A DNA stretch of 64,000 nucleotides from Prevotella veroralis DSM 19559 = JCM 6290 (GTDB lineage Bacteria; Bacteroidota; Bacteroidia; Bacteroidales; Bacteroidaceae), in the NCBI RefSeq assembly GCF_000377625.1, contig NZ_KB898325.1, forward strand, positions 124,001-188,000. Direction: 5' to 3'. Made by a program: the position numbers and the translations under genes. This document shows, piece by piece, positions 1 through 64,000 of the stretch. Each line of letters starts with the position of its first letter. Positions within the stretch are counted from its first letter, which is position 1. The notes beneath the pieces are model-generated. The model saw only the letters and a list, made by a program, of their open reading frames with translations, had not been told where the DNA came from and ran no database searches.

Positions 1-240
1 GTTCTTTTCTTTCTCTTCCTCTGGGTAATCTTTGTTGACTGCCCAAAAATCGACACCCCGTGCGTGACACCAGTCAACGGCTTCTTGGAGTAGTTCACCT
101 TCCCGCACACTCCATAAGATGAGCTGGTGTCCATCTTTGATTAACATCTTCAAAGTATCGGTGGCGAAAGGAATTTCGTCACCGATTTTAGGATATCTAT
201 GTTCTACGATGGTTCCATCGAAATCAATAGCTATTGTCAT
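1..240 (-). CDS. HAD-like phosphatase, C-terminus cut by window edge
   Basis: The minus-strand frame opens with ATG at 238-240 and stays open for 80 codons to the window edge. Residues 5-11 (IDFDGTI) are the DxD nucleophile motif I of the HAD superfamily. A segment near residue 40 (LILWSVREG) fits motif II, with Ser in the usual Ser/Thr place. The gene starts 7 nt after the stop of the tyrosine-kinase gene, so it is probably the third gene of an rmlA-kinase-phosphatase operon. Small Bacteroidetes HAD proteins of this kind are usually annotated only as hydrolases, and the substrate is unknown. The rest of the gene lies outside the window. Confidence 0.8.
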   Translation of the reverse strand, partial: MTIAIDFDGTIVEHRYPKIGDEIPFATDTLKMLIKDGHQLILWSVREGELLQEAVDWCHARGVDFWAVNKDYPEEEKEKN

Positions 241-247
241 TCTTTAC

Positions 248-2767
248 TTATCGTTTTACAGAGTGATCGTTTTTGTCACCATACTGGCTGTTACTGTAAT
301 TTCCGTATGATCCATAATTCCCATAGTTGCCGTACTTGCCGTAAGAATAGCCACTGCCGTAGCCGTAACGTCCATATTTACCGTACTTGCCATAGCCGTA
401 ATAGTAACTGTACTTCTTCTTCGACATGTCGACACCATTGAGAACCATCGCCATGTTAGGTAGTTTCTCTTCCATTGCGAGCGCATTAATCATTCCAAAG
501 GAAGCCTTTGGTGTATAATCCGCACGACACATGTAGATGGTAGCGTTTGCAACACGACCAATCTGTAGTGTATCGGTAACCAAACCAACAGGGGCAGTAT
601 CAATCATGATGTAATCATACTTATCTTTAAGAATAGCAATGATTGTTTCAAGCGAACTGCGTGCGATAAGCTCGGCAGGGTTAGGAGGAACAGGACCAGC
701 CATGAGAAGATCCAGGTTCTTGTTTACGCCTGAAGGCAGAATCTGTGCCTCTACATCTTCTGCGTTTGGATTATCTTTTACAAGTAGATTGGTGATACCG
801 TGTTTGTGGTCTTTAATACCAAATTGCTCTGCCAAACGTGGGCGGCGGATGTCAAGACCTACTAAGATAACCTTCTTGCCTAGGAGTCCGAGGCTGACAG
901 AAAGGTTGGAGGCTGTAAAGGTTTTACCTTCTCCAGATGTTGATGAAGTGAAGAGAACAACTTTCTCGCCCTCGTGCAACATGAATTGGAGGTTGGTACG
1001 TAGAGCACGGAATATTTCTTCCATTTGGTTATTCTGGTTCTCGTGAACAACGATGCCTGCCTTGCTTTTTGCCGAATTACTTGCAATTGCAATATCAGCG
1101 ATAATTGGTAACTTGGTAAGGCGTGCAACATCATCGTGACCTTCAATCTTGTAACGGAAGAGTTGAATGAGTAAGATAATTGCTACAGGGATTGCCAAAC
1201 CGATAGCAAGTGCAATCAACATTATATATGTAGAGTTCGGACTAACCTGTCCGTTCAGTTGTGGGTCATCTATCAGTTTACCTTTGTCGGCTGTTGCTGC
1301 AAGAGATATACTATTTTCCTCACGCTTTTGAAGTAACATCAAGTAAAGACCTGATTTTACCTCTTGTTGACGACCGATCTGTGTCAACATACGTTCCTGT
1401 TGAGGAGTTTCCTCTACTTGATCGGTGTATTTTGTAACCTGCGCTAAAACTGCATCTCTCTGAATCTGTAAATTCTTGCGTGCAGCAGCAATAGCACGAC
1501 GAATATTAACATTTAAATCACGAATCTGATCCGTGAGAGGTTCAACAACTGGTGAGCTCTCAGATGCACTACGAAGGAGACGATTACGCTCAAGAACTAA
1601 CTCATTGTATTTATTAATCAATGAAGTAGAACTTTCATCATCCAATCCTACATTAGATGGAATAACTTGTCTTAGATTACGTGAAGAGCTTTCGACCTCA
1701 CGAGCAATCGTATTAAAGAGCTCAATTTGAGTCTCCATTTCTGCAAGTTTCTGTTCTGATGTATTCTGGTTGGAAACAGAATTACTAGCATTCATCTTCA
1801 GTTCTACCATGCCATTTCTTTGCTTGTAGTTCTGAAGTTCACCTTCGGTCTTACCTAATTCCGCATTGATCTTCTCCAAACGTGAATTAATGAACTTCTC
1901 TGTTTGGTGTGCAACTACATTCTTGTCCTCATTTGCCTGACGGTTATAAACGATTGCTAATTGCTTTAAGTAATCAAGTGAACGTTGAGGAACCTCATCT
2001 GTTAATTGAAGCTGTACAATGGAGTTGGTTTTAGCATTCTGTGTCACCTTCAATTCATTTACATATTTATCAGATGCCATCTTAGGAGAAAGGATATTCA
2101 CCTTTAGGACTTGGGCATCACGCAAGGTTCTTCCATTATTTGAACTAATGGTGATAGTTCCTGCACGTGTTGGAATCGTTGCTGGAAGAGTTGTGAACTT
2201 TACATTGAGCGCGAAAGGTCCTTCGCTATATTCCTCATCTGTTGGTACAGAGTAAGTACCTGTAACAACGTATGAAGAACCTTTCTTTGTTATATTAAGG
2301 TTGATAGGTCTATTCAATTTATCCAAGTGAGCAGCATCAATGTCAACAGTTAAAGGTTGGTCACGATATGCTATAACATCCTTAACCTTTCCTTCTGTCG
2401 TATAATTCACATACAGCTTTAAATCACGGATAGCATCTTCTGCAATAGAATGTGATGATAGAATCTCCATTTCATTGTCAATGCCAGTAGAATTAGAGAT
2501 AGTACCTATGTTTGTTATATTTTGTAACGAAGCTCCCCGTTTGCCACTATTGGCATCATCTTTGATTAATAATTTTGCAGTTGATTGATATAAAGGGGTA
2601 GTATATCTTAAATAGATTGCTCCAATTCCACCAAAGATAATTAGTGAAAGTACGAACCAATACCAATTAAGGATCACGGTTCGATAAAGAGCTGCAAAGT
2701 CAAAGAAAGAAGCTATTCCTTGCTTCTCTTGTTCCTTGTCTAGTTCTAGTTTTGTTGTTTCTTCCAT
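248..2767 (-). CDS. wzc: Wzc-type polysaccharide chain-length regulator and tyrosine autokinase
   Basis: This 839-aa inner-membrane protein is of the BY-kinase/polysaccharide co-polymerase type that controls chain length and export of capsule or exopolysaccharide. It has an N-terminal membrane segment near residues 32-50, a Wzz-like periplasmic domain with long coiled coils, a GNVR-like segment around 435-500 and a second membrane helix near 520. The cytoplasmic kinase follows, with Walker A SGEGKT (about 608-614), Walker A' ILVGLDIRRPR and Walker B YDYIMIDTAP. The last 50 or so residues are a Tyr/Gly-rich tail (repeated YGKYG, YGNYG), longer than the usual tyrosine cluster and the likely autophosphorylation region. 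It lies 44 nt after rmlA and 7 nt before a HAD phosphatase. Kinase and periplasmic parts are in one chain, as in Proteobacteria, unlike the split Firmicutes pair. Confidence 0.93.
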   Translation of the reverse strand: MEETTKLELDKEQEKQGIASFFDFAALYRTVILNWYWFVLSLIIFGGIGAIYLRYTTPLYQSTAKLLIKDDANSGKRGASLQNITNIGTISNSTGIDNEMEILSSHSIAEDAIRDLKLYVNYTTEGKVKDVIAYRDQPLTVDIDAAHLDKLNRPINLNITKKGSSYVVTGTYSVPTDEEYSEGPFALNVKFTTLPATIPTRAGTITISSNNGRTLRDAQVLKVNILSPKMASDKYVNELKVTQNAKTNSIVQLQLTDEVPQRSLDYLKQLAIVYNRQANEDKNVVAHQTEKFINSRLEKINAELGKTEGELQNYKQRNGMVELKMNASNSVSNQNTSEQKLAEMETQIELFNTIAREVESSSRNLRQVIPSNVGLDDESSTSLINKYNELVLERNRLLRSASESSPVVEPLTDQIRDLNVNIRRAIAAARKNLQIQRDAVLAQVTKYTDQVEETPQQERMLTQIGRQQEVKSGLYLMLLQKREENSISLAATADKGKLIDDPQLNGQVSPNSTYIMLIALAIGLAIPVAIILLIQLFRYKIEGHDDVARLTKLPIIADIAIASNSAKSKAGIVVHENQNNQMEEIFRALRTNLQFMLHEGEKVVLFTSSTSGEGKTFTASNLSVSLGLLGKKVILVGLDIRRPRLAEQFGIKDHKHGITNLLVKDNPNAEDVEAQILPSGVNKNLDLLMAGPVPPNPAELIARSSLETIIAILKDKYDYIMIDTAPVGLVTDTLQIGRVANATIYMCRADYTPKASFGMINALAMEEKLPNMAMVLNGVDMSKKKYSYYYGYGKYGKYGRYGYGSGYSYGKYGNYGNYGSYGNYSNSQYGDKNDHSVKR

Positions 2768-2811
2768 ATTTATTTTGTTTTTTGTTTCTTCTGATGAATG
2801 AGACTTGAGCC

Positions 2812-3690
2812 TTATCTTTGTTCTATCAATTCAAGTAGATATTTACCGTAATTGTTTTTTGCCATAGGTTGAGCTTCTTCTTTTAATTGCTCGGCAGTTA
2901 TCCATCCTTTCTTATATGCGATCTCTTCAAGGCATGCGACTTTGAGTCCCTGTCTTTTCTCAATGCATTCAATGAAAGTACTTGCTTCGGAAAGACTATC
3001 ATGTGTTCCCGTATCTAGCCATGCAAAACCACGCTGAAGAGTTTGAACCATTAATGTGTCCTGTTCCAAATATTTTTGATTTACACTCGTAATCTCTAGT
3101 TCTCCACGTGCAGATGGATTAATATGTTTGGTAACTTCTACAACACTATTTGGATAGAAATAGAGTCCCACAACAGCATAATTACTCTTCGGATGTTCAG
3201 GCTTTTCTTCTATACTAAGACACTTTCCATTCTTATCGAACTCGGCAACGCCATATCTTTCTGGATCATTGACATAATAGCCGAAGACGGTTGCTTTATT
3301 CTCTTCTTCTGCTCTGCGAACACTATTATGTAATAGACTGCTGAAGCCAGCACCATAAAAGATATTATCTCCTAAAACCAAACATACAGAGTCTTTTCCA
3401 ATAAACTTCTCGCCGATAAGGAATGCCTGTGCCAATCCGTCAGGTGAAGGTTGCTCTGCATATTCGAACTTTACACCAAAAGAACTACCATCTCCAAGCA
3501 ATCGCTTGAACGCAGGTAAATCATGCGGAGTAGAAATAATTAAAATTTCCCTGATTCCTGCTAACATCAATACCGATACAGGATAATAAATCATTGGCTT
3601 GTCAAATATTGGTATAAGCTGTTTGCTTATTCCTTTCGTTATTGGATAGAGGCGTGTGCCAGAACCGCCTGCCAGAACTATTCCTTTCAT
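2812..3690 (-). CDS. rmlA: Glucose-1-phosphate thymidylyltransferase
   Basis: This enzyme joins dTTP and glucose-1-phosphate to give dTDP-glucose, the first step towards dTDP-L-rhamnose and related sugars for surface polysaccharides. The 292-aa length is normal for RmlA/RfbA. The N-terminus carries the nucleotidyltransferase signature [11 protein letters not shown] with the later KPMIYYP segment. The sugar-binding region includes LGDNIFYG, and [19 protein letters not shown] fits the family. ATG at 3688-3690 is the natural start. It is the first visible gene of the minus-strand unit with the tyrosine kinase. No rmlB, C or D lies in the window, so the rest of the pathway must be elsewhere. Confidence 0.95.
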
Positions 3691-3828
3691 AAATCAGTTC
3701 GTTTTATATTTTGCTTATCAATTTAGTTGCTATTATGAGCAGGGAAGAATAATGGAATTGAATAGGTCAGCCCTTATGAGTTTGTCATGCAAATAATTCC
3801 TCATTCAACGATGCGTATATAACGAATG

Positions 3829-3836
3829 CAAAGATA
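3829..3836 (-). promoter_or_regulatory. Candidate -7 box for rmlA operon
   Basis: On the minus strand this reads TATCTTTG, matching the Bacteroidota -7 consensus TAnnTTTG. I see no convincing TTTG -33 box about 20 bp upstream. It would give a leader of about 130 nt before rmlA. Confidence 0.4.
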
Positions 3837-3910
3837 AGAAATTAAATCTAATTTAAATACCTCTAAATGATAAAACATACATTAAGCGTGTGCTTTCTTA
3901 GTTTTTTTAT

Positions 3911-3918
3911 TAACTTTG
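3911..3918 (+). promoter_or_regulatory. Candidate -7 box for the 210-aa gene
   Basis: TAACTTTG matches TAnnTTTG and lies 56 nt upstream of the ATG at 3975. The -33 region is poor. The 3691-3974 spacer holds this box and the divergent rmlA box and otherwise looks featureless. Confidence 0.45.
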
Positions 3919-3974
3919 CAACCGAATAGAAGATTTTAATACGTTGTAATAACTTAAAAACAAAATATAAGAAC

Positions 3975-4607
3975 ATGGGATTCTTTTCAAAGCTTTTTAG
4001 TAAAAGTAGTGATGAAACAGCAAAGTCTGGAGGAATGGAAGATTATATGACTCTCATTAGGGTTTATTTCCAAGCTGTACTTGCCTCTCGCCTTGGTATC
4101 AATAATTTGGCAATGCTTCCCGACCTGCGTACATATAAGCAAACATTTCATGTCCCGACCTTACGTAATAAGTTGGGCTTAGGAGAAATGGCTAGTGTAA
4201 AGAAAACAATGAAAAGCCTATATAAAGTCGATGATAATTTCTTTGATGAGATAGACGCTAGCATTAAGAAGAATTGTAAGAAGATGCAAGATGTACAGCC
4301 TTATCTTTATCAATTCCAAGGTTTCACACAAGATTTAATGATGCTAATTGGTAATTTGATGAAGTTTAAGTTGCGTGTTCCAGGCTTCTTCAAGAAAGCA
4401 ATTTATACCATGACAGAGAAGACGGTAAATGATATTTATGACAAGAATGACTTCTCTGATGCTGGTGTTATCAAAGCTGTAGTAGCTGTTCGACAATATA
4501 ATCAGCGACTTCATTTTAGTAGAAAATGGACTACAGATTTCGTTTATCAGATTGTTATGTTGGCAAAGAAAGAGCCTAAACCAGCAGAGCAAACGGCATC
4601 AAAATAG
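3975..4607 (+). CDS. Conserved-looking hypothetical protein, 210 aa
   Basis: I do not recognise a family. The protein is soluble and helix-rich, with no signal peptide or membrane segment. It begins MGFFSKLFSKS, a short amphipathic basic stretch that could touch a membrane or a partner. It is rich in Lys and Met, has a Phe-rich central part (about 110-140) and ends in a Lys/Pro/Glu tail. Codon use matches its neighbours. It has its own upstream promoter-like box and sits directly ahead of the coiled-coil gene, zapA and rny, with a separate good promoter in the 66-nt gap, so it is probably a separate transcription unit. Function unknown. Confidence 0.75.
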   Translation: MGFFSKLFSKSSDETAKSGGMEDYMTLIRVYFQAVLASRLGINNLAMLPDLRTYKQTFHVPTLRNKLGLGEMASVKKTMKSLYKVDDNFFDEIDASIKKNCKKMQDVQPYLYQFQGFTQDLMMLIGNLMKFKLRVPGFFKKAIYTMTEKTVNDIYDKNDFSDAGVIKAVVAVRQYNQRLHFSRKWTTDFVYQIVMLAKKEPKPAEQTASK

Positions 4608-4618
4608 TTAAGCGTATA

Positions 4619-4650
4619 TTTGCTTAAATAGAAACTTTAATGTAATTTTG
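4619..4650 (+). promoter_or_regulatory. Promoter for coiled-coil/zapA/rny unit
   Basis: TTTG at 4619-4622 is followed after 20 bp by TAATTTTG at 4643-4650, a full match to the Bacteroidota -33/-7 pattern. The predicted start is near 4657, giving a short leader before ATG 4674. Confidence 0.65.
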
Positions 4651-4673
4651 TAGCCCAAACGAATAAGGTAGTC

Positions 4674-4967
4674 ATGGAATCAAATGAGAAAACTCTAAAT
4701 ACGTTTGCAACTCGTGTGCGTCAGATGATTCTTCAGTATGCAGAACTGAAGAAAGAGAATGACGAGCTATATGCACTTGTTGACCAGCGTGAGCAGGAGA
4801 TTAAACAACTGCAAGAAGAGTTGTCCCAAGCAGAAACTGACTATAATTCGTTGAAGATGGCAAAGATGCTCGAAGTAACTGATGGGGATATGGAAGGTGC
4901 ACAAAAGCGTGTTGCCAAACTTATCCGAGATGTTAACAAGTGCATTACACTTCTAAGTGAGAAATAA
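4674..4967 (+). CDS. Short coiled-coil protein next to zapA
   Basis: This 97-aa protein is almost entirely predicted coiled coil. Heptad-like Leu/Ile spacing runs from about residue 15 to 60 (AELKKENDELYALVDQREQ, then EIKQLQEELSQAE), followed by a short helical C-terminus. It has no signal peptide. It ends 11 nt before zapA and shares its promoter. In E. coli the partner of ZapA is ZapB, a coiled-coil protein of about 80 aa. Position, size and architecture make this a candidate functional counterpart of ZapB at the division ring. That is inference from context, as I see no sequence match that proves it. Confidence 0.8.
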   Translation: MESNEKTLNTFATRVRQMILQYAELKKENDELYALVDQREQEIKQLQEELSQAETDYNSLKMAKMLEVTDGDMEGAQKRVAKLIRDVNKCITLLSEK

Positions 4968-4978
4968 TCCAGAATATA

Positions 4979-5272
4979 ATGGCAGACGATAAACTACATA
5001 TAAGGTTGCATGTTTATGATACAGAACTTTCTGTAAACGTCCCGCGTGACGATGAGGAGTATTATCGTTCTGCAGCCAAACTCATTACTGATACCGTCAA
5101 TACTTACTCTACTCTTTTCAAAGGTAAAAAGGGAGATAAGGATATTATGTACATGGCAATGCTTGATATTGCTTTGAAATATAAGAAAGAAGGAGTACGT
5201 AATGACACAGCTCCATTCAATGATATTCTCGGTAAACTCACTTCAGAAATTGAGGAAGTATTAAAGAAATAG
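4979..5272 (+). CDS. zapA: Cell division protein ZapA
   Basis: ZapA cross-links FtsZ protofilaments and stabilises the Z ring in the cytoplasm. The 97-aa length, an N-terminal beta domain (LHIRLHVYDTELSVNVPRDD) and the following helix with EEYYRSAAKLITDTVNTY match the family. A C-terminal helix (about 55-95) would form the coiled-coil tetramer stalk. It lies 11 nt after the coiled-coil gene and 37 nt before rny. A zapA-rny order is familiar in Bacteroidetes and supports the call. Confidence 0.88.
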   Translation: MADDKLHIRLHVYDTELSVNVPRDDEEYYRSAAKLITDTVNTYSTLFKGKKGDKDIMYMAMLDIALKYKKEGVRNDTAPFNDILGKLTSEIEEVLKK

Positions 5273-5309
5273 CGAGAATATTAACTATAAAATCAAAAAA
5301 GAAAAATAA

Positions 5310-6851
5310 ATGAGTCCGATTGTTACAGTTATAATCGCTGTGCTTTGTTTGTCTGCTGGTTGTGCAGGTGGATTTGCTATTTTCCGTTATATCCTTACAG
5401 GGAAGTACAAAGACACGATAAAAGAGGCGGAGAAAGCGGCAGAGGTTATTAAAGAAAAGAAATTGCTTGAGGTTAAAGAGAAATTCCTTAATAAGAAGAG
5501 TGAACTCGAAAAGGAAGTCCAACAGCGTACCTTGAAGATTCAACAAGGGGAGAATAGATTGAAGCAGCGTGAGGTTGCGCTCAATCAACGTCAGGAAGAT
5601 CTCAATCGTCGCAAACAGGATGTTGACCATCAACAGCAGCGTGTTGACAATGAGAAGAAGTTGTTGCAGGTTAAACAGCAGGATCTTGAGAAGATGCAGG
5701 AGAGGGAGCGCATTAAGTTAGAAGAGCTTTCTGGACTTAGCTCTGAAGACGCGAAGGAGCGTTTGATTGAGAGCTTGAAGGATCAAGCGAAGTTGGATGC
5801 AGCTTCTTATATCAACGAAATAGTTGATGAAGCCAAACTTAATGCGAACCAGCAAGCAAAGAAGATTGTTATTCAGACTATACAGCGAGTTGCAACTGAA
5901 ACAGCTATAGAGAACTCTGTAAGTGTTTTCCATATTGATAGCGATGAGGTAAAAGGTCGCATCATTGGTCGCGAAGGTCGTAATATCCGTGCTTTGGAGG
6001 CTGCAACAGGAGTAGAAATCGTTGTAGATGATACGCCAGAAGCAATCGTTATTTCTGCTTTCGACCCAGTTCGCCGTGAGGTTTGCCGCTTGGCACTTCA
6101 TCAGCTGGTAGCAGACGGACGTATTCACCCTGCACGCATTGAGGAAGTTGTCGCAAAAGTTAAGAAGCAGCTTGATAATGAAATCATCGAAACAGGTAAG
6201 CGTACAGCTATCGACCTTGGTATTCATGGCTTGCATCCAGAGTTGATTCGCATTGTAGGTAAGATGAAATATCGTTCTTCATACGGGCAGAATCTTCTTC
6301 AACACGCTCGTGAAACCGCAAACCTCTGTGCAGTTATGGCAAGCGAATTAGGCTTGAACCCAAAGAAAGCAAAGCGTGCAGGTTTGTTGCATGATATTGG
6401 CAAAGTGCCAGATGAAGAGACTGATCTGCCGCACGCAATCTACGGTGGCAAGATTGCAGAGAAGTATAAGGAGAAACCAGATATCTGTAATGCTATTGCT
6501 GCCCACCATGATGAAGTAGAAATGACAACACTTCTTGCACCGATTGTACAGGTTTGTGATGCTATTTCCGGTGCTCGTCCCGGTGCTCGTCGTGAGATAG
6601 TTGAAGCTTACATTAAGCGATTAAACGATTTGGAAGCTATTGCAATGAGCTATCCAGGTGTGACAAAGACATACGCAATACAGGCAGGTCGAGAACTTCG
6701 CGTCATCGTTGGTGCTGATAAGATGGACGATGTAGAGAGCGAGAAGCTAAGTTCTGAGATTGCAGAGAAGATTCAGAACGAAATGACTTATCCGGGTCAG
6801 GTTAAGATTACGGTAATTCGCGAGACACGTTCTGTAGCCTATGCAAAGTAA
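5310..6851 (+). CDS. rny: Ribonuclease Y
   Basis: RNase Y is a membrane-anchored endoribonuclease that starts mRNA decay. The 513-aa protein has the expected order: an N-terminal membrane helix (about 5-27), a long charged coiled coil (about 35-175), a KH domain near 205-260 with the [15 protein letters not shown] loop, and an HD domain with LLHDIGK around residue 360 and the metal-binding AAHHDEVE further on. The start ATG gives a proper membrane anchor. It is last in the zapA unit and is followed by a strong hairpin terminator. Confidence 0.96.
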
Positions 6852-6880
6852 GAGGGTAAGCCTATAAAACTAATATAATA

Positions 6881-6913
6881 AATGCGCTTCAAATAGTGGA
6901 GCGCATTTTTGTT
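6881..6913 (+). terminator. Terminator after rny
   Basis: AATGCGCT (6881-6888) pairs with AGCGCATT (6900-6907) around an 11-nt loop, followed by TTTGTTT. Confidence 0.85.
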
Positions 6914-6918
6914 TCCCT

Positions 6919-7530
6919 TTATTCAGAAGAAGAATCATTTAGAATAAATAACTTACTTCTTCCTTTTCCTATATTCCGAATCTTTCCCTCCTTTTCCAAT
7001 TTCTTAGCAATACGATAAGCATTTACTTGCGATAGATTAAGGTATTGCCGTAGTTCTCTTATTGAGAAAAAGGGCTGATTAGATAGTAAGGTAACGATAG
7101 CATTGTCAATATCTTCCCTTTTGGGAATAGAAGATATACTCTCCTGATAAGTTGCATTCTCAAACTTTGTGTCAGATAAAGTATTTATCATCTTCATATC
7201 AGGACGGAACTTTACCGTTCGCACCATTGGCTTTCGCAATCGGAAATGCTTTGAACGCGGATCTTGATATAGTTCCCCCTTCACTGAAAGTGTGAAGTAA
7301 CCGATTCCCGGCAGGTGCACTGCATTCCCCATCTTCAGTTGAATCGCCATTTCTCGTCTTATTGCTATTATGGCAGCATTGATATCAGAAGGGGTAAGTG
7401 TTGTTGCGTTTTGTATGTCTTCGCCTATTTGCTCAATGTCAACAACTTGATTTTCGATCGTTACTGCCCTATATTCTGATAATTTCGATAGTTCCTTGCT
7501 ATTTTTAAGAAGTTTGTATTTTACGCTCAT
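6919..7530 (-). CDS. HU-family DNA-binding protein with C-terminal winged helix
   Basis: This 203-aa protein has an N-terminal HU/IHF-related fold typical of Bacteroidetes 'HU-related' proteins: helices to about 60, then beta arms with VHLPGIGYFTLSVKGE and RTVKFRP. A second region (about 140-200) reads as a winged helix-turn-helix: a FSIRELRQYLNLSQVNAYRIAKKLEKEG segment followed by a wing ending in RSKLFIL. It likely binds DNA through both parts and could be a local regulator or nucleoid protein. It ends just downstream of the rny terminator, convergent with rny. Its promoter lies at 7734-7765, and five dyad repeats sit between that promoter and the ATG, which suggests autoregulation. The target is unknown. 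Confidence 0.85.
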   Translation of the reverse strand: MSVKYKLLKNSKELSKLSEYRAVTIENQVVDIEQIGEDIQNATTLTPSDINAAIIAIRREMAIQLKMGNAVHLPGIGYFTLSVKGELYQDPRSKHFRLRKPMVRTVKFRPDMKMINTLSDTKFENATYQESISSIPKREDIDNAIVTLLSNQPFFSIRELRQYLNLSQVNAYRIAKKLEKEGKIRNIGKGRSKLFILNDSSSE

Positions 7531-7624
7531 ACGTTTTTAATTTTAGATTTTCTATTATATTTTTAGTTTATTTCCTCTGTTTAGTTTAATGAATTTGTAC
7601 GTACTTTCTTTTTAAAAGCTACGT

Positions 7625-7728
7625 ATGAATTAATATTATCATTATCGTGATAAATAATTATCACTTACTGATAAATAGTTATCTCTATAGTGATAAATAA
7701 TTATCACAGAGTGATAATATTATTTTCT
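7625..7728. repeat. Array of five GTGATAA dyads at 21-22 bp spacing
   Basis: Units start at about 7625, 7647, 7668, 7690 and 7711. The best two are GTGATAAATAATTATCAC (7647-7664 and 7690-7707), i.e. GTGATAA and TTATCAC arms around ATAA. The others are degenerate but keep one half-site. The array sits just downstream of the predicted start of the HU/winged-helix transcript, where it could act as operator or as RNA hairpins. Confidence 0.85.
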
Positions 7729-7733
7729 ACGTA

Positions 7734-7765
7734 CAAAGATAATAGAAAGTACCGAGAAATACAAA
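7734..7765 (-). promoter_or_regulatory. Promoter for HU/winged-helix gene
   Basis: On the minus strand TTTG (7762-7765) and TATCTTTG (7734-7741) are separated by 20 bp, a full Bacteroidota-type promoter. The predicted start, near 7727, lies at the edge of the dyad array. Confidence 0.65.
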
Positions 7766-7869
7766 AGAATAAGCAGAGAAAACGAATGCAATACATATAC
7801 ATTTCGTTTCCTCCACTTATTCCTTAGGCGATTTATGTATGTCTCATTTATTGAAATTAATTCCTCAAA

Positions 7870-8005
7870 GTAGGGACAGACGCCCTCGTCTGTCCGCCAG
7901 AATCCAAGCAATAGAAGTCTCCCCAAGCCTCTTTAGGAGGAGATGTTACCCAACGAGTGTTACAAAAGGATGAAGGGGCGGACAGACGAGGGCGTCTGTC
8001 CCTAC
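7870..8005. repeat. 136-bp inverted-repeat element, copy 1
   Basis: It begins GTAGGGACAGACG and ends CGTCTGTCCCTAC, so the termini are inverted over nearly 30 bp. Each terminus is itself a hairpin (GACAGACG/CGTCTGTC around 4 nt). The interior carries a small CCTC/GAGG hairpin and no credible gene. It is GC-rich against its surroundings. The look is that of a non-coding REP- or MITE-like element. Confidence 0.85.
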
Positions 8006-8111
8006 TTATTACGATGTTTTTTGCTTCTATTAATTATACAGGTTTCATTGAAAATAACCGTAATTTTGAATTAAAGGAAGTGCTCACATTGTTTGAAATA
8101 AGTACCTCAAA

Positions 8112-8247
8112 GTAGGGACAGACGCCCTCGTCTGTCCGCCAAAATACAAGCAATAGAAGCCTCTCCAAGCCTCTTTAGGAGGATATGTTGTCCAACGAGT
8201 GTTACAAAAGGATGGAGGGGCGGACAGACGAGGGCGTCTGTCCCTAC
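8112..8247. repeat. 136-bp inverted-repeat element, copy 2
   Basis: Same length and orientation as the copy at 7870, 242 bp further on. The termini are identical and the interior differs at about a dozen positions. Similarity extends some 15 bp to the left of both copies (TGAAAT and CCTCAAA), so the copies may come from duplication rather than two insertions. The rest of the 7531-8321 spacer holds only the dyad array and promoter. Confidence 0.85.
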
Positions 8248-8321
8248 GTGATGCAACTACATTCAACAGAACTAATAACTCGTTTACTTGTCAATCTGTC
8301 AACTCGTTTACTTTTCCACAC

Positions 8322-10499
8322 TTAGGCATAGGAGTGCATGCCCCCAAGGATATAATTTACACCGAAGTAGGTCATGAGGATGCTTAGGAAAGCTACGAGC
8401 ATGAAGAGATGATACTGCCGAGGTTGGCGTAACGCTTGTAAGCTGGCAGTGTGCAAAGGAATGGCATAAATCATAAGGGTGATGAGTGCCCACGTCTCCT
8501 TTGGATCCCAGCCCCAATAGGTTCCCCAGCTGATGTTTGCCCATATTGCTCCGATGAATATTCCGAGTCCGAGCGTTGTTATGGCTGGATAGAGGAATAT
8601 TTGTGAGAGATTGGTCAGTTGTCGGTTTATCTGAATGATGCTTGCTTTCTTGCTTCGGTATGTGCAGAAGTAGGCAATGGCACTGATGAAGGTGAGGGAG
8701 AGTAGGGCGTAGGATATCATGATGATACTCACGTGTATGCTTAGCAACGGACTGTTCAGCACGGGCATGCGAGGCGTAATGCTTGGATCCATCTCCCCGA
8801 GATGGCTGACGAGGAGCATAAAGCCGCTCATGAGTAGTCCGAAGGTGGTCATCAGTTGCATTTTATGGGTTGTGAGGATTGAGACAATCATAATGAGCCA
8901 TGCGAGTAGAAGCATTGTCTCATACCCGTTTGCGATAGGGATTGTCCCGTTGATAATCCATCTTAAAGCTAAGGTGAATGTGAGTATGAGCCATGATAAG
9001 CCCATGAGATAAGTAAAGAATCGGTATGTTTTCCTCTTGGTTAGGAAGATAACGGATAGCATACCTAAGGTGAGGTTGACAATGAAGAGAATGGTTGCGA
9101 ACGGGAATGCATTATAGATGTTCTCTGCTTTTATCTCGGTTGGAGAGGGAATCGTATTGCCGCCGTATGTGTATTGATACTTCTGTAACTTCTGTGCAAG
9201 TTCGTTTAGCATCCCCGTGTTCCCTTGGTTAGCTAATTGTCCTGCCAAGGAAAGTATGCTGTGGATATATTGTTGTTGTGCCTTGGGCATTGTTTGGGGC
9301 ATTCGGTCGGTGGGTGCAAACCAATCTATGTCTCCTTTATTCGATGTATAAGGAAATATCTTGAGCGTTTTGCCTTGCATTAGATCCATTAATAACATCA
9401 TCTTGTCATCAGTGTCAAGGAGCTGTTTGGCAACGGCATCGTCCTGCTGGTTCTGTGCGTCTTGAAGATATGGACCGAGGATATAACCTTGTTGTCCGAA
9501 AAGACTTATGGGTGAGATGTATTCATCTAATCCTAACTTCTCATGCAATTCGCTACCTTTCATCTTGAGTATCGGTTCTCTCATCCATTCCTTACCCCAG
9601 AACATGAAGCCAGTTAATACTTGGCAGGGAGTGAAGTCCTTGTAATTCTTTTTACCATATAGTTTCTTTGTGAAGTCAATGGCGTAGGTTTGCATTGGAC
9701 AGATACGACCATTATAAACAATAAGAACCTTTCCGAACTCATCTGCAGTCTCACGTGTTAATGAAGGTTGTGCACTGAGAGGTGATGTTCCTGCTAGAAG
9801 TAGTAAGAGTAACGCAATGGCTTTACCACTATTACTACGAAGTAATCGACGGAAGTTTCCTTTAGGTTCGATGAGCATGGCAATGAGTCCAAGGAAGAGT
9901 AGGGCATAACCTATATATGTTATGGGGATTCCGTATGGATCAGAATTGACAGCTAAGTATGAACCTTTCATATCTTCATCGAAACTACTTTGATAAAGGC
10001 GTGTGCCATAGCCTGAATATATCTTGTTCATAGATATCTGATATTCTTCTTTCCTTTCACCTTCTATTATAGTAATCACAGAAGCATAATCCATTGCAGC
10101 CATATTGCCTGCGTGATAGGTAATATTGAATCTATTTAGAACAACCGAGAATGGTAATTGTGCCTTATTACCATCTTTTGTTATATATGTACTTACGGGC
10201 TTTCCTTGTCTTAGATGTATCATTCCTTTATGTGCTGTTAGATGAGTGAGTAAAGCGCCAAGGAGGATGATGACGAATGACAAATGTAATAAGACGATGA
10301 TAGGGCGGCGGACTTTCCGCTTAATAAAATAAATAATTCCTGTAGCTGTACCTATTGTCCATAATAAGATGAACCACCAAGAACCGAAGATATTATCTGA
10401 AACATAATCAAGACTTGTGTATTTCCCTATGACTGTTCCTATCGCCATTATGGCGATAATGAGTATATACACAATCTCAAGTAATCTTTTTGTTCGCAT
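8322..10499 (-). CDS. ccsBA: Fused ResB-CcsA cytochrome c biogenesis protein (CcsBA)
   Basis: System II cytochrome c synthase moves haem across the inner membrane and attaches it to CxxCH apocytochromes. This 725-aa protein joins a ResB/CcsB half (membrane helices near 10-30, 40-60 and 70-95, then a large periplasmic part) to a CcsA half. The CcsA half has the WWD haem-handling motif GTYWGWDPKETWALI near 655-672 and multiple helices to the C-terminus. Fusion of the two halves is known in Bacteroidetes and epsilonproteobacteria. It lies 78 nt downstream of the di-heme lipoprotein gene on the same strand, so the haem ligation enzyme and a di-heme client are adjacent. ATG at 10497-10499 fits. 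Confidence 0.93.
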   Translation of the reverse strand: MRTKRLLEIVYILIIAIMAIGTVIGKYTSLDYVSDNIFGSWWFILLWTIGTATGIIYFIKRKVRRPIIVLLHLSFVIILLGALLTHLTAHKGMIHLRQGKPVSTYITKDGNKAQLPFSVVLNRFNITYHAGNMAAMDYASVITIIEGERKEEYQISMNKIYSGYGTRLYQSSFDEDMKGSYLAVNSDPYGIPITYIGYALLFLGLIAMLIEPKGNFRRLLRSNSGKAIALLLLLLAGTSPLSAQPSLTRETADEFGKVLIVYNGRICPMQTYAIDFTKKLYGKKNYKDFTPCQVLTGFMFWGKEWMREPILKMKGSELHEKLGLDEYISPISLFGQQGYILGPYLQDAQNQQDDAVAKQLLDTDDKMMLLMDLMQGKTLKIFPYTSNKGDIDWFAPTDRMPQTMPKAQQQYIHSILSLAGQLANQGNTGMLNELAQKLQKYQYTYGGNTIPSPTEIKAENIYNAFPFATILFIVNLTLGMLSVIFLTKRKTYRFFTYLMGLSWLILTFTLALRWIINGTIPIANGYETMLLLAWLIMIVSILTTHKMQLMTTFGLLMSGFMLLVSHLGEMDPSITPRMPVLNSPLLSIHVSIIMISYALLSLTFISAIAYFCTYRSKKASIIQINRQLTNLSQIFLYPAITTLGLGIFIGAIWANISWGTYWGWDPKETWALITLMIYAIPLHTASLQALRQPRQYHLFMLVAFLSILMTYFGVNYILGGMHSYA

Positions 10500-10577
10500 T
10501 ATAGTAAGATAAAAGAAGACGGAACTCTTCTGCGAATCCCATCTTCTTCTTATGAATGTTTTGTTAATTGCTGTTCA

Positions 10578-12275
10578 TTAGATAGAGCGGATGAACTTAA
10601 CTACAGCGTCTCTATCCTTCTTTGGTAAGTTATAGAACTTGAAGGCTGCCTTATAAGCCTGACTGTTCTTGCTGTATGCGTGCCACATGATTGCCTCAAT
10701 CTCATTACGAGCACGAGCATCGTGTAGACGATCTTCTGCACCAGAGTTAATCAATGAAAGACCTCTGCCCCAAAGCGGAGTAGTGCGGCACCATGATCCA
10801 TGGATATCGTTCTTCATATCCAACTTATGTTGGATGAAGTCAGAGTATGGATAGATCTTCTGATTAGCATACTTAGGCAACTGTTTGTTGCCAAGGATTA
10901 CTGAAGAACCATGGTTGTCTGCACCCGTAGTCCAAGAAGCCTTGTGACAATGAGCACAGCCTAACTCACCAGTAAAGAGTTCCTTACCACGCTGCACATC
11001 CTTGTCATTCAAGTTTCTTGCACGTGGAACGGCAATACCTCTGTGCCAAACCATAAACGCATGATAAGCCTCATCACTCACTTCTGGCTTGAAGTTATAA
11101 TAAGGGTTGTTGTAAAGGTTCACGTTATCGTTTGGAGAGAGCAGATATGCAACGGCTTTCTTGATTCCCTCACGTGTACCATCGTTGTAATAAGGATGAA
11201 CATAAGAGTTAGGATCGCTACCATGTTGTTGGATGTAACTAATCACGTTCTCGTTCTCTGACATTGCTTTAGCCCATGGCTCTGTAGAACAAATGTGCTT
11301 GATATCTGAACGAAGAACATTCAACTCGTCCCAAAGAGCTACGTCGTTCTCAAGACAACCATCGAGCAAATCGTAGTTGAAACGCTTTACGAACTTATTG
11401 CCGAAAGCATCTTCTGCCCAAGCATCAGCTTTCAATTGCTTTGTGGCGTTATCGAAGAACTCTGGGTTTAACTCTACGTGCTGTCCTTCTGCCTTGTATT
11501 GCTTCTCCAGATCTTCGTTAGAGATTGCATCAATCAAACCGAGACCTTGGAAGTTACATGATGCTATCAAACGTACTTCATAGTTGCTTGGCTTAGGGTC
11601 AGTATTGAATGCAGACTGTGGAATAGAAACAGATGGATAGCGCAGATTGAACTTCTCACCATCAGGGAACTGCATTGGTAGTCCACTTGGCATAGAAGTT
11701 ACATCGTGCCATGTAATCTGTATCTGATTTGGATCAACTGGAGGCAAGAAAGGTTCAACAGCTTGCAACATTGTGAAGGTTGTGAGCTGATTGATAGGAG
11801 TTCCATTGTTACTGCCTGGCGCATCAGGTGTATAAACAGAAACGATGTAACCATTGCCCTTAACTGGATCCATGTTGTCGCGACTGTGTCCGTGAGCATA
11901 ACCACCAGAGTGGCAGTACTCGCATGAACGACGTGAGGCAACTGGTCCCCAACCTTTGTAAGGCTCGGTACTTAATGTGTATTTTGCACTTGCCATCATA
12001 TCACCTTGGTTGAAGAGATCAGTCAGACCTTGTTCGTCAATAGCAGGTGTATTATCCTCATAACCACCAGCAGCAGTGTTCTCTGTTGTTCCGAGTTTAC
12101 CACCTGGATACCACTCATCAGCAGAGAAGTTACCTACAGCTTGACCAATGTATTTGGTTTCTGGCTCTTGAGGTTTCTGTGGTCCGTCTGGCGTAACATT
12201 GTCGTCAGAGCAAGCGGCAAATGAACATAATAATGCTCCTGCAAGTAAGAATTTGCTATAGCTGTTGTGTCTCAT
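10578..12275 (-). CDS. Di-heme oxidoreductase (DUF1111) lipoprotein
   Basis: This 565-aa protein starts with a lipoprotein signal (hydrophobic core, then SFAACSDD with Cys near 22), so it is likely membrane-anchored outside the cytoplasm. Two haem c motifs are visible: CEYCH (about 117) and CAHCH (about 440). The spacing and the LWGRGLSLINSG segment match the di-heme oxidoreductase family once called thiol oxidoreductase, DUF1111. Family members occur beside imelysins in iron-regulated clusters, where they are thought to handle iron redox at the surface; the exact reaction is not settled. Neighbours here are an imelysin upstream and CcsBA downstream. No promoter-like box is evident in the 262-nt gap, so it is probably cotranscribed with the imelysin gene. 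Confidence 0.88.
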   Translation of the reverse strand: MRHNSYSKFLLAGALLCSFAACSDDNVTPDGPQKPQEPETKYIGQAVGNFSADEWYPGGKLGTTENTAAGGYEDNTPAIDEQGLTDLFNQGDMMASAKYTLSTEPYKGWGPVASRRSCEYCHSGGYAHGHSRDNMDPVKGNGYIVSVYTPDAPGSNNGTPINQLTTFTMLQAVEPFLPPVDPNQIQITWHDVTSMPSGLPMQFPDGEKFNLRYPSVSIPQSAFNTDPKPSNYEVRLIASCNFQGLGLIDAISNEDLEKQYKAEGQHVELNPEFFDNATKQLKADAWAEDAFGNKFVKRFNYDLLDGCLENDVALWDELNVLRSDIKHICSTEPWAKAMSENENVISYIQQHGSDPNSYVHPYYNDGTREGIKKAVAYLLSPNDNVNLYNNPYYNFKPEVSDEAYHAFMVWHRGIAVPRARNLNDKDVQRGKELFTGELGCAHCHKASWTTGADNHGSSVILGNKQLPKYANQKIYPYSDFIQHKLDMKNDIHGSWCRTTPLWGRGLSLINSGAEDRLHDARARNEIEAIMWHAYSKNSQAYKAAFKFYNLPKKDRDAVVKFIRSI

Positions 12276-12307
12276 AATGTTTTTAAATCTATTATTTAAT
12301 GAGACGT

Positions 12308-12335
12308 AAGGTTGTATGGAAGAACATACAACCTT
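12308..12335. other. Perfect 11-bp hairpin upstream of the di-heme gene
   Basis: AAGGTTGTATG (12308-12318) and CATACAACCTT (12325-12335) flank a 6-nt loop, 33 nt before the di-heme ATG. There is no T-run on the minus side, so mRNA processing or stabilisation is likelier than termination. Confidence 0.6.
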
Positions 12336-12369
12336 GTTGTCTCTTTCTTTTCTTATAAGATATTGCTGA

Positions 12370-12431
12370 TTGGACAGGCTTGTCCAACTAATTGGACACG
12401 TTTGTCCAATCAGTTGGACTAATTAGTCCAA
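12370..12431. repeat. Three TTGGACA dyads at exact 22-bp spacing
   Basis: Units are TTGGACAGGCTTGTCCAA (12370-12387), TTGGACACGTTTGTCCAA (12392-12409) and TTGGACTAATTAGTCCAA (12414-12431). Each has 7-bp perfect arms around a 4-nt centre. In unit 3 a base change in one arm (A to T) is matched by the compensating change in the other. The array lies in the imelysin to di-heme spacer. Confidence 0.92.
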
Positions 12432-12537
12432 TTTGATAGTCCTTATAGGAAGATGATACTCGGTAAATAATATATTGGGTGCAACTTCACCTTTCCACCG
12501 TTTGATCATCTTTAATACCATACGGAAATGCCCGTCT

Positions 12538-13899
12538 TTACTTGTCTGTCTGTTGGTTAATCCATGTACCAGCTTCATTGAGAGCCTGATTCAAGGCATC
12601 AACTTTATCGATACAGTTCTTAACCTGTGCATGACCTGGATTGTCAATGAAAGCAATACCGCTCTTCTTAGCTGTCTCAAGTGCACTGATAGCCTCGTTG
12701 AGAGCGTTATTCAGGTCATTGTACTTAGGATAATTGTTGTTCTTCAAGAAGTTCATGATAGAGTTCTGAGCAGGAGTAGAGATTGTCTCTGTGCCACGAA
12801 CACCATACAATGTATTCTTGATAGAGTAGATATTGTCCTGATAATCCTGGAATGAACGCTTGCTGTAAGGTGACTCAATATAGTTAGCTGCATCGTCTGC
12901 TGTACCAGTACCAGTAGCCTTGCGATAAGCCTGACCGAGTTTCTGAGAAGCAACCTCTTCGCAGATGTTTACGCAACCACCAATGAAGATGTTGTTCAGA
13001 GTCTCGTGCCATGTTGTGAAGTAGCCCTTATCTGTTGTTGCGAAGTTTGAATAGTCACGATAAGGAATCAACTTTGGTGATAGACCTTGGTGACGTGTTC
13101 CGTTGACTACCCACATTGCGTTAGCAAGCTGGTTCAAATGCGATGTTGGAATACTTGTACCTAACCAGCTATATTCCAAAAGATAAGTCATATTGCGGAG
13201 GTCACCGGCTACAGCTGCTGCAAAAGCTGCCTCGTTTACAGTACTTACACTTGTAAGACCCTGCTCTGTTTCTTTCTCTGCATTAAAATCAGCTACTGTG
13301 CGATTCTTACCATTGCGGAACAGAACAAACTCCAAGCCGTGGAAGCCTAATACAGAGTCGAATTTACCATTGTTGTCATAAACATACTTGGTTGGATTCT
13401 CGCCATTAATACCTGCGATAACATCTGCATTATTTAGAGCCTTTGTCAACTGGTCGTGGTCAAGTGGCCATGAGTCAATATGTGGGTCGATCTCATTGTC
13501 TGAAGCAGCACCATAAAGGAATGCCTCACTCTGTTCCCAGTCTTTACGCGCACCTTTGAATGCTTCGCATGCAGCATCAATATCGCTCTGTGTCAATTTA
13601 CCAGCTTTACGCTTCTTATAAAGGTTCTGACATGCATTGTAGAGAGCATCAGACTTCTGCGCTAAATCTAAGTATGTCGGTTTAACAACAGCCTCAAGGT
13701 AATTGGCAACAACCTTACCCATCTCGGTCTTGTTAGCATTTGCGCTACTTTCGCTTGCAGCCTTGTTTAATTCGGTCTGACGTTCTGGAGTAAGAATTGT
13801 AGTGTTAATACCTTCATCATCACTACTGCTACATGATGTGAAACCTGTTGCTAATGTCCCTGCAAGGAGGAACATTGCGAGTTTTGTTACTTTCTTCAT
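12538..13899 (-). CDS. Imelysin (M75-like) lipoprotein
   Basis: Imelysins are periplasmic or surface iron-uptake proteins related to EfeO; no peptidase activity is expected. The 453-aa protein has a lipobox at GFTSCSSS (Cys about 23). The diagnostic GxHxxE motif appears as GFHGLE near residue 186, and the family's second conserved stretch appears as IDSWPLD. The helical halves before and after residue 230 fit the two four-helix bundles. It lies 42 nt after the porin gene and 262 nt before the di-heme oxidoreductase. The combination of porin, imelysin and DUF1111 points to ferrous or haem-assisted iron uptake. Confidence 0.9.
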   Translation of the reverse strand: MKKVTKLAMFLLAGTLATGFTSCSSSDDEGINTTILTPERQTELNKAASESSANANKTEMGKVVANYLEAVVKPTYLDLAQKSDALYNACQNLYKKRKAGKLTQSDIDAACEAFKGARKDWEQSEAFLYGAASDNEIDPHIDSWPLDHDQLTKALNNADVIAGINGENPTKYVYDNNGKFDSVLGFHGLEFVLFRNGKNRTVADFNAEKETEQGLTSVSTVNEAAFAAAVAGDLRNMTYLLEYSWLGTSIPTSHLNQLANAMWVVNGTRHQGLSPKLIPYRDYSNFATTDKGYFTTWHETLNNIFIGGCVNICEEVASQKLGQAYRKATGTGTADDAANYIESPYSKRSFQDYQDNIYSIKNTLYGVRGTETISTPAQNSIMNFLKNNNYPKYNDLNNALNEAISALETAKKSGIAFIDNPGHAQVKNCIDKVDALNQALNEAGTWINQQTDK

Positions 13900-13941
13900 T
13901 ACAATCTTTATTTAATGATAGTTTATAATATTTGTTTTCTC

Positions 13942-15246
13942 CTATAGGAAGAAGCCCTCGTAGGCTATACCGATATTAATAGCAGGTTCATCGTTATATC
14001 CTTTCTTTAGGTTGCGGTAGTTGTATTCTGCCTTGATAGCAATCTGTGGGATAGGGTAGTAGTTGATACCTGTTGCAAGGATGGTTCTGTTAGTCCATTG
14101 CTTGGTTGTGGCATGAATATAAGAGTCATAATGCTCAATGTGACCGAAAATATAGAGCTTCTGATTATCGGCACGCATCTTATTAATTTGAGAGAAGATG
14201 TCGTAACCTACTTCAAACATCATTGCCATAGCATGACTACCGAAGTATTTACCATTCCCTGACTCGTATGGCTTGACATATTGAACGTTTGGATAAGAAA
14301 GCTGTGTAATCTCTTTTGCGTTGCTAACGTAACCATAATCGATGTTACCTCTTGCAATCCAGTTGTATTTATTATAGGTGAAGTCTAAGCTACCAAGATA
14401 GACGTTACCCTTAATCTTCTTCTTTGCACCCTTCTCGCTATCATGTGGTACGTTGTTGTGCATCGCCTGTCCAGCGTATGCGCTGACACCAATGCGCAGA
14501 CCAGGGATAGTATAGTTGTCTACACGTGCAAGGAAACCATACTTATTTGCGACCTCAAACTCGAAAGGACTTGACGTACCTTTCTGTATCCAGTTAGCAC
14601 GGCTGAAGTGATAAGCATCCAATCCAGCAATCATCTGTGCTACATAACTGAAGTCACCTTTACGTCCCCAAAATGAAATACCAGTCTGATGCCAAGTACT
14701 TGGTAGAATCGTATTCTCACCCTCTGGACGATATACTGTGAAGAAATTCAATGGTTCATGGTGTGCATTTACTAAACCGAAAGGTACAACGATATGTCCA
14801 GCACGAATGTTGAAAGCCTTACCAAATGATTTCTGTAACCAGAACTGTTCTAATTCAACCTCTCCACCTTTCTCTGTTTCATGTTCGAACTCAATCGCTT
14901 CATCGGCTTCATATTCAATGGCAGAACCAGAGCCTCCATGCTCGAACTCGATTTCGCTACCCATAGACCAACCTTTACCGAAGTCGTAACCAAGATAGAT
15001 AACAGCATGTGGAATGTCAAATCGTCCGTGGCTAGGGTCTTTCTTGTAAAGGTTAGGAGTTGTATAACGATTGCCGTTATCACTATAGAAGTTGCGTGAG
15101 TAAGCAGCTTCACCATAACCACCAAGACTTAGTTTGTTTCCTTTGGCGTGATTCATTACAGAGTCGGCAGCGTTAACTTGTGCTTGTGCAGTAGTCGTTC
15201 CTGCTAAAAGTGCGCCGAAGATAATCCTGAAAGCAAAATTATTCAT
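13942..15246 (-). CDS. Outer-membrane porin, phosphate-selective-porin-like
   Basis: The chosen start is ATG 15244-15246. The frame can be extended to a TTG at 15285, but that codon overlaps the -7 promoter box. From this start the 434-aa protein has a clean signal peptide ending TTTAQAQ. The mature part has alternating beta strands, many aromatic girdle residues and an aromatic C-terminal end (AYEGFFL), as expected of a beta-barrel porin. A Glu-rich stretch (about 110-135) could be a metal-attracting loop. It is the first gene of the porin-imelysin-di-heme unit, so iron compounds are a reasonable cargo guess. Specificity is not shown by the sequence. Confidence 0.85.
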   Translation of the reverse strand: MNNFAFRIIFGALLAGTTTAQAQVNAADSVMNHAKGNKLSLGGYGEAAYSRNFYSDNGNRYTTPNLYKKDPSHGRFDIPHAVIYLGYDFGKGWSMGSEIEFEHGGSGSAIEYEADEAIEFEHETEKGGEVELEQFWLQKSFGKAFNIRAGHIVVPFGLVNAHHEPLNFFTVYRPEGENTILPSTWHQTGISFWGRKGDFSYVAQMIAGLDAYHFSRANWIQKGTSSPFEFEVANKYGFLARVDNYTIPGLRIGVSAYAGQAMHNNVPHDSEKGAKKKIKGNVYLGSLDFTYNKYNWIARGNIDYGYVSNAKEITQLSYPNVQYVKPYESGNGKYFGSHAMAMMFEVGYDIFSQINKMRADNQKLYIFGHIEHYDSYIHATTKQWTNRTILATGINYYPIPQIAIKAEYNYRNLKKGYNDEPAINIGIAYEGFFL

Positions 15247-15282
15247 TGAGTTCTTGTCTATTATATAATTATTATTTGTGTG

Positions 15283-15314
15283 CAAAGTTACTTCCTTTCG
15301 TTAAATAAGACAAT
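15283..15314 (-). promoter_or_regulatory. Promoter for porin-imelysin-di-heme unit
   Basis: On the minus strand a TTG (15311-15313) lies 20 bp before TAACTTTG (15283-15290). The predicted start near 15276 leaves a leader of about 30 nt and rules out a translation start at 15285. Confidence 0.65.
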
Positions 15315-15807
15315 ACCTATATTTATTGAAATTTCATCTATTTTAGTGTTACTTTAGCCCGTATAATTCTTTTGTTGAATCACTATAAATCGGTATTGTT
15401 GTATTTGTTTCAGTCTCATCTATTAAAAAGAATGCATTCATAATCTTATAAGTATATGCTTCTTATAATGTGAAGTAACGCCCTTTTCTTTCATAGAAGA
15501 GGCTTTTCTCATTGGAAAGAGAGCATCTCTTGTGTTGTCATGTGTGTATATCTGTATTTGAGTAGATGATTTCATCATAGATACAAGACTTTTTATTGCT
15601 TATAAATGTAAGGTAATCTGTTATTATTTTTGTTGTGATGAGTGATAAATAACCATCTGTTTTGTGTTAATTTCTGCTTTAGAAGGATTGCTTTTTACTT
15701 GTAAATACTAATAAATGAAGATATTATATCAAATACTTAAAGATTATTATTGTGTTATTGAACTTTTTTTTGTTATTTTGCATACGATATTATTACGGAA
15801 AGACAAG
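15315..15807. other. Divergent intergenic region, mostly featureless
   Basis: This AT-rich spacer lies between the porin and the hemerythrin-LuxR gene. I see two weak pyrimidine/purine dyads near 15483-15521 and a possible plus-strand promoter: TTG at 15750-15752 and TATTTTG at 15774-15780, one base short of consensus. An open frame from 15715 (hydrophobic, Leu/Ile/Phe-rich) extends the next gene but would run through this promoter. Confidence 0.5.
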
Positions 15808-16764
15808 ATGAAGAATCAAAAGATGTATGAGCCCGATGATAAGATGATAAACCTTATCAGAGACAACTACAGTCTATTGCAGAGTCTAGGTTGTTTTGGC
15901 ATTAGTTTGGGCTTTGGAGATAAGACTGTAAGAGAAGTTTGCAATGACCAAAATGTTGATACTTATACATTCTTGTCAGTTGTTAATTTTTCTATCAATG
16001 GATATAAGGGCTTTGATGATATTGATAGGTTATCTATACCGACGCTTATGCAGTATCTTAAGGCAAGCCACACTTATTATCTTGACTATGAGTTACCTTT
16101 CATACGAAAAGAGTTGACGGCTGCATTGGATGAGAATGATAATCTTGCTCGCCTCATACTCCGTCTTTATGATGAGTATGCTCATTCTATTCGTAATCAC
16201 ATGCAATACGAAGAAAAGAATGTGTTTCCTTATGTTGACTCCTTATTAAAAGGTGAGACTAATGACACATACGATGTAGAAACCTATTCAAAACATCATA
16301 GCCAGACGGATGTTAAGTTGCGCGAATTGAAGAGTATTATTATTAAGTACCTCCCTTCTGATTCCCATCATAACAATCGTCTCACCGCCACCTTATATGA
16401 TATATATAATTGTGAGGAATGGCTTAATCAACATGCAAGGGTTGAAGAGGAAATATTCATTCCTGTTATCAGACGTTTAGAGCAGAAGAGTAAACAAAAT
16501 GATGTTAGTGTAAAGATCTCTAACATGATTACACAGAACCCAGAATCGAATGAAGTTCTTAGTGATCGAGAGAAAGATGTAATCGTTTCCGTTGCACAGG
16601 GAATGACAAATAAAGAAATCGCCAATCACCTTTGTATATCAACGAATACGGTAATTACACATCGCCGGAATATTGCACGGAAGTTACAGATCCATTCTCC
16701 TGCAGGTTTGACTATATATGCTATTGTCAACAACTTGGTTGATATAAGTAGTGTGAAATTGTAA
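15808..16764 (+). CDS. Hemerythrin-like (RIC/ScdA-type) sensor fused to LuxR DNA-binding domain
   Basis: The frame opens at 15715, but ATG 15808 is preferred: it follows GGAAAGACAAG and gives a soluble start. The 318-aa product has a ScdA_N/DUF542-like motif (FGDKTVREVC, about 34-43), then a helical HHE region (about 75-215). Candidate di-iron ligands there include SHTYYLDYELP, HSIRNHMQYEE, HHSQTD and NQHARVEEE. RIC/ScdA proteins with this architecture repair iron-sulfur clusters after NO or oxidative damage. Here a LuxR-type HTH (about 247-305, LSDREKDVIV, NKEIANHL, THRRNIARKL) is attached, turning the module into a likely transcription factor sensing O2, NO or iron. A second LuxR gene follows 76 nt later. 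Confidence 0.88.
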   Translation: MKNQKMYEPDDKMINLIRDNYSLLQSLGCFGISLGFGDKTVREVCNDQNVDTYTFLSVVNFSINGYKGFDDIDRLSIPTLMQYLKASHTYYLDYELPFIRKELTAALDENDNLARLILRLYDEYAHSIRNHMQYEEKNVFPYVDSLLKGETNDTYDVETYSKHHSQTDVKLRELKSIIIKYLPSDSHHNNRLTATLYDIYNCEEWLNQHARVEEEIFIPVIRRLEQKSKQNDVSVKISNMITQNPESNEVLSDREKDVIVSVAQGMTNKEIANHLCISTNTVITHRRNIARKLQIHSPAGLTIYAIVNNLVDISSVKL

Positions 16765-16840
16765 TTGTCCGCAAAGGGAGAGTTTAGAGTTTCTTATAGT
16801 TAGTCTTTCCTTAAATTAATTTTCATCTTAGTCTGTGCGT

Positions 16841-17455
16841 ATGGAGAATGTAGAAATAAAGAAGATGAGCCGCCCCAAGATGGCTATTGTTGACCCTAAT
16901 ACACTTGCTGTTCTAGGGTTAAAACAGATATTACAGAATGTAATACCAATTATGACTGTGGAGACTTTCTCTTCATTCCATGCGTTTGAGGAGGCTCAAC
17001 CAGATACTTTCTATCACTATTTCGTAGCGCAAGTAATTGTGTTAGAAAATAGGCAGTTCTTCTCTCAGCGTATACATAAAACCATTGTCTTGACAATTAC
17101 AAAGAATCCAAACTCTCAGTTGTCAGGCTTCCATAGCTTTTGTATTAATGTTCCCGAAGAGGAACTTGTAAAAGCTATTCTGAAGATAGAACAATACGGT
17201 CACTCGGGCGGAAAGAACTTACCAGAGTTGCCACAGATCTTGAAGAATAAGATATTGAGCAATCGTGAGATAGAAGTTCTATCCTTAATCGTTCAAGGAA
17301 TGATTAATAAGGAAATTGCCGAAAAGCTCAATATAAGCCTGACAACGGTTATTACTCACCGAAAGAATATCATGGATAAGTTAGGTATGAAGAGTGTCTC
17401 CGCATTGACCATCTATGCCGTTATGCATGGTTATGTTGACATTAATAAGATATAA
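16841..17455 (+). CDS. LuxR-family regulator with degenerate receiver-like N-terminus
   Basis: A GTG at 16835 lies upstream, but ATG 16841 is the likely start (204 aa). The N-terminal 120 residues resemble a response-regulator receiver fold (MAIVDPNTLAVLGLKQIL), but I find no clear phospho-acceptor Asp at the expected place (VLENRQFF), so control by phosphorylation is doubtful. The C-terminal LuxR HTH (about 140-195) has LSNREIEVLSLIVQG, NKEIAEKLNIS and THRKNIMDKL. Its HTH closely resembles that of the preceding hemerythrin fusion, down to the ALTIYA and VDI ending. The two probably arose from shared stock and may bind related sites or dimerise with each other. Confidence 0.87.
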   Translation: MENVEIKKMSRPKMAIVDPNTLAVLGLKQILQNVIPIMTVETFSSFHAFEEAQPDTFYHYFVAQVIVLENRQFFSQRIHKTIVLTITKNPNSQLSGFHSFCINVPEEELVKAILKIEQYGHSGGKNLPELPQILKNKILSNREIEVLSLIVQGMINKEIAEKLNISLTTVITHRKNIMDKLGMKSVSALTIYAVMHGYVDINKI

Positions 17456-17476
17456 ATTTATAAGTACCGATTTATT

Positions 17477-17511
17477 AAAGACAAGACCTCTCCTCAAGAT
17501 CTTGTCTTTTT
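17477..17511. terminator. Bidirectional terminator between convergent genes
   Basis: AAAGACAAG (17477-17485) pairs with CTTGTCTTT (17501-17509), followed by TT on the plus strand and preceded by AATAAA. It serves the LuxR gene and probably the convergent phospholipase D gene. Confidence 0.8.
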
Positions 17512-17548
17512 AGTGGTCTTACGGAATCGTGTAATATACCTTATTTTA

Positions 17549-18883
17549 TTATAAGAAAGGTGACAGAAGATGTGCGAACCATCCTCTAAAGCGTTGCCAT
17601 GGAGTTCGCCATTGTTTCCAAAGTTTCTCTGTTAGCTTGAAACTATCTCTCTTCTGATTCTCGAAGAGAGTATCCAATTCATGTGTTGTACATTTATCAA
17701 CGATCACTGCATTCTCCTCTCTGTCCCACCTTAGGCTTCGTGAGTTGAGGTTTGCAGACCCAACGGTACAGAATTGTCCGTCTACTGTGATAATCTTTGT
17801 ATGATGAAAACCTGCCTTGTATAACCATATCGTACATCCGTCTTTTATCAGCTGATGAGCATTATAGAATCCGCAATCTGGCGTTAAGGGTATATCGCTC
17901 CTTACACTCAACAATATCTCAACTTTCACACCTCGCTTTACCGCCTTACGCAGAGCTTTCTTCAGAGTTGGACTTAACGTGAAGTAGGGATTGATGATTT
18001 TTATACTATCCTTTGCGTCATTGATGGCGTTAACATAGAAGTAACGGATAATATCTTTGCTGACTTGTGGCTCTCGATTGATGATACCCACCATCTTCTT
18101 ACCAGCACTTTTACAAGTATCTGGTTTTAATCCTTTGATATAGTCGGCGTTCGATATACCGCGATAATATTTCGCTCCATGCACCTGTTTCGTAGAGACA
18201 AGATACCACATTCTTAGAAAGATGTTCTGTAAAGTGTTTACCTCATCGCCTTCTATTCTACAGTGCATATCGTGCCATGAGCCAACGACCTTTGTTCCTT
18301 TTATATAATAGTCTGCCACGTTCATTCCACCTGTATATGCCATCTTACCATCAATGATAACAATCTTTCGGTGGTCTCGATTGAAGATATCATGTATCCA
18401 AGGGAACTCTATAGGCTTAAACTCATATATCTCTATTCCTTTCTTGCGGATAGCCCTCAAAGTACTCTTCTTCATGGGGCGGTTATTGCTGGCATTCCCA
18501 AATCCATCAAATATAGCCCTCACTTCAACGCCTTGTTTCACTTTCTTCTCTAAATGGCGTATGAGTTCATCGTTGATTGAATCGTTGCGAAAGTTGAAGT
18601 ATTCTAAGTGAATGCTCGAACGTGCTTGATCTATTGCTTTGAACAAGTCGTCGAACTTCTCCTGACCAGTACAAAGAAGGGTGACCGAGTTATTATGTGA
18701 AAAGCTTATTCCTTTGTGACGCAACTGGTATACAAGCATTGAGTCTGCTCTCTCATCCTTATTACCATTATCCCTATACTCAACGGTCTTAGCCGTTAAA
18801 TGATAAGGGAAGAGTAGGGCAATGAATGTACAAACGCAAGTAATGATGAGCTTTCTATAAGTTTCTTGTTTCCTTTTTGTCAT
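17549..18883 (-). CDS. Phospholipase D / cardiolipin synthase-like protein
   Basis: The PLD superfamily transfers phosphatidyl groups; bacterial members with this layout make cardiolipin. Two HKD motifs are visible: HRKIVIIDG (about 175) and HTKIITVDG (about 360), the latter with a GSANLNSRS segment. The N-terminal 30 residues hold one hydrophobic helix (LIITCVCTFIALLFPY), a signal or anchor. An upstream TTG at 18949 would overlap the kdsD end; ATG 18881-18883 gives a normal 444-aa protein. It is the last gene after kdsA and kdsD, so membrane phospholipid and LPS functions share an operon. Cardiolipin synthesis is likely but not proven, since toxins and nucleases share the fold. Confidence 0.88.
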   Translation of the reverse strand: MTKRKQETYRKLIITCVCTFIALLFPYHLTAKTVEYRDNGNKDERADSMLVYQLRHKGISFSHNNSVTLLCTGQEKFDDLFKAIDQARSSIHLEYFNFRNDSINDELIRHLEKKVKQGVEVRAIFDGFGNASNNRPMKKSTLRAIRKKGIEIYEFKPIEFPWIHDIFNRDHRKIVIIDGKMAYTGGMNVADYYIKGTKVVGSWHDMHCRIEGDEVNTLQNIFLRMWYLVSTKQVHGAKYYRGISNADYIKGLKPDTCKSAGKKMVGIINREPQVSKDIIRYFYVNAINDAKDSIKIINPYFTLSPTLKKALRKAVKRGVKVEILLSVRSDIPLTPDCGFYNAHQLIKDGCTIWLYKAGFHHTKIITVDGQFCTVGSANLNSRSLRWDREENAVIVDKCTTHELDTLFENQKRDSFKLTEKLWKQWRTPWQRFRGWFAHLLSPFL

Positions 18884-18936
18884 TTTCTTGTAGGAATACT
18901 CCTTTCTTGGTATTAACTCAATAAGAATATAAGGTG

Positions 18937-19908
18937 TTAAATCATACAACTATAGTGATCGACAACTCCCAGAAGATTCTTTTCTTCATTGCATACCAAG
19001 ACGGTATGTACTTTATGCCGATGCATAATCTGTTGTATTTCTGTAATCTTAATGTTGGGAAGAACCATCTTAGGCTCTGTTGTCATAATATCATTGACGG
19101 TATGGTTAAAGAACTCTGCTTGCCATCTTTCCATAGCCCGTCGGATGTCGCCATCCGTAATAAGACCTACAATCTTCTTTCCAGATAAAGCTATCCCCAA
19201 GCCCAGTTTTCCCTTGCTAACATGGATAATTGCTTCACCTAAGTGCATCTCCTTAGGGATAACAGGCAAGTTATCAGATATCATTACATCTTGTGCCGTT
19301 GTCAATAATCGTTTACCAAGCTCTCCTCCCGGATGGAACTGAGCGAAGTCCTGCGGTCTAAAGTCTCTTACCCGCATCAAAGCCACTGCAAGTGCATCAC
19401 CCATAACCAAAGCAGCTGTTGTTGAACTTGTTGGTGCTAGGTTTAGCGGGCACGCTTCTTTCTCAACCCAAACCTTGAGATGGGCTGTGGAGTATTTAGC
19501 TAAGAGTGAATGGGGATTCGCACTCATTCCTATGATTGGAATATTCATGTGAAGCACCATCGGTATAAATCGAAGTAACTCATCAGTCTGACCAGAGTTA
19601 GACAATGCCAGCACGACATCATCTTCTTTCATTACACCTAAGTCACCATGATATACATCCAATGGGTTAACGAAGAAAGCAGGTGTACCGGTAGAAGAAA
19701 GTGTTGCAGCTATCTTCGCTCCAATATTTCCGCTCTTACCAACTCCTGTCACAATGACTTTCCCTGTACAATGATACATCAAGTCGACAGCTTTCTCAAA
19801 GTTATCATCAAGTTGATTGATAAGATTGATTGTCGCATCGGCCTCTTCCTTGATACATTGTATAGCGTAGTCCTTTACATGAGTTAATCTTTTTTCTGCT
19901 CCAATCAT
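18937..19908 (-). CDS. kdsD: Arabinose-5-phosphate isomerase
   Basis: KdsD interconverts ribulose-5-phosphate and arabinose-5-phosphate, the first step of KDO synthesis for lipopolysaccharide. The 323-aa protein has a SIS domain in the first 190 residues (VTGVGKSGNIGAKIAATLSSTG, then LALSNSGQTDE) and two CBS domains in the C-terminal 120 residues. This is the full KdsD/KpsF layout, unlike the isolated SIS forms. Its ATG (19906-19908) overlaps the TGA of kdsA as ATGA, so translation is probably coupled. Confidence 0.95.
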   Translation of the reverse strand: MIGAEKRLTHVKDYAIQCIKEEADATINLINQLDDNFEKAVDLMYHCTGKVIVTGVGKSGNIGAKIAATLSSTGTPAFFVNPLDVYHGDLGVMKEDDVVLALSNSGQTDELLRFIPMVLHMNIPIIGMSANPHSLLAKYSTAHLKVWVEKEACPLNLAPTSSTTAALVMGDALAVALMRVRDFRPQDFAQFHPGGELGKRLLTTAQDVMISDNLPVIPKEMHLGEAIIHVSKGKLGLGIALSGKKIVGLITDGDIRRAMERWQAEFFNHTVNDIMTTEPKMVLPNIKITEIQQIMHRHKVHTVLVCNEEKNLLGVVDHYSCMI

Positions 19909-20663
19909 ATTAACTTGCTAATTAATTCGTCCAACTTATTTAACTCTAGCATATTGGCTGCATCGGATAACCCTTGGTCTGGCGTTGGATGCACTTCAAA
20001 GAAATAACCTGTAGCACCAAAAGCCTTAGCTGCTAATGCCATAGAAGGAACAAACTTTCGATCGCCGATTGTCTTTCCGTCTCCTGCGCTAGGACGTTGT
20101 ACACTATGCGTGCAATCCATGATAACATTCGGAACAATCTCCTTCATATCTGCAATGTTACGGAAGTCTACAACTAGATTGTTGTAACCAAAGCAGTTAC
20201 CTCGTTCTGTAAGCCAGATCTCTTTTGCACCGCTTTCTAAGCATTTCTGCACGGGATATTTCATGTCTCGTCCACTTAAGAATTGTGCCTTCTTAATATT
20301 CACGATTTTGCCCGTCTTTGCCGCAGCTACTAACAAATCGGTTTGTCTACAAAGGAAGGCAGGAATCTGAATAACGTCAACCACTTCGCCTACAGGTTCT
20401 GCTTGATAGCTCTCATGAATATCAGTAAGTAATCTCAAGCCATACTTCTGTTTAATATCATAAAGCATATTAAGTCCTTCCTGCATTCCTGGACCGCGAA
20501 AAGAGTTGATACTTGTGCGGTTAGCTTTATCAAAGCTAGCCTTGAAAATAATATTAATATCGTACTTCTCATTAAGCCTAACCAACTCTTCTGCAACAGT
20601 ACAGAGGAGTTCCGGGCTCTCAATTACGCAGGGACCTGCAATGAAAGTGGGTTTATTGATCAT
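19905..20663 (-). CDS. kdsA: KDO-8-phosphate synthase
   Basis: KdsA condenses arabinose-5-phosphate, the product of the next gene, with phosphoenolpyruvate to give KDO-8-phosphate. The protein is 252 aa, slightly short of the 265-285 typical, through a short N-terminus starting MINKPTFIAGPCVIES. GPCVIES, the FKASFDKANR loop, DIHE and MDCTHSVQ are all present. It is first in the kdsA-kdsD-PLD unit and has its own promoter upstream. Confidence 0.95.
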   Translation of the reverse strand: MINKPTFIAGPCVIESPELLCTVAEELVRLNEKYDINIIFKASFDKANRTSINSFRGPGMQEGLNMLYDIKQKYGLRLLTDIHESYQAEPVGEVVDVIQIPAFLCRQTDLLVAAAKTGKIVNIKKAQFLSGRDMKYPVQKCLESGAKEIWLTERGNCFGYNNLVVDFRNIADMKEIVPNVIMDCTHSVQRPSAGDGKTIGDRKFVPSMALAAKAFGATGYFFEVHPTPDQGLSDAANMLELNKLDELISKLI

Positions 20664-20723
20664 AATTCGATAGGACTACTCCTGTTGTGTTATTTAATTG
20701 ATATATCCTTATCAAGAGCTGTG

Positions 20724-20754
20724 CAAAGGTATATATAATAAGGTTAACGCACAA
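20724..20754 (-). promoter_or_regulatory. Promoter for kdsA unit
   Basis: On the minus strand a TTG (20752-20754) lies 20 bp before TACCTTTG (20724-20731). The leader to ATG 20663 is about 55 nt. Confidence 0.65.
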
Positions 20755-20801
20755 GGTTTTAACCTTTGTTTACGTAAATGTATCAAAACTTATTGATAAA
20801 G

Positions 20802-20834
20802 TTTGGTGTTTTCAATTAAAACACTTTACCTTTG
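20802..20834 (+). promoter_or_regulatory. Promoter for the outer-membrane protein gene
   Basis: TTTG (20802-20805) and TACCTTTG (20827-20834) are 21 bp apart. The leader is about 85 nt, suited to a highly expressed OMP. Confidence 0.65.
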
Positions 20835-20926
20835 CAGCGGTTTTAAATCATTATGTACCCCACATTCGGGTCATAATTACAGGTAGAAAGATTATTAATT
20901 TAGTATTAACAATTAAAACTTTTAAG

Positions 20927-21460
20927 ATGAAAAAGATTTTGATGACACTTGCTGTAGCCTTTGTTGCTATAGCTGCTAACGCCCAGGTTTATGTTGGTGG
21001 TGGTGTAGGTATTGGCTCTTCAAAGGAAGGTTCTCATGATGCAGTAACTACTTACAAGGTATTGCCTGAAATCGGTTACAATGTTAACAAAGATGTTGCT
21101 ATCGGTACTGTAATTGGTTGGGGTAAGGGTGCTCCTACAGAGATTGAGCAGGATAACCTACGTAACTACATCACCGTACAGCCTTACGTTCGTTACACAT
21201 TTGTACACACTAAGTACGTTAACGCTTTCGTTGATGGTAGTTTGGGTTATACACACTATCATGGCAAGATTAACGCATGGTCAGCAGGTTTGAAGCCAGG
21301 TATCGCTGTAAACCTCAACAAGAAGGTTAGCTTCGTTGCTCACGTAGGTTTCGCTGGTTGGCAGTCAATTAAGGTAAAGGGCGCATCTAAGGACAGCCAC
21401 GCATGGGGTGCAAACCTTGATGGTAATCATATTACTTTCGGTGCTTATTACAACTTCTAA
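20927..21460 (+). CDS. Small outer-membrane beta-barrel protein
   Basis: This 177-aa protein has a signal peptide (MKKILMTLAVAFVAIAANAQ) followed by alternating beta strands rich in Gly and aromatic residues, ending in FGAYYNF with a terminal Phe. That is the pattern of an eight-stranded OmpX/OmpW-like barrel (outer membrane protein beta-barrel domain). The consistent codon use, strong promoter and strong terminator suggest high expression as a single-gene unit. No specific transport role can be read from the sequence. Confidence 0.88.
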   Translation: MKKILMTLAVAFVAIAANAQVYVGGGVGIGSSKEGSHDAVTTYKVLPEIGYNVNKDVAIGTVIGWGKGAPTEIEQDNLRNYITVQPYVRYTFVHTKYVNAFVDGSLGYTHYHGKINAWSAGLKPGIAVNLNKKVSFVAHVGFAGWQSIKVKGASKDSHAWGANLDGNHITFGAYYNF

Positions 21461-21491
21461 GGAATCGTCCTTAGATAGAAGATAAAGAGAG

Positions 21492-21528
21492 GGATATATC
21501 ATTTAAAGTGATATATCCTTCTTCTTTT
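21492..21528 (+). terminator. Terminator after the OMP gene
   Basis: GGATATATCA (21492-21501) pairs with TGATATATCC (21509-21518), followed by TTCTTCTTTTT. Confidence 0.88.
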
Positions 21529-21630
21529 TGGCATTCATTCTGTGTTTTAAAAGACATAAAGAACAGTAACATTTTTCAATGTTCAAAGGTCGAAACTCAA
21601 AGCTCAAAGGTCAATGCTGAAATTATATAC

Positions 21631-21828
21631 GGTTAGCCGAAAATTTTTATTTGATATAAATTTATTTCTAACCGCTTCCCCGTAAATTTCTAACCGTATA
21701 TAAATTTATGGGGAACAGTATATAAATTTTCTTCTAACACGTTCCCCGTAAATTGCAAACACGTTGGAAATTTACGGGGAACAGCATATAATTTTTCTTC
21801 CAACAGCATACGAGTTTCTTTCTAACTT
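21631..21828. repeat. Nine-block mosaic array in 22-bp register
   Basis: Cut at 21631 and every 22 bp, the region falls into nine blocks built from a few half-units: TATATAAATTT, TTCCCCGTAAATT or its inverse AAATTTACGGGGAA, and CTAACCG or CTAACAC. The register is exact over nearly 200 bp although block content changes. Inverted pairs include ATATACGGTTAG (21625-21636) with CTAACCGTATAT (21690-21701). Confidence 0.85.
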
Positions 21829-21865
21829 TTAAGTCAGAACTGTTAACATCAACGAAATGTACTTT

Positions 21866-21936
21866 CGTGGGGCACGGGTGTCGGACTCGTGCCCCACGGA
21901 TCCGACACCCGTAGTCTACGAGTCCGACACCCGTGC
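21866..21936. repeat. GC-rich nested inverted repeat
   Basis: CGTGGGGCAC pairs with GTGCCCCACG, enclosing GGTGTCGGACTC. A second inverse copy of GGGTGTCGGACTCGT follows at about 21915-21932. It is much more GC-rich than its surroundings and resembles a dispersed REP-like palindrome. Confidence 0.75.
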
Positions 21937-21975
21937 TTGATGAATTTGGCACCATAATAAGAGGCATAAAAAAGA

Positions 21976-22051
21976 GTTTGCGAACAAAACAAGAATAGTT
22001 CGCGAACTCTTTCCGAATTGTTCGCGAACAAAATTTAGATTCTTTGCGAAC
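21976..22051. repeat. Four GTTCGCGAAC dyads at exact 22-bp spacing
   Basis: Decamers start at 21976 (GTTTGCGAAC), 21998 (GTTCGCGAAC), 22020 (GTTCGCGAAC) and 22042 (CTTTGCGAAC). The best unit extends to TTGTTCGCGAACAA. Together with the mosaic array and the GC-rich palindrome it fills the OMP to MscS spacer, where I see no other gene. Confidence 0.92.
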
Positions 22052-22088
22052 AATTTTCTGCGTTTCTTATCAGTCGTTAAAATGCGTC

Positions 22089-22247
22089 TTAATTCCCCTT
22101 TGATTCCTCCGAATCAGCTTCCGAAAAATCAGAAGCAGATTCCTCTTCTTCGTCAAAGAAGTAATTAGCCTTTGCTTGTCCGCCACCGCCGGGACTAGGA
22201 GTAGATCCAATAGGGATGGATAGACAAATAAAGTTCTCAACATTCAT
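22089..22247 (-). CDS. Small Gly-rich, acidic-tailed protein coupled to mscS
   Basis: ATG at 22245-22247 overlaps the TGA of the MscS gene as ATGA, and the frame gives 52 aa ending at TAA 22089-22091. Composition is striking: an N-terminal hydrophobic patch (FICLSIPIG), a linker STPSPGGGG, then AKANYFFDEEEE and a Ser/Glu/Asp-rich tail. The small protein at 37019 has the same order (Gly-rich linker, AKSNPFFKEED, acidic tail). ATGA coupling argues that it is translated. Function unknown; it might bind the channel or be exported. Confidence 0.65.
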   Translation of the reverse strand: MNVENFICLSIPIGSTPSPGGGGQAKANYFFDEEEESASDFSEADSEESKGN

Positions 22248-24598
22248 TGATTCTTAATTGTAATCTCACGTTGTGGGAATGGGATCTCTATGCCGTTCTT
22301 ATTGAGCGTATCATAAATACATTCCATGATAATGCTATCATCAAGCCCTTGTGTGAAAACGTTAACCCATACAAGTACCTTTAGCGTAATGCAGCTATCA
22401 TCAAAACTCTTTAGTAAGACCATTACCTTCTTTTCCTTGTAAGTAATGTCTAGTGCAGTGATGGCATCAATCAGCATTTTCTTAACTTCATTGATATTAC
22501 TACCGTATGCTACGCCCACTTCTAGGATGTCAAGTTCATATCCATGATTCTTTGTCATGTTCTTATAGTTCTTCGTAAAGAGCTGTGAGTTTTGGAAGGC
22601 AATGATAGATCCATCTAGTGCTTCAAGCATTGTTGAGGTATAGCTGATAGAACTTACACGTCCGCGTATACCATCACATACAATATAATCGCCTATCTTA
22701 ATTCGTCCTGTCATCAATGATATACCATAGTATATGTTCTCGAGAATATCTTTCATGGCGAAACCGATACCGGTTGATAAGCCGCCTGTAACAACAACTA
22801 GCCATGTGTTACTAATCTTGAATATACTTAAAGTTGTCAATAACCATGCGCCCCATACAACTACTTGTAAGACGTTGATAAACATTGTACCTCTAGCAGC
22901 AGCTGTTGTTGGGTCACTCTTCTTTAAGAATTGTTTTATCGCGTCCCTAATCGTATGATTGAGATAGTTAAAGATGAACCAAAGGATTGTAACCACAGCG
23001 ATAGAGTAGATGCTGATCTTGAACTTATCTGAATCAATGAAGTTCGCACGGAATAACTTCCATGTCATGTCACTGAGGTTAAAGACATCAGTTGCCCAAT
23101 AAATTGAGATGATGAAAGATAATACCACTGCTGATGGTATGAATACATTATATATAAATCTGAAGATCCAAGTCTTTACGATTGATAACTTCTTTTCAGG
23201 ATGTTTCTCCCTATATTGATCAAGATAATCATGGAAGAACGCTATCGTTAATATACATGCTAATTGCATCATCCACCAAATGAAGACTTGCACGCCCAGC
23301 ATGGTATAGCCTATTATTGAGCTAATCAGGGAGAAGACAAATACTGTGAGTGAGAAGTAAGCAAGGTATAAGTCGTATTTAGGAATTTGCAAGCGGTGCT
23401 TGTAAATCATCCTTGCCTGCCACAAAGCATTGAGCAATAAGAGGGGAGGGTAGATGAGTGTTACTATAGAGCTTGGTAACATCACAATACGGAAGGTGAT
23501 GACGGTAAAGCCAACAAAGATAAGAGGGTAGTATATGCGATAGGTATTGTGTGTTTGCGCACCACTAACACGCAATAACAATGAGGCAAAGATAACAGTA
23601 AGTAACCATGTGTATTCGAGCAAAAGGTTGCATGCCATGTGAACAAAGTTGGATGGCGAAAGAATCTTGATGATGACGAGTATAATACTAAAAGTAATGA
23701 TTGATGTCACCATAATAATACATGTTCGCTTGGCAAGAAAAGCACTGTTCTTCTGCTCAAATCTATTCGTCTTCATTACTTTAGTAACAAGGAAACGAAT
23801 GCTTAAATAATTGATGAGTATTGCCACTAAACCATAGATGAGTATCATGGAAAAGAGCGTAATGAGCCACCTTACATCCCATTGAGATTGCACGACTCGT
23901 TGTGGCGTGTATTTCTCTGAAAGGTTAGGACTCATTTGAGAGATAAGTGTTGGAGCATTGCGTAGGAATTTAAAGTAATTTACTCCACTATTTGTAAAGA
24001 TGCTCGTCTGAATCTCCTCATATCTCTTTTGCGCATACGTATCGAGTGATTGAAGTTGTTGTTGGTTGTATTGGTAATATTGTATATATTCTTGATAGGA
24101 ATCATTACGTTCTTGCAACATTCGACGTATGCTAACGGCAAGCGTTAAACAAACGTTGCGGTCAGTCTTCATCTTATCTGTCATGCCAAAGGTGTACATC
24201 GTACTGAGCACGTTAATAAGAGAATCATAGCGAGCGATCTCCTCCTTACTCTCGGTGATAAGGTCATGGAAAGGACGTGACTTACTCTGAAAATCCTTCC
24301 ATAGTTCGGTAGCCTCTTGGCAGGCGTATGTTAAATCAAAGATGTTATCCGTCTTTTGAGAATAAAGCATGAGCGACACCTGGGCAGAGTGCTCTCCAAT
24401 CTCTTTTAGCTGATTCATCACTTGCTCACTAATAAACTTAGAGTTGTTTAATTGCTTTGTTTGTTCAAGATGTTGTGCAATTAACTCATGACGGAGAACA
24501 GAGAGTGAGTTCTTCAATGAATCTTCCTGTAATACGGCACTTGCTGGGAGTGTAATGATAAACAGCAAGATAGTAATGAAGAATATCTTTTTATACAT
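22244..24598 (-). CDS. MscS-family mechanosensitive channel, large form
   Basis: MscS-type channels release solutes under hypo-osmotic shock. This 784-aa form has a signal peptide (1-21), a helical periplasmic domain (to about 190), roughly ten membrane helices, and a C-terminal MscS core. In the core, TGGLSTGIGFAMKDILENIYYG is the pore helix region, followed by the beta domain IKIGDYIVCDGIRGRVSSIS and a mixed C-terminal domain. Length and extra helices resemble MscK/YbdG-like paralogues rather than the 286-aa MscS. The small Gly-rich gene is translationally coupled downstream. Confidence 0.9.
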   Translation of the reverse strand: MYKKIFFITILLFIITLPASAVLQEDSLKNSLSVLRHELIAQHLEQTKQLNNSKFISEQVMNQLKEIGEHSAQVSLMLYSQKTDNIFDLTYACQEATELWKDFQSKSRPFHDLITESKEEIARYDSLINVLSTMYTFGMTDKMKTDRNVCLTLAVSIRRMLQERNDSYQEYIQYYQYNQQQLQSLDTYAQKRYEEIQTSIFTNSGVNYFKFLRNAPTLISQMSPNLSEKYTPQRVVQSQWDVRWLITLFSMILIYGLVAILINYLSIRFLVTKVMKTNRFEQKNSAFLAKRTCIIMVTSIITFSIILVIIKILSPSNFVHMACNLLLEYTWLLTVIFASLLLRVSGAQTHNTYRIYYPLIFVGFTVITFRIVMLPSSIVTLIYPPLLLLNALWQARMIYKHRLQIPKYDLYLAYFSLTVFVFSLISSIIGYTMLGVQVFIWWMMQLACILTIAFFHDYLDQYREKHPEKKLSIVKTWIFRFIYNVFIPSAVVLSFIISIYWATDVFNLSDMTWKLFRANFIDSDKFKISIYSIAVVTILWFIFNYLNHTIRDAIKQFLKKSDPTTAAARGTMFINVLQVVVWGAWLLTTLSIFKISNTWLVVVTGGLSTGIGFAMKDILENIYYGISLMTGRIKIGDYIVCDGIRGRVSSISYTSTMLEALDGSIIAFQNSQLFTKNYKNMTKNHGYELDILEVGVAYGSNINEVKKMLIDAITALDITYKEKKVMVLLKSFDDSCITLKVLVWVNVFTQGLDDSIIMECIYDTLNKNGIEIPFPQREITIKNQ

Positions 24599-24645
24599 AC
24601 TTCTGGGTTGTGATGATAATCAGTTTGTTTAAACAATAATTGATG

Positions 24646-24653
24646 CAAAGATA
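24646..24653 (-). promoter_or_regulatory. Candidate -7 box for mscS
   Basis: TATCTTTG on the minus strand, 47 nt upstream of the ATG; no clear -33 box. Confidence 0.45.
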
Positions 24654-24759
24654 AGCAAAGTTTATGATTTTGCGATTGCTGTTTATGTAAAATGATACTA
24701 AAGATATGTCATGGGACTTATTTCCGTTACCATAATGCTTATAAATCAATAAAAAGCTG

Positions 24760-24767
24760 TAAGTTTG
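24760..24767 (+). promoter_or_regulatory. Candidate -7 box for BadF-type kinase
   Basis: TAAGTTTG matches TAnnTTTG. Its start near 24775 would leave only about 10 nt before ATG 24784. Confidence 0.4.
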
Positions 24768-24783
24768 CATACAAAAAGATACA

Positions 24784-25671
24784 ATGATATTAATAGCTGA
24801 TAGTGGTGGCTCGAAGACTGATTGGGCATTAGTGAGCACACCTAATGATGGTTTGAATGTTGTCCTTAAAGTTCGTACACAAGGCTTGAATCCTTTTCAT
24901 CAATCGGAGGATATAATTTTCAACGTATTGGAAACGGAGCTGAAACCTGCGTTAAAAGAGAGCATAAGAAATGCGGAACTCAGCGAGTCTTTTGATATTA
25001 TTAGAGAGGTTACTTGTGTCGCCTTTTATGGTGCTGGTTGTACGACTGCTTTATCGTCAAAAGTTGATAAAGCTCTTTCAAAATCTTTCCCCTTTGCTAA
25101 CGTTGAGGTACAGAGTGACTTATTAGGTGCAGCAAGAGCTACTTGTGGTCATCATGCAGGAATAGTTTGTATCTTAGGAACGGGAGCAAATAGCTGTCTA
25201 TACAATGGTACAGAGATAGTAGAGAATGTTCCACCTTTAGGTTATATCCTCGGTGACGAAGGAAGTGGAGCTGTTCTAGGTAAGTTGTTCTTGAATGGTA
25301 TTTTTAAAGGTGGATTATCGAAAGAGATACGTGATTCATACTTGGCATGGTCTGGATTGTCTTATTCTGATATAATTGATAAAGTTTATTGTCAACCTTT
25401 AGCCAATCGTTATTTAGCTAGTATCTCTAAGTTTATTCATGCTAATTTGGATAAAGCAGAGTTAGAAGAACTTGTTTTATCCAACTTTGCTAACTTCTTT
25501 GAAAATAATATTACGAAATATTCTGACGCATCAAAACATTCGTTATCGGCTGTTGGGGGCGTCGCCGCTGTTTATGAAAGTCAATTAAGAAAGTGCGCTA
25601 AATCTTATGGTTATAGCGTCATTAAGGTACTTGCATCTCCTATTGATGGGTTGATAGAATATCATCGTTAA
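24784..25671 (+). CDS. BadF/BadG-type ATPase, N-acetylglucosamine-kinase-like
   Basis: This 295-aa protein has the actin-like ATPase (ASKHA) fold: phosphate-1 motif MILIADSGGSKTDWAL at the N-terminus, GAGCTTAL near 85, the phosphate-2 region CILGTGANSCLYNG and GYILGDEGSGAVLGK near 155, and an adenosine motif near the end. Bacteroidetes members of this size are usually N-acetylglucosamine or related amino-sugar kinases, used to recycle cell-wall or host glycans. BadF-like activators of radical dehydratases share the fold but carry a Cys cluster I do not see here. It is transcribed alone, with a very short leader. Confidence 0.85.
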   Translation: MILIADSGGSKTDWALVSTPNDGLNVVLKVRTQGLNPFHQSEDIIFNVLETELKPALKESIRNAELSESFDIIREVTCVAFYGAGCTTALSSKVDKALSKSFPFANVEVQSDLLGAARATCGHHAGIVCILGTGANSCLYNGTEIVENVPPLGYILGDEGSGAVLGKLFLNGIFKGGLSKEIRDSYLAWSGLSYSDIIDKVYCQPLANRYLASISKFIHANLDKAELEELVLSNFANFFENNITKYSDASKHSLSAVGGVAAVYESQLRKCAKSYGYSVIKVLASPIDGLIEYHR

Positions 25672-25789
25672 TTGCTTTAAAGTTCACTTTGAAGAAAATT
25701 CATTCCATCTGATATTAACTCTTAATAGTCAATGATAGTAGAGTGTTGTGCTTTTCTTGGGATGAGGAAGCCCTCTTCTTTCATTGAGG

Positions 25790-25829
25790 AAAGCCCCTCT
25801 TTAACAGCAAGGGAGGCTTTTCTGTTTTA
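25790..25829 (+). terminator. Terminator after the kinase gene
   Basis: AAAGCCCCTC pairs (one mismatch, one G-T pair) with GGGAGGCTTT, followed by TCTGTTTT. The rest of the 25672-26043 spacer holds a TTATCCA/TGGATAA inverted pair (25830-25876) and the nuo promoter. Confidence 0.75.
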
Positions 25830-25944
25830 CTTATCCAGTATTACGTCTGTTCTTACGTCTGCGATAGTTGGATAATGGAAGTGTTGTTGTCAGAATATAA
25901 TTTGTAAAGTGGAGTTTGCAATAAGAGTATGTTTTTTACTAGAA

Positions 25945-25977
25945 TTGCTTTGCTTTTCAAATATTTTTGTACCTTTG
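25945..25977 (+). promoter_or_regulatory. Promoter of the nuo operon
   Basis: TACCTTTG at 25970-25977 is a full -7 match, with TTG at 25945-25947 and TTTG at 25949-25952 as -33 candidates (22 or 17 bp spacing). Confidence 0.6.
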
Positions 25978-26043
25978 CACTTGTTTTAAAGCATGTCTTA
26001 TTAGAGCAAGATTGCACATTTAAATTATAGCTATATAAAGTTT

Positions 26044-26394
26044 ATGTATTTCACACTTTTTGTTACCGTTCTGATAACGGCCGCATTCTTGGTAGTGGCA
26101 GCGTATGCCATAGCTAAGTTGATTGGTCCGCGTTCATACAATCCGGCGAAGGGTGAGCCTTATGAGTGTGGTATTCCGACTTATGGAACCTCTTGGTTAC
26201 CAGTGCATATCGGTTACTATCTCTTTGCGATTCTCTTCTTGATGTTTGACGTGGAAACAGTTTTCTTATACCCATGGGCTGTTGTTGTTAAGACATTTGG
26301 ACCTTTAGCACTAGCTACCATTGGGTTCTTTATGTTGGTATTAGTATTTGGTCTTGCGTATGCTTGGCGGAAAGGAGCACTTGAATGGAAATAA
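26044..26394 (+). CDS. nuoA: Complex I subunit NuoA
   Basis: NuoA is a three-helix membrane subunit at the junction between the peripheral and membrane arms of respiratory complex I. The 116-aa sequence shows helices near 5-25, 58-80 and 88-108, and the family loop NPAKGEPYECGIP with its conserved Cys. DVETVFLYPWA is also typical. It is the first gene of a ten-gene operon, overlapping nuoB by 10 nt. Confidence 0.95.
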   Translation: MYFTLFVTVLITAAFLVVAAYAIAKLIGPRSYNPAKGEPYECGIPTYGTSWLPVHIGYYLFAILFLMFDVETVFLYPWAVVVKTFGPLALATIGFFMLVLVFGLAYAWRKGALEWK

Positions 26395-27272
26395 GAAAGC
26401 CCAAAATCAAGTCTCTTCCATACGATGAATGGAAAGACAATGACACGCTTAGCAAGATGGCAAGCGAACTGAACGATGGTGGAACTAACCTCGTTCTTGG
26501 TAATTTGGATCAACTTATTAACTGGGGTCGTAGTAATTCTCTGTGGTCATTGACTTTCGCTACCTCTTGTTGTGGTATTGAGTTCATGGCTGTTGGTTGT
26601 GCCCGTTACGACTTCTCTCGTTTCGGTTTCGAGGTTACTCGTAACTCTCCTCGTCAGGCTGACTTAATCATGTGTGCTGGTACTATTACAAACAAGATGG
26701 CTCCAGCTTTGAAGCGTTTGTATGATGAGATGGCCGAACCTAAGTATGTTATAGCTGTTGGTGGATGCGCTATTTCAGGTGGTCCATTCAAAGATAGCTA
26801 TCACGTTATGCGTGGTATTGATGAGATCATCCCTGTGGATGTATATATTCCTGGTTGCCCTCCACGTCCAGAGGCAATCATCTATGGAATGATGCAACTT
26901 CAGCGTAAGGTTAAGGTTGAGAAATTCTTTGGCGGTGTTAACCATAAGCAGAATGCTGAAGAGCGTAAATTAGGTAAGAGTAATGCCGAGTTGATTTTTG
27001 AAGAGAAGTTAGGTATTACTCCAGAAGAGATAAAAGAAAAGCGTGAAACAGCTTGGGAAGAGTCACATAAACCAGCTCCTAAACCAGTTCGCCCTACAGC
27101 CAAACCTGTAGCAAAGCCAGTTTCTTCAACTCCTGTAGAGACTGCTCCTAAGAAAGAAACGATTGTCGTTAACCAGCCTGTAACAAAAGAAGATGTTGAG
27201 AAGTTGGGTAAGGAAATCGATCAGATTGATGCTGCAAAGAAAGCTTCTGACGAAAGTACAACTAACGTATAA
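26385..27272 (+). CDS. nuoB: Complex I subunit NuoB with long C-terminal extension
   Basis: NuoB carries the terminal 4Fe-4S cluster N2 that passes electrons to quinone. Cluster ligands are visible: the CC pair in TSCCGIEF (about 59), the Cys in CAGTITNK, and the Cys of PGCPPRPE. The catalytic core ends near residue 185. About 110 more residues follow, rich in Lys, Pro, Ala and Val (repeats such as KPVRPTAKPVAKPV) and ending in an acidic helix; standard NuoB is 160-220 aa. The tail has no known role and may tether partners. The start overlaps nuoA by 10 nt. Confidence 0.94.
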   Translation: MEIRKPKIKSLPYDEWKDNDTLSKMASELNDGGTNLVLGNLDQLINWGRSNSLWSLTFATSCCGIEFMAVGCARYDFSRFGFEVTRNSPRQADLIMCAGTITNKMAPALKRLYDEMAEPKYVIAVGGCAISGGPFKDSYHVMRGIDEIIPVDVYIPGCPPRPEAIIYGMMQLQRKVKVEKFFGGVNHKQNAEERKLGKSNAELIFEEKLGITPEEIKEKRETAWEESHKPAPKPVRPTAKPVAKPVSSTPVETAPKKETIVVNQPVTKEDVEKLGKEIDQIDAAKKASDESTTNV

Positions 27273-27290
27273 TATATAAGGTACGCGAGA

Positions 27291-28865
27291 ATGAAACTAG
27301 AAAATAAAGAATTCGGCTTTGATAGCTTTGCTGCAGAGATGGCAAAGTTGAAGAATGAGAAACATTTCGATTACCTTGTAACTGTTGTCGGTGAAGACTT
27401 TGGAGCAGAGGAAGGACTTGGATGTATCTATATTCTTGAGAATACAAATACACATGAGCGTTGTTCTGTAAAACAGCTTGCAAAGAAGATTGGCGAAGAG
27501 TCTGTTATTCCTTCAGTTATCAAGTTGTGGGCTGATGCCGACCTGTTGGAACGTGAGGTTTATGACTTCTATGGTATTAAGTTCCTCGGTCATCCAGATA
27601 TGCGTCGTCTTTTCTTACGAAATGACTTTAAGGGTTATCCACTTCGCAAGGACTACGATATGGATCCTGCAAAGAATATGTATTCTACAGAAGATGATGT
27701 AGAATTGGATACTACGACAGAGTGGAGTTTGAACAAAAATGGTGAACTCGTTGGTACACAACGTCCATTGTTTACCGATGATAACTTTGTTGTAAATATT
27801 GGTCCGCAGCACCCATCTACTCATGGTGTGCTTCGTTTGCAGACAGTGTTGGATGGTGAGACTGTAACCAAGATTTATCCTCACTTGGGTTATATTCATC
27901 GTGGTATAGAGAAACTTTGTGAACAGTTTACTTATCCTCAGACATTGGCACTGACTGACCGTATGAACTATTTGTCAGCAATGATGCATCGTCATGCGCT
28001 TGTGGGTGTGATTGAAGAGGGTATGGGAATAGAATTGTCTGAACGTATTCTCTATATCCGTACTATCATGGATGAGTTACAGCGTATTGATAATCACCTT
28101 CTTTATACAGCTTGTTGTGCACAGGACTTAGGTGCGCTCACCGCATTCCTTTATGGTATGCGTGACCGTGAGCATGTCCTCAATGTTATGGAAGAGACAA
28201 CAGGTGGTCGTTTGATACAGAACTATTATAGAATAGGTGGTTTGCAGGCTGATATTGATCCAAACTTTGTATCAAATGTAAAGCAACTCTGTAAGTATCT
28301 TCGTCCAATGATCCAGGAGTATGTTGATGTCTTTGGTGATAATGTTATTACACATCAACGCTTTGAGGGTGTTGGCGTAATGGATGAGAAGGATTGCATT
28401 AGCTATGGTGTGACCGGTCCTGCTGGTCGTGCTAGTGGATGGAAAAATGACGTTCGTAAGAATCATCCTTATGCGATGTATGATAAGGTGGACTTTGATG
28501 AGATAACACTGACAAATGGTGATTCTATGGATCGTTACTTCTGTCATATTAAGGAAATCTATCAGAGCCTCAATATTATAGAGCAATTGATTGATAATAT
28601 TCCTGAGGGTGAGTTCTATATTAAGCAGAAGCCAATTATTAAAGTTCCAGAAGGTCAGTGGTACTTCTCTGTTGAGGGTGCAAGTGGTGAGTTTGGTGCT
28701 TATTTGGATTCACGTGGTGATAAAACAGCTTATCGTTTGAAGTTCCGTCCAATGGGCTTGACACTTGTTGGTGCTATGGATAAGATGTTACGTGGTCAGA
28801 AGATAGCCGACTTAGTTACTACAGGTGCTGCACTTGACTTCGTAATCCCTGATATTGACCGCTAA
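27291..28865 (+). CDS. nuoCD: Fused complex I subunit NuoCD
   Basis: NuoC and NuoD shape the quinone-binding cavity next to cluster N2. Here they are one 524-aa chain. The NuoC part covers roughly 1-130 (REVYDFYGIKFLGHPDMRRL). The NuoD part begins near 165 with VNIGPQHPSTHGVLRL, with the quinone-site HPSTHG, the GIEKLCE segment and the C-terminal ALDFVIPDIDR ending. The fusion is common in Bacteroidetes and Enterobacteria. It lies 18 nt after nuoB. Confidence 0.96.
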   Translation: MKLENKEFGFDSFAAEMAKLKNEKHFDYLVTVVGEDFGAEEGLGCIYILENTNTHERCSVKQLAKKIGEESVIPSVIKLWADADLLEREVYDFYGIKFLGHPDMRRLFLRNDFKGYPLRKDYDMDPAKNMYSTEDDVELDTTTEWSLNKNGELVGTQRPLFTDDNFVVNIGPQHPSTHGVLRLQTVLDGETVTKIYPHLGYIHRGIEKLCEQFTYPQTLALTDRMNYLSAMMHRHALVGVIEEGMGIELSERILYIRTIMDELQRIDNHLLYTACCAQDLGALTAFLYGMRDREHVLNVMEETTGGRLIQNYYRIGGLQADIDPNFVSNVKQLCKYLRPMIQEYVDVFGDNVITHQRFEGVGVMDEKDCISYGVTGPAGRASGWKNDVRKNHPYAMYDKVDFDEITLTNGDSMDRYFCHIKEIYQSLNIIEQLIDNIPEGEFYIKQKPIIKVPEGQWYFSVEGASGEFGAYLDSRGDKTAYRLKFRPMGLTLVGAMDKMLRGQKIADLVTTGAALDFVIPDIDR

Positions 28866-28909
28866 TAAGGTTATTATAAAAGTAATCAATTAAGAATTAA
28901 AATCATACT

Positions 28910-30007
28910 ATGTTCGATTTTAGAATAGTAACAACATGGTTCGATGAGTTGCTCCGCGTCACTTGTGGCTTGAGTAACTTTTGGACCGTTCTGATTGAGT
29001 GCGTTGTGGTGGGATTAGCAATACTTCTTGCTTATGCTTTACTTGCAATAGTACTTATCTTTATGGAGCGTAAGGTTTGTGCTTACTTCCAGTGCCGTAT
29101 TGGTCCTGTCAGAGTAGGATGGTGGGGAACTTTACAGGTTTTTGCAGATGTATTGAAGATGTTAATCAAAGAGATTTTTGCAGTTGATAAGGCTGATAAA
29201 TTGCTTTATTATCTTGCTCCATTTTTGGTTATTATTGCTTCAGTAGGAACTTTCTCTTTCCTTCCATGGAATAATGGAGCTAATATATTAGACTTTAATG
29301 TGGGTATATTCCTAGTAACGGCTATTAGTTCAATTGGTGTTCTTGGAATTTTCCTTGCAGGTTGGGGTAGTAATAATAAGTATTCTGTGCTCTCCGCTAT
29401 GCGTGGTGCAGTACAGATGATTTCTTATGAGTTGTCTTTAGGACTCTGTTTAATTTCTGCAGTTATTCTCACAGGTAAAATGCAGATTTCAGGTATTGTA
29501 GAAGCACAAACAGGTCCTTGGCAATGGCTGATTATACAAGGGCATATCCCTGCAATATTGGCTTTCCTCGTATTTTGTATTGCAGGTAATGCTGAAGCAA
29601 ATCGTGGTCCTTTTGACTTAGCTGAGGCTGAGAGTGAGTTGACCGCTGGTTACCATACAGAGTATAGTGGTATGGGCTTTGGTTTCTATTACCTTGCAGA
29701 ATACCTTAACCTATTTGTTGTATCTGGAATTGCTACCACAGTTTTCTTGGGTGGCTGGGCTCCATTGAATATTGGTCTTGAAGGCTTTGATGCCGTTATG
29801 AACTATATACCAGGTATTGTATGGTTCCTTGGTAAGACATTCGTTGTAGTATTCTTGTTGATGTGGATTAAGTGGACTTTCCCACGTCTTCGCATTGATC
29901 AGATTCTAAAATTAGAGTGGAAGTACCTTATGCCATTGTCACTTGTCACCCTTGTATTGATGACTATTTGTGTAGCATTCGGTTGGACATTCACTATTAA
30001 TGGTTAA
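28910..30007 (+). CDS. nuoH: Complex I subunit NuoH
   Basis: NuoH is the membrane subunit under the quinone site, coupling quinone reduction to proton pumping. The 365-aa protein has eight or nine helices. The conserved cytoplasmic loops ERKVCAYFQCRIGPVRVG and AEANRGPFDLAEAESELTAGYHTEYSG hold charged residues needed for coupling. It is in register with the rest of the operon, 44 nt after nuoCD and 5 nt before nuoI. Confidence 0.96.
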   Translation: MFDFRIVTTWFDELLRVTCGLSNFWTVLIECVVVGLAILLAYALLAIVLIFMERKVCAYFQCRIGPVRVGWWGTLQVFADVLKMLIKEIFAVDKADKLLYYLAPFLVIIASVGTFSFLPWNNGANILDFNVGIFLVTAISSIGVLGIFLAGWGSNNKYSVLSAMRGAVQMISYELSLGLCLISAVILTGKMQISGIVEAQTGPWQWLIIQGHIPAILAFLVFCIAGNAEANRGPFDLAEAESELTAGYHTEYSGMGFGFYYLAEYLNLFVVSGIATTVFLGGWAPLNIGLEGFDAVMNYIPGIVWFLGKTFVVVFLLMWIKWTFPRLRIDQILKLEWKYLMPLSLVTLVLMTICVAFGWTFTING

Positions 30008-30012
30008 AGAGA

Positions 30013-30549
30013 ATGGAAGAGAAAAAACAATCATATTTTGGTGAGGTTGGCTCTGCGCTCAAGACACTTGCTACAGGTATGAAGGTGACAATGAAGGAAT
30101 ACTTCACACCAAAGTCTACCGAGCAGTATCCAGAGAATCGTAAGACAACCCTTCACGTTGCTAAACGTCATCGTGGTCGTTTAGTCTTTAAACGTGACGA
30201 AAATGAAAACTACAAGTGCACAGCTTGTACTATGTGTGAGAAGGCTTGTCCTAATGGTACCATCAAGATTGCTTCAGAGATGGTAACCAATCCTGAGACA
30301 GGCAGAAAGAAGAAGCAACTTCTCGATTATCAGTATGACTTAGGCGATTGTATGTTTTGTGAGTTATGTGTGAATGCTTGTAACTTCGATGCAATTGAGT
30401 TTACAAATGATTTTGAAAATGCAGTGTTTGATCGTTCTAAGCTAGTTCTTCATCTTGATAAGGAAATATATAAAGGTGGTTCGTTACCAAAGCTTATTGA
30501 GGGTGGAGCAGATTGGAAAGTTGGAACATTCAATACTAAAAAGAAATAA
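30013..30549 (+). CDS. nuoI: Complex I subunit NuoI (two 4Fe-4S clusters)
   Basis: NuoI carries clusters N6a and N6b in the electron path to N2. Both CxxCxxCxxxC motifs are intact: CTACTMCEKAC near 70-80 and CMFCELCVNAC near 113-123. The 178-aa length is normal. Each motif ends with N instead of the usual P after the last Cys in one case (CN) and CP in the other, within family variation. In this operon, where NuoEFG are absent, NuoI is the likely docking surface for the electron donor. Confidence 0.96.
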   Translation: MEEKKQSYFGEVGSALKTLATGMKVTMKEYFTPKSTEQYPENRKTTLHVAKRHRGRLVFKRDENENYKCTACTMCEKACPNGTIKIASEMVTNPETGRKKKQLLDYQYDLGDCMFCELCVNACNFDAIEFTNDFENAVFDRSKLVLHLDKEIYKGGSLPKLIEGGADWKVGTFNTKKK

Positions 30550-30561
30550 GGAGTAAGAGAT

Positions 30562-31101
30562 ATGGCAAGATTAATTATGTTTGCGATTCTCGCCGTTGTA
30601 ATATTGGCTTCAGCTATATTCTGCGTGTCGACGAAACGTATCATGCGAGCAGCAACAGCATTGCTGTTTGTACTCTTTGGTGTTGCAGGTCTCTACTTCC
30701 TGCTAGATTATACTTTCCTTGGTGCTGCCCAGATAAGTATTTATGCTGGTGGTATCACTATGATGTATATCTTTGCAATCCAATTGGTGAGCAAACGTAC
30801 ATTGCAAGGACTCTCTGAACGATGGTTAGGTAAGCGTACTTTTCTTGCTGCTGCAATAGCATTAGTTGGCTTTGCAACTGTTGTTGTTGTATTGCTAAAG
30901 AATGCTTTAATCAATAGTACTATAGTAAATGGTGATATGTTGTCAAAAGAAGTAACAATGGATACCATTGGTCAGAACTTGATGAGTGCAGATAAATATG
31001 GATATGTACTTCCTTTTGAATTTATTTCTGTATTCCTTTTGGCATGTATTATTGGTGGCTTAGTTATTCTGAATAATAAAAAGAAGGAGGGAAGCAAATG
31101 A
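30562..31101 (+). CDS. nuoJ: Complex I subunit NuoJ
   Basis: This 179-aa membrane subunit has five predicted helices. The conserved segment YAGGITMMYIFAIQLV includes the third helix that moves during the catalytic cycle. The C-terminus is short and basic (NNKKKEGSK). Its stop TGA overlaps the nuoK ATG (ATGA), which suggests coupled translation. Confidence 0.94.
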   Translation: MARLIMFAILAVVILASAIFCVSTKRIMRAATALLFVLFGVAGLYFLLDYTFLGAAQISIYAGGITMMYIFAIQLVSKRTLQGLSERWLGKRTFLAAAIALVGFATVVVVLLKNALINSTIVNGDMLSKEVTMDTIGQNLMSADKYGYVLPFEFISVFLLACIIGGLVILNNKKKEGSK

Positions 31102-31406
31102 TACCTGTCGGATATTTCTTTGTCCTTAGTGGACTATTATTCTTTATCGGAGTATTTGGTTTCGTAACCCGTCGCAACCTTGTTGCAATGCTTATCTCCG
31201 TAGAGTTAGTTCTTAATAGCGTTGATATCAACTTCGCTGCATTCAATCGTCTGCTTTTCCCCGATGGATATGAGGGTATGTTCTTTACGCTCTTCTCTAT
31301 CGGAGTAAGCGCTGCTGAATCAGCCGTTGCACTCGCTATTATTATCAATGTTTACCGTCATTTCCACAGCGATCAGGTGAACAGTATTGAAAATATGAAA
31401 TTATAA
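31098..31406 (+). CDS. nuoK: Complex I subunit NuoK
   Basis: The 102-aa, three-helix membrane subunit has the conserved glutamates of the proton path: one in LISVELVLNSVDINF and one in SAAESAVALAIIINVYRH. Both are intact. It overlaps nuoJ by 4 nt and precedes nuoL by 13 nt. Confidence 0.95.
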   Translation: MIPVGYFFVLSGLLFFIGVFGFVTRRNLVAMLISVELVLNSVDINFAAFNRLLFPDGYEGMFFTLFSIGVSAAESAVALAIIINVYRHFHSDQVNSIENMKL

Positions 31407-31419
31407 AGAGAAAACAAAT

Positions 31420-33474
31420 ATGTTTGATTACGCATTTTTGATACTTCTTCTCCCGTTCCTAAGTGCTGTTGTGCTTGGTCTGTTCGGAATGAAGATGCCA
31501 CGCAAGGTTGCTGGTATTATTGGCACCTGTGTGTTGGGAACGTTATTTGTGCTCAGTCTCTATACTGCTTATCACTATTTCTTTTATACGGGAGAGTATA
31601 CAGCAATGGGGGAGACTTTCCATGTCACTGACGGTCGTTTAGCTAATGGTACTTATCCAACTATTACCGTCTTTAATCTAACATGGTTAAAGTTTACAGA
31701 GCTATTGACCTTTAATATTGGTTTACGTCTTTCTCCAATCAGTGTGATGATGTTAATCGTTATTACTACTGTCAGCTTTATGGTTCACATCTATTCATTC
31801 GGTTATATGGCTGAGCGTGATGAGAACTACAAGTTTGAGGAGTACGAACATGGATTCCAGCGTTTCTATGCCTACTTGTCACTCTTTACGATGTCAATGC
31901 TTGGTCTTGTTGTAGCAACCAATATCTTCCAGATGTATCTTTTCTGGGAGTTAGTAGGTGTATGTTCATATCTATTGATAGGATTCTATTATCCAAAGCA
32001 TACTGCAGTACATGCCAGCAAGAAGGCTTTTATCGTTACACGTTTTGCTGATTTGTTCTTCTTGATAGGTATTCTGTTCTTTAGCTTCTATGTAGGAACA
32101 TTCAACTATGACCTCCATACAAATCCAGAGCTAGTTGGAAAGTTGACGGCATTAGCTTCAAATTCTGCATTGGCGTGGGTACTTCCAACATCACTATTCT
32201 TGATGTTCATTGGTGGTGCTGGTAAGTCAGCAATGTTCCCATTACATATATGGTTACCAGATGCTATGGAGGGTCCAACGCCAGTATCTGCTTTGATTCA
32301 CGCAGCTACGATGGTTGTTGCCGGTGTATTCCAAGTAGCATCGTTGTTACCTATCTATGTTCAGTTTGGGGCACAAGAGCAACTTCACTGGATTGCTTGG
32401 ATTGCAGCTTTCACTGCTTTCTATGCAGCAGCAGTAGCTTGTGCTCAGCGTGATATTAAGCGTGGTTTGGCATTCTCAACCATCTCACAGATTGCTTACA
32501 TGCTTGTCGCACTTGGAGTTTGCTTCTATGATAGTAAAGAAGGATCATTCAATAGTCCAGAGTTCCTCCATCATGGTGGTCTCGGCTATATGGCAGCAAT
32601 GTTTCACCTCTTCACTCACGCAATGTTCAAGGCTCTTCTCTTCCTTTGCTCTGGTGCTATTATTGTTATCATTGGTAGCAACTTTAAGGAGTATATGGGT
32701 GGTTTGCACAAGTACATGCCAATTACAAACATCTGCTTCTTGATTGGTTGTTTAGCTATTGCGGGTATTCCTCCATTTGCAGGTTTCTTCTCTAAGGATG
32801 AGATTATCTCAGCATGTAATGCATTGCCAGGTGTAGAAGGTCAGGCTTTGAAGTGGATTATGACTATTGTAGCAGGAATGACAGCATTCTATATGTTCCG
32901 TCTCTACTATGTTATCTTCTGGGGCGAGTCTTACTATGAGCAGGACCCAGAGAATCGTCGTCGTCCACAGGAGGTTCCATTCGTAATGTGGGGACCATTG
33001 GTATTCCTCGCTGCTATTTCTGTATGTGCTGGTTGGATTCCATTTGGTCACTTCGTAAGTGCCAATGGCTTAAACTATGATATTCATATAGATTGGAGCA
33101 TAGCAACAACAAGTATCATTGCAGCCGTTATCGGTATAGCCCTTGCTACTTGGATGTACATGGGTAAGAAGCAGCCTGTAGCTGATGCCTTACAGCGTAC
33201 CTTCCCACGTCTGCACAAGGCAGCCCTTAACAGATTCTATATAGATGATGCATGGCAATTCTTCACACATAAGATAGTATTCCGTTGCTTCTCTATTCCA
33301 ATCGCATGGTTCGATCGTCATGTTATTGATGGTACATTCAACTTCATGGCTTGGGGTACACAAGAGGCAGGCGAGTCAATCCGTTCTTGGCAGAGTGGCG
33401 ATGTACGTCAATATGCCGTATGGTTTATTACCGGAACTGTAGCATTAACATTAATCTTACTTTGTTTGATATAA
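31420..33474 (+). CDS. nuoL: Complex I subunit NuoL (antiporter-like)
   Basis: NuoL is the distal antiporter-like proton-pumping subunit, with a lateral C-terminal helix. The 684-aa protein has about 16 helices. Key residues are in place: FWELVGVCSYLLIGF with the TM5 Glu, GGAGKSAMFPLHIWLPDAMEGPTPVSALIHAATMV with the TM7 Lys and His, and the later FSKDEII segment. The C-terminal amphipathic part (about 560-650) fits the lateral helix. ATG 31420 fits. Confidence 0.96.
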   Translation: MFDYAFLILLLPFLSAVVLGLFGMKMPRKVAGIIGTCVLGTLFVLSLYTAYHYFFYTGEYTAMGETFHVTDGRLANGTYPTITVFNLTWLKFTELLTFNIGLRLSPISVMMLIVITTVSFMVHIYSFGYMAERDENYKFEEYEHGFQRFYAYLSLFTMSMLGLVVATNIFQMYLFWELVGVCSYLLIGFYYPKHTAVHASKKAFIVTRFADLFFLIGILFFSFYVGTFNYDLHTNPELVGKLTALASNSALAWVLPTSLFLMFIGGAGKSAMFPLHIWLPDAMEGPTPVSALIHAATMVVAGVFQVASLLPIYVQFGAQEQLHWIAWIAAFTAFYAAAVACAQRDIKRGLAFSTISQIAYMLVALGVCFYDSKEGSFNSPEFLHHGGLGYMAAMFHLFTHAMFKALLFLCSGAIIVIIGSNFKEYMGGLHKYMPITNICFLIGCLAIAGIPPFAGFFSKDEIISACNALPGVEGQALKWIMTIVAGMTAFYMFRLYYVIFWGESYYEQDPENRRRPQEVPFVMWGPLVFLAAISVCAGWIPFGHFVSANGLNYDIHIDWSIATTSIIAAVIGIALATWMYMGKKQPVADALQRTFPRLHKAALNRFYIDDAWQFFTHKIVFRCFSIPIAWFDRHVIDGTFNFMAWGTQEAGESIRSWQSGDVRQYAVWFITGTVALTLILLCLI

Positions 33475-33478
33475 TAAA

Positions 33479-34990
33479 ATGAGTTGGATATTAACTGTAT
33501 TTGTAATAATCCCCGTCCTGATGCTCTGTGGCTTATGGGTAGCTAAGAACGATAATCAGGTACGTGGTGTGATGGTAGCCGGCTCAACGGCACTTTTGAT
33601 TGGTGCTATCTGGTTAACTGTCTATTTTGTTCAGCAGCGTAATGCTGGTAACCATGATGCAATGCTACTGGCAAACTCCGTGATGTGGTTCAAGCCTATG
33701 CATATTGCTTTCTCGGTCGGTGTCGATGGTATCTCTGTTGTGATGATCTTGCTTTCAGCGATTATTGTCTTTACGGGAACCTTTGCTAGCTGGCAACTTG
33801 AGCCAATGAAGAAAGAGTATTTCCTTTGGTTTGTACTTTTGGCTTCGGGTGTATTTGGCTTCTTTATCTCAACGGATATGTTTACCATGTTCATGTTCTA
33901 TGAGGTTGCCCTTATACCTATGTACCTCCTCATCGGTGTATGGGGAACAGGTCCAAAGGAATATTCAGCAATGAAGCTTACTTTGATGTTGATGGGTGGT
34001 TCAGCTCTTTTGATATTGGGTATTCTTGGTATCTATTACTTCAGTGGTGCTACCACGATGGACGTAATAGAGTTGGCACGTATGCATGCGATGCCTAGGA
34101 ATATTCAGAACATCTTCTTCCCATTCGTATTCATTGGCTTTGGTGTTCTTGGAGCTTTATTCCCATTCCATACATGGTCTCCTGATGGTCACGCTTCAGC
34201 GCCTACAGCCGTATCAATGCTCCATGCTGGTGTATTGATGAAGCTTGGTGGCTATGGTTGCTTGCGTATTGCTATGTTCTTGATGCCTGATGCTTTGCAG
34301 ACATGGGCTCCTATCTTCCTAGTTCTGACAACTATCTCGGTTGTTTATGGTGCGCTCTCTGCATGTGTACAGACCGACTTGAAGTATATCAACGCATACT
34401 CTTCAGTTTCGCACTGTGGTATGGTACTCTTTGCATTGGTTATGACTACACAGACAGCTATCACAGGTGCAATCCTCCAGATGCTTTCACACGGTTTGAT
34501 GACAGCCTTGTTCTTTGCATGTATTGGTATGATTTATCACCGTGCTGGAACCCGTGACGTACGTTATCTTGGTGGTTTGATGAAGGTTATTCCATTCCTT
34601 GCAGTCTCTTATGTAGTAGCAGGTCTTGCTAACCTTGGTCTTCCTGGTTTCTCTGGATTCGTAGCTGAGATGACTATCTTCGTGGGTTCGTTTGAGAATG
34701 CAGGCATGTTCCATCGCGTAGCAACAATCATTGCTTGTACAGCGATTGTAATCACGGCAGTTTATATTCTTCGTGTTGTTGGTAAGATACTATTCCAGAC
34801 CATACCTAACAAGAAGTTCTATGAGTTGCATGATGCTACATGGGACGAGCGATTTGCTATTGGCTGCTTGATCTTCTGCGTTGCAGGCTTAGGTCTCTGC
34901 CCACTCTTCTTCGAGAATATGATTATTGATGCTGTTCATCCTATATTTGACCACATCATAACATATGTACCAACATTAGGTAATCTTTAA
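33479..34990 (+). CDS. nuoM: Complex I subunit NuoM (antiporter-like)
   Basis: This second antiporter-like pump subunit has 503 aa and about 14 helices. The conserved TM5 Glu lies in MFMFYEVALIPMYLLIG, and FPFHTWSPDGHASAPTAVSMLHAGVLMKLGGYG carries the Lys and His residues of the proton channel. It starts 4 nt after nuoL and ends 12 nt before nuoN. Confidence 0.96.
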   Translation: MSWILTVFVIIPVLMLCGLWVAKNDNQVRGVMVAGSTALLIGAIWLTVYFVQQRNAGNHDAMLLANSVMWFKPMHIAFSVGVDGISVVMILLSAIIVFTGTFASWQLEPMKKEYFLWFVLLASGVFGFFISTDMFTMFMFYEVALIPMYLLIGVWGTGPKEYSAMKLTLMLMGGSALLILGILGIYYFSGATTMDVIELARMHAMPRNIQNIFFPFVFIGFGVLGALFPFHTWSPDGHASAPTAVSMLHAGVLMKLGGYGCLRIAMFLMPDALQTWAPIFLVLTTISVVYGALSACVQTDLKYINAYSSVSHCGMVLFALVMTTQTAITGAILQMLSHGLMTALFFACIGMIYHRAGTRDVRYLGGLMKVIPFLAVSYVVAGLANLGLPGFSGFVAEMTIFVGSFENAGMFHRVATIIACTAIVITAVYILRVVGKILFQTIPNKKFYELHDATWDERFAIGCLIFCVAGLGLCPLFFENMIIDAVHPIFDHIITYVPTLGNL

Positions 34991-35002
34991 TAAACTAGCG
35001 TA

Positions 35003-36442
35003 ATGAATTATAGTGATTTCTTTAAGATGACTCCGGAGGCAAGTCTCGTTGCCATCCTGATTGTTTTGTTCGTTGCCGACTTTGCAACGGCAAAGACTGA
35101 AGAGCGCAAGTGGTTCAATCCGCTGGCTTCGGTGCTCCTTCTGATAAATACTTTTGTTTGTTTGCTCCCTATGGAAGCACAGACAGCATTTGGTGGTATG
35201 TATGTTACCTCTTCTGCTGTAAACGTGATGAAGGCTATCCTTTCTATGGGTACATTCATTGTTGTCCTTCAGAGTCGTGTATGGGCTGCGAAGAGTGGTA
35301 AGGAAGCTGAGTTCTATATGCTGATAGTTTCAACACTCCTCGGTATGTTTGCCATGATGAGTGCAGGTAACTTCTTGATGTTCTTCCTCGGGCTTGAGAT
35401 GGCATCAGTGCCTTTGGCATGTGCGGTTGCCTTCGATATATATCGTAATGACTCTGCGGAAGCTGCAGCTAAGTTTATCTTGACAGCTACTTTCTCAAGT
35501 GGCGTAATGCTCTATGGTATTAGCTTCCTTTATGGTGAGTTCGGCACGCTTTATTTTGCTGATATAGCAACTAAGATGCATGCGACCCCACTAACTATCA
35601 TGGGACTCGTATTCTTCTTTAGTGGTCTTGGCTTCAAGATATCTCTCGTTCCATTCCACTTCTGGACTGCCGATACTTATCAAGGTGCTCCAACAACCGT
35701 TACTGGTTATTTGAGCGTGATATCAAAGGGCGCAGCCGCCTTTACATTGTTGAGTATCCTGTTCCATGTCTTTGGTGCAATCGTTGAGTATTGGCACGTA
35801 TTGTTGATGATAGTCGTTGTACTTTCTATCACCATTGCTAACCTCTTCGCCGTGCGTCAGAATGAGTTGAAACGCTTCATGGCGTTCAGTTCTATCTCTC
35901 AGGCAGGTTATATCATGTTGACAGCTATCGGCAACGACTGGGCTAGCTCGGTGAGTGCATTGAGCTATTACGTTCTGATTTATGTTGTTGCTAATATGGC
36001 AGTCTTCACGATTATCTCTGTTGTAGAGCAGAATAATGGCGGTAAGACCAACATTGACGACTATAATGGCTTCTATCAGACTAACCCACGTCTGAGCTTC
36101 TTGATGACTTTAGCAATGTTCTCGCTTGGTGGAATTCCTCCATTCGCAGGTATGTTCTCAAAGTTCTTCGTATTTATGTCTGGCGTTAATGGCGCTGATA
36201 TTAATACCACGATGGGAGCCTGGTCATACGCTGTTGTCTTCATCGCATTGATTAATACAGTTATCTCGCTCTACTACTATTTGAAGATTGTGAAAGCAAT
36301 GTATATTGTGCGTACAGACAATCCATTGCCAACCTTCAAGAGCGATTGCAACACAAAGTTCGCTTTGGCTGTTTGTATGGCAGGCATTCTTCTCTTCGGA
36401 GTTTGCAGCTTCGTATATGAGTGGATTGCTGCAGCTGCATAA
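35003..36442 (+). CDS. nuoN: Complex I subunit NuoN (antiporter-like)
   Basis: The third antiporter-like subunit, 479 aa and about 14 helices. FFLGLEMASVPLACAVAF holds the conserved Glu, and FKISLVPFHFWTADTYQGAPTTVTGYLSVISKGAA the channel Lys residues. It is the last gene of the operon, directly before a strong terminator. The operon thus encodes A, B, CD, H-N and lacks E, F and G, so NADH is probably not the direct donor; ferredoxin or another carrier is the usual suggestion for such 11-subunit enzymes. Confidence 0.96.
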   Translation: MNYSDFFKMTPEASLVAILIVLFVADFATAKTEERKWFNPLASVLLLINTFVCLLPMEAQTAFGGMYVTSSAVNVMKAILSMGTFIVVLQSRVWAAKSGKEAEFYMLIVSTLLGMFAMMSAGNFLMFFLGLEMASVPLACAVAFDIYRNDSAEAAAKFILTATFSSGVMLYGISFLYGEFGTLYFADIATKMHATPLTIMGLVFFFSGLGFKISLVPFHFWTADTYQGAPTTVTGYLSVISKGAAAFTLLSILFHVFGAIVEYWHVLLMIVVVLSITIANLFAVRQNELKRFMAFSSISQAGYIMLTAIGNDWASSVSALSYYVLIYVVANMAVFTIISVVEQNNGGKTNIDDYNGFYQTNPRLSFLMTLAMFSLGGIPPFAGMFSKFFVFMSGVNGADINTTMGAWSYAVVFIALINTVISLYYYLKIVKAMYIVRTDNPLPTFKSDCNTKFALAVCMAGILLFGVCSFVYEWIAAAA

Positions 36443-36469
36443 AGTATATAGTTAGAATCTTATTATAAG

Positions 36470-36505
36470 ATGCCCAGGACTTTAATAGTCTTGGGCATTT
36501 TTGTT
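36470..36505 (+). terminator. Terminator of the nuo operon
   Basis: ATGCCCAGGACT (36470-36481) pairs with AGTCTTGGGCAT (about 36487-36498; one G-T pair), followed by TTTTGTTT. Confidence 0.9.
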
Positions 36506-36542
36506 TGAATCCCGATATAAAACAAAGTTTTTATTAAGATTA

Positions 36543-36574
36543 TTTGGCTGACTTAAAACTTTGTATTACCTTTG
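36543..36574 (+). promoter_or_regulatory. Promoter of the small-protein/fimbrillin locus
   Basis: TTTGG (36543-36547) and TACCTTTG (36567-36574) are about 20 bp apart. The predicted start near 36581 is about 440 nt upstream of the first clear gene. Confidence 0.65.
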
Positions 36575-36580
36575 CCGCCG

Positions 36581-37018
36581 TGAAAGAATTAGCAATGACA
36601 TATCAAGTGAGTGAAGTACTGCAAAGAATTATTCGGTTCTTTGCATCTTTTTGTACTTTATCTTTGGTCAATCCAAATAATTTGCTAATACACACTATGC
36701 GCACCTAGCGTCTAATAATACATTTTTTCTTCTCGCATACGCGCGCGCGAAGCGTGCCGTAACCCCTGTAAACAAAGGACTTCTAAGAGTTTCCTTTGTT
36801 CGCTTTTTTATGCCCTTTTTGAAGACCGCTAAAACGCAAAATATAGCATTTTTTTCGAGTATAAAATCAAACTTACCTAGTGCCACAGAGCATCAAGAGG
36901 AGGAGATAATTCATTGTTTTAACAACTCTTCTTATACTTTCGTCCCCCTCTTGAACTCTGTGACACGAAGTAAAGCAAGTGAGAATCATTAATAATAACT
37001 ATTTTAAAAATCAGGTAA
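36581..37018 (+). other. Long structured leader with two terminator-like hairpins and a possible uORF
   Basis: Three structures are visible. First, GCAAAGAA (36621-36628)/TTCTTTGC (36637-36644) followed by ATCTTTTTG. Second, AACAAAGGA (36771-36779)/TCCTTTGTT (36792-36800) followed by CGCTTTTTT. Third, a long imperfect stem between 36880-36900 and 36947-36966 (ACAGAG and CAAGAGG with their complements). A 37-codon frame, 36595-36708, starts MTYQVSEVLQRIIRFF and overlaps the first hairpin, an attenuator-like arrangement. Around 36741 there is a short CG-alternating tract. No protein-coding gene is convincing here. It could be a regulatory leader, a small RNA, or both. Confidence 0.5.
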
Positions 37019-37228
37019 ATGGAGAAAACAAATGAAAGGAAAGTCTATTGTGCACCTCAATGCACGTGGCTTGAACTAGCAGAAGACGAATTAATGCGAG
37101 GCACATCGTTTGAGAGTACTGGCAGTGGCGGTGGTCACGCTTCAGCTGGCGATAGCGGTGGGTTAAGCGCAAAGTCGAATCCTTTCTTTAAGGAAGAGGA
37201 TGAGAATGAAGAAACAGGATGGGAATAA
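37019..37228 (+). CDS. Small Gly-rich, acidic-tailed protein
   Basis: This 69-aa frame begins MEKTNERKVYCAPQCTWLEL. The middle is Gly/Ser-rich (STGSGGGHASAGDSGGLS), followed by AKSNPFFKEEDENEE and a final GWE. It belongs in style to the many short Bacteroidales proteins that start with a Lys/Tyr/Pro motif and end in a Gly-rich linker and an acidic tail; none has a firmly known role that I can name. It shares the linker, FF and acidic-tail order with the gene at 22089. It sits 43 nt before a fimbrillin-like lipoprotein, behind a long leader. It might be a regulator, a chaperone-like peptide or a secreted peptide. Confidence 0.75.
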   Translation: MEKTNERKVYCAPQCTWLELAEDELMRGTSFESTGSGGGHASAGDSGGLSAKSNPFFKEEDENEETGWE

Positions 37229-37271
37229 TAAACAAAGATTTCTTTCCAATTAACAACTAAATTAAAACAGA

Positions 37272-38774
37272 ATGATAATGACAAAAAAAAGTATTTATTT
37301 CGGCACACTCTTGTTGGCGGCACTTGCCCTTATCAGTTGCGCCAGCGATGATACAGCCACAGATAAGACAGCAGGTAAGGACACACCAAAGACAGGTACT
37401 GTGTTCTCATCAGAGGATGAACCTTCAACTCGTACATCAGCCACTTACACAGGTAGCGGACTTGATTTCTATTGGACAGCAAACGATAAGATTTGGGTAA
37501 AAGATGACAACAATACTTATCACCAAAGCTCAGAAGATGATATTGCTTCTCGCATTGCTGCAGTTCCTGGCAGCACAACAACAGACAAGGCAAAGTTCTG
37601 GGTAAACGGTACTTATACAGGTCCTACACATAAGGTACGTTACACAGGCAATAGCGGAGCAAGTGACAAGGTGATTATCAAGGCTTCGCAAACCCAAAGC
37701 ACTCCTAACGATGCTGCCCATATTGCAGAAGATGGCGACTTCGGTGTAGCTGATGCAACAGGTAGCGGAAAATATACCTTTACACTAAATCACAAGGCTG
37801 CGTATGTAACCTTTATGCCTTATAATACAAATGGAAAAATAGGAGGAGTGATTCAGAAGATTCGTATTTCAACTTCCAATCCATCTGATCAATTAGCAGG
37901 AACGTTCGATTTGGCAGATGATGGTACATTGAGTAATCCAACAAGTACTTCAAATAGCGTAGAATTGAACTTAAGCAACTTCTCTATTCCTCAAGTATCT
38001 ACTTATGCAAAGAATGCAGCAACAATGGTTGTCAAACCAGGTACTTACAACAACGTAACGATAGAGTATACTCTCCATGATGCAGTAACTAATGTTTCAG
38101 GAACAATAAAGAGAACATATTCTTCTGTAACCTTTGATGCAGGTAAGAATACACCGGTAAAGTCTGATATGAGAATTAAGGTTTACCATGGTAATGAGTA
38201 TTATATGTGGGATGCAGTAGATCCTTATTGGAAGGGTTATGAATGGAATAATCCAAATACAGCATTACGTTTCCAGCCGATAGTTAATGGACAAAAAGAT
38301 CTAGTACATGGACCACAAAGTACTGACATCGCTTCTGCGCATACTTCACGTGACTATAATGATATATTAGGTTACAACGATCCTACGGGTGTTGCGCCAG
38401 CTGTTACAGCTACTCATAGTGCAAAGGATTGTCCAAATTTGAATGAATTGTGTTGGTATGCAGAGAAGGGAAAACCCTACTGGGATAATACTAGTCTTTG
38501 GGTAACAATGGATCATTTATATGTTGGAGGAATGTGGTTCTTGAAACAGAGTGCTATTGCTTCAAAAAATGGTAAGAATATCTCAGATTTGAAGCTAGCA
38601 GCACCAGATGGAGTTGACAAAACGCGAACAGAAAATCCTATGTTAACATCACCTTACAGCATAAGTACGGGTATCCCAAGTAACCTCAATGATTATTTTT
38701 ATTATCCAGCTTTAGGTATATATATAATAATGGTACCACCAATCGTGGCGAGTTTTTGGCTTCAGGAACAATAG
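37272..38774 (+). CDS. Fimbrillin-like lipoprotein, frameshifted near its 3' end
   Basis: The N-terminus is a lipoprotein signal (lipobox ALISCASD). A fimbrillin-like region follows (RTSATYTGSGLDFYWTAND, later LNHKAAYVTFMPY), as in Bacteroidetes fimbrillins that build or cap surface fibres. From about 360 the C-terminal part resembles the Fib_succ_major/FISUMP fold (CWYAEKGKPYWDN, GGMWFLKQ). The frame leaves this fold after YFYYPALG and ends after 21 unrelated residues at 38774. The fold continues in the +2 frame from 38727. The shift falls in five TA units (38717-38726); four units would restore LGIYNNGT and the full protein to 38938. This may be phase variation, a disabled allele or a sequencing error. 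ATG 37278 is an alternative start. Confidence 0.85.
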   Translation: MIMTKKSIYFGTLLLAALALISCASDDTATDKTAGKDTPKTGTVFSSEDEPSTRTSATYTGSGLDFYWTANDKIWVKDDNNTYHQSSEDDIASRIAAVPGSTTTDKAKFWVNGTYTGPTHKVRYTGNSGASDKVIIKASQTQSTPNDAAHIAEDGDFGVADATGSGKYTFTLNHKAAYVTFMPYNTNGKIGGVIQKIRISTSNPSDQLAGTFDLADDGTLSNPTSTSNSVELNLSNFSIPQVSTYAKNAATMVVKPGTYNNVTIEYTLHDAVTNVSGTIKRTYSSVTFDAGKNTPVKSDMRIKVYHGNEYYMWDAVDPYWKGYEWNNPNTALRFQPIVNGQKDLVHGPQSTDIASAHTSRDYNDILGYNDPTGVAPAVTATHSAKDCPNLNELCWYAEKGKPYWDNTSLWVTMDHLYVGGMWFLKQSAIASKNGKNISDLKLAAPDGVDKTRTENPMLTSPYSISTGIPSNLNDYFYYPALGIYIIMVPPIVASFWLQEQ

Positions 38775-38938
38775 GTTGCATGTGGAGTTCTACACCACAA
38801 TCACCACAACCAAGTAGCTATGTGCAGGCATATATTTTAAGGATTAGTTCTAGTGATGTGCAAATTTATGCTACTCTTAGAAGTGCCGGATTAACCTTGT
38901 TTAATTCCTCTAATGAAGATGAGTATCGTCTGTTCTAA
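38727..38938 (+). pseudogene. Out-of-frame C-terminal end of the fimbrillin-like gene
   Basis: In the frame offset by two bases the translation reads NNGTTNRGEFLASGTIG, CMWSSTPQSP and SSDVQIYATLRSAGLTLFN. This is the usual WSSTP and SSxxV ending of the fimbrillin-associated FISUMP-like domain. It has no start of its own and is the displaced 3' end of the preceding gene. Confidence 0.8.
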
Positions 38939-38975
38939 ATATTAAGGCATTTGTATTCATTATACGAAAGCGATT

Positions 38976-39044
38976 ATCTTCATTATATCAAGGCGACGGT
39001 CTTCATATAAGGAAGAGGGAGGTCTTGATATAAGGAAGAGAAAA
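38976..39044. repeat. Three imperfect dyads at 23-bp spacing
   Basis: Units begin at 38976 (ATCTTCATTATATCAAG), 38999 (GTCTTCATATAAGGAAG) and 39022 (GTCTTGATATAAGGAAG). Each has inward-facing CTT and AAG ends. They lie upstream of an HU-family gene, echoing the array upstream of the other HU-family gene. Confidence 0.7.
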
Positions 39045-39120
39045 CGAAAGAAAGTATAGTTAACGGAGCCTTGCTGAAAGGTGGGGTTCCATATTTATTA
39101 ACGCTTAAATTTATTGTTAT

Positions 39121-39591
39121 ATGATTTCATTCAAGGTAGTTGAGACCACTCACAAGATTGGTCCAAAGAAAGGTCAGAAAGCGTATAATGCTGTGCCAAA
39201 AGCCCCGATGAAGTTTTCAGCCGATTGGCTTGTTAACCGTATTGTTCGCGAAACCTCGTTGAGTGAGGGAGATGTGAGAAACGTGATCATCACCCTGCGT
39301 AATATTGCTATCGAGGTGATTAGCTTAGGTGGTTCGCTAGACCTTGGCGATTTGTTCTCGTTCCGTGTGGCAATACCTTCAAAGTTGATTGACGATGTAA
39401 AAGAAGTCTCCGCCGAATCCTTGAAACGCCCCCGCATCCTTGTTCGCTGGAAGTCAGTCGTCACGGGTGCACTGAAGAAGATGAGGTGGATGTGGATAAC
39501 CCTGCGAGGAGGAAAAAGAGCCTCACCCCCGACCCCTCTCCGAATGGAGAGGGGAGTAAAGAGAACCCAGGACCAGTGGCAGGATAACTAA
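39121..39591 (+). CDS. HU-family DNA-binding protein, C-terminal tail possibly frameshifted
   Basis: Residues 1-120 form a Bacteroidetes HU-related domain: MISFKVVETTHKIG, helices with DWLVNRIVRETSLSEGDVRNVIITL, a SLDLGDLFSFRV beta segment and PRILVRWKSVVTGALKKM. After KKM the frame becomes Trp/Arg-rich (RWMWITLRGG). One extra G at 39483 would instead give KKMEVDVDNPARRKKSLTP and a natural acidic-basic tail stopping at 39587. Both tails run through a CCCCTCTC/GAGAGGGG hairpin (39533-39554), a GC-rich repeat of the kind found dispersed in many genomes. The DNA-binding core is intact, so the protein may still work. The role is presumably nucleoid binding or local regulation. Confidence 0.82.
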   Translation: MISFKVVETTHKIGPKKGQKAYNAVPKAPMKFSADWLVNRIVRETSLSEGDVRNVIITLRNIAIEVISLGGSLDLGDLFSFRVAIPSKLIDDVKEVSAESLKRPRILVRWKSVVTGALKKMRWMWITLRGGKRASPPTPLRMERGVKRTQDQWQDN

Positions 39592-39618
39592 TTGGACACC
39601 AATAATGGTTTATTAAAA

Positions 39619-39653
39619 AAGAGACAGAGTTCTATGTTTGAGCTCTGTCTCTT
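39619..39653 (-). terminator. Terminator for the SSB-like gene
   Basis: AAGAGACAGAG (39619-39629) pairs with CTCTGTCTCTT (39643-39653). On the minus strand the T-run TTTTTT follows. It lies between convergent genes and may also stop the HU transcript. Confidence 0.82.
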
Positions 39654-39679
39654 ATCGTATAGTGTATTAATTTATAATC

Positions 39680-40084
39680 TTAGAAAGGAAGGTCATCCTC
39701 TGGGCTTCCAGTACTCTCCTGTGTTGGAGGGAATGGGGCTTGTTGCGTAGCAGGTTGTGCTGGTTGTGGTGTGACAGGAGCAGCGGTTGCTGGCGCACCA
39801 GCCATAACAGCAGCAGCATCTACACGCTGAATGTTCCAAGCACGGATGTTATTAAACCAACGACCATTATATTCGTGAGCATCAATATCAAAACTTACGA
39901 TAATCTCCTCACCAGTCTTAATTGCAAACTGATCTATTCTGTCGGCTCCAAAGACGTTGAAGACCATCTTCTTTGGGTACTGATCATGTGTTTCTATTAC
40001 GTATTCTTGTGACTTCCATGGTCCACGAGCAGATGTGCCTTCACGGGCAGGAAGAACTGCAATAATTTTTCCTTGTAACTCCAT
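39680..40084 (-). CDS. SSB-like OB-fold protein (DUF3127)
   Basis: This 134-aa protein has an OB-fold-like N-terminal 90 residues (MELQGKIIAVLP, then SQEYVIETHDQYPKKMVFNVFG), typical of DUF3127. A Pro/Ala/Gln-rich linker (about 95-125) leads to the acidic tip EDDLPF, almost identical to the DDIPF tail by which SSB recruits replication and repair enzymes. It probably binds single-stranded DNA or replisome partners, but is distinct from canonical SSB. It is divergent from dnaN across a 214-bp spacer, which fits a replication role. Confidence 0.85.
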   Translation of the reverse strand: MELQGKIIAVLPAREGTSARGPWKSQEYVIETHDQYPKKMVFNVFGADRIDQFAIKTGEEIIVSFDIDAHEYNGRWFNNIRAWNIQRVDAAAVMAGAPATAAPVTPQPAQPATQQAPFPPTQESTGSPEDDLPF

Positions 40085-40173
40085 AGTCTACTTTGTTATA
40101 TGTTTCTTATTTGTTTAAATGTGCTTGCGAAATTAATAAAATAGTTCTAAAAACGGAAACTTTCATACTTAAA

Positions 40174-40206
40174 TTTTGTTTTTCACATCTGTTTTTTGTA
40201 TTTTTG
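40174..40206 (+). promoter_or_regulatory. Promoter of dnaN
   Basis: TTTTG (40174-40178) and TATTTTTG (40199-40206) are 20 bp apart. The leader to ATG 40299 is about 85 nt. Confidence 0.68.
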
Positions 40207-40298
40207 TGCGTTGAAGAGAAGAGTCTACGATATATATAGTTTAAGACGCTTCATCTCATGTAAGTTTAAGATTGAATATTAACTAAAATAAGATACCA

Positions 40299-41423
40299 AT
40301 GAGGTTTAACCTTTCAAGCACTGCATTGAGCAGCCGATTGTTGACACTCTCACGAGTAATTAATAGCAAGAATTCACTTCCGATTCTTGATTGTTTCCTC
40401 TTTGAGGTTCATAATGGACAATTAACCATCACTTCATCTGACAGTGAGAATGTGATGTGTGGGACTTTGAATCTTGATAGTTGTGAAGGTGAAGGTGACT
40501 TCGCTGTAAACAGTCAGACTATCCTTGATGCTGTGAAAGAACTTCCAGAGCAGCCACTCGCTCTTGATGTTAATTTCAACGAGATGAAGATTTATATTAC
40601 TTATCAGAATGGCTCTTATAATTTCCCAATCCTTGGGGCTGATGAATATCCAAGAGTACAGCCTATTTCTGATAATGCTTCTTCTATTACCATTGATGCA
40701 GCGAAACTTTCGGATAGTATTAATCGTTCTATCTTTGCAACAGCACAAGACGAACTTCGCCCTGTGATGAATGGTATTTATTTTGATTTAACAAGTGATA
40801 GCCTGGCTATTGTAGCAAGTGATGGTCATAAGTTGGTAAGGAATAAAAACTTCTCGATCAAGAGTGAAACACCATCAGCATTTATCCTGCCAAAGAAGCC
40901 TGCAACCTTGTTGAAGACTGTCCTTGCTAAGGATGGAGGAGATGTTGTGATTCGTTTCGACGAGCGCTTCGCAGATATATCTTTTGCTGATGGTAATCTG
41001 TCCTGTCGATTGATAGAAGGTAAGTATCCTAATTACAATAGCGTAATACCACAAGACAATCCTAATAGAATTACGATTGATCGCAAATCACTTATTGGTG
41101 CTCTGCGTCGTGTGTTACCATTTGCAAGTGATTCATCACAGCTTATTCGTTTCCACGTTTCTACAGGCTTGTTAGAGTTGAATGCAGAAGATATTGATTT
41201 CTCTACGAGTGCAAAGGAGAGTGTTACTTGTGAATACGATGGTAATGCAATGAGTATAGGCTTCAAAGGCTCAAGTATGCTTGAGATATTAAATAACCTT
41301 GAGAGTGATGATGTAGTTATTCAGTTGGCTGATCCTTCACGAGCTGGCGTTATTGTTCCTTGCATACAACCAGAGAATGAGGATGTACTCATGTTGATTA
41401 TGCCAATGCTGTTAAACGAATAA
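40299..41423 (+). CDS. dnaN: DNA polymerase III sliding clamp (beta subunit)
   Basis: The 374-aa protein is the ring-shaped processivity clamp of the replicative polymerase. Three repeated beta-clamp domains of about 120 residues are apparent. The family hallmarks are SRVINSKNSLPILDCFLFEV near the N-terminus, RPVMNGIYFD, ASDGHKLV, and a C-terminal IMPMLLNE. It has its own promoter and terminator. dnaA is not adjacent, as expected in Bacteroidetes. Confidence 0.96.
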   Translation: MRFNLSSTALSSRLLTLSRVINSKNSLPILDCFLFEVHNGQLTITSSDSENVMCGTLNLDSCEGEGDFAVNSQTILDAVKELPEQPLALDVNFNEMKIYITYQNGSYNFPILGADEYPRVQPISDNASSITIDAAKLSDSINRSIFATAQDELRPVMNGIYFDLTSDSLAIVASDGHKLVRNKNFSIKSETPSAFILPKKPATLLKTVLAKDGGDVVIRFDERFADISFADGNLSCRLIEGKYPNYNSVIPQDNPNRITIDRKSLIGALRRVLPFASDSSQLIRFHVSTGLLELNAEDIDFSTSAKESVTCEYDGNAMSIGFKGSSMLEILNNLESDDVVIQLADPSRAGVIVPCIQPENEDVLMLIMPMLLNE

Positions 41424-41456
41424 TAGGATATTCTACTAATATACATCTTAATGGGG

Positions 41457-41493
41457 GATGGCTATATCTCTAATAGATAGCCATCTCCTTTCT
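41457..41493 (+). terminator. Terminator after dnaN
   Basis: GATGGCTAT (41457-41465) pairs with ATAGCCATC (41477-41485), followed by TCCTTTCTAATT. The T-run is weak, so partial read-through into the exonuclease gene is possible. Confidence 0.7.
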
Positions 41494-41521
41494 AATTGTA
41501 GTAGGGCTTATAAGCAAGCGT

Positions 41522-42373
41522 ATGAAATTGAATTTGACGAAACCTTTAATAGTATTTGATCTGGAAACGACGGGGCTTGATTTGGTAGCTGATCGTATAA
41601 TTCAAATCTCGTATATTAAAGTATATACTGATGGGAAAGAGGAGAGAGAGAATATCTTTATTAATCCTGGTAAACCTATTCCCGCACTTGTAACAGAATT
41701 GACAGGTATCTCCGATGAGGATGTCGCAGACGCACCAACATTCAAGCAGAAGGCAAAGGAGTTAGCCGATAAGTTCGCAGGTTGTGACTTTGCAGGATTT
41801 AATTCTAATCGATTTGACGTGCCAATGCTCGCAGAGGAGTTCTTGCGAGCTGGGATTGATTTCGACTTCTCTAAGTGTAGGTTGATCGATGCACAGAATA
41901 TCTATCATAAGATGGAACGCCGTAATCTTGCCGCCGCATATAAGTTCTATTGTGGGAGGAAGATGGAAGAAGACTTCGTAGCACATCGTGCAGATCAAGA
42001 TACAGAAGCTACTTGGCGCGTATTACAAGGTGAAGTTGCCATGTATGCCCCAGGCAATCAAGAGGAAGAACGTGTCCTCCATAATGATATGGACGAGTTA
42101 GCAGAGTTTTCGCGTATGAATGACTTTGTTGATTTTGCTGGGCGTATCGTATGGGAAGATATGAAGGATAAAGATGGTAAGACACTTCTTGATGCCACTG
42201 GTAAAGCTCGTAAGCATGAAGTATTCAACTTTGGTAAGTACAAAGGCTGGGATGTAGCAGAAGTATTACACAAAGATCCTGGTTATTACAGTTGGATGTT
42301 AGCAAGTGATTTTACTTATAACACAAAACAGGTGTTGACACGTATTCGTTTACGTGAATTCAATAACAGATAA
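41522..42373 (+). CDS. DnaQ-like 3'-5' exonuclease with DUF3820 domain
   Basis: This 283-aa protein starts with a DEDDh exonuclease domain: VFDLETTGLD (motif I), FNSNRFDVPML (motif II) and HRADQDTEAT (motif III with the His). After a linker, residues 235-283 carry FGKYKGWDVAEVLHKDPGYYSWML, the short DUF3820 domain often fused to such exonucleases. It probably acts as an accessory proofreading or DNA/RNA repair nuclease; no polymerase domain is attached. It is followed after 4 nt by coaBC. Confidence 0.9.
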   Translation: MKLNLTKPLIVFDLETTGLDLVADRIIQISYIKVYTDGKEERENIFINPGKPIPALVTELTGISDEDVADAPTFKQKAKELADKFAGCDFAGFNSNRFDVPMLAEEFLRAGIDFDFSKCRLIDAQNIYHKMERRNLAAAYKFYCGRKMEEDFVAHRADQDTEATWRVLQGEVAMYAPGNQEEERVLHNDMDELAEFSRMNDFVDFAGRIVWEDMKDKDGKTLLDATGKARKHEVFNFGKYKGWDVAEVLHKDPGYYSWMLASDFTYNTKQVLTRIRLREFNNR

Positions 42374-42377
42374 TGTA

Positions 42378-43598
42378 ATGTTAGAAGGAAAGAAAATAGT
42401 TTTAGGCATAACAGGTTCTATAGCCGCATATAAGAGTTGTCTGCTTATACGTGAGCTAATAAAGAAAGGAGCCGAGGTACAGGTCGTCATTACTCCTGCA
42501 GGAAGGGAGTTTATAACGCCTATAACCCTCTCCGCACTTACGCATAAACCCGTCATTAGTGAGTTCTTTTCTCAGAAGGATGGTACTTGGAACTCTCATG
42601 TGGATTTAGGATTATGGGCTGATGCAATGGTAATAGCTCCATGTACAGCTGCATCATTAGGCAAGATGACAAATGGTGTTGCTGATAATATGCTTATAAC
42701 GACTTATCTTTCAATGAAGGCACCAGTATTCATAGCCCCTGCAATGGATTTGGATATGTATAAACATCCTTCAACGCAGAAGAATCTTGATACATTACGT
42801 GGCTATGGTAATCATATTATTGAGCCTGCTAATGGCTTTCTTGCGAGTGGATTAGAAGGGAAAGGTAGGATGGAGGAGCCAGAGAATATAGTGAAGTCTT
42901 TAGAACTATACTTCTCTGAAGGTCTTACTTCTACGAATAAATATACTGTAAGGAAGGATTTACAAGGTAAGACAATCCTTATTACGGCTGGTCCAACTTA
43001 TGAGAGACTTGATCCAGTTCGCTTCATAGGCAATTATTCTTCGGGTAAGATGGGATTTGCTTTAGCTGAAGATTGTCTTCAGCGTGGTGCAAAGGTTATC
43101 CTTATAGCTGGTCCAGTAAGTTTGACCTGTTCTGCTGCTATAGAGCGAATAGATGTTGAAAGCTGTAATGAAATGTATGAAGCTACGGTTAGGGAGTATC
43201 CTAAATGTGATGCAGCTATCTTGTGTGCCGCAGTTGCCGATTTCCGTCCACAGCAAATAGCAAATCATAAGATTAAACGGGAAGGGGATAATTTAACGCT
43301 CACATTGATACCGACACAAGATATTGCTGCTACTATTGGTAAGATGAAAAGCGAGAAGCAGCGCCTTGTGGTATTTGCCTTAGAAACAAATGAAGAAGAG
43401 CATAATGCACGCAAGAAGTTAGAGAGGAAGAAGGCTGATTTTATTGTGTTGAACTCAACAAGGAATCCTGGTACAACATTTCAATCGGATGATAATCAAA
43501 TCACAATAATTAGTAAAGATAGAAAGAAGGTTTATGACAAGAAACCAAAGGCAGAAGTGGCTCGTGATATTATTAACGAGCTTGTTAGTTTGCTTTAG
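42378..43598 (+). CDS. coaBC: Bifunctional CoA biosynthesis protein CoaBC
   Basis: CoaBC joins 4'-phosphopantothenate to cysteine (CoaB) and decarboxylates the product (CoaC, FMN-dependent). A GTG at 42354 extends the frame into the previous gene, but ATG 42378 gives a normal 406-aa protein starting MLEGKKIVLGITGSIAAYK. CoaC covers about 1-175, with the catalytic His in NSHVDLG and PAMDLDMY in place of the more usual PxMNxxMW. CoaB follows with ITAGPTYERLDPVRFIGNYSSG. The last 65 nt also encode the signal peptide of porD in another frame. Confidence 0.95.
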   Translation: MLEGKKIVLGITGSIAAYKSCLLIRELIKKGAEVQVVITPAGREFITPITLSALTHKPVISEFFSQKDGTWNSHVDLGLWADAMVIAPCTAASLGKMTNGVADNMLITTYLSMKAPVFIAPAMDLDMYKHPSTQKNLDTLRGYGNHIIEPANGFLASGLEGKGRMEEPENIVKSLELYFSEGLTSTNKYTVRKDLQGKTILITAGPTYERLDPVRFIGNYSSGKMGFALAEDCLQRGAKVILIAGPVSLTCSAAIERIDVESCNEMYEATVREYPKCDAAILCAAVADFRPQQIANHKIKREGDNLTLTLIPTQDIAATIGKMKSEKQRLVVFALETNEEEHNARKKLERKKADFIVLNSTRNPGTTFQSDDNQITIISKDRKKVYDKKPKAEVARDIINELVSLL

Positions 43599-44460
43599 CA
43601 AGGATATTACTGCACAGGAACTACAAGCGAAAGTAACCATCAATCATAATCAAATTGAGGGCACAGATGCGTCTGTCTTCGAGAATCTTCAACAGACACT
43701 GGAACAGTTTATCAATACGAGGCAATGGACTCATTATCAGTTTCAAAAGAATGAGCGTATTGCTTGTAACTTCAATATTACAATAAGCAAATATGATGTA
43801 AGCAGTAATATGTTTACTTGTACAGCATTGATACAAGCCAATCGTCCTGTTTATAATTCCGCCTATACTTCTACACTTTATAATAATCAAGATGGTGATT
43901 TCAATTTTACCTTTGCTCAATATGAACAGCTAGACTTTAATGAGGAGAATATAGATAACCAACTAACAGCTTTAATTGCTTATTATGCTTATCTCATTAT
44001 AGGATTAGATCTTGATTCTTTCTCACCGATGGGCGGAGAAGATGTATTACTTCGTTGTATGAATTTAACGAATAATGCACAGAATCTGAGCTTCACTGGT
44101 TGGAAGGCCTTTGATAGTTCTCGTAACCGGTTTGCTTTCATCAATGATTATTTAGATGGGGCTATGAAGCCTTTTCGTCAACTACAATATGATTACTATA
44201 GGACAGGATTAGACGAAATGGCAAATAATGCTGAACGTGGTAGAACGAATATTACGACTGCATTAGAGAACGAATTGAAGAAAGCACATGAGAACCGTCC
44301 GATAAGTCTTCTTCCTCAAATATGGACAGACTATAAGAAGGACGAGTTAGCTAATATATATAAAGGTAAAGGTACACAGAAAGAGAAGGAACAAGTTTAT
44401 GATATTCTCTTCGGAATTAATGCCAGTCAGAATATAACGTGGGATAAGATAAAGCAATAA
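43534..44460 (+). CDS. porD: Type IX secretion protein PorD (DUF4835)
   Basis: PorD is an accessory factor of the type IX secretion system, which exports proteins across the outer membrane in Bacteroidetes; family DUF4835. The 308-aa sequence has a signal peptide (MTRNQRQKWLVILLTSLLVC, cleavage near TAQ|EL), then the typical LQAKVTINHNQIEGTD start of the mature protein and FAYQ/GLDLDSFSPMGGED. The ATG at 43534 lies inside coaBC, and no later start would keep the signal peptide, so a 65-nt overlap is real. Known porD genes lie next to coaBC and recN in Bacteroidetes, which supports the call. Confidence 0.9.
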   Translation: MTRNQRQKWLVILLTSLLVCFSKDITAQELQAKVTINHNQIEGTDASVFENLQQTLEQFINTRQWTHYQFQKNERIACNFNITISKYDVSSNMFTCTALIQANRPVYNSAYTSTLYNNQDGDFNFTFAQYEQLDFNEENIDNQLTALIAYYAYLIIGLDLDSFSPMGGEDVLLRCMNLTNNAQNLSFTGWKAFDSSRNRFAFINDYLDGAMKPFRQLQYDYYRTGLDEMANNAERGRTNITTALENELKKAHENRPISLLPQIWTDYKKDELANIYKGKGTQKEKEQVYDILFGINASQNITWDKIKQ

Positions 44461-44524
44461 GTTTATCTCTTTCAATATCTGAACTTAACAATTATCTAAA
44501 GTATTAAATATAACTAGCAAGTAT

Positions 44525-46192
44525 ATGCTGAAACATCTATATATAAAGAACTTCACTTTAATAGATCAGTTAGATATAGCCTTTCACTCTGGTTTCTCAG
44601 TTATAACAGGTGAGACTGGAGCAGGAAAGAGTATTATCCTTGGTGCTATAGGTTTATTGCTGGGCAATAGGGCAGATAGTAAACAGATTAAGCAGGGTGA
44701 GAAGAAATGTACAATAGAAGCACATTTTGACTTATCTCATTATGGTTTTGAATCTTTCTTTGAAGACAATGATATTGATTTTGAGCCAGAAGATACTATT
44801 ATACGTCGTGAACTAACTGCTAGTGGCAAATCACGTGCTTTTATTAATGATACTCCCGTCTCCTTACAAATGATGCGCATACTTGGGGAGCAGTTAATAG
44901 ATATCCATTCTCAACACCAGAACTTACTTTTACAAAAGGATGATTTTCAATTGAATGTTGTTGATATTATAGCACAGGATAGTACAGCTCTCTCTGCTTA
45001 TCATTCTTCTTATCAACATTATAAGGAGTCTCTACAGCGTTTGTCTGACCTAAAAGAGCAGATCGCAAAAGCACAGGAGAATGAAGAATTTATGCGTTTT
45101 CAGTTTAATGAACTAGAGAGTGCTGGACTTGTAGAAGGTAGACAGCAGGAACTAGAACAGGAGAGTGAGACTCTCTCTCATTCGGAAGATATTAAGACTG
45201 CTTATTATGAAGCCGACCACTTATTAAATGATGACGATAATGGAATCATTTATAAGTTAGGCGAAAGTCTAGATAGTCTTAGTGATATAGAGAATGTCTA
45301 TTCAAAAGCAAAGGATGTGGTACAACGTCTATCGTCTGTTCATATAGAGTTAAAAGATATTGCAAGTGAAGTTGGTAGTGAGGTTGAGAATATAGAATTT
45401 GATCCTTCTCGTCTGGATAGTATCAACCAGCAGCTTGATCAGTTAAACACACTTGAGCAGAAATATCATGTTTCCACAGAAGAGGAGTTGATAGAGATTC
45501 GTGATAACATTGCAGAGCAATTACAGAGTATTGATAATAGCGATGAAGAACTTGAATCCTTGACAAAGAAAGTAGATGAAGAACTCAAGCTATGCACGGA
45601 GAAGGCAGCTAAGTTAACAGAATTGCGCCTTAAAGCTGGTAAGATTGTAGAGAAAGAGATGAGTCAACGATTGATACCTCTTGGTATTCCAAATGTCCGT
45701 TTCAAAGTTGATATAACCTCAAAGCCTTTGTCGTTGGATGGTGCTGATAAAGTGCAATTCCTGTTTTCTGCCAACACAAGTACTGCTATGGAACCTGTTG
45801 CACAAGTTGCCTCTGGTGGTGAGATCGCTCGTGTTATGTTATCTTTGAAAGCAATGATTAGTGGAGCTGTAAAACTCCCAACGATTATCTTTGATGAAAT
45901 TGATACTGGTGTGAGTGGTAAGATTGCTCAAAAGATGGCACTTATTATGCAAGAGATGGGTAATAATAATCGTCAGGTTATCTCGATTACGCATTTACCA
46001 CAGATCGCCGCATTAGGTAGCTCACATTATAAGGTTGAGAAGGAAGAGACGGCAGAAGGGACGCGCAGTCACATGAGAGAATTAAATCAAGAGAAACGTG
46101 TCAGTGAGATAGCACAAATGCTCTCGGGTGCAGATATCTCTGATGCTGCTCTTCAGAATGCCCGTGAATTATTGAATCTTAGTCAGAAGTAA
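44525..46192 (+). CDS. recN: DNA repair protein RecN
   Basis: RecN is an SMC-like ATPase that gathers DNA ends during double-strand break repair. The 555-aa protein starts MLKHLYIKNFTLIDQLDI and has Walker A GETGAGKS near residue 30, a long coiled coil (about 150-380), the signature ASGGEIARVMLSLK, and Walker B TIIFDEIDTGVSG near 457. Length and motifs are normal. It sits 64 nt after porD. Confidence 0.96.
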   Translation: MLKHLYIKNFTLIDQLDIAFHSGFSVITGETGAGKSIILGAIGLLLGNRADSKQIKQGEKKCTIEAHFDLSHYGFESFFEDNDIDFEPEDTIIRRELTASGKSRAFINDTPVSLQMMRILGEQLIDIHSQHQNLLLQKDDFQLNVVDIIAQDSTALSAYHSSYQHYKESLQRLSDLKEQIAKAQENEEFMRFQFNELESAGLVEGRQQELEQESETLSHSEDIKTAYYEADHLLNDDDNGIIYKLGESLDSLSDIENVYSKAKDVVQRLSSVHIELKDIASEVGSEVENIEFDPSRLDSINQQLDQLNTLEQKYHVSTEEELIEIRDNIAEQLQSIDNSDEELESLTKKVDEELKLCTEKAAKLTELRLKAGKIVEKEMSQRLIPLGIPNVRFKVDITSKPLSLDGADKVQFLFSANTSTAMEPVAQVASGGEIARVMLSLKAMISGAVKLPTIIFDEIDTGVSGKIAQKMALIMQEMGNNNRQVISITHLPQIAALGSSHYKVEKEETAEGTRSHMRELNQEKRVSEIAQMLSGADISDAALQNARELLNLSQK

Positions 46193-46220
46193 ATATATAG
46201 TCCTTAATTAAACATACACA

Positions 46221-47903
46221 ATGAAAGAAAGAATGAACATGAAAACGAGGAATTTCATACTATCTCTTATCTTATTGTTGGGAGTTTCTCTCAATGTCTT
46301 GGCACAATCTTCAGCTGTGAAGAAAGTGGCTGATGCCGCTTTTACATTAACAACTTTCAAGTCCGATGGAAGTATCTTGGCGACCTCTAATGGCGTTTGC
46401 ATTAGTACAGATGGTGTTGCAGTGAGTCCCTGGAAACCTTTTATTGGGGCTGATAAAGCTGTAATCATTGATGCTAAAGGACAGAAACATGATGTCACTT
46501 GTTTACTTGGTGCTAATGAGATCTATGATATTGTGAAGTTCTCCGTTAGTGGGAAAGTGAATGCAGCTACTCTTACCAATACTGTTTCTACTGGTGAAGA
46601 CGCTTGGATAGTGCCAATGGCAAAGAGTGGAACTCCAGAAAAGGCTAACGTGTCAAGTGTTGAGAAGTTCATAGATAAGTATAATTATACAATCCTTTCA
46701 TCTTCTGCAACAGATAAGTTGAATGGTGCCCCTGTTGTAAATACAAAAGGGCAGGTCATTGGACTCTTCAATGCTTCCGGCTCAAATAAGAGTGCAGTAG
46801 ATGTTAACTATGCAAAGGACTTCACGTTGACGGGACTATCTCAAAATGATGCCACAATGAATCAGAGTAATCTTCGAATCGGTTTACCAAGTAAATTAGA
46901 GGATGCTCTTGTTGCATTGATGTTATCTTCTGAAAAGTCGGCAAGTATTCATGAAGCAACCATCAACGATTTCATATCAAGATTCCCACAAGTTGCAGAT
47001 GGTTATAACGCTCAAGCAAACGTTTTAATTGGAAAATCAAACTTCACGGAGGCTGATAAGGTCTTGCAAACAGCTATTGCGAGGGTAAGTATGAAAGATG
47101 AAGCTCTTTACAATTATGCAAGAGTAATCTATTATAATACTGTAAATCCAGCAAATAAAGACAGATTGCAGGGGCTTAATTGGACACTTGATAAGGCTTT
47201 GGACGAGGTGAAGAAGGCTTATGCAATCAAACCCCTTAATGCTTATCGTCATCTCCAAGCTCAGATTATCTATGCAAAAGGTGACTATGCAAATGCCTAT
47301 AATGAGTTTGACGCACTGACGAAGACAGATTTTAATAATCCAGAACTCTATCTTGAAATGGCACAGAGCCGTCAACATCTTGGTGCCTCTGATAAAGAAC
47401 TCCTTGACTTGCTCAATAAGAGTATAGAACTTTGCGATACGCCTTATGTTGCAACCTCTGCACCATATTTCTATATGCGTGGTCAGCAACTTGAAAAGAT
47501 GGGAGAATATCGTAAGGCAATGCAAGATTATTACACTTATGAATACTTCAATCAAGGACGCCTTTCAGCCGACTTTTATTATATGCGTGAACAATGTGAG
47601 GTAAAGGGACGTTTATGGCAACAAGCCTTACAAGACATTCTGATAGCTTCTCGATTAGATCCTAAAGAAGCATTATATCCCACAGAGGCGGGAAGTCTAT
47701 TGCTACGACTAAACAAAGTAGATGCAGCTATCAGTGCAGCTCAACAAGCCATACAACTCGATCCATCGCAAGCTGATGCATACTTGATTCTTGGCATAGC
47801 CCAATGTGAGAATAAGCAGAAAGAAGAGGGACTCAAGAATATACAGAAAGCAAAAGAATTAGGCAACACACAGGCTGATTCTTTCTTGAAGAAATATCAA
47901 TAA
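46221..47903 (+). CDS. Exported HtrA-like pseudoprotease with TPR domain
   Basis: A signal peptide (hydrophobic ILSLILLLGVSLNVLAQ; the start may be any of three closely spaced ATGs) leads a 560-aa protein. Residues 25-225 resemble a trypsin/HtrA fold: the SNGVCISTDGVAVS strand where HtrA has GSG...TNNHV, then YDIVKF for the catalytic-Asp strand and LNGAPVVNTKGQVIGLF for the GNSGGP loop. The catalytic His and Ser appear to be replaced (Trp/Lys region and Ala), so it is probably inactive. TPR repeats follow from about 270 (repeated A-Y and L-P spacing). It may act as a periplasmic scaffold for protein assembly. The ligand is unknown. Confidence 0.78.
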   Translation: MKERMNMKTRNFILSLILLLGVSLNVLAQSSAVKKVADAAFTLTTFKSDGSILATSNGVCISTDGVAVSPWKPFIGADKAVIIDAKGQKHDVTCLLGANEIYDIVKFSVSGKVNAATLTNTVSTGEDAWIVPMAKSGTPEKANVSSVEKFIDKYNYTILSSSATDKLNGAPVVNTKGQVIGLFNASGSNKSAVDVNYAKDFTLTGLSQNDATMNQSNLRIGLPSKLEDALVALMLSSEKSASIHEATINDFISRFPQVADGYNAQANVLIGKSNFTEADKVLQTAIARVSMKDEALYNYARVIYYNTVNPANKDRLQGLNWTLDKALDEVKKAYAIKPLNAYRHLQAQIIYAKGDYANAYNEFDALTKTDFNNPELYLEMAQSRQHLGASDKELLDLLNKSIELCDTPYVATSAPYFYMRGQQLEKMGEYRKAMQDYYTYEYFNQGRLSADFYYMREQCEVKGRLWQQALQDILIASRLDPKEALYPTEAGSLLLRLNKVDAAISAAQQAIQLDPSQADAYLILGIAQCENKQKEEGLKNIQKAKELGNTQADSFLKKYQ

Positions 47904-47916
47904 ATATATTTGATAA

Positions 47917-47948
47917 TTTGGCTGTACGAAATTAAATCAGTACCTTTG
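47917..47948 (+). promoter_or_regulatory. Promoter of tRNA-Arg
   Basis: TTTG (47917-47920) and TACCTTTG (47941-47948) are 20 bp apart; the start falls a few bases before the tRNA. Confidence 0.7.
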
Positions 47949-47959
47949 CACCCACTGAT

Positions 47960-48034
47960 GGTTCCGTAGCTCAGTTGGATTAGAGCAACAGCCTTCTAAG
48001 CTGTGGGTCTTGGGTTCGAACCCCAACGGAATCA
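47960..48034 (+). tRNA. tRNA-Arg (anticodon TCT)
   Basis: A 75-nt cloverleaf. Acceptor GGTTCCG pairs with CGGAATC (one G-T). The anticodon loop CTTCTAA gives TCT, read as arginine (AGA). The T-arm has TTCGAAC between TTGGG and CCCAA. The gene-encoded CCA is absent and the discriminator base is A. Confidence 0.95.
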
Positions 48035-48044
48035 CTTCTTGATA

Positions 48045-48082
48045 AAGTGTCTAAAACGTTATGTTTTAGGCACTTTTGTTTT
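48045..48082 (+). terminator. Terminator after tRNA-Arg
   Basis: AAGTGTCTAAAAC (48045-48057) pairs with GTTTTAGGCACTT (48063-48075; one G-T pair), followed by TTGTTTT. Confidence 0.9.
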
Positions 48083-48129
48083 GAGATATAGTACACATGG
48101 TTGGGTACTATGGGAGTAGATGAAGACTG

Positions 48130-48441
48130 CTTAAATCTAAGTGCGATAGATGTTTAAGTTAAAGAACGATTGACCTCTAACTTGAAGTGCGAAGGTATTT
48201 TAAGTTAGAGTACGGTGTTATACACGTTTGTATAATTGGTTATACACGTTTGTATAATTGGTTATACACGTTTGTATAATTGGTTATACACGTTTGTATA
48301 ATTAGTTATACACGCCTGTATAATAGACTATACAAGCGAGTATAATGTAGTTCATTAAGTATAAGTCCAAAAGATGTTTAAGTTAAAGAACGATAGATGT
48401 CTAAGTTAAAGTACAATTGATGTTTAAGTTAAAGTACAATT
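48130..48441. repeat. Composite dyad array: 23-bp flanks around a six-unit 22-bp core
   Basis: The core holds six 18-bp dyads starting at 48218, 48240, 48262, 48284, 48306 and 48328, exactly 22 bp apart. Units 1-4 are TTATACACGTTTGTATAA; unit 5 has centre CGCC; unit 6 is CTATACAAGCGAGTATAA. On the left, four units with TTTAAGTT-like centres (about 48130, 48153, 48176, 48199) repeat every 23 bp. On the right, three more (gATGTTTAAGTTAAAG type, at 48373, 48396 and 48419) repeat every 23 bp. The 48083-48535 spacer holds little else. Confidence 0.93.
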
Positions 48442-48535
48442 GCCAATGAATAGAGCATATATTACCAGGTATAGAAATTTGAAGTTAACCTAAGACGAAC
48501 TTATCTTAAAATATTATTCTTTTTAGTTCTAAGCG

Positions 48536-48566
48536 TTTGTTGTATAATTATTTTTTTGTACCTTTA
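48536..48566 (+). promoter_or_regulatory. Candidate gyrA promoter
   Basis: TTTG (48536-48539) and TACCTTTA (48559-48566) are 19 bp apart; the last -7 base departs from consensus. The leader to ATG 48690 is about 115 nt. Confidence 0.5.
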
Positions 48567-48689
48567 CGCCTCGAAAATACATGCAAAACGGCTTAGAAAG
48601 GAAATAAAGACTATTATAGACAATTCTAGTCCCAAAGACATAAGCTCGTAAAAGCTGCTATCAAGGAATTAATAACAATAATAATATAA

Positions 48690-51278
48690 ATGGACGAAAA
48701 TCAGACAATTGATCAGGACAGAATTATGAAGATCAACATCGAGGAGGAGATGAAAAGCTCCTACATCGACTACTCAATGTCGGTGATTGTGGCACGTGCC
48801 CTCCCTGATGTTCGTGACGGTTTTAAGCCTGTTCACCGCCGTATTCTCTTCGGTATGCGCGGTATTGGTAACTTTAGCAACCAGCCTTACAAGAAGTGCG
48901 CCCGCGTTGTTGGTGAGGTACTTGGTAAGTATCACCCACATGGTGACTCTTCTGTCTATGGTGCGCTTGTTCGTATGGGACAGGAATGGAATATGCGCTA
49001 CAAGTTGGTTGACGGACAGGGTAACTTTGGTTCTGTCGATGGTGACTCTGCTGCTGCGATGCGTTATACTGAGTGCCGCCTCTCAAAGATGGGTGAGCAC
49101 GTTATGGACGATATCGAGAAAGATACGGTTGATATGGTCAACAACTTCGACGATACGTTGCGCGAGCCAGCTGTGATGCCTACAAAGATTCCTAACCTGC
49201 TTGTAAATGGTGGTAATGGTATCGCTGTGGGTATGGCAACGAATATTCCTACGCATAACCTTGGAGAAGTTATTGATGGTTGCTGTGCTTATATTGACAA
49301 TCCAGAGATTTCTACCGATGGCTTGATGGAGTTTATCCCTGCTCCAGATTTCCCAACAGGTGCTTATATCTATGGTCTTCAAGGCGTTAAAGATGCCTAT
49401 GAGACTGGTCGTGGTCGCGTCGTAATGCGTGCCAAGGCTGAGATTGAGAGCGATGAAAGTCATGATAAGATTGTTGTTACAGAGATTCCTTACGGAGTGA
49501 ATAAGCAGCAGCTTATCGAATATATCGCTGACCTCGTGAAGGAAGGCAAGCTTGAGGGTATCTCTAACGTTAATGACGAAACGGGTCGTCAAGGTATGCG
49601 TATTGTTGTTGATGTGAAGCGTGATGCCAATGCAAACGTCATTCTGAATAAGCTTTTCAAGATGACAGCATTGCAGAGTTCTTTCTCTGTAAACTGTATC
49701 GCATTGGTAGCGGGTCGTCCACGTCTGTTGAGCCTTCGCGAGTGCATTAAGTACTTTGTTGAACATCGTCACGATGTCACTATCCGCCGTGCTCAGTTTG
49801 ACCTTAAGAAGGCACAAGAACGCGCACATATCTTAGAAGCACTGATTAAGGCTTGTGATAATATTGATGAGGTGGTACGTATTATTCGTGCCAGCAAGAC
49901 ACCTTCTGAGGCTCAGAAGAACCTTGAGAAGCGTTTTGACTTTGATGAGCTTCAGTCAAAGGCTATCGTTGATATGCGTCTGTCACAGCTTACAGGTCTG
50001 CGTCTTGACCAGTTGCATCAGGAGTTTGAGGAACTTATGCAAACCATCAAGGACTTGCAGGAGATTCTTAATAACCCTGAGCGTTGTAAGGAAGTGATGA
50101 AGGAAGAGTTGCAGGAGGTTAAGGAGAAGTATGGCGATGACCGTCGTACAGAGATTATCCCTGATGAGCATGAGTTTAATGCTGAGGACTTCTATCCTAA
50201 TGACCCTGTTGTTATTACTATTAGCCACCTTGGTTATATTAAGCGTACTCCGCTTGCAGACTTTAAGGAGCAGGCTCGTGGTGGAGTAGGTTCTAAGGGT
50301 GCCCGCACACGTGAGAAGGACTTCACCGAATATATCTATCCAGCAACAATGCACCAGACAATGCTGTTCTTTACTCGTAAGGGACGCTGCTACTGGATGA
50401 AGTGTTATGACATCCCAGAGGGAGACAAGAACTCAAAGGGACGTGCTATTCAGAATATGCTCTCACTTGAGCCAGGCGATTCTGTTAATGCATTCTTGCG
50501 TATTCAGGGCTTGGATGATGATGAGTTCCTCGATTCTCACTACGTAGTATTTGCGACAAAGCAGGGTATCGTTAAGAAGACTTCTCTCCGAGCTTATTCA
50601 CGTCCTCGTACCAATGGTGTGATAGCTATCAATATCAATGAGGGTGATGAGGTGGTAGATGTTCGCTTGACAAATGGTCATAACGAACTTATCATTGCTG
50701 ACCGCAATGGTCGTGCTTGCCGCTTCGATGAATCAAATATCCGTACAATGGGCCGTGTGTCTACCGGTGTTCGTGGTATGCGTCTGGACGAAGATGGACA
50801 GGACGAGGTTGTTGGTATGATTGTTGTTAATGACCCTGTTAAAGAGACGGTTATGGTAGTCTCTGAAGAGGGTTACGGAAAGCGCTCACAGGTTGAGGAC
50901 TATCGATTGACCAATCGTGGCGGTAAGGGTGTTAAGACGCTGAATATTACGGAGAAGACCGGTAAACTTGTTGCTATCAAGAACGTTACCGATGATAACG
51001 ACTTGATGATTATCAACAAGAGCGGTATTGTTATTCGTATGTCGGTCGCTGAATGCCGTGTAATGGGTCGTGCAACGCAAGGTGTACGTCTGATAAACCT
51101 TGCCAAGAAAAATGATGTTATCGCATCTGTATGCAAGGTGATGAGTTCAGAGATAGAGTCACAGGTTGAGGATGATAGTCGTGAACAATGGGCTAAAACC
51201 AGTGAAGAAATCAAGAGTGACATAAACTCATCATCAGAAGTTGGTGAGCCAGATGTACCCCCAGTCGATTTCGATTAA
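48690..51278 (+). CDS. gyrA: DNA gyrase subunit A
   Basis: GyrA cleaves and rejoins DNA to introduce negative supercoils with GyrB. The 862-aa protein has the catalytic Tyr in AAAMRYTECRLSK, the quinolone region HPHGDSSVYGALVRM (Ser at the resistance position, Gly where E. coli has Asp87), and six beta-propeller repeats in the C-terminal third. A GyrA box appears as QARGGVGSKG, which marks gyrase rather than topoisomerase IV. The C-terminal tail is acidic with an EVGEPDVPPVDFD ending. It has a long AT-rich leader behind the dyad array. Confidence 0.96.
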   Translation: MDENQTIDQDRIMKINIEEEMKSSYIDYSMSVIVARALPDVRDGFKPVHRRILFGMRGIGNFSNQPYKKCARVVGEVLGKYHPHGDSSVYGALVRMGQEWNMRYKLVDGQGNFGSVDGDSAAAMRYTECRLSKMGEHVMDDIEKDTVDMVNNFDDTLREPAVMPTKIPNLLVNGGNGIAVGMATNIPTHNLGEVIDGCCAYIDNPEISTDGLMEFIPAPDFPTGAYIYGLQGVKDAYETGRGRVVMRAKAEIESDESHDKIVVTEIPYGVNKQQLIEYIADLVKEGKLEGISNVNDETGRQGMRIVVDVKRDANANVILNKLFKMTALQSSFSVNCIALVAGRPRLLSLRECIKYFVEHRHDVTIRRAQFDLKKAQERAHILEALIKACDNIDEVVRIIRASKTPSEAQKNLEKRFDFDELQSKAIVDMRLSQLTGLRLDQLHQEFEELMQTIKDLQEILNNPERCKEVMKEELQEVKEKYGDDRRTEIIPDEHEFNAEDFYPNDPVVITISHLGYIKRTPLADFKEQARGGVGSKGARTREKDFTEYIYPATMHQTMLFFTRKGRCYWMKCYDIPEGDKNSKGRAIQNMLSLEPGDSVNAFLRIQGLDDDEFLDSHYVVFATKQGIVKKTSLRAYSRPRTNGVIAININEGDEVVDVRLTNGHNELIIADRNGRACRFDESNIRTMGRVSTGVRGMRLDEDGQDEVVGMIVVNDPVKETVMVVSEEGYGKRSQVEDYRLTNRGGKGVKTLNITEKTGKLVAIKNVTDDNDLMIINKSGIVIRMSVAECRVMGRATQGVRLINLAKKNDVIASVCKVMSSEIESQVEDDSREQWAKTSEEIKSDINSSSEVGEPDVPPVDFD

Positions 51279-51323
51279 TCCATTGGCACATTGTATCATC
51301 TAAAAAAGTATATAGACTCTTAT

Positions 51324-51403
51324 ATTCCACATTCAGAGGAGTCGTTCTTCATGAAGAATCTAACAAATATCTGTCATGATAAATGATTGTCTCTGAATGG
51401 AAT
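51324..51403. other. Imperfect long hairpin after gyrA
   Basis: ATTCCACATTCAGAG (51324-51338) pairs with CTCTGAATGGAAT (51391-51403; one bulge), enclosing a CTTCATGAAG palindrome. There is no T-run, so it may protect the gyrA 3' end rather than terminate it. Confidence 0.55.
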
Positions 51404-51457
51404 AAATAGGAATTAAATGTAAAATAAGATTATAAACCTTTTAAAATTATAACCAAT

Positions 51458-52717
51458 ATGAAAAAGTTAATGATCGCAGCAATGATGCTTTTTAGTGTAT
51501 CAGCTGCATTCGCTGGAGACAGTGAACCATTGAAGGCTATCTTGAAGGCGCAGACTTATTCCGAAGCTGCAGAATTATTGAATTCTAATCTTGCTCAGAT
51601 TACTGATAATGCTGAGAAAGCCAAAGCCTATGATAAGCTATTTGAGCTTGCAATGAAGAAGGTAAGTGCAGAGCAGGGTGTCCAACTTGAGAATGAAACT
51701 AACAAGCAAATGGGCAAAGAAGGAAATAAACCTGTCGATGAAAAGGGCTTATATGAGGCTGTTGGTCAGGCTTTTGATGCCGCTTCTGAGGTAATAAAGT
51801 ATGACAACATGCCTAACGCAAAGGGTAAAGTTAAGCCAAGATATAGTGACTTAGCTGATAAGCTCTATCCTCTTCGTGGTCAGTTGATCAATGGTGGTAT
51901 TTACTTCCAGGGAGCTAAGGACGATGCAAATGCTTATAAATACCTTGCTCGCTATGTAGATACAGCGGATGATCCAATCTTTTCAAAGTTCGATAAGTCA
52001 AAAGATGAGAACTTAAATGAGATTGCTTATTTCGCTACCTATTATGCTTATCAGAATAAGGATTTCAAGAAGGCAGAGAAGTATGTATCTTATGCTTTGA
52101 AGAGCAAAGATCGTGCGAAAGATGCTCAACAATTACAGCTAGCTATCTTAGGTTCACAGCTCAAGACACGTCAGGATTCTTTAAACTATGCTGACAAGCT
52201 CGCTGGTATTTATGCTCAAGATCCTGAGAATGATGCAGTATTGACCACATTGACTTCTACTTATAGTGCACTTGGTATGCAAAATAAGGCTGAAGAAATC
52301 GTAAATTCAGCATTAGCAAAGAATCCTAATAGTTATGGTGCATTAGTAATGATGGGTCAGTTTGCAAGTCAAAAGAAAGACTATGAGACAGCTGCTAATT
52401 ACCTTTCTAAGGCTTTGGAACAAGCAAAGGATGACAATGCAAGAATTGCTATCAATGCTTCAATTGGTCAGTGCTGGTTCTATAAGGCTCAAGAGCGTGT
52501 AGCTGCTGTTAAGGGAGTTCTTTCTCCAGCTGCTCGTGCTCAGTTTAATGAGGTATATAATAAGGCTATCTCTTATCTTGAGACAGCAAAGAAACTTGAC
52601 ACTCTCAAAGAGCAAAAGTCTTCATGGGCTTATCCTCTTTATGGATGCTACTACTTTGTAAAGGGTGCTCAAGCTCCTGAGACACTAGCAGCAGCTGCTG
52701 ACGCTGGTGTACAATAA
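51458..52717 (+). CDS. Exported TPR protein, first of three paralogues
   Basis: A signal peptide (MKKLMIAAMMLFSVSAAFA) precedes a 419-aa mostly helical protein. An N-terminal helical domain with YDNMPNAKGKVKPRY near 125 and LINGGIYFQGAKDDANAYKYLARYVDT near 148 is followed by TPR motifs (about 215-360, e.g. PNSYGALVMMGQFASQKKDYETA). The two following genes carry the same landmarks (PN+KG, then P+Y, then GG/AG-YF, then a helix pair), so the three are tandem paralogues that have diverged. Periplasmic or outer-membrane protein-binding is likely. No specific client is visible. Confidence 0.85.
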   Translation: MKKLMIAAMMLFSVSAAFAGDSEPLKAILKAQTYSEAAELLNSNLAQITDNAEKAKAYDKLFELAMKKVSAEQGVQLENETNKQMGKEGNKPVDEKGLYEAVGQAFDAASEVIKYDNMPNAKGKVKPRYSDLADKLYPLRGQLINGGIYFQGAKDDANAYKYLARYVDTADDPIFSKFDKSKDENLNEIAYFATYYAYQNKDFKKAEKYVSYALKSKDRAKDAQQLQLAILGSQLKTRQDSLNYADKLAGIYAQDPENDAVLTTLTSTYSALGMQNKAEEIVNSALAKNPNSYGALVMMGQFASQKKDYETAANYLSKALEQAKDDNARIAINASIGQCWFYKAQERVAAVKGVLSPAARAQFNEVYNKAISYLETAKKLDTLKEQKSSWAYPLYGCYYFVKGAQAPETLAAAADAGVQ

Positions 52718-52735
52718 TCAGCAGTAATAAATCCT

Positions 52736-52791
52736 CTCTTATGTGTAAGTTATCTTCTTAGGTAATATACATAAGAGGGGAAAATTTTTTT
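52736..52791 (+). terminator. Hairpin terminator between TPR genes 1 and 2
   Basis: CTCTTATGTGTA (52736-52747) pairs with TATACATAAGAG (52766-52777; one G-T), followed by GGGGAAAATTTTTTT. It may attenuate transcription into the second TPR gene. Confidence 0.75.
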
Positions 52792-52807
52792 AACTAAAAT
52801 GTCATAA

Positions 52808-53932
52808 ATGAGAAGGCTACTAACACTATTTATATGTGCGTTATTCTGCATTCAAATTGTAGAAGCACAAGATATGCATAAGCAAGCGGAGTCTTTTAAT
52901 CGCCTAGCTAGGAACGCTTTTTCCAAAATAGAGAAACAATCGGATAGGGATTCTATTACCATTTTTAAGACAGTTGTTGATGGGGTAGAATATTCACTGA
53001 AATGTGATGAGTTTGATAGAATGCCTAATCGAAAAGGAAAAATCTTACCAGAGTATGAGGAGGAGAATAAGAAACGTTTGTCTATATTGCATCCAATGCT
53101 GATTGATGCAGGGAAATATTTTTATAAAAAGCCTTATTTAAAGCAAGAGGGAATTGATGCTCTGAAACTCTATTTAGAAACTAGAAAATCGCCATTAGTA
53201 AAGGATAATGTAGACGAATCAGGGGTTGCTGCATATTATTTAGCTTATTTTTATTTGAAATCTCGTAATTTAAAGATGGCTAATGAGTATGCTGATATAG
53301 CCATGCAATATGATGAGAGTGCCCAAGCCTCAGCAGAGATAAAAGCTCAGTGTATGCACGATCAAATGGTAAATGCTGAAGACTCTCTTCGTTATTTATC
53401 AGTTATACAGAGATTGTATCGTTCAGATCCAACAAATGAAACCTATTTTTCATGGATTATGAAATTTTATCAGAATCCAACTCCAAGATTTAATTTAGAA
53501 GATTTTGTAGATGATTGTTTAGAAAATAACACAAATTCTATAGTACCTTGGATTTTAAAGGGAGAGATTGCTATGCGTGCCGAACGTTGGGAAGAGGCTA
53601 TAGATGCGTATAGGCAAGCGGATGAGATAGATCCTAGTAATATTCCTGTAGCTTATAATATAGGGGTATGCCTGAATAGTTTAGGAATGGTTTTACGTGA
53701 TTCTGTCTTGGCAAAACGAAAGAAGGGAGATAATGTTTCGGATAATGAGTTTATGACAGTCTTTGCACAGGCTCGCACCTATTTAGAACGTGTAAGGGCA
53801 AAGGATCCACGTCGAAACAAAGTTGAATGGGTGGCACCGCTCTACCTAACTTATACAATACTGAATGATAAAATAAAGGCTGATGAGTTAGAGCCTTTAG
53901 TAACGAAATATCAGAAGAGTGAAAACTATTAA
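52808..53932 (+). CDS. Exported TPR protein, second paralogue
   Basis: The 374-aa protein has a signal peptide (MRRLLTLFICALFCIQIVEAQ). The landmark MPNRKGKILPEY lies near 75-90 and MLIDAGKYFYKKPY near 100, aligning with the first paralogue. TPR motifs follow (EEAIDAYRQADEIDPSNIPVAYNIG near 265-290). It is transcribed behind a terminator-like hairpin and its 3' end overlaps the start of the third paralogue by 14 nt, so the second, third and helicase genes form a tight unit. Client unknown. Confidence 0.84.
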   Translation: MRRLLTLFICALFCIQIVEAQDMHKQAESFNRLARNAFSKIEKQSDRDSITIFKTVVDGVEYSLKCDEFDRMPNRKGKILPEYEEENKKRLSILHPMLIDAGKYFYKKPYLKQEGIDALKLYLETRKSPLVKDNVDESGVAAYYLAYFYLKSRNLKMANEYADIAMQYDESAQASAEIKAQCMHDQMVNAEDSLRYLSVIQRLYRSDPTNETYFSWIMKFYQNPTPRFNLEDFVDDCLENNTNSIVPWILKGEIAMRAERWEEAIDAYRQADEIDPSNIPVAYNIGVCLNSLGMVLRDSVLAKRKKGDNVSDNEFMTVFAQARTYLERVRAKDPRRNKVEWVAPLYLTYTILNDKIKADELEPLVTKYQKSENY

Positions 53933-55136
53933 GGTTCTTATATTATATATTTGTTTTGTTTTACCATCTATGTGTTACGCACAAAAGAAACAATTACAAA
54001 CAGTGCGTGACCAGATAAAGTCTGGTAAGGAACTCTCAAAAGCTGAGGGAACACTTCGTGGACTATTAGTAGATTCAACGTCAAGAAATAATCATAAGAT
54101 ATGGTTGCTATTATGTGATGTACTAACAAAACAATACGAGCAGGGGAATGAAAAGCTCTATCTAAAACAAAAATATGATACAGCTGCTTTCTTCTCAATA
54201 ACGAAACGATTGTATGAGACGATGTCTATCTTCGATTCTATTGATGCACAAGCTGATAAACGAGGGTTGGTTCGTCCTAAATACAGGGAGAAACATGCTT
54301 CGTTTTTAAATTCTATTCGCCCAAATCTATTTAATGGAGGTAGTTATTTCATCCATAAAAATGATTATAAAACAGCATTTGAGTATTATCGTGATTATTT
54401 ATTATCTGCTGAGTATCCACTTTTTACCGGATATAACTATTTACAAAGTGATGCCTTGATATCTCATGCTGCTTATTGGTCAATGTTCTGTGGTTATAAA
54501 TTAGGAGATGCTGATAAGATTATGCGTTTTAAAGACTTGGCAGAACGTGATACTTCTATGCTTAATTTTGTTAAACAATATGAAGCCGAGGCTTATTGGA
54601 TTCAGAAAGATACGACTATGTATGTAAAGTCGCTGCAAGAAGGGTTTAAGCAATACCCTAATTTTGCTTTTTTCTTTCCTAGGCTTGTGGAATATTATAC
54701 TAAAAAAGGTGAACATGATTCTACACTTGTTATATCAGAACGAGCCTTAAAAGCTGATTCCACTAGTTTATTATTTATGTTTGCTAAGAGTACAGCTCTT
54801 CTTAACCTAGGTAGATATAATGATTGTATAAAGATTTGTAACGATATAATTAAGAGAAATGACGCTTATGTAGATGCCTATTATAACATTGGATTAGCTT
54901 ACTTTAATCAAGCCATAGAAATGAATAAGGATAGGCAGCAATATAGGAGTAAGCGTGTAAAGATTATTGAGTTATATGGATTATCTCGCCCTTATATGGA
55001 GAAATTTAGGCAGTTAGCACCTGATGATAAAGGGAAATGGCTAGCACCATTATATACTATTTATTTGAATCTCAATATGGGCAAGGAATTTGATGAAATT
55101 GATAAGATAAGAAAAGAGGTTAAATATGAACAATAA
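53919..55136 (+). CDS. Exported TPR protein, third paralogue (GTG start)
   Basis: The only start that keeps the signal peptide (VKTIKVLILYICFVLPSMCYAQ) is GTG 53919-53921, inside the previous gene. The 405-aa protein has the paralogue landmarks in weaker form: DKRGLVRPKY near 110 and LFNGGSYFIHKNDYKTAFEYYRDYL near 128. TPR-like repeats follow (RYNDCIKICNDIIKRNDAYVDAYYNIGLAYF near 295-325). It overlaps the helicase gene by 11 nt. It is more basic and less similar to the first copy than the second is. Confidence 0.82.
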   Translation: MKTIKVLILYICFVLPSMCYAQKKQLQTVRDQIKSGKELSKAEGTLRGLLVDSTSRNNHKIWLLLCDVLTKQYEQGNEKLYLKQKYDTAAFFSITKRLYETMSIFDSIDAQADKRGLVRPKYREKHASFLNSIRPNLFNGGSYFIHKNDYKTAFEYYRDYLLSAEYPLFTGYNYLQSDALISHAAYWSMFCGYKLGDADKIMRFKDLAERDTSMLNFVKQYEAEAYWIQKDTTMYVKSLQEGFKQYPNFAFFFPRLVEYYTKKGEHDSTLVISERALKADSTSLLFMFAKSTALLNLGRYNDCIKICNDIIKRNDAYVDAYYNIGLAYFNQAIEMNKDRQQYRSKRVKIIELYGLSRPYMEKFRQLAPDDKGKWLAPLYTIYLNLNMGKEFDEIDKIRKEVKYEQ

Positions 55137-56442
55137 TAAAGTTATAGATAAGCTAGGTCTCCAACTGAATGAAATGCAAAAGGCGACGGAAGAGGCGATT
55201 CTTCATACAGGTAAAGATGTTGTCGTGATGTCACCTACGGGGTCAGGTAAGACTTATGCTTATCTGCTTCCATTGATTCAACGTCTAAATACAAATTCTG
55301 ATGAATTACAAGCAGTTGTCTTATTGCCTGGACGTGAATTAGCGCTTCAATCTGCTATGGTTTTAAAAGATATGGGAAGTGGATTAAGAGCTATGGCATT
55401 ATATGGTGGTAGACCTACGATGGATGAGCATCGAGTGCTTAGAGATGTTAAACCCCAGATAGTATTTGTAACTCCAGGCCGATTGAATGATCATTTAGAC
55501 AAGAAAAATCTTAATGCAGAAACGATTAAATGGTTAGTAATTGATGAGTTTGATAAATGTCTTGAACTTGGCTTCCAGGGAGAGATGATGAGCATTCTCA
55601 ATAAATTACCGAATATAGAACGACGAATCCTACTCTCTGCCACAGAGTCAGAGTCTATCCCTTCCTTTGTTTCTATGGGTAGAACCATTTATCTAGACTA
55701 TAGAACGGATGATGATAATATACCAGATAGGGTACATCTTTATACGGTCACAAGTCCAGAGAAAGATAAACTTGATTCGCTTAAACGACTTTTACTTTCG
55801 TTGGGGAATGAAAGTACAATTGTATTCTTAAATTATCGTGAATCTGTAGAGCGGGTAGCTATCTTCCTAAAAGAGAATGGCTTTATCGTGAGTTGGTACC
55901 ATGGAGGGTTGGAACAAGATGAGCGTGAGGCTGCACTTTATCGTTTCTCAAATGGCTCTGTTTCTATACTTATAAGTACAGACTTAGCTTCTCGAGGATT
56001 GGATATACCTGATGTTGATAATATCATTCATTATCATATACCAGAAACAGAAGATAATTATATTCATAGAGTAGGGCGCACAGCTCGTTGGGATAAGGAA
56101 GGAAGAACTTTCTTTATTCTCGGATCAGGAGAAACTTTACCTGAATATGTTAGTAAAGAGAATGAAGAGTTTCAACTTCCGACGAATCTTCCTAAACCAG
56201 CTTTGCCACGCATGGCTACTATATATATAGGTAAGGGGAAAAAGGATAAGATCTCCAAAATAGATATCGTAGGTTTCCTTTGCAAGAAAATAGGTTTACA
56301 ATCGTCAGAAATTGGAAAGATAGATATTAAAGATAGGTATTGTTATGTAGCTATTGACCGAACAAAAGTAAAAAAGGTTATTTTAGCTTCTAAAGGACAG
56401 AAAATTAAAGGAATCAAAACAATAGTGGAAGAAGTAAGGTGA
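55126..56442 (+). CDS. DEAD-box RNA helicase with DbpA-type RNA-binding domain
   Basis: The 438-aa protein has helicase motifs I (SPTGSGKT, about 36), II (VIDEFDK near 138; DEFD instead of DEAD), III (SATES), and VI (HRVGRTAR near 315). The C-terminal 75 residues (IYIGKGKKDKISKIDIVGFL, then DIKDRYCYVAID) match the DbpA RNA-binding domain that targets 23S rRNA hairpin 92, so ribosome assembly is the likely role. The Phe in motif II is rare but tolerated. The gene overlaps the last TPR gene by 11 nt and has a terminator at its stop codon. Confidence 0.9.
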   Translation: MNNNKVIDKLGLQLNEMQKATEEAILHTGKDVVVMSPTGSGKTYAYLLPLIQRLNTNSDELQAVVLLPGRELALQSAMVLKDMGSGLRAMALYGGRPTMDEHRVLRDVKPQIVFVTPGRLNDHLDKKNLNAETIKWLVIDEFDKCLELGFQGEMMSILNKLPNIERRILLSATESESIPSFVSMGRTIYLDYRTDDDNIPDRVHLYTVTSPEKDKLDSLKRLLLSLGNESTIVFLNYRESVERVAIFLKENGFIVSWYHGGLEQDEREAALYRFSNGSVSILISTDLASRGLDIPDVDNIIHYHIPETEDNYIHRVGRTARWDKEGRTFFILGSGETLPEYVSKENEEFQLPTNLPKPALPRMATIYIGKGKKDKISKIDIVGFLCKKIGLQSSEIGKIDIKDRYCYVAIDRTKVKKVILASKGQKIKGIKTIVEEVR

Positions 56443-56475
56443 TCGTTTTAACAAAACGTCACCTTATCTTTAATT
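56436..56475 (+). terminator. Terminator overlapping the helicase stop codon
   Basis: AAGGTGATCGTTTT (56436-56449) pairs with AAAACGTCACCTT (56453-56465; one bulge) around AAC, followed by ATCTTTAATTCTGTTT. The stop TGA lies inside the stem. Confidence 0.82.
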
Positions 56476-56534
56476 CTGTTTATTTACAAGTTTACTACAG
56501 GCGTGTAGTATTTGAAATATTTTGTCTTAGTTTA

Positions 56535-56566
56535 TTTGGAAGTACCAAAATAAAAACGTATCTTCG
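56535..56566 (+). promoter_or_regulatory. Promoter of serC
   Basis: TTTG (56535-56538) and TATCTTCG (56559-56566) are 20 bp apart; the -7 box has one mismatch. Confidence 0.55.
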
Positions 56567-56657
56567 CACACATAAAGCCATAAGAAGTTAGAGATTTAAT
56601 ACTGAAGTAAGAATAATAACTATACAACTTAAGTCAAACTTAAACTAAACAGATCAG

Positions 56658-57728
56658 ATGAAGAAGTATAACTTTAATGCGGGTCCTTGTATCCTTCCTA
56701 GAGAAGTGATTGAGAATACTGCAAAACAGATTTTGGATTTCAATGGTATTGGACTATCTTTGGCAGAAATAAGCCATAGATCAAAGGACTTCCAACCAGT
56801 AATTGATGAAGCCTCAGCTTTAGTTAAGGAGCTTTTAGACGTTCCTGAAGGTTACTCCGTGCTCTTCTTGGGTGGTGGTGCCTCACTTGAGTTCCACATG
56901 ATTCCAATGAATTTCCTTGTAAAGAAAGCTGGTTATCTGAATACAGGTGTTTGGGCAAAGAAAGCCATCAAAGAAGCTAAGATGTTGGGTGATGTTGTAG
57001 AAGTGGCATCTTCTGCTGATGATAATTACACTTATATTCCAAAGGGTTATGAGGTTCCAACAGATCTTGATTATCTTCACATCACTACCAATAATACCAT
57101 TTATGGTACAGAACTTCACAATGATCCTGATGTTCCAGTACGTTTGATAGGTGATATGTCTTCAGACTTTTTGAGTCGTCCTGTTGATGTAGCAAAGTAT
57201 GACTGTATCTATGGTGGAGCACAAAAGAACCTTTCAATGGCTGGTGTTACATTCGTTATCGTAAAGGATGACGCCTTAGGTAAGGTTGATCGTCAGATTC
57301 CTACAATGCTTGATTATCGTACACATGTAGATAAGGGTTCTATGTTTAATACACCTCCTGTTGTACCAATCTATACAGCATTGGAAAATCTTCGTTGGGT
57401 GAAGGCTCAAGGTGGAGTAGAAGCAATGGCTAAGATTGCGAAGGAACGTGCTGATCTTCTTTATGGTGAAATCGATAGAAATAAGCTCTTCCGTGGAACT
57501 GTTAAGAATGAGGAAGATCGTTCTTACATGAATATCTGTTTCGTTCTTAATGATGAGTACAACGACCTTCAGCAAGAGTTCTTCGACTTCGCAACGGCTC
57601 GTGGAATGGTTGGTATTAAGGGACATCGCAGTGTTGGTGGTTTCCGTGCTAGCTGTTATAACGCTCAAACAATAGAAGGTGTTCAAGCTCTTGTTGATAC
57701 AATGAAAGAGTTTGAAGCTCAACATTAA
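56658..57728 (+). CDS. serC: Phosphoserine aminotransferase
   Basis: SerC converts 3-phosphohydroxypyruvate to phosphoserine with PLP (and serves pyridoxal synthesis). The 356-aa sequence starts [13 protein letters not shown] and has [26 protein letters not shown] and the PLP Lys in [12 protein letters not shown] near 190. The C-terminal [18 protein letters not shown] is typical. It is followed by serA, which makes its substrate. Confidence 0.96.
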
Positions 57729-57759
57729 TAATATTGTTGAATCTATAATTCATACATAT

Positions 57760-57787
57760 CAGACTTGGCTATATATGGTCAAGTCTG
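57760..57787 (+). terminator. Hairpin between serC and serA
   Basis: CAGACTTG (57760-57767) pairs with CAAGTCTG (57780-57787), with a poor T-run; probably partial attenuation in the serC-serA unit. Confidence 0.55.
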
Positions 57788-57827
57788 AATCCAATCTTTA
57801 CTAAAATTATACCTAAACATTGAAGCT

Positions 57828-58745
57828 ATGAAGATTTTAATTGCAACAGAAAAGCCATTTGCACCTGCTGCTGTAAAGAATATAACATCAGAGTTAGAGG
57901 GTGCTGGACATGAAGTACTCCTATTAGAGAAGTATACAGATAAGGCTCAATTATTAGAAGCCGTAAAGGATGTCGATGCGATGATTGTTCGTTCTGACAA
58001 AATTACACCAGACGTATTAGATGCTGCTAATCAATTGAAGATTATAGTCCGAGCTGGTGCTGGTTATGATTCTATTGATACTAAATATGCTAAAGAAAAG
58101 AATGTTGTTGTAGAGAATACTCCTGGACAGAATTCTAATGCAGTAGCGGAGCTTGTCTTTGGTATGTTGGTATATGCAATCCGAAACTTCTATAATGGTA
58201 AGTCTGGTACAGAGTTAAAGGGTAAGAAACTTGGAATACTTGCATTTGGAAACGTTGGTCGTAATGTCGCACGTATTGCAAAGGGCTTTGATATGGATGT
58301 TTATGCTTATGATGCATTCTGCCCAGCCGAGGCAATCGAAGCTGCTGGAGTTCATGCTGTAAAGACACAAAACGATCTGTTCAAGGTTTCTGACGTTTTG
58401 TCATTACATATTCCTGCTACACCAGATACTATTAAGAGTATTAATTATGAAATGGTTAATCAACTTCCAAAGAAAGCAATCTTATTGAATACCGCACGTA
58501 AAGAGGTGATTAACGAGGAAGAACTCTTAAAGTTGATGGCTGAGCGTGAAGATCTTAAGTTCATCACAGATATCAAACCTGATGCTGACGAAGAGTTCTT
58601 GAAATTCACTGGGCGTTACTTCTCTACACCAAAGAAGATGGGTGCACAAACAGCTGAAGCTAACTTAAATGCTGGTGTAGCAGCTGCAAAGCAAATCAAT
58701 GCTTTCTTTGAGACAGGTGACACTACTTTCCAAGTAAATAAGTAA
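57828..58745 (+). CDS. serA: D-3-phosphoglycerate dehydrogenase, short form
   Basis: SerA starts serine synthesis by oxidising 3-phosphoglycerate with NAD+. The 305-aa form has only the catalytic and nucleotide-binding domains, with AFGNVGRNVARI near 141 as the NAD motif; no ACT or ASB domain follows, so serine feedback through ACT is absent. The catalytic Arg is in NTARKEVINEEEL. The usual catalytic His motif (TPHIGxST) reads STPKKMGAQT, with Lys instead, as described for the Entamoeba enzyme. It lies after serC and before a DUF1015 gene. Confidence 0.93.
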   Translation: MKILIATEKPFAPAAVKNITSELEGAGHEVLLLEKYTDKAQLLEAVKDVDAMIVRSDKITPDVLDAANQLKIIVRAGAGYDSIDTKYAKEKNVVVENTPGQNSNAVAELVFGMLVYAIRNFYNGKSGTELKGKKLGILAFGNVGRNVARIAKGFDMDVYAYDAFCPAEAIEAAGVHAVKTQNDLFKVSDVLSLHIPATPDTIKSINYEMVNQLPKKAILLNTARKEVINEEELLKLMAEREDLKFITDIKPDADEEFLKFTGRYFSTPKKMGAQTAEANLNAGVAAAKQINAFFETGDTTFQVNK

Positions 58746-58765
58746 ATCTTAAACAAAACAAAGAA

Positions 58766-58813
58766 TGATAGCCTAGAATAGTAATCATAACTTCTAGGCT
58801 GTCATACTTTTAT
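58766..58813 (+). terminator. Terminator after serA
   Basis: TGATAGCCTAGAA (58766-58778) pairs with TTCTAGGCTGTCA (58792-58804; one G-T), followed by TACTTTTATTT. Confidence 0.82.
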
Positions 58814-58835
58814 TTACCTAAAAACCTAGAATACA

Positions 58836-60083
58836 ATGGCTATTATTAAACCGTTTAGAGGTGTTCGTCCTCCTAAGATGTTAGTTGAATCAATTGCAAG
58901 TCGTCCTTATGATGTACTAGATTCTGAAGAAGCACGCATGGAGGCGGGGGATAATGAGAAGAGTTTATATCACATTATCAAACCAGAGATTAATTTTGAA
59001 TCCACTATAGATGAGTCTGACCCACGAGCTTATGATAGTGCAGTAGAGCACTTCCAGAAATTTCAAGATAAAGGCTGGTTAGTTCAAGACGATAAGGATT
59101 GTTATTATATATATGCACAGACCATGAATGGTAAAACACAGTATGGACTTGTGGTTGGTGCCTATGTTGACGATTATCTAAATGGAAATATTAAGAAACA
59201 TGAGCTAACACGCCGTGATAAAGAAGAAGATCGAATGAAACATGTTCGTGTTTGCAATGCGAATGTAGAGCCCGTATTCTTTGCTTATCCAGATAACAAT
59301 GTATTGGATACATTGTTAAGTCGCTATGCACAAACAACTCCAGAGTATGATTTCGTTGCACCTGACGATGGATTCCGTCACCAGTTTTGGGTTGTTAGTG
59401 ATAAAGCTGACATCGATACGATTACCGAAGAATTTAAGAAGATGCCAAGCCTTTATATCGCAGACGGACATCATCGTTCAGCTGCTGCAGCTCTAGTAGG
59501 TGCAGAGAAAGCGAAGAATAACTCAGGACATAAAGGAGATGAAGAGTATAATTATTTCATGGCTGTTTGTTTCCAATCTAGCCAATTAACAATTCTAGAC
59601 TATAATCGTGTAGTTAAGGACTTAAATGGCATGGAAGTTGTAGAGTTCTTACAAGCATTAGAGAAGAACTTTATTGTAGAACTAAAGGGAGAAGAAGAGT
59701 ATCGCCCTACCAAATTACATGAGTTCTCCTTATATATTGATCACAATTGGTATAGCTTAGAGGCAAAACCAGGTACATACGATGATACCGACCCTATAGG
59801 TGTGCTTGATGTTGACATCTCTAGTCGTTTGATTCTAGACGAACTAATGGGTATCAAGGATCTCCGTTCTGATAAACGTATTGATTTTGTTGGTGGTCTA
59901 CGTGGACTTAAGGAGCTTAAACGTCGTGTTGATAGTGGAGAAATGCGTTGGGCGCTAGCACTTTATCCTGTCTCTATGCAACAGATTATGGATATAGCTG
60001 ATAGTGGAAAGATCATGCCACCCAAAGCTACTTGGTTTGAGCCAAAGCTACGTTCTGGTCTTGTGATTCACAAACTAGATTAG
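58836..60083 (+). CDS. DUF1015 family protein
   Basis: This 415-aa cytoplasmic protein matches DUF1015, a family of unknown enzymatic role often encoded beside serA in Bacteroidetes and Clostridia. Hallmarks are the N-terminal FRGVRPPKMLVESIASRPYDV, a central ADGHHRSAAA near 210 and VGGLRGLKELKRRVDSGE near the end. The His-His of GHHR and conserved acidic residues suggest a metal- or phosphate-binding enzyme. The conserved link with serA and serC makes a serine-related role likely. Start ATG 58836 follows the serA terminator, so it may have its own promoter or be reached by read-through. Confidence 0.9.
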   Translation: MAIIKPFRGVRPPKMLVESIASRPYDVLDSEEARMEAGDNEKSLYHIIKPEINFESTIDESDPRAYDSAVEHFQKFQDKGWLVQDDKDCYYIYAQTMNGKTQYGLVVGAYVDDYLNGNIKKHELTRRDKEEDRMKHVRVCNANVEPVFFAYPDNNVLDTLLSRYAQTTPEYDFVAPDDGFRHQFWVVSDKADIDTITEEFKKMPSLYIADGHHRSAAAALVGAEKAKNNSGHKGDEEYNYFMAVCFQSSQLTILDYNRVVKDLNGMEVVEFLQALEKNFIVELKGEEEYRPTKLHEFSLYIDHNWYSLEAKPGTYDDTDPIGVLDVDISSRLILDELMGIKDLRSDKRIDFVGGLRGLKELKRRVDSGEMRWALALYPVSMQQIMDIADSGKIMPPKATWFEPKLRSGLVIHKLD

Positions 60084-60103
60084 GCGATGGTTATTATTAT
60101 TGA

Positions 60104-60697
60104 ATGGACAACGATAAATATAAAACAATAACAGAAAAAGCAATAGGTGAGGGATTTTACTCTGAAAGTCGGAGTAAGTTCCTCGCTTTTGCCCATCATG
60201 TAGACTCAGTTGAACAAGCTTTAGAGATAGTAAAAGAGTATAGAAAGAAGTACTATAATGCGCGCCATTGCTGTTATGCTTACAGGATCGGCTTCATGGG
60301 AGAAGAATTCCGAATGAATGATGACGGAGAGCCATCATCTACTGCAGGTAAACCCATTCTAGGACAAATAGATAGCAATGGATTGACAAATACTCTTATT
60401 ATTGTTGTACGTTATTTTGGTGGAGTCAAACTTGGTACAAGTGGACTAATAGTGGCTTATCGGGAAGCATCATCCGATGCCATTGCTCATTGTGACATCG
60501 AAGAAAGATTTATAGAAGAGCAGATTAAGTTTACTTTCTCTTATCCAATGATGAATGCAGTCATGAAGATAGTAAAGGATATGAATCCACGAATCATCAA
60601 TCAAGTGTTTGATAATACTTGTGAGCTAACCCTCTCCATTCGCAAATCTTATGCAGACGAATTGAAAACCCGTCTGAACAAATTATCTTTTGAGTAA
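60104..60697 (+). CDS. YigZ/IMPACT family protein
   Basis: This 197-aa protein has the UPF0029 N-terminal domain (SRSKFLAFAHHVDSVEQAL, ARHCCYAYRIG, DDGEPSSTAGKPILG, VVRYFGGVKLGTSGLI) and a short C-terminal ferredoxin-like domain. IMPACT-family proteins affect translation factor signalling in eukaryotes, but the bacterial role is uncertain. It lies 20 nt after the DUF1015 gene and 19 nt before the receptor gene, so probably one transcript. Confidence 0.92.
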   Translation: MDNDKYKTITEKAIGEGFYSESRSKFLAFAHHVDSVEQALEIVKEYRKKYYNARHCCYAYRIGFMGEEFRMNDDGEPSSTAGKPILGQIDSNGLTNTLIIVVRYFGGVKLGTSGLIVAYREASSDAIAHCDIEERFIEEQIKFTFSYPMMNAVMKIVKDMNPRIINQVFDNTCELTLSIRKSYADELKTRLNKLSFE

Positions 60698-60716
60698 CAA
60701 GTATTTATTAAAGACG

Positions 60717-63101
60717 ATGAAGTCTCTTTTGAAAGTAATCTTATCTTGTATTGGAATACTATATTCTATCTCATTGAGTGCACAGAATAATGCAAGCGGA
60801 AGGATTGTTGATGAGCAAAGTAAGGGAATTGATGCCGCTGTAGTTATGCTAATTTCTTTACCAGATAGTATCCTTATAGAAACGACACTTACTGATGATA
60901 ATGGAGACTTTCAACTTCCAGAGCAAACAGGACATTTCCTTTTATATATAAGGGCATTAGGTTATAAAGAATTTAAGAAAGATATAACAATCACCGCATC
61001 GGAGATTCTTCCAACTATTCAGTTAGAAGCAGATAATGTTGTCTTGAAAGATGTTGTCGTTACAGCTCGCAAGTCACGTCCATTAACTAGCTTATCTAAT
61101 GGTAAATTACAGATAAATGTGGCACAAACTTATCTTACCGATATCGGAAATGCTTTAGATGTTTTAAAGCACTCACCCGGAATATCGGTAAATAGTAAGG
61201 GAGATATATCTTTAGCTACTCTTGGAGGAACCGCCATATACATAAATGGAAAGAAACTTATGTTACAAGGAGAAGAGCTTTCTGCTTATCTGCGCTCTCT
61301 GCCCTCATCTAAAATTACTCGCATTGAAAGTTCTACTAATCCTAATGCGAGTTTTGGTACTGATGGAGCAGGAGGAGTTATTAATATTATCTTGAAAAGC
61401 AATGAAAGAACTGGTACCTTCCTTACAACTTCACATAGTTTGTCTTACTGGAAAAACATAAGACAAAACTCTGATATTTCTTTCTCCTTCAACAAAAGCA
61501 AATGGCAATTAGGTTTGAACTATAGCCATAGCTTAGGACATTATGCAATGAAGTATGGCTTTGAGAAAGTTCAAGATGGTAATAAAAGTATATCAGAAAC
61601 ATCTGATACTGATAAGCGAAACACTTACTCTGTAGGTGTTGATTTCTCTTGGCAACCTAATCAAAAGAATAAATTGTATTTTAATAGTACGATGAATCTG
61701 CTTGTTGGACCTGGTCTGACAGAGACAACAACACAGGTATATAATGGTACCTCTACGTTAGATGGAATCCTAAAGGCACGCAATGACTATGTAAAGCAGA
61801 AGACAATTCAATACAATAACAGTATAAATTATCTATACCAACCATCAGAGAGTCATCAGTTATCTTTTTCTGTTGATTGGACACACTTTGATGGTAAAGC
61901 TCGTTGCCAACAACCCAATGATTATTTTTCATCTAATAACATACTTATTCGTTCTGATTTATTCTATTCTCAACCTGACAAAGATATTGATATTTATGCC
62001 TTATTAGCTGACTATAAATATAAACCTAATGCACAGAATGAATGGCTAATAGGTGCTAAGACTTCATTGATAAAGAGTGATAATATCTTTCTTTTTAAAA
62101 AGAATGGGCTAATAGACTCACAACGTTCAAACAGATTTAAGTACAACGAAGATAATATTGAGACTTATGCGCAATACACACTCTCTTTGAATAAACTAGA
62201 GTTAAGTACTGGTCTACGTATGGAGTATATGTATACCAATAATAAGCTGCACTCTTATGCTAACCAGTTGATAGAAGAAAATAATCGAAAGAAGTTGAAT
62301 CTATTCCCCAATATGTCTGTTTCTTATGCTTTCAATGATAAGAACAAAGTAGCTCTTTTATACAGCAGGCGACAAGATAAACCTCGGTATGAAGATCTAA
62401 ATCCTTTTGAATATTTATTAGATGAGTTATCTTATTGGAAAGGCAATCCCTTTCTTAAGCCTCAGATAAGCAATAAGATTATACTGAACTATACATGGAG
62501 TAGTTTATCTTTAAGCTTATATTATAATAAGCTAGATGATTACTTTACGTCACTTACTGATGTGTTTGAGCATAATAAGACGATAATGACAACTAAAAAT
62601 ATAGGGACACAACAGCAAATAGGACTAGAAGCGGTCTATTCTAAGCGTCTTACTTCATGGTGGGATATCAACTCCAACATTGGATTTTACTATTTTGATA
62701 ATAAGTTGAATTACGAGAACTATAAGCAAGAATATAAACGTCCATCATGTTTCTTATCCGCAAACAATAATTTTCATTTACCTTTAGGTATCGACCTAGA
62801 GCTTTCAGGACGATACTATTCAAAACGTCAAGGAGGAAGTTATGAAGTGAATAAGTCAACTGGTGGTATTGATTTAGACTTAAATAAATCATGGAATAAT
62901 AATCGTTTCCGCCTTTCACTATTGATGACTGATCTGTTACATACAGAGCGTTGGGATAGCTATGGAATAAAAAATAGCTTGAATCTCTCATCTTGGGGAT
63001 ATGGAGAAAGTCGGAAGATCATGTTGCGTTTCACTTATAGTGTTGGTAAACAAAAGTTTGAAAAAGAAGAAAAGAATCTTGAAGAATTAAAGCGATTGTA
63101 A
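60717..63101 (+). CDS. TonB-dependent receptor-like outer-membrane protein
   Basis: A TTG at 60690 extends the frame, but ATG 60717 starts a normal signal peptide (MKSLLKVILSCIGILYSISL, cleavage near LSAQ). The 794-aa protein then has a carboxypeptidase-regulatory-like fold (to about 105), a plug domain with VVVTARKSRPLTSLS and ALDVLKHSPGISVNSKGDI, and a beta-barrel of the outer-membrane family with RQNSDISFSFNKSK and similar repeated strands. It resembles the OMP_b-brl_3 group of receptors. No SusD partner follows. Substrate unknown. Confidence 0.9.
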   Translation: MKSLLKVILSCIGILYSISLSAQNNASGRIVDEQSKGIDAAVVMLISLPDSILIETTLTDDNGDFQLPEQTGHFLLYIRALGYKEFKKDITITASEILPTIQLEADNVVLKDVVVTARKSRPLTSLSNGKLQINVAQTYLTDIGNALDVLKHSPGISVNSKGDISLATLGGTAIYINGKKLMLQGEELSAYLRSLPSSKITRIESSTNPNASFGTDGAGGVINIILKSNERTGTFLTTSHSLSYWKNIRQNSDISFSFNKSKWQLGLNYSHSLGHYAMKYGFEKVQDGNKSISETSDTDKRNTYSVGVDFSWQPNQKNKLYFNSTMNLLVGPGLTETTTQVYNGTSTLDGILKARNDYVKQKTIQYNNSINYLYQPSESHQLSFSVDWTHFDGKARCQQPNDYFSSNNILIRSDLFYSQPDKDIDIYALLADYKYKPNAQNEWLIGAKTSLIKSDNIFLFKKNGLIDSQRSNRFKYNEDNIETYAQYTLSLNKLELSTGLRMEYMYTNNKLHSYANQLIEENNRKKLNLFPNMSVSYAFNDKNKVALLYSRRQDKPRYEDLNPFEYLLDELSYWKGNPFLKPQISNKIILNYTWSSLSLSLYYNKLDDYFTSLTDVFEHNKTIMTTKNIGTQQQIGLEAVYSKRLTSWWDINSNIGFYYFDNKLNYENYKQEYKRPSCFLSANNNFHLPLGIDLELSGRYYSKRQGGSYEVNKSTGGIDLDLNKSWNNNRFRLSLLMTDLLHTERWDSYGIKNSLNLSSWGYGESRKIMLRFTYSVGKQKFEKEEKNLEELKRL

Positions 63102-63208
63102 CTCCTTAATCCTCTTAGAAATCTTTACTTTCGTAGTAGGTTATACTGATAGAGTTCTTACTGATTCTCAAAGAACATATCATCCAAACCTAATAAAGAA
63201 GAAACCAA

Positions 63209-63616
63209 ATGAAGAGATTTATATTCATATTATTTCTATTTTTAGTGACGGGTACGACTATAACTCAAGCATTCAGTAGCTTTCAAAATGATTTCGTAGA
63301 AAATGAAAAGAAAGTCTACACAGTTGTTGAAGAGATGCCAAGCTTTAAAGGTAACGTTAATACTTGGTTAATATCTCACCTTCGTTTTTCCAAACGGACA
63401 ATTAGAGAAGGAGTATATGGAAGAGTGATGGTAAAGTTTATTGTAAAGTCAGATGGCAGATTGTCTGATTTTAGTATTTACAGAAGCACTAACCATGAGC
63501 TTGATACGAAAGTACTTCGTGTAATAAAGAAGATGCCTAAATGGAATCCAGGAAAGCATAACGGGATTCCCGTCTCATGCTATTATATCTTACCCATCGT
63601 TTTTTGCCCACAATAA
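63209..63616 (+). CDS. Free-standing TonB C-terminal-domain protein
   Basis: The 135-aa protein starts with a cleavable signal peptide (RFIFILFLFLVTGTTITQAF) instead of the uncleaved helix of a full TonB, and has no Pro-rich spanning region. Residues 55-130 match the TonB C-terminal domain: EGVYGRVMVKFIVKSDGRLSDFSIYRSTNHELD and MPKWNPGKHNGIPVSCYYILPIVF. It is likely periplasmic. Its location just after the receptor gene suggests it touches that receptor, but it cannot transmit proton-motive energy by itself. Confidence 0.85.
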   Translation: MKRFIFILFLFLVTGTTITQAFSSFQNDFVENEKKVYTVVEEMPSFKGNVNTWLISHLRFSKRTIREGVYGRVMVKFIVKSDGRLSDFSIYRSTNHELDTKVLRVIKKMPKWNPGKHNGIPVSCYYILPIVFCPQ

Positions 63617-63644
63617 TAATCCTATATATTGATAGATATGAAAA

Positions 63645-63687
63645 GGAGGTAAACAATAAGTAACAGTGTTTACCTCCCGTTTGTTTT
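63645..63687 (+). terminator. Terminator after the TonB-C gene
   Basis: GGAGGTAAAC (63645-63654) pairs with GTTTACCTCC (63668-63677), followed by CGTTTGTTTT. Confidence 0.85.
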
Positions 63688-63750
63688 AAGATAAAATAGT
63701 TTTTTAGGATAAATAACTTAGAGTACAGTCTATAAACCAACTTATTTACT

Positions 63751-64000
63751 CTTCATTTATACTTTAATTTGGACATCAATTGAATTTATACTTAAACATC
63801 AATCATACTTTAAGTTAATGTGCGATGTTCTACACGTTTGTATAATCTATTATACACGTTTGTATAATTGATTATACACGTTTGTATAAAAGGCTATACA
63901 AACTTGTATAAAGTCGTTTATCAAGTATAAGGGCGAATGTTGTTTAAGTTAAAGTATGGTTGGCTTCTACCTTAAAGTACGATTGTCGTTTAAGTATAGG
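63751..64000. repeat. Second composite dyad array, runs off the window
   Basis: Core units start at 63828, 63850, 63872 and 63894, exactly 22 bp apart: TTCTACACGTTTGTATAA, TTATACACGTTTGTATAA twice, and CTATACAAACTTGTATAA. After the core come TTTAAGTT-type units every 23 bp (63943, 63966, 63989); before it are inverse-oriented TACTTTAA/CATCAAT units. Order and content match the array at 48130. Confidence 0.92.

Follow-up and report, generated by a model that had tools for sequence, protein, structure and literature searches.

The window, which is the whole stretch of 64,000 nucleotides of the Prevotella veroralis genome analysed here, carries an array of palindromic units between the gene of tRNA-Arg (ending at 48035) and that of DNA gyrase subunit A, gyrA (starting at 48690), as an earlier note on this DNA had located it. 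The tRNA gene is followed by a hairpin resembling an intrinsic terminator, and a promoter-like element, TTGTACCTTTACG, recognised by eye after the Bacteroidota promoter pattern, is situated near 48555-48570, downstream of the array. The features of the window are compiled in Table 1.

Table 1. Features at the gyrA locus and related arrays elsewhere in the window (positions are those of the window)
Feature	Position	Strand	Source
tRNA-Arg (TCT)	47960..48035	+	ARAGORN; Rfam tRNA
Intrinsic-terminator-like hairpin after tRNA-Arg	48044..48076	+	
Left flank, three weak dyad units at a 23-bp step (centres 48158, 48181, 48204), in register with the core	48149..48213	.	
Core array, six 18-bp dyad units at an exact 22-bp step	48218..48345	.	
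Right flank, a degenerate unit (48359.5) and three units at a 23-bp step (48382, 48405, 48428), in register with the core	48350..48437	.	
gyrA leader common to P. vespertina, with promoter-like TTGTACCTTTACG	48520..48689	+	
gyrA (DNA gyrase subunit A)	48690..51278	+	
Second composite of the core-array family: 23-bp flank, TTATACA dyad array (63829-63912), 23-bp flank to the window end	63758..64000	.	
Sister family, TTGGACAnnnnTGTCCAA dyads at a 22-bp step, arms with GG/CC in place of the AT/AT of the core array	12369..12433	.	
Dyad array, TTATCACnnnGTGATAA-like units at a 21-22 bp step	7635..7717	.	
Array of 66-bp period (3 x 22 bp)	21654..21805	.	
23-bp-period array without clear dyad	38956..39006	.	

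The six units of the core, 18 bp each, start at 48218, 48240, 48262, 48284, 48306 and 48328. Units 1-4 are identical (TTATACACGTTTGTATAA), unit 5 (TTATACACGCCTGTATAA) has the same arms with the centre changed to CGCC, and unit 6 (CTATACAAGCGAGTATAA) is imperfect, with 5 of its 7 arm pairs kept. The original description of six exact dyads at 22 bp therefore holds for the step and for the arms of five units, but not for those of the sixth, which, as had been correctly observed, departs in its arms yet stays in the 22-bp register. Also confirmed were the flanks on both sides of the core, made of weaker dyads of the TTTAAGTTAAAG type at a 23-bp step. To say that the two periods do not mix is nevertheless misleading: the dyad centres of flanks and core join in one register, forming a ladder from 48158 to 48428 with steps of 22-23 bp (48158, 48181, 48204 and 48226.5, five steps of 22 to 48336.5, then 48359.5, 48382, 48405 and 48428), with a weak rung at 48359.5 (3 of 9 pairs). 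The distance at the flank-core junction (22.5 or about 45 bp) was seen again at other loci of the TTATACAnnnnTGTATAA family. With linkers of 4 nt and no unique spacers, the array was rightly held apart from CRISPR, the repeats of which have unique spacers of 25-40 nt.

Close comparison was made with one species, P. vespertina (G003), in which the first 140 residues of GyrA are 99% identical to those of this genome (G000) and in which conservation of the gyrA leader begins at window position 48520. There the leader is preceded by a different gene, and neither the array nor tRNA-Arg stands beside it. On the tRNA-Arg side the homology stops at C1:172077 (window 48077), with another gene next to it in P. 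vespertina and again no array. Since both conserved flanks have other neighbour genes and no array, the array fills a synteny breakpoint; the comparison of filled and empty sites, as for target-site duplication, sets this locus against a species lacking the array at both flanks, the locus being itself a breakpoint. Retention of the leader without the array in P. vespertina refutes a role specific to gyrA and leaves the array class as such unrefuted. The array probably plays no specific part in gyrA expression, and a gyrA leader or attenuator was rejected, as the promoter-like region lies downstream of the array and P. vespertina has no array there.

The array family and the 22-bp class

The TTATACAnnnnTGTATAA family comprises 19 arrays in the 2.85-Mb genome, distributed over four contigs, with 14 of them on contig C1 (1-555004; binomial p=5e-7). 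Tandem copies of the dyad were also detected in seven other Prevotellaceae, namely P. vespertina, Hoylesella marshii, Segatella maculosa, P. pallens, P. micans, P. dentasini and Prevotella sp. HJM029. The viral, plasmid, phage and E. coli collections gave no match to the array, and a phage- or plasmid-borne element was dismissed for want of matches in those collections; matches in Gracilibacteria and Saccharibacteria (L040, L045) are likely due to chance in AT-rich DNA. It may be added that the cumulative GC skew of contig C1 has a terminus-like peak near 300 kb. The clustering on C1, together with the skew, prompted consideration of a terminus macrodomain motif (matS-like), for which there is no support, as the arrays of H. 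marshii are spread over the chromosome, one of them 28 kb from dnaA.

Well over a hundred arrays with this pitch were found, nearly all between genes of this oral-type Prevotella, and that upstream of gyrA is one of them. An unbiased search of C1:1-400k returned about 30 dyad arrays, nearly all with a 22-bp step though their arms were of many unrelated sequences. Three first-order Markov copies of the same region yielded none, which puts the arrays well above chance. A census of tandem arrays with units of 13-40 bp, based on simple home-made gene calls, covered 1.195 Mb, or 42% of the genome. The period was 21-23 bp in 152 of 181 arrays (binomial 2e-28) and exactly 22 in 113, many unrelated sequences being represented; the consensus unit was dyadic (p<=0.05) in 51 of the 152, versus 0 of the 29 arrays with other periods (Fisher 3e-5). 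Within the first 795 kb, 102 of 106 such arrays were intergenic, their flanking genes being convergent in 35 cases, co-directional in 56 and divergent in 11; relative to spacer length, spacers between divergent genes were somewhat poor in arrays (chi-square p=0.045). Units of the class thus measure 21-23 bp with a mode of 22, i.e. two helical turns, and run head to tail, often as dyads, in continuous ladders whose adjacent stretches may differ in arm sequence while the register is common.

The period extends beyond recognisable arrays. Spacers from which arrays had been masked retained excess identity at lags 22, 44 and 66 (z of 24, 15 and 15, respectively; binomial), and in 353 spacers without detectable array the top lags were 22, 66 and 44, an example being the ladder TTGTAATAC... 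at C1 123537; coding DNA gave no such signal. Nothing was found at lag 33 in the masked spacers, for which reason phased A-tract curvature was rejected, and an 11-bp lag of dyad centres is a trivial outcome of a symmetric 22-bp tandem repeat. Lag 22 also ranks top in P. vespertina, P. pallens, S. maculosa and the genus member G016 and is present, more weakly, in H. marshii; it was not seen in E. coli or in the distant Bacteroidota and outgroup samples G009, G061, G067 and G070. Several species possess families of their own, e.g. GTTACAGATATCTGTAAC in P. pallens.

Some further observations concern repeats of other kinds or arrangements. The first 100 kb of H. marshii (L188-L192) contain eight tandem arrays of 41-bp period, a second dominant unit length. 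A dispersed 16-bp tandem family resembling ACTTGTCAACTCGTCA was noted in this genome at C3 97516, C4 24856, C4 89657, C5 21235, C6 49653 and C7 126302. At C1 224109-224369 a central dyad array stands between two non-dyad 22-bp arrays that are apparently mutually inverted, and C4 65000-92500 holds a dense cluster of 22-bp arrays, mostly of GAAGA/GGCGTT-type and C-rich units, where coding density is low.

Turnover of the arrays

Orthologous arrays of this genome and P. vespertina differ by whole units at three loci (537k, 50k and C7), the number of 22-bp units thus varying as in bacterial minisatellites (VNTR). The denial of simple tandem duplication in the earlier note stands insofar as pitch and dyads are kept across families, but has to be qualified by this gain and loss of entire units. 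Arms, furthermore, are exchanged in register. The spacer at C3 47.4k has TTGGACn/GTCCAA arms in this genome, and its P. vespertina counterpart has arms of the TTATACA/TGTATAA and TTCTACA/TGTAGAA kinds; at C7 51122 and in S. maculosa the two arm types are combined in hybrid arrays that keep a single register, and H. marshii has TATACA beside TCTCCA/TGGAGA units. Along a ladder of 15 rungs (C3 96471-96800) the arms change several times at constant 22-bp phase.

Two rearrangement junctions fall at arrays. Segment L038 of P. vespertina (3700-4060) has the left flank of the 113.8k array on one side and a flank of the 460k array on the other, the junction falling within the array; in the present genome these two arrays are 346 kb apart; in L046 (3690-3760) a second such junction is found at one end. 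From these two cases, the arrays look like endpoints of rearrangement through recombination between dispersed copies.

The arm-compensation test at the edges of TTATACA arrays gave a mixed result: 9 of 123 units were paired beyond chance, with an overall excess of zero. Single unpaired arm changes there were as frequent as by chance, and symmetry is therefore not strictly enforced. Where both arms have changed together, this speaks for selection or for correction of palindromes by template switching, a known mutational route (e.g. PMC3820800).

Origin of the pitch

Taken as a whole, the array upstream of gyrA is probably, though by no means certainly, one locus of a genome-wide, intergenic class of pitch-locked palindromic minisatellites in Prevotellaceae. 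Such arrays would change by duplication and loss of units and by recombination between dispersed arrays, and would then decay to the weak 22-bp periodicity of other spacers. We infer that the process fixing the pitch acts on the DNA duplex, through helical phase or through a DNA-handling protein working in two-turn steps, and not on a transcript. Against this explanation, one pitch for unrelated sequences is not predicted by simple slippage, and the TTATACACGTTTGTATAA 18-mer, conserved in several Prevotellaceae, suggests a sequence-specific constraint of some sort. The families, moreover, may not be fully independent, owing to remote common ancestry.

A ladder of protein-binding sites can be entertained tentatively as the alternative. 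Here a homodimeric or filament-forming protein, nucleoid-organising or iteron-like, would occupy one dyad per two turns on the same face of the helix, selection would keep pitch and symmetry, and each arm family would be the target of one of several related proteins or a looser variant of a single site. The earlier suggestion that one helix face is contacted every two turns agrees with the pitch of 21-23 bp irrespective of sequence, with the register maintained over family boundaries as arms switch, with mismatches free of strand bias and with the occurrence of the 18-mer in eight Prevotellaceae genomes, i.e. this one and seven others; the protein itself is putative. Paired arm alternatives at homologous arm positions (AT/AT, GG/CC, CT/AG and TC/GA) and the clustering of the TTATACAnnnnTGTATAA family on C1 (14 of 19 arrays, p=5e-7) point in the same direction. 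However, dyad symmetry falls short of significance in two thirds of the 22-bp arrays, uncompensated single arm changes are common and the mean paired-arm excess at array edges is about zero, degenerate ladders are found everywhere in spacers, and the reading comes without a candidate protein. It is more doubtful still that Prevotellaceae intergenic DNA consists of 22-bp ladders of symmetric, sequence-interchangeable sites read by a hypothetical family of chromosome-organising proteins; if true, this would mean that Bacteroidota, a group with little-known nucleoid proteins, possess a DNA code flexible in sequence and defined by its pitch. Of the two accounts, duplication and recombination with a bias to two-turn units is preferred over a protein ladder whose pitch and symmetry would be under selection.

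An RNA feature, in which transcripts would form tandem hairpins serving as a 3' end stabiliser, a terminator series or a leader, is improbable. The core is predicted to fold as RNA far more stably than shuffles (-50.8 kcal/mol, z -7.4), and arrays are somewhat rarer between divergent genes, as given above. The predicted structure, however, is one long hairpin and not the row of hairpins proposed earlier, the DNA fold is alike, and any symmetric tandem repeat yields such a fold. The row of hairpins is further disfavoured by the terminator-like site upstream of the array and by the promoter-like region and conserved leader downstream of it. In arrays between co-directional genes, deviations from symmetry on the coding strand numbered 50 G-T versus 42 A-C, and 11 arrays leaned each way; given the lack of a G-T excess, nothing suggests that an RNA helix is under selection. 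Rfam at gathering threshold found tRNA alone in the window. As far as can be judged from sequence, the array would best be read as a DNA-level feature and not as an RNA leader.

The chance is equally slim that the arrays belong to a mobile element, i.e. a transposing MITE or REP-like element with an internal minisatellite. The homologous copies are dispersed, restricted to intergenic DNA, alike in their flanks and in part joined at common junctions, which would agree with it, as would the precedent of BrickBuilt in P. gingivalis, a MITE that encloses a 23-nt minisatellite (PMC4596501). By eye, however, the flanks are variable in length, mosaic between copies and devoid of constant ends, and the 14 C1 loci inspected with their flanks revealed no common ends of the leader and tail kind with terminal inverted repeats. 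The gene of a RAYT-type Y1 transposase is absent (0 matches to PF01797 in this genome; the control search matched in 5 of 14 named genomes), phage, plasmid and viral collections contain no match, and many unrelated sequences at one pitch are left unexplained. A cluster of DnaA boxes (consensus TTATnCACA), whereby arrays would titrate DnaA or regulate through it, is very improbable: TTATACAC resembles the box, the half-site TTATACACG fits the consensus but for the last base and H. marshii has TTATCCACG units, but no full TTATACACA box stands among the 82 matches listed for this genome, the sister TTGGACA arrays and many other families are unlike it, and the H. marshii arrays are spread over the chromosome.

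Unit lengths of bacterial tandem repeats normally follow from chance first duplications. Unrelated intergenic repeats built on one 22-bp unit, often a mirror-symmetric one, with the same period in spacers that lack visible repeats, imply a mechanism that measures two helical turns. The class offers a direct handle on the origin and turnover of intergenic DNA in Bacteroidota; it also bears on how recombination rearranges the chromosomes of Prevotella and may lead to a novel DNA-binding system.

Comparison with known repeat systems

No description of the whole class was found in the open-access literature, and several known systems share some of its traits. The REP/BIME elements with RAYT systems of enterobacteria and Pseudomonas are short intergenic palindromes in many copies, found oftener near gene ends than near promoters. 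The present arrays resemble them in all these respects but differ in their fixed 22-bp pitch, in the head-to-tail arrangement of many sequences and in the lack of a Y1 transposase, on account of which a REP/RAYT system was rejected; nor was the REP-type GTAG tetranucleotide seen by the hairpins, the linkers being TTGG, TTAG, TTGA, TCAG, CGAG and others. Plasmid iterons (e.g. the 22-bp iterons of R6K) are likewise tandem units of about two helical turns with sequences differing from system to system. They form single sites beside rep genes, whereas the arrays, well over a hundred in number, are dispersed on the chromosome, have no rep genes linked to them and consist of units that are often mirror-symmetric; at the locus studied, the neighbours are tRNA-Arg and gyrA in place of a rep gene and replication origin, and the family is dispersed on four contigs. 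Among the intergenic mosaic elements of Neisseria, dRS3 inverted repeats similarly are intergenic palindromes acting as recombination sites, but flank longer repeat blocks and have no fixed pitch, unlike the arrays.

Within Prevotella, PINSR of P. intermedia and P. nigrescens is also an intergenic dispersed repeat, described as a single 188-bp sequence with 177-184 copies per genome (PMC4755523). The text consulted gives no 22-bp tandem structure for PINSR, in contrast to the arrays found here, and identity with this different, 188-bp element was rejected. BrickBuilt of Porphyromonas gingivalis, present in 19 copies, belongs to one sequence family and has a leader and tail with terminal inverted repeats common to insertion sequences (PMC4596501). 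The arrays differ from it in showing no constant ends, in uniting many unrelated families at one pitch and in their often perfectly dyadic units. At the same time, both are dispersed intergenic repeats of Bacteroidales with units of 21-23 bp set head to tail without spacers (19 arrays of the TTATACAnnnnTGTATAA family in the present case), and BrickBuilt is the closest described element that we found.
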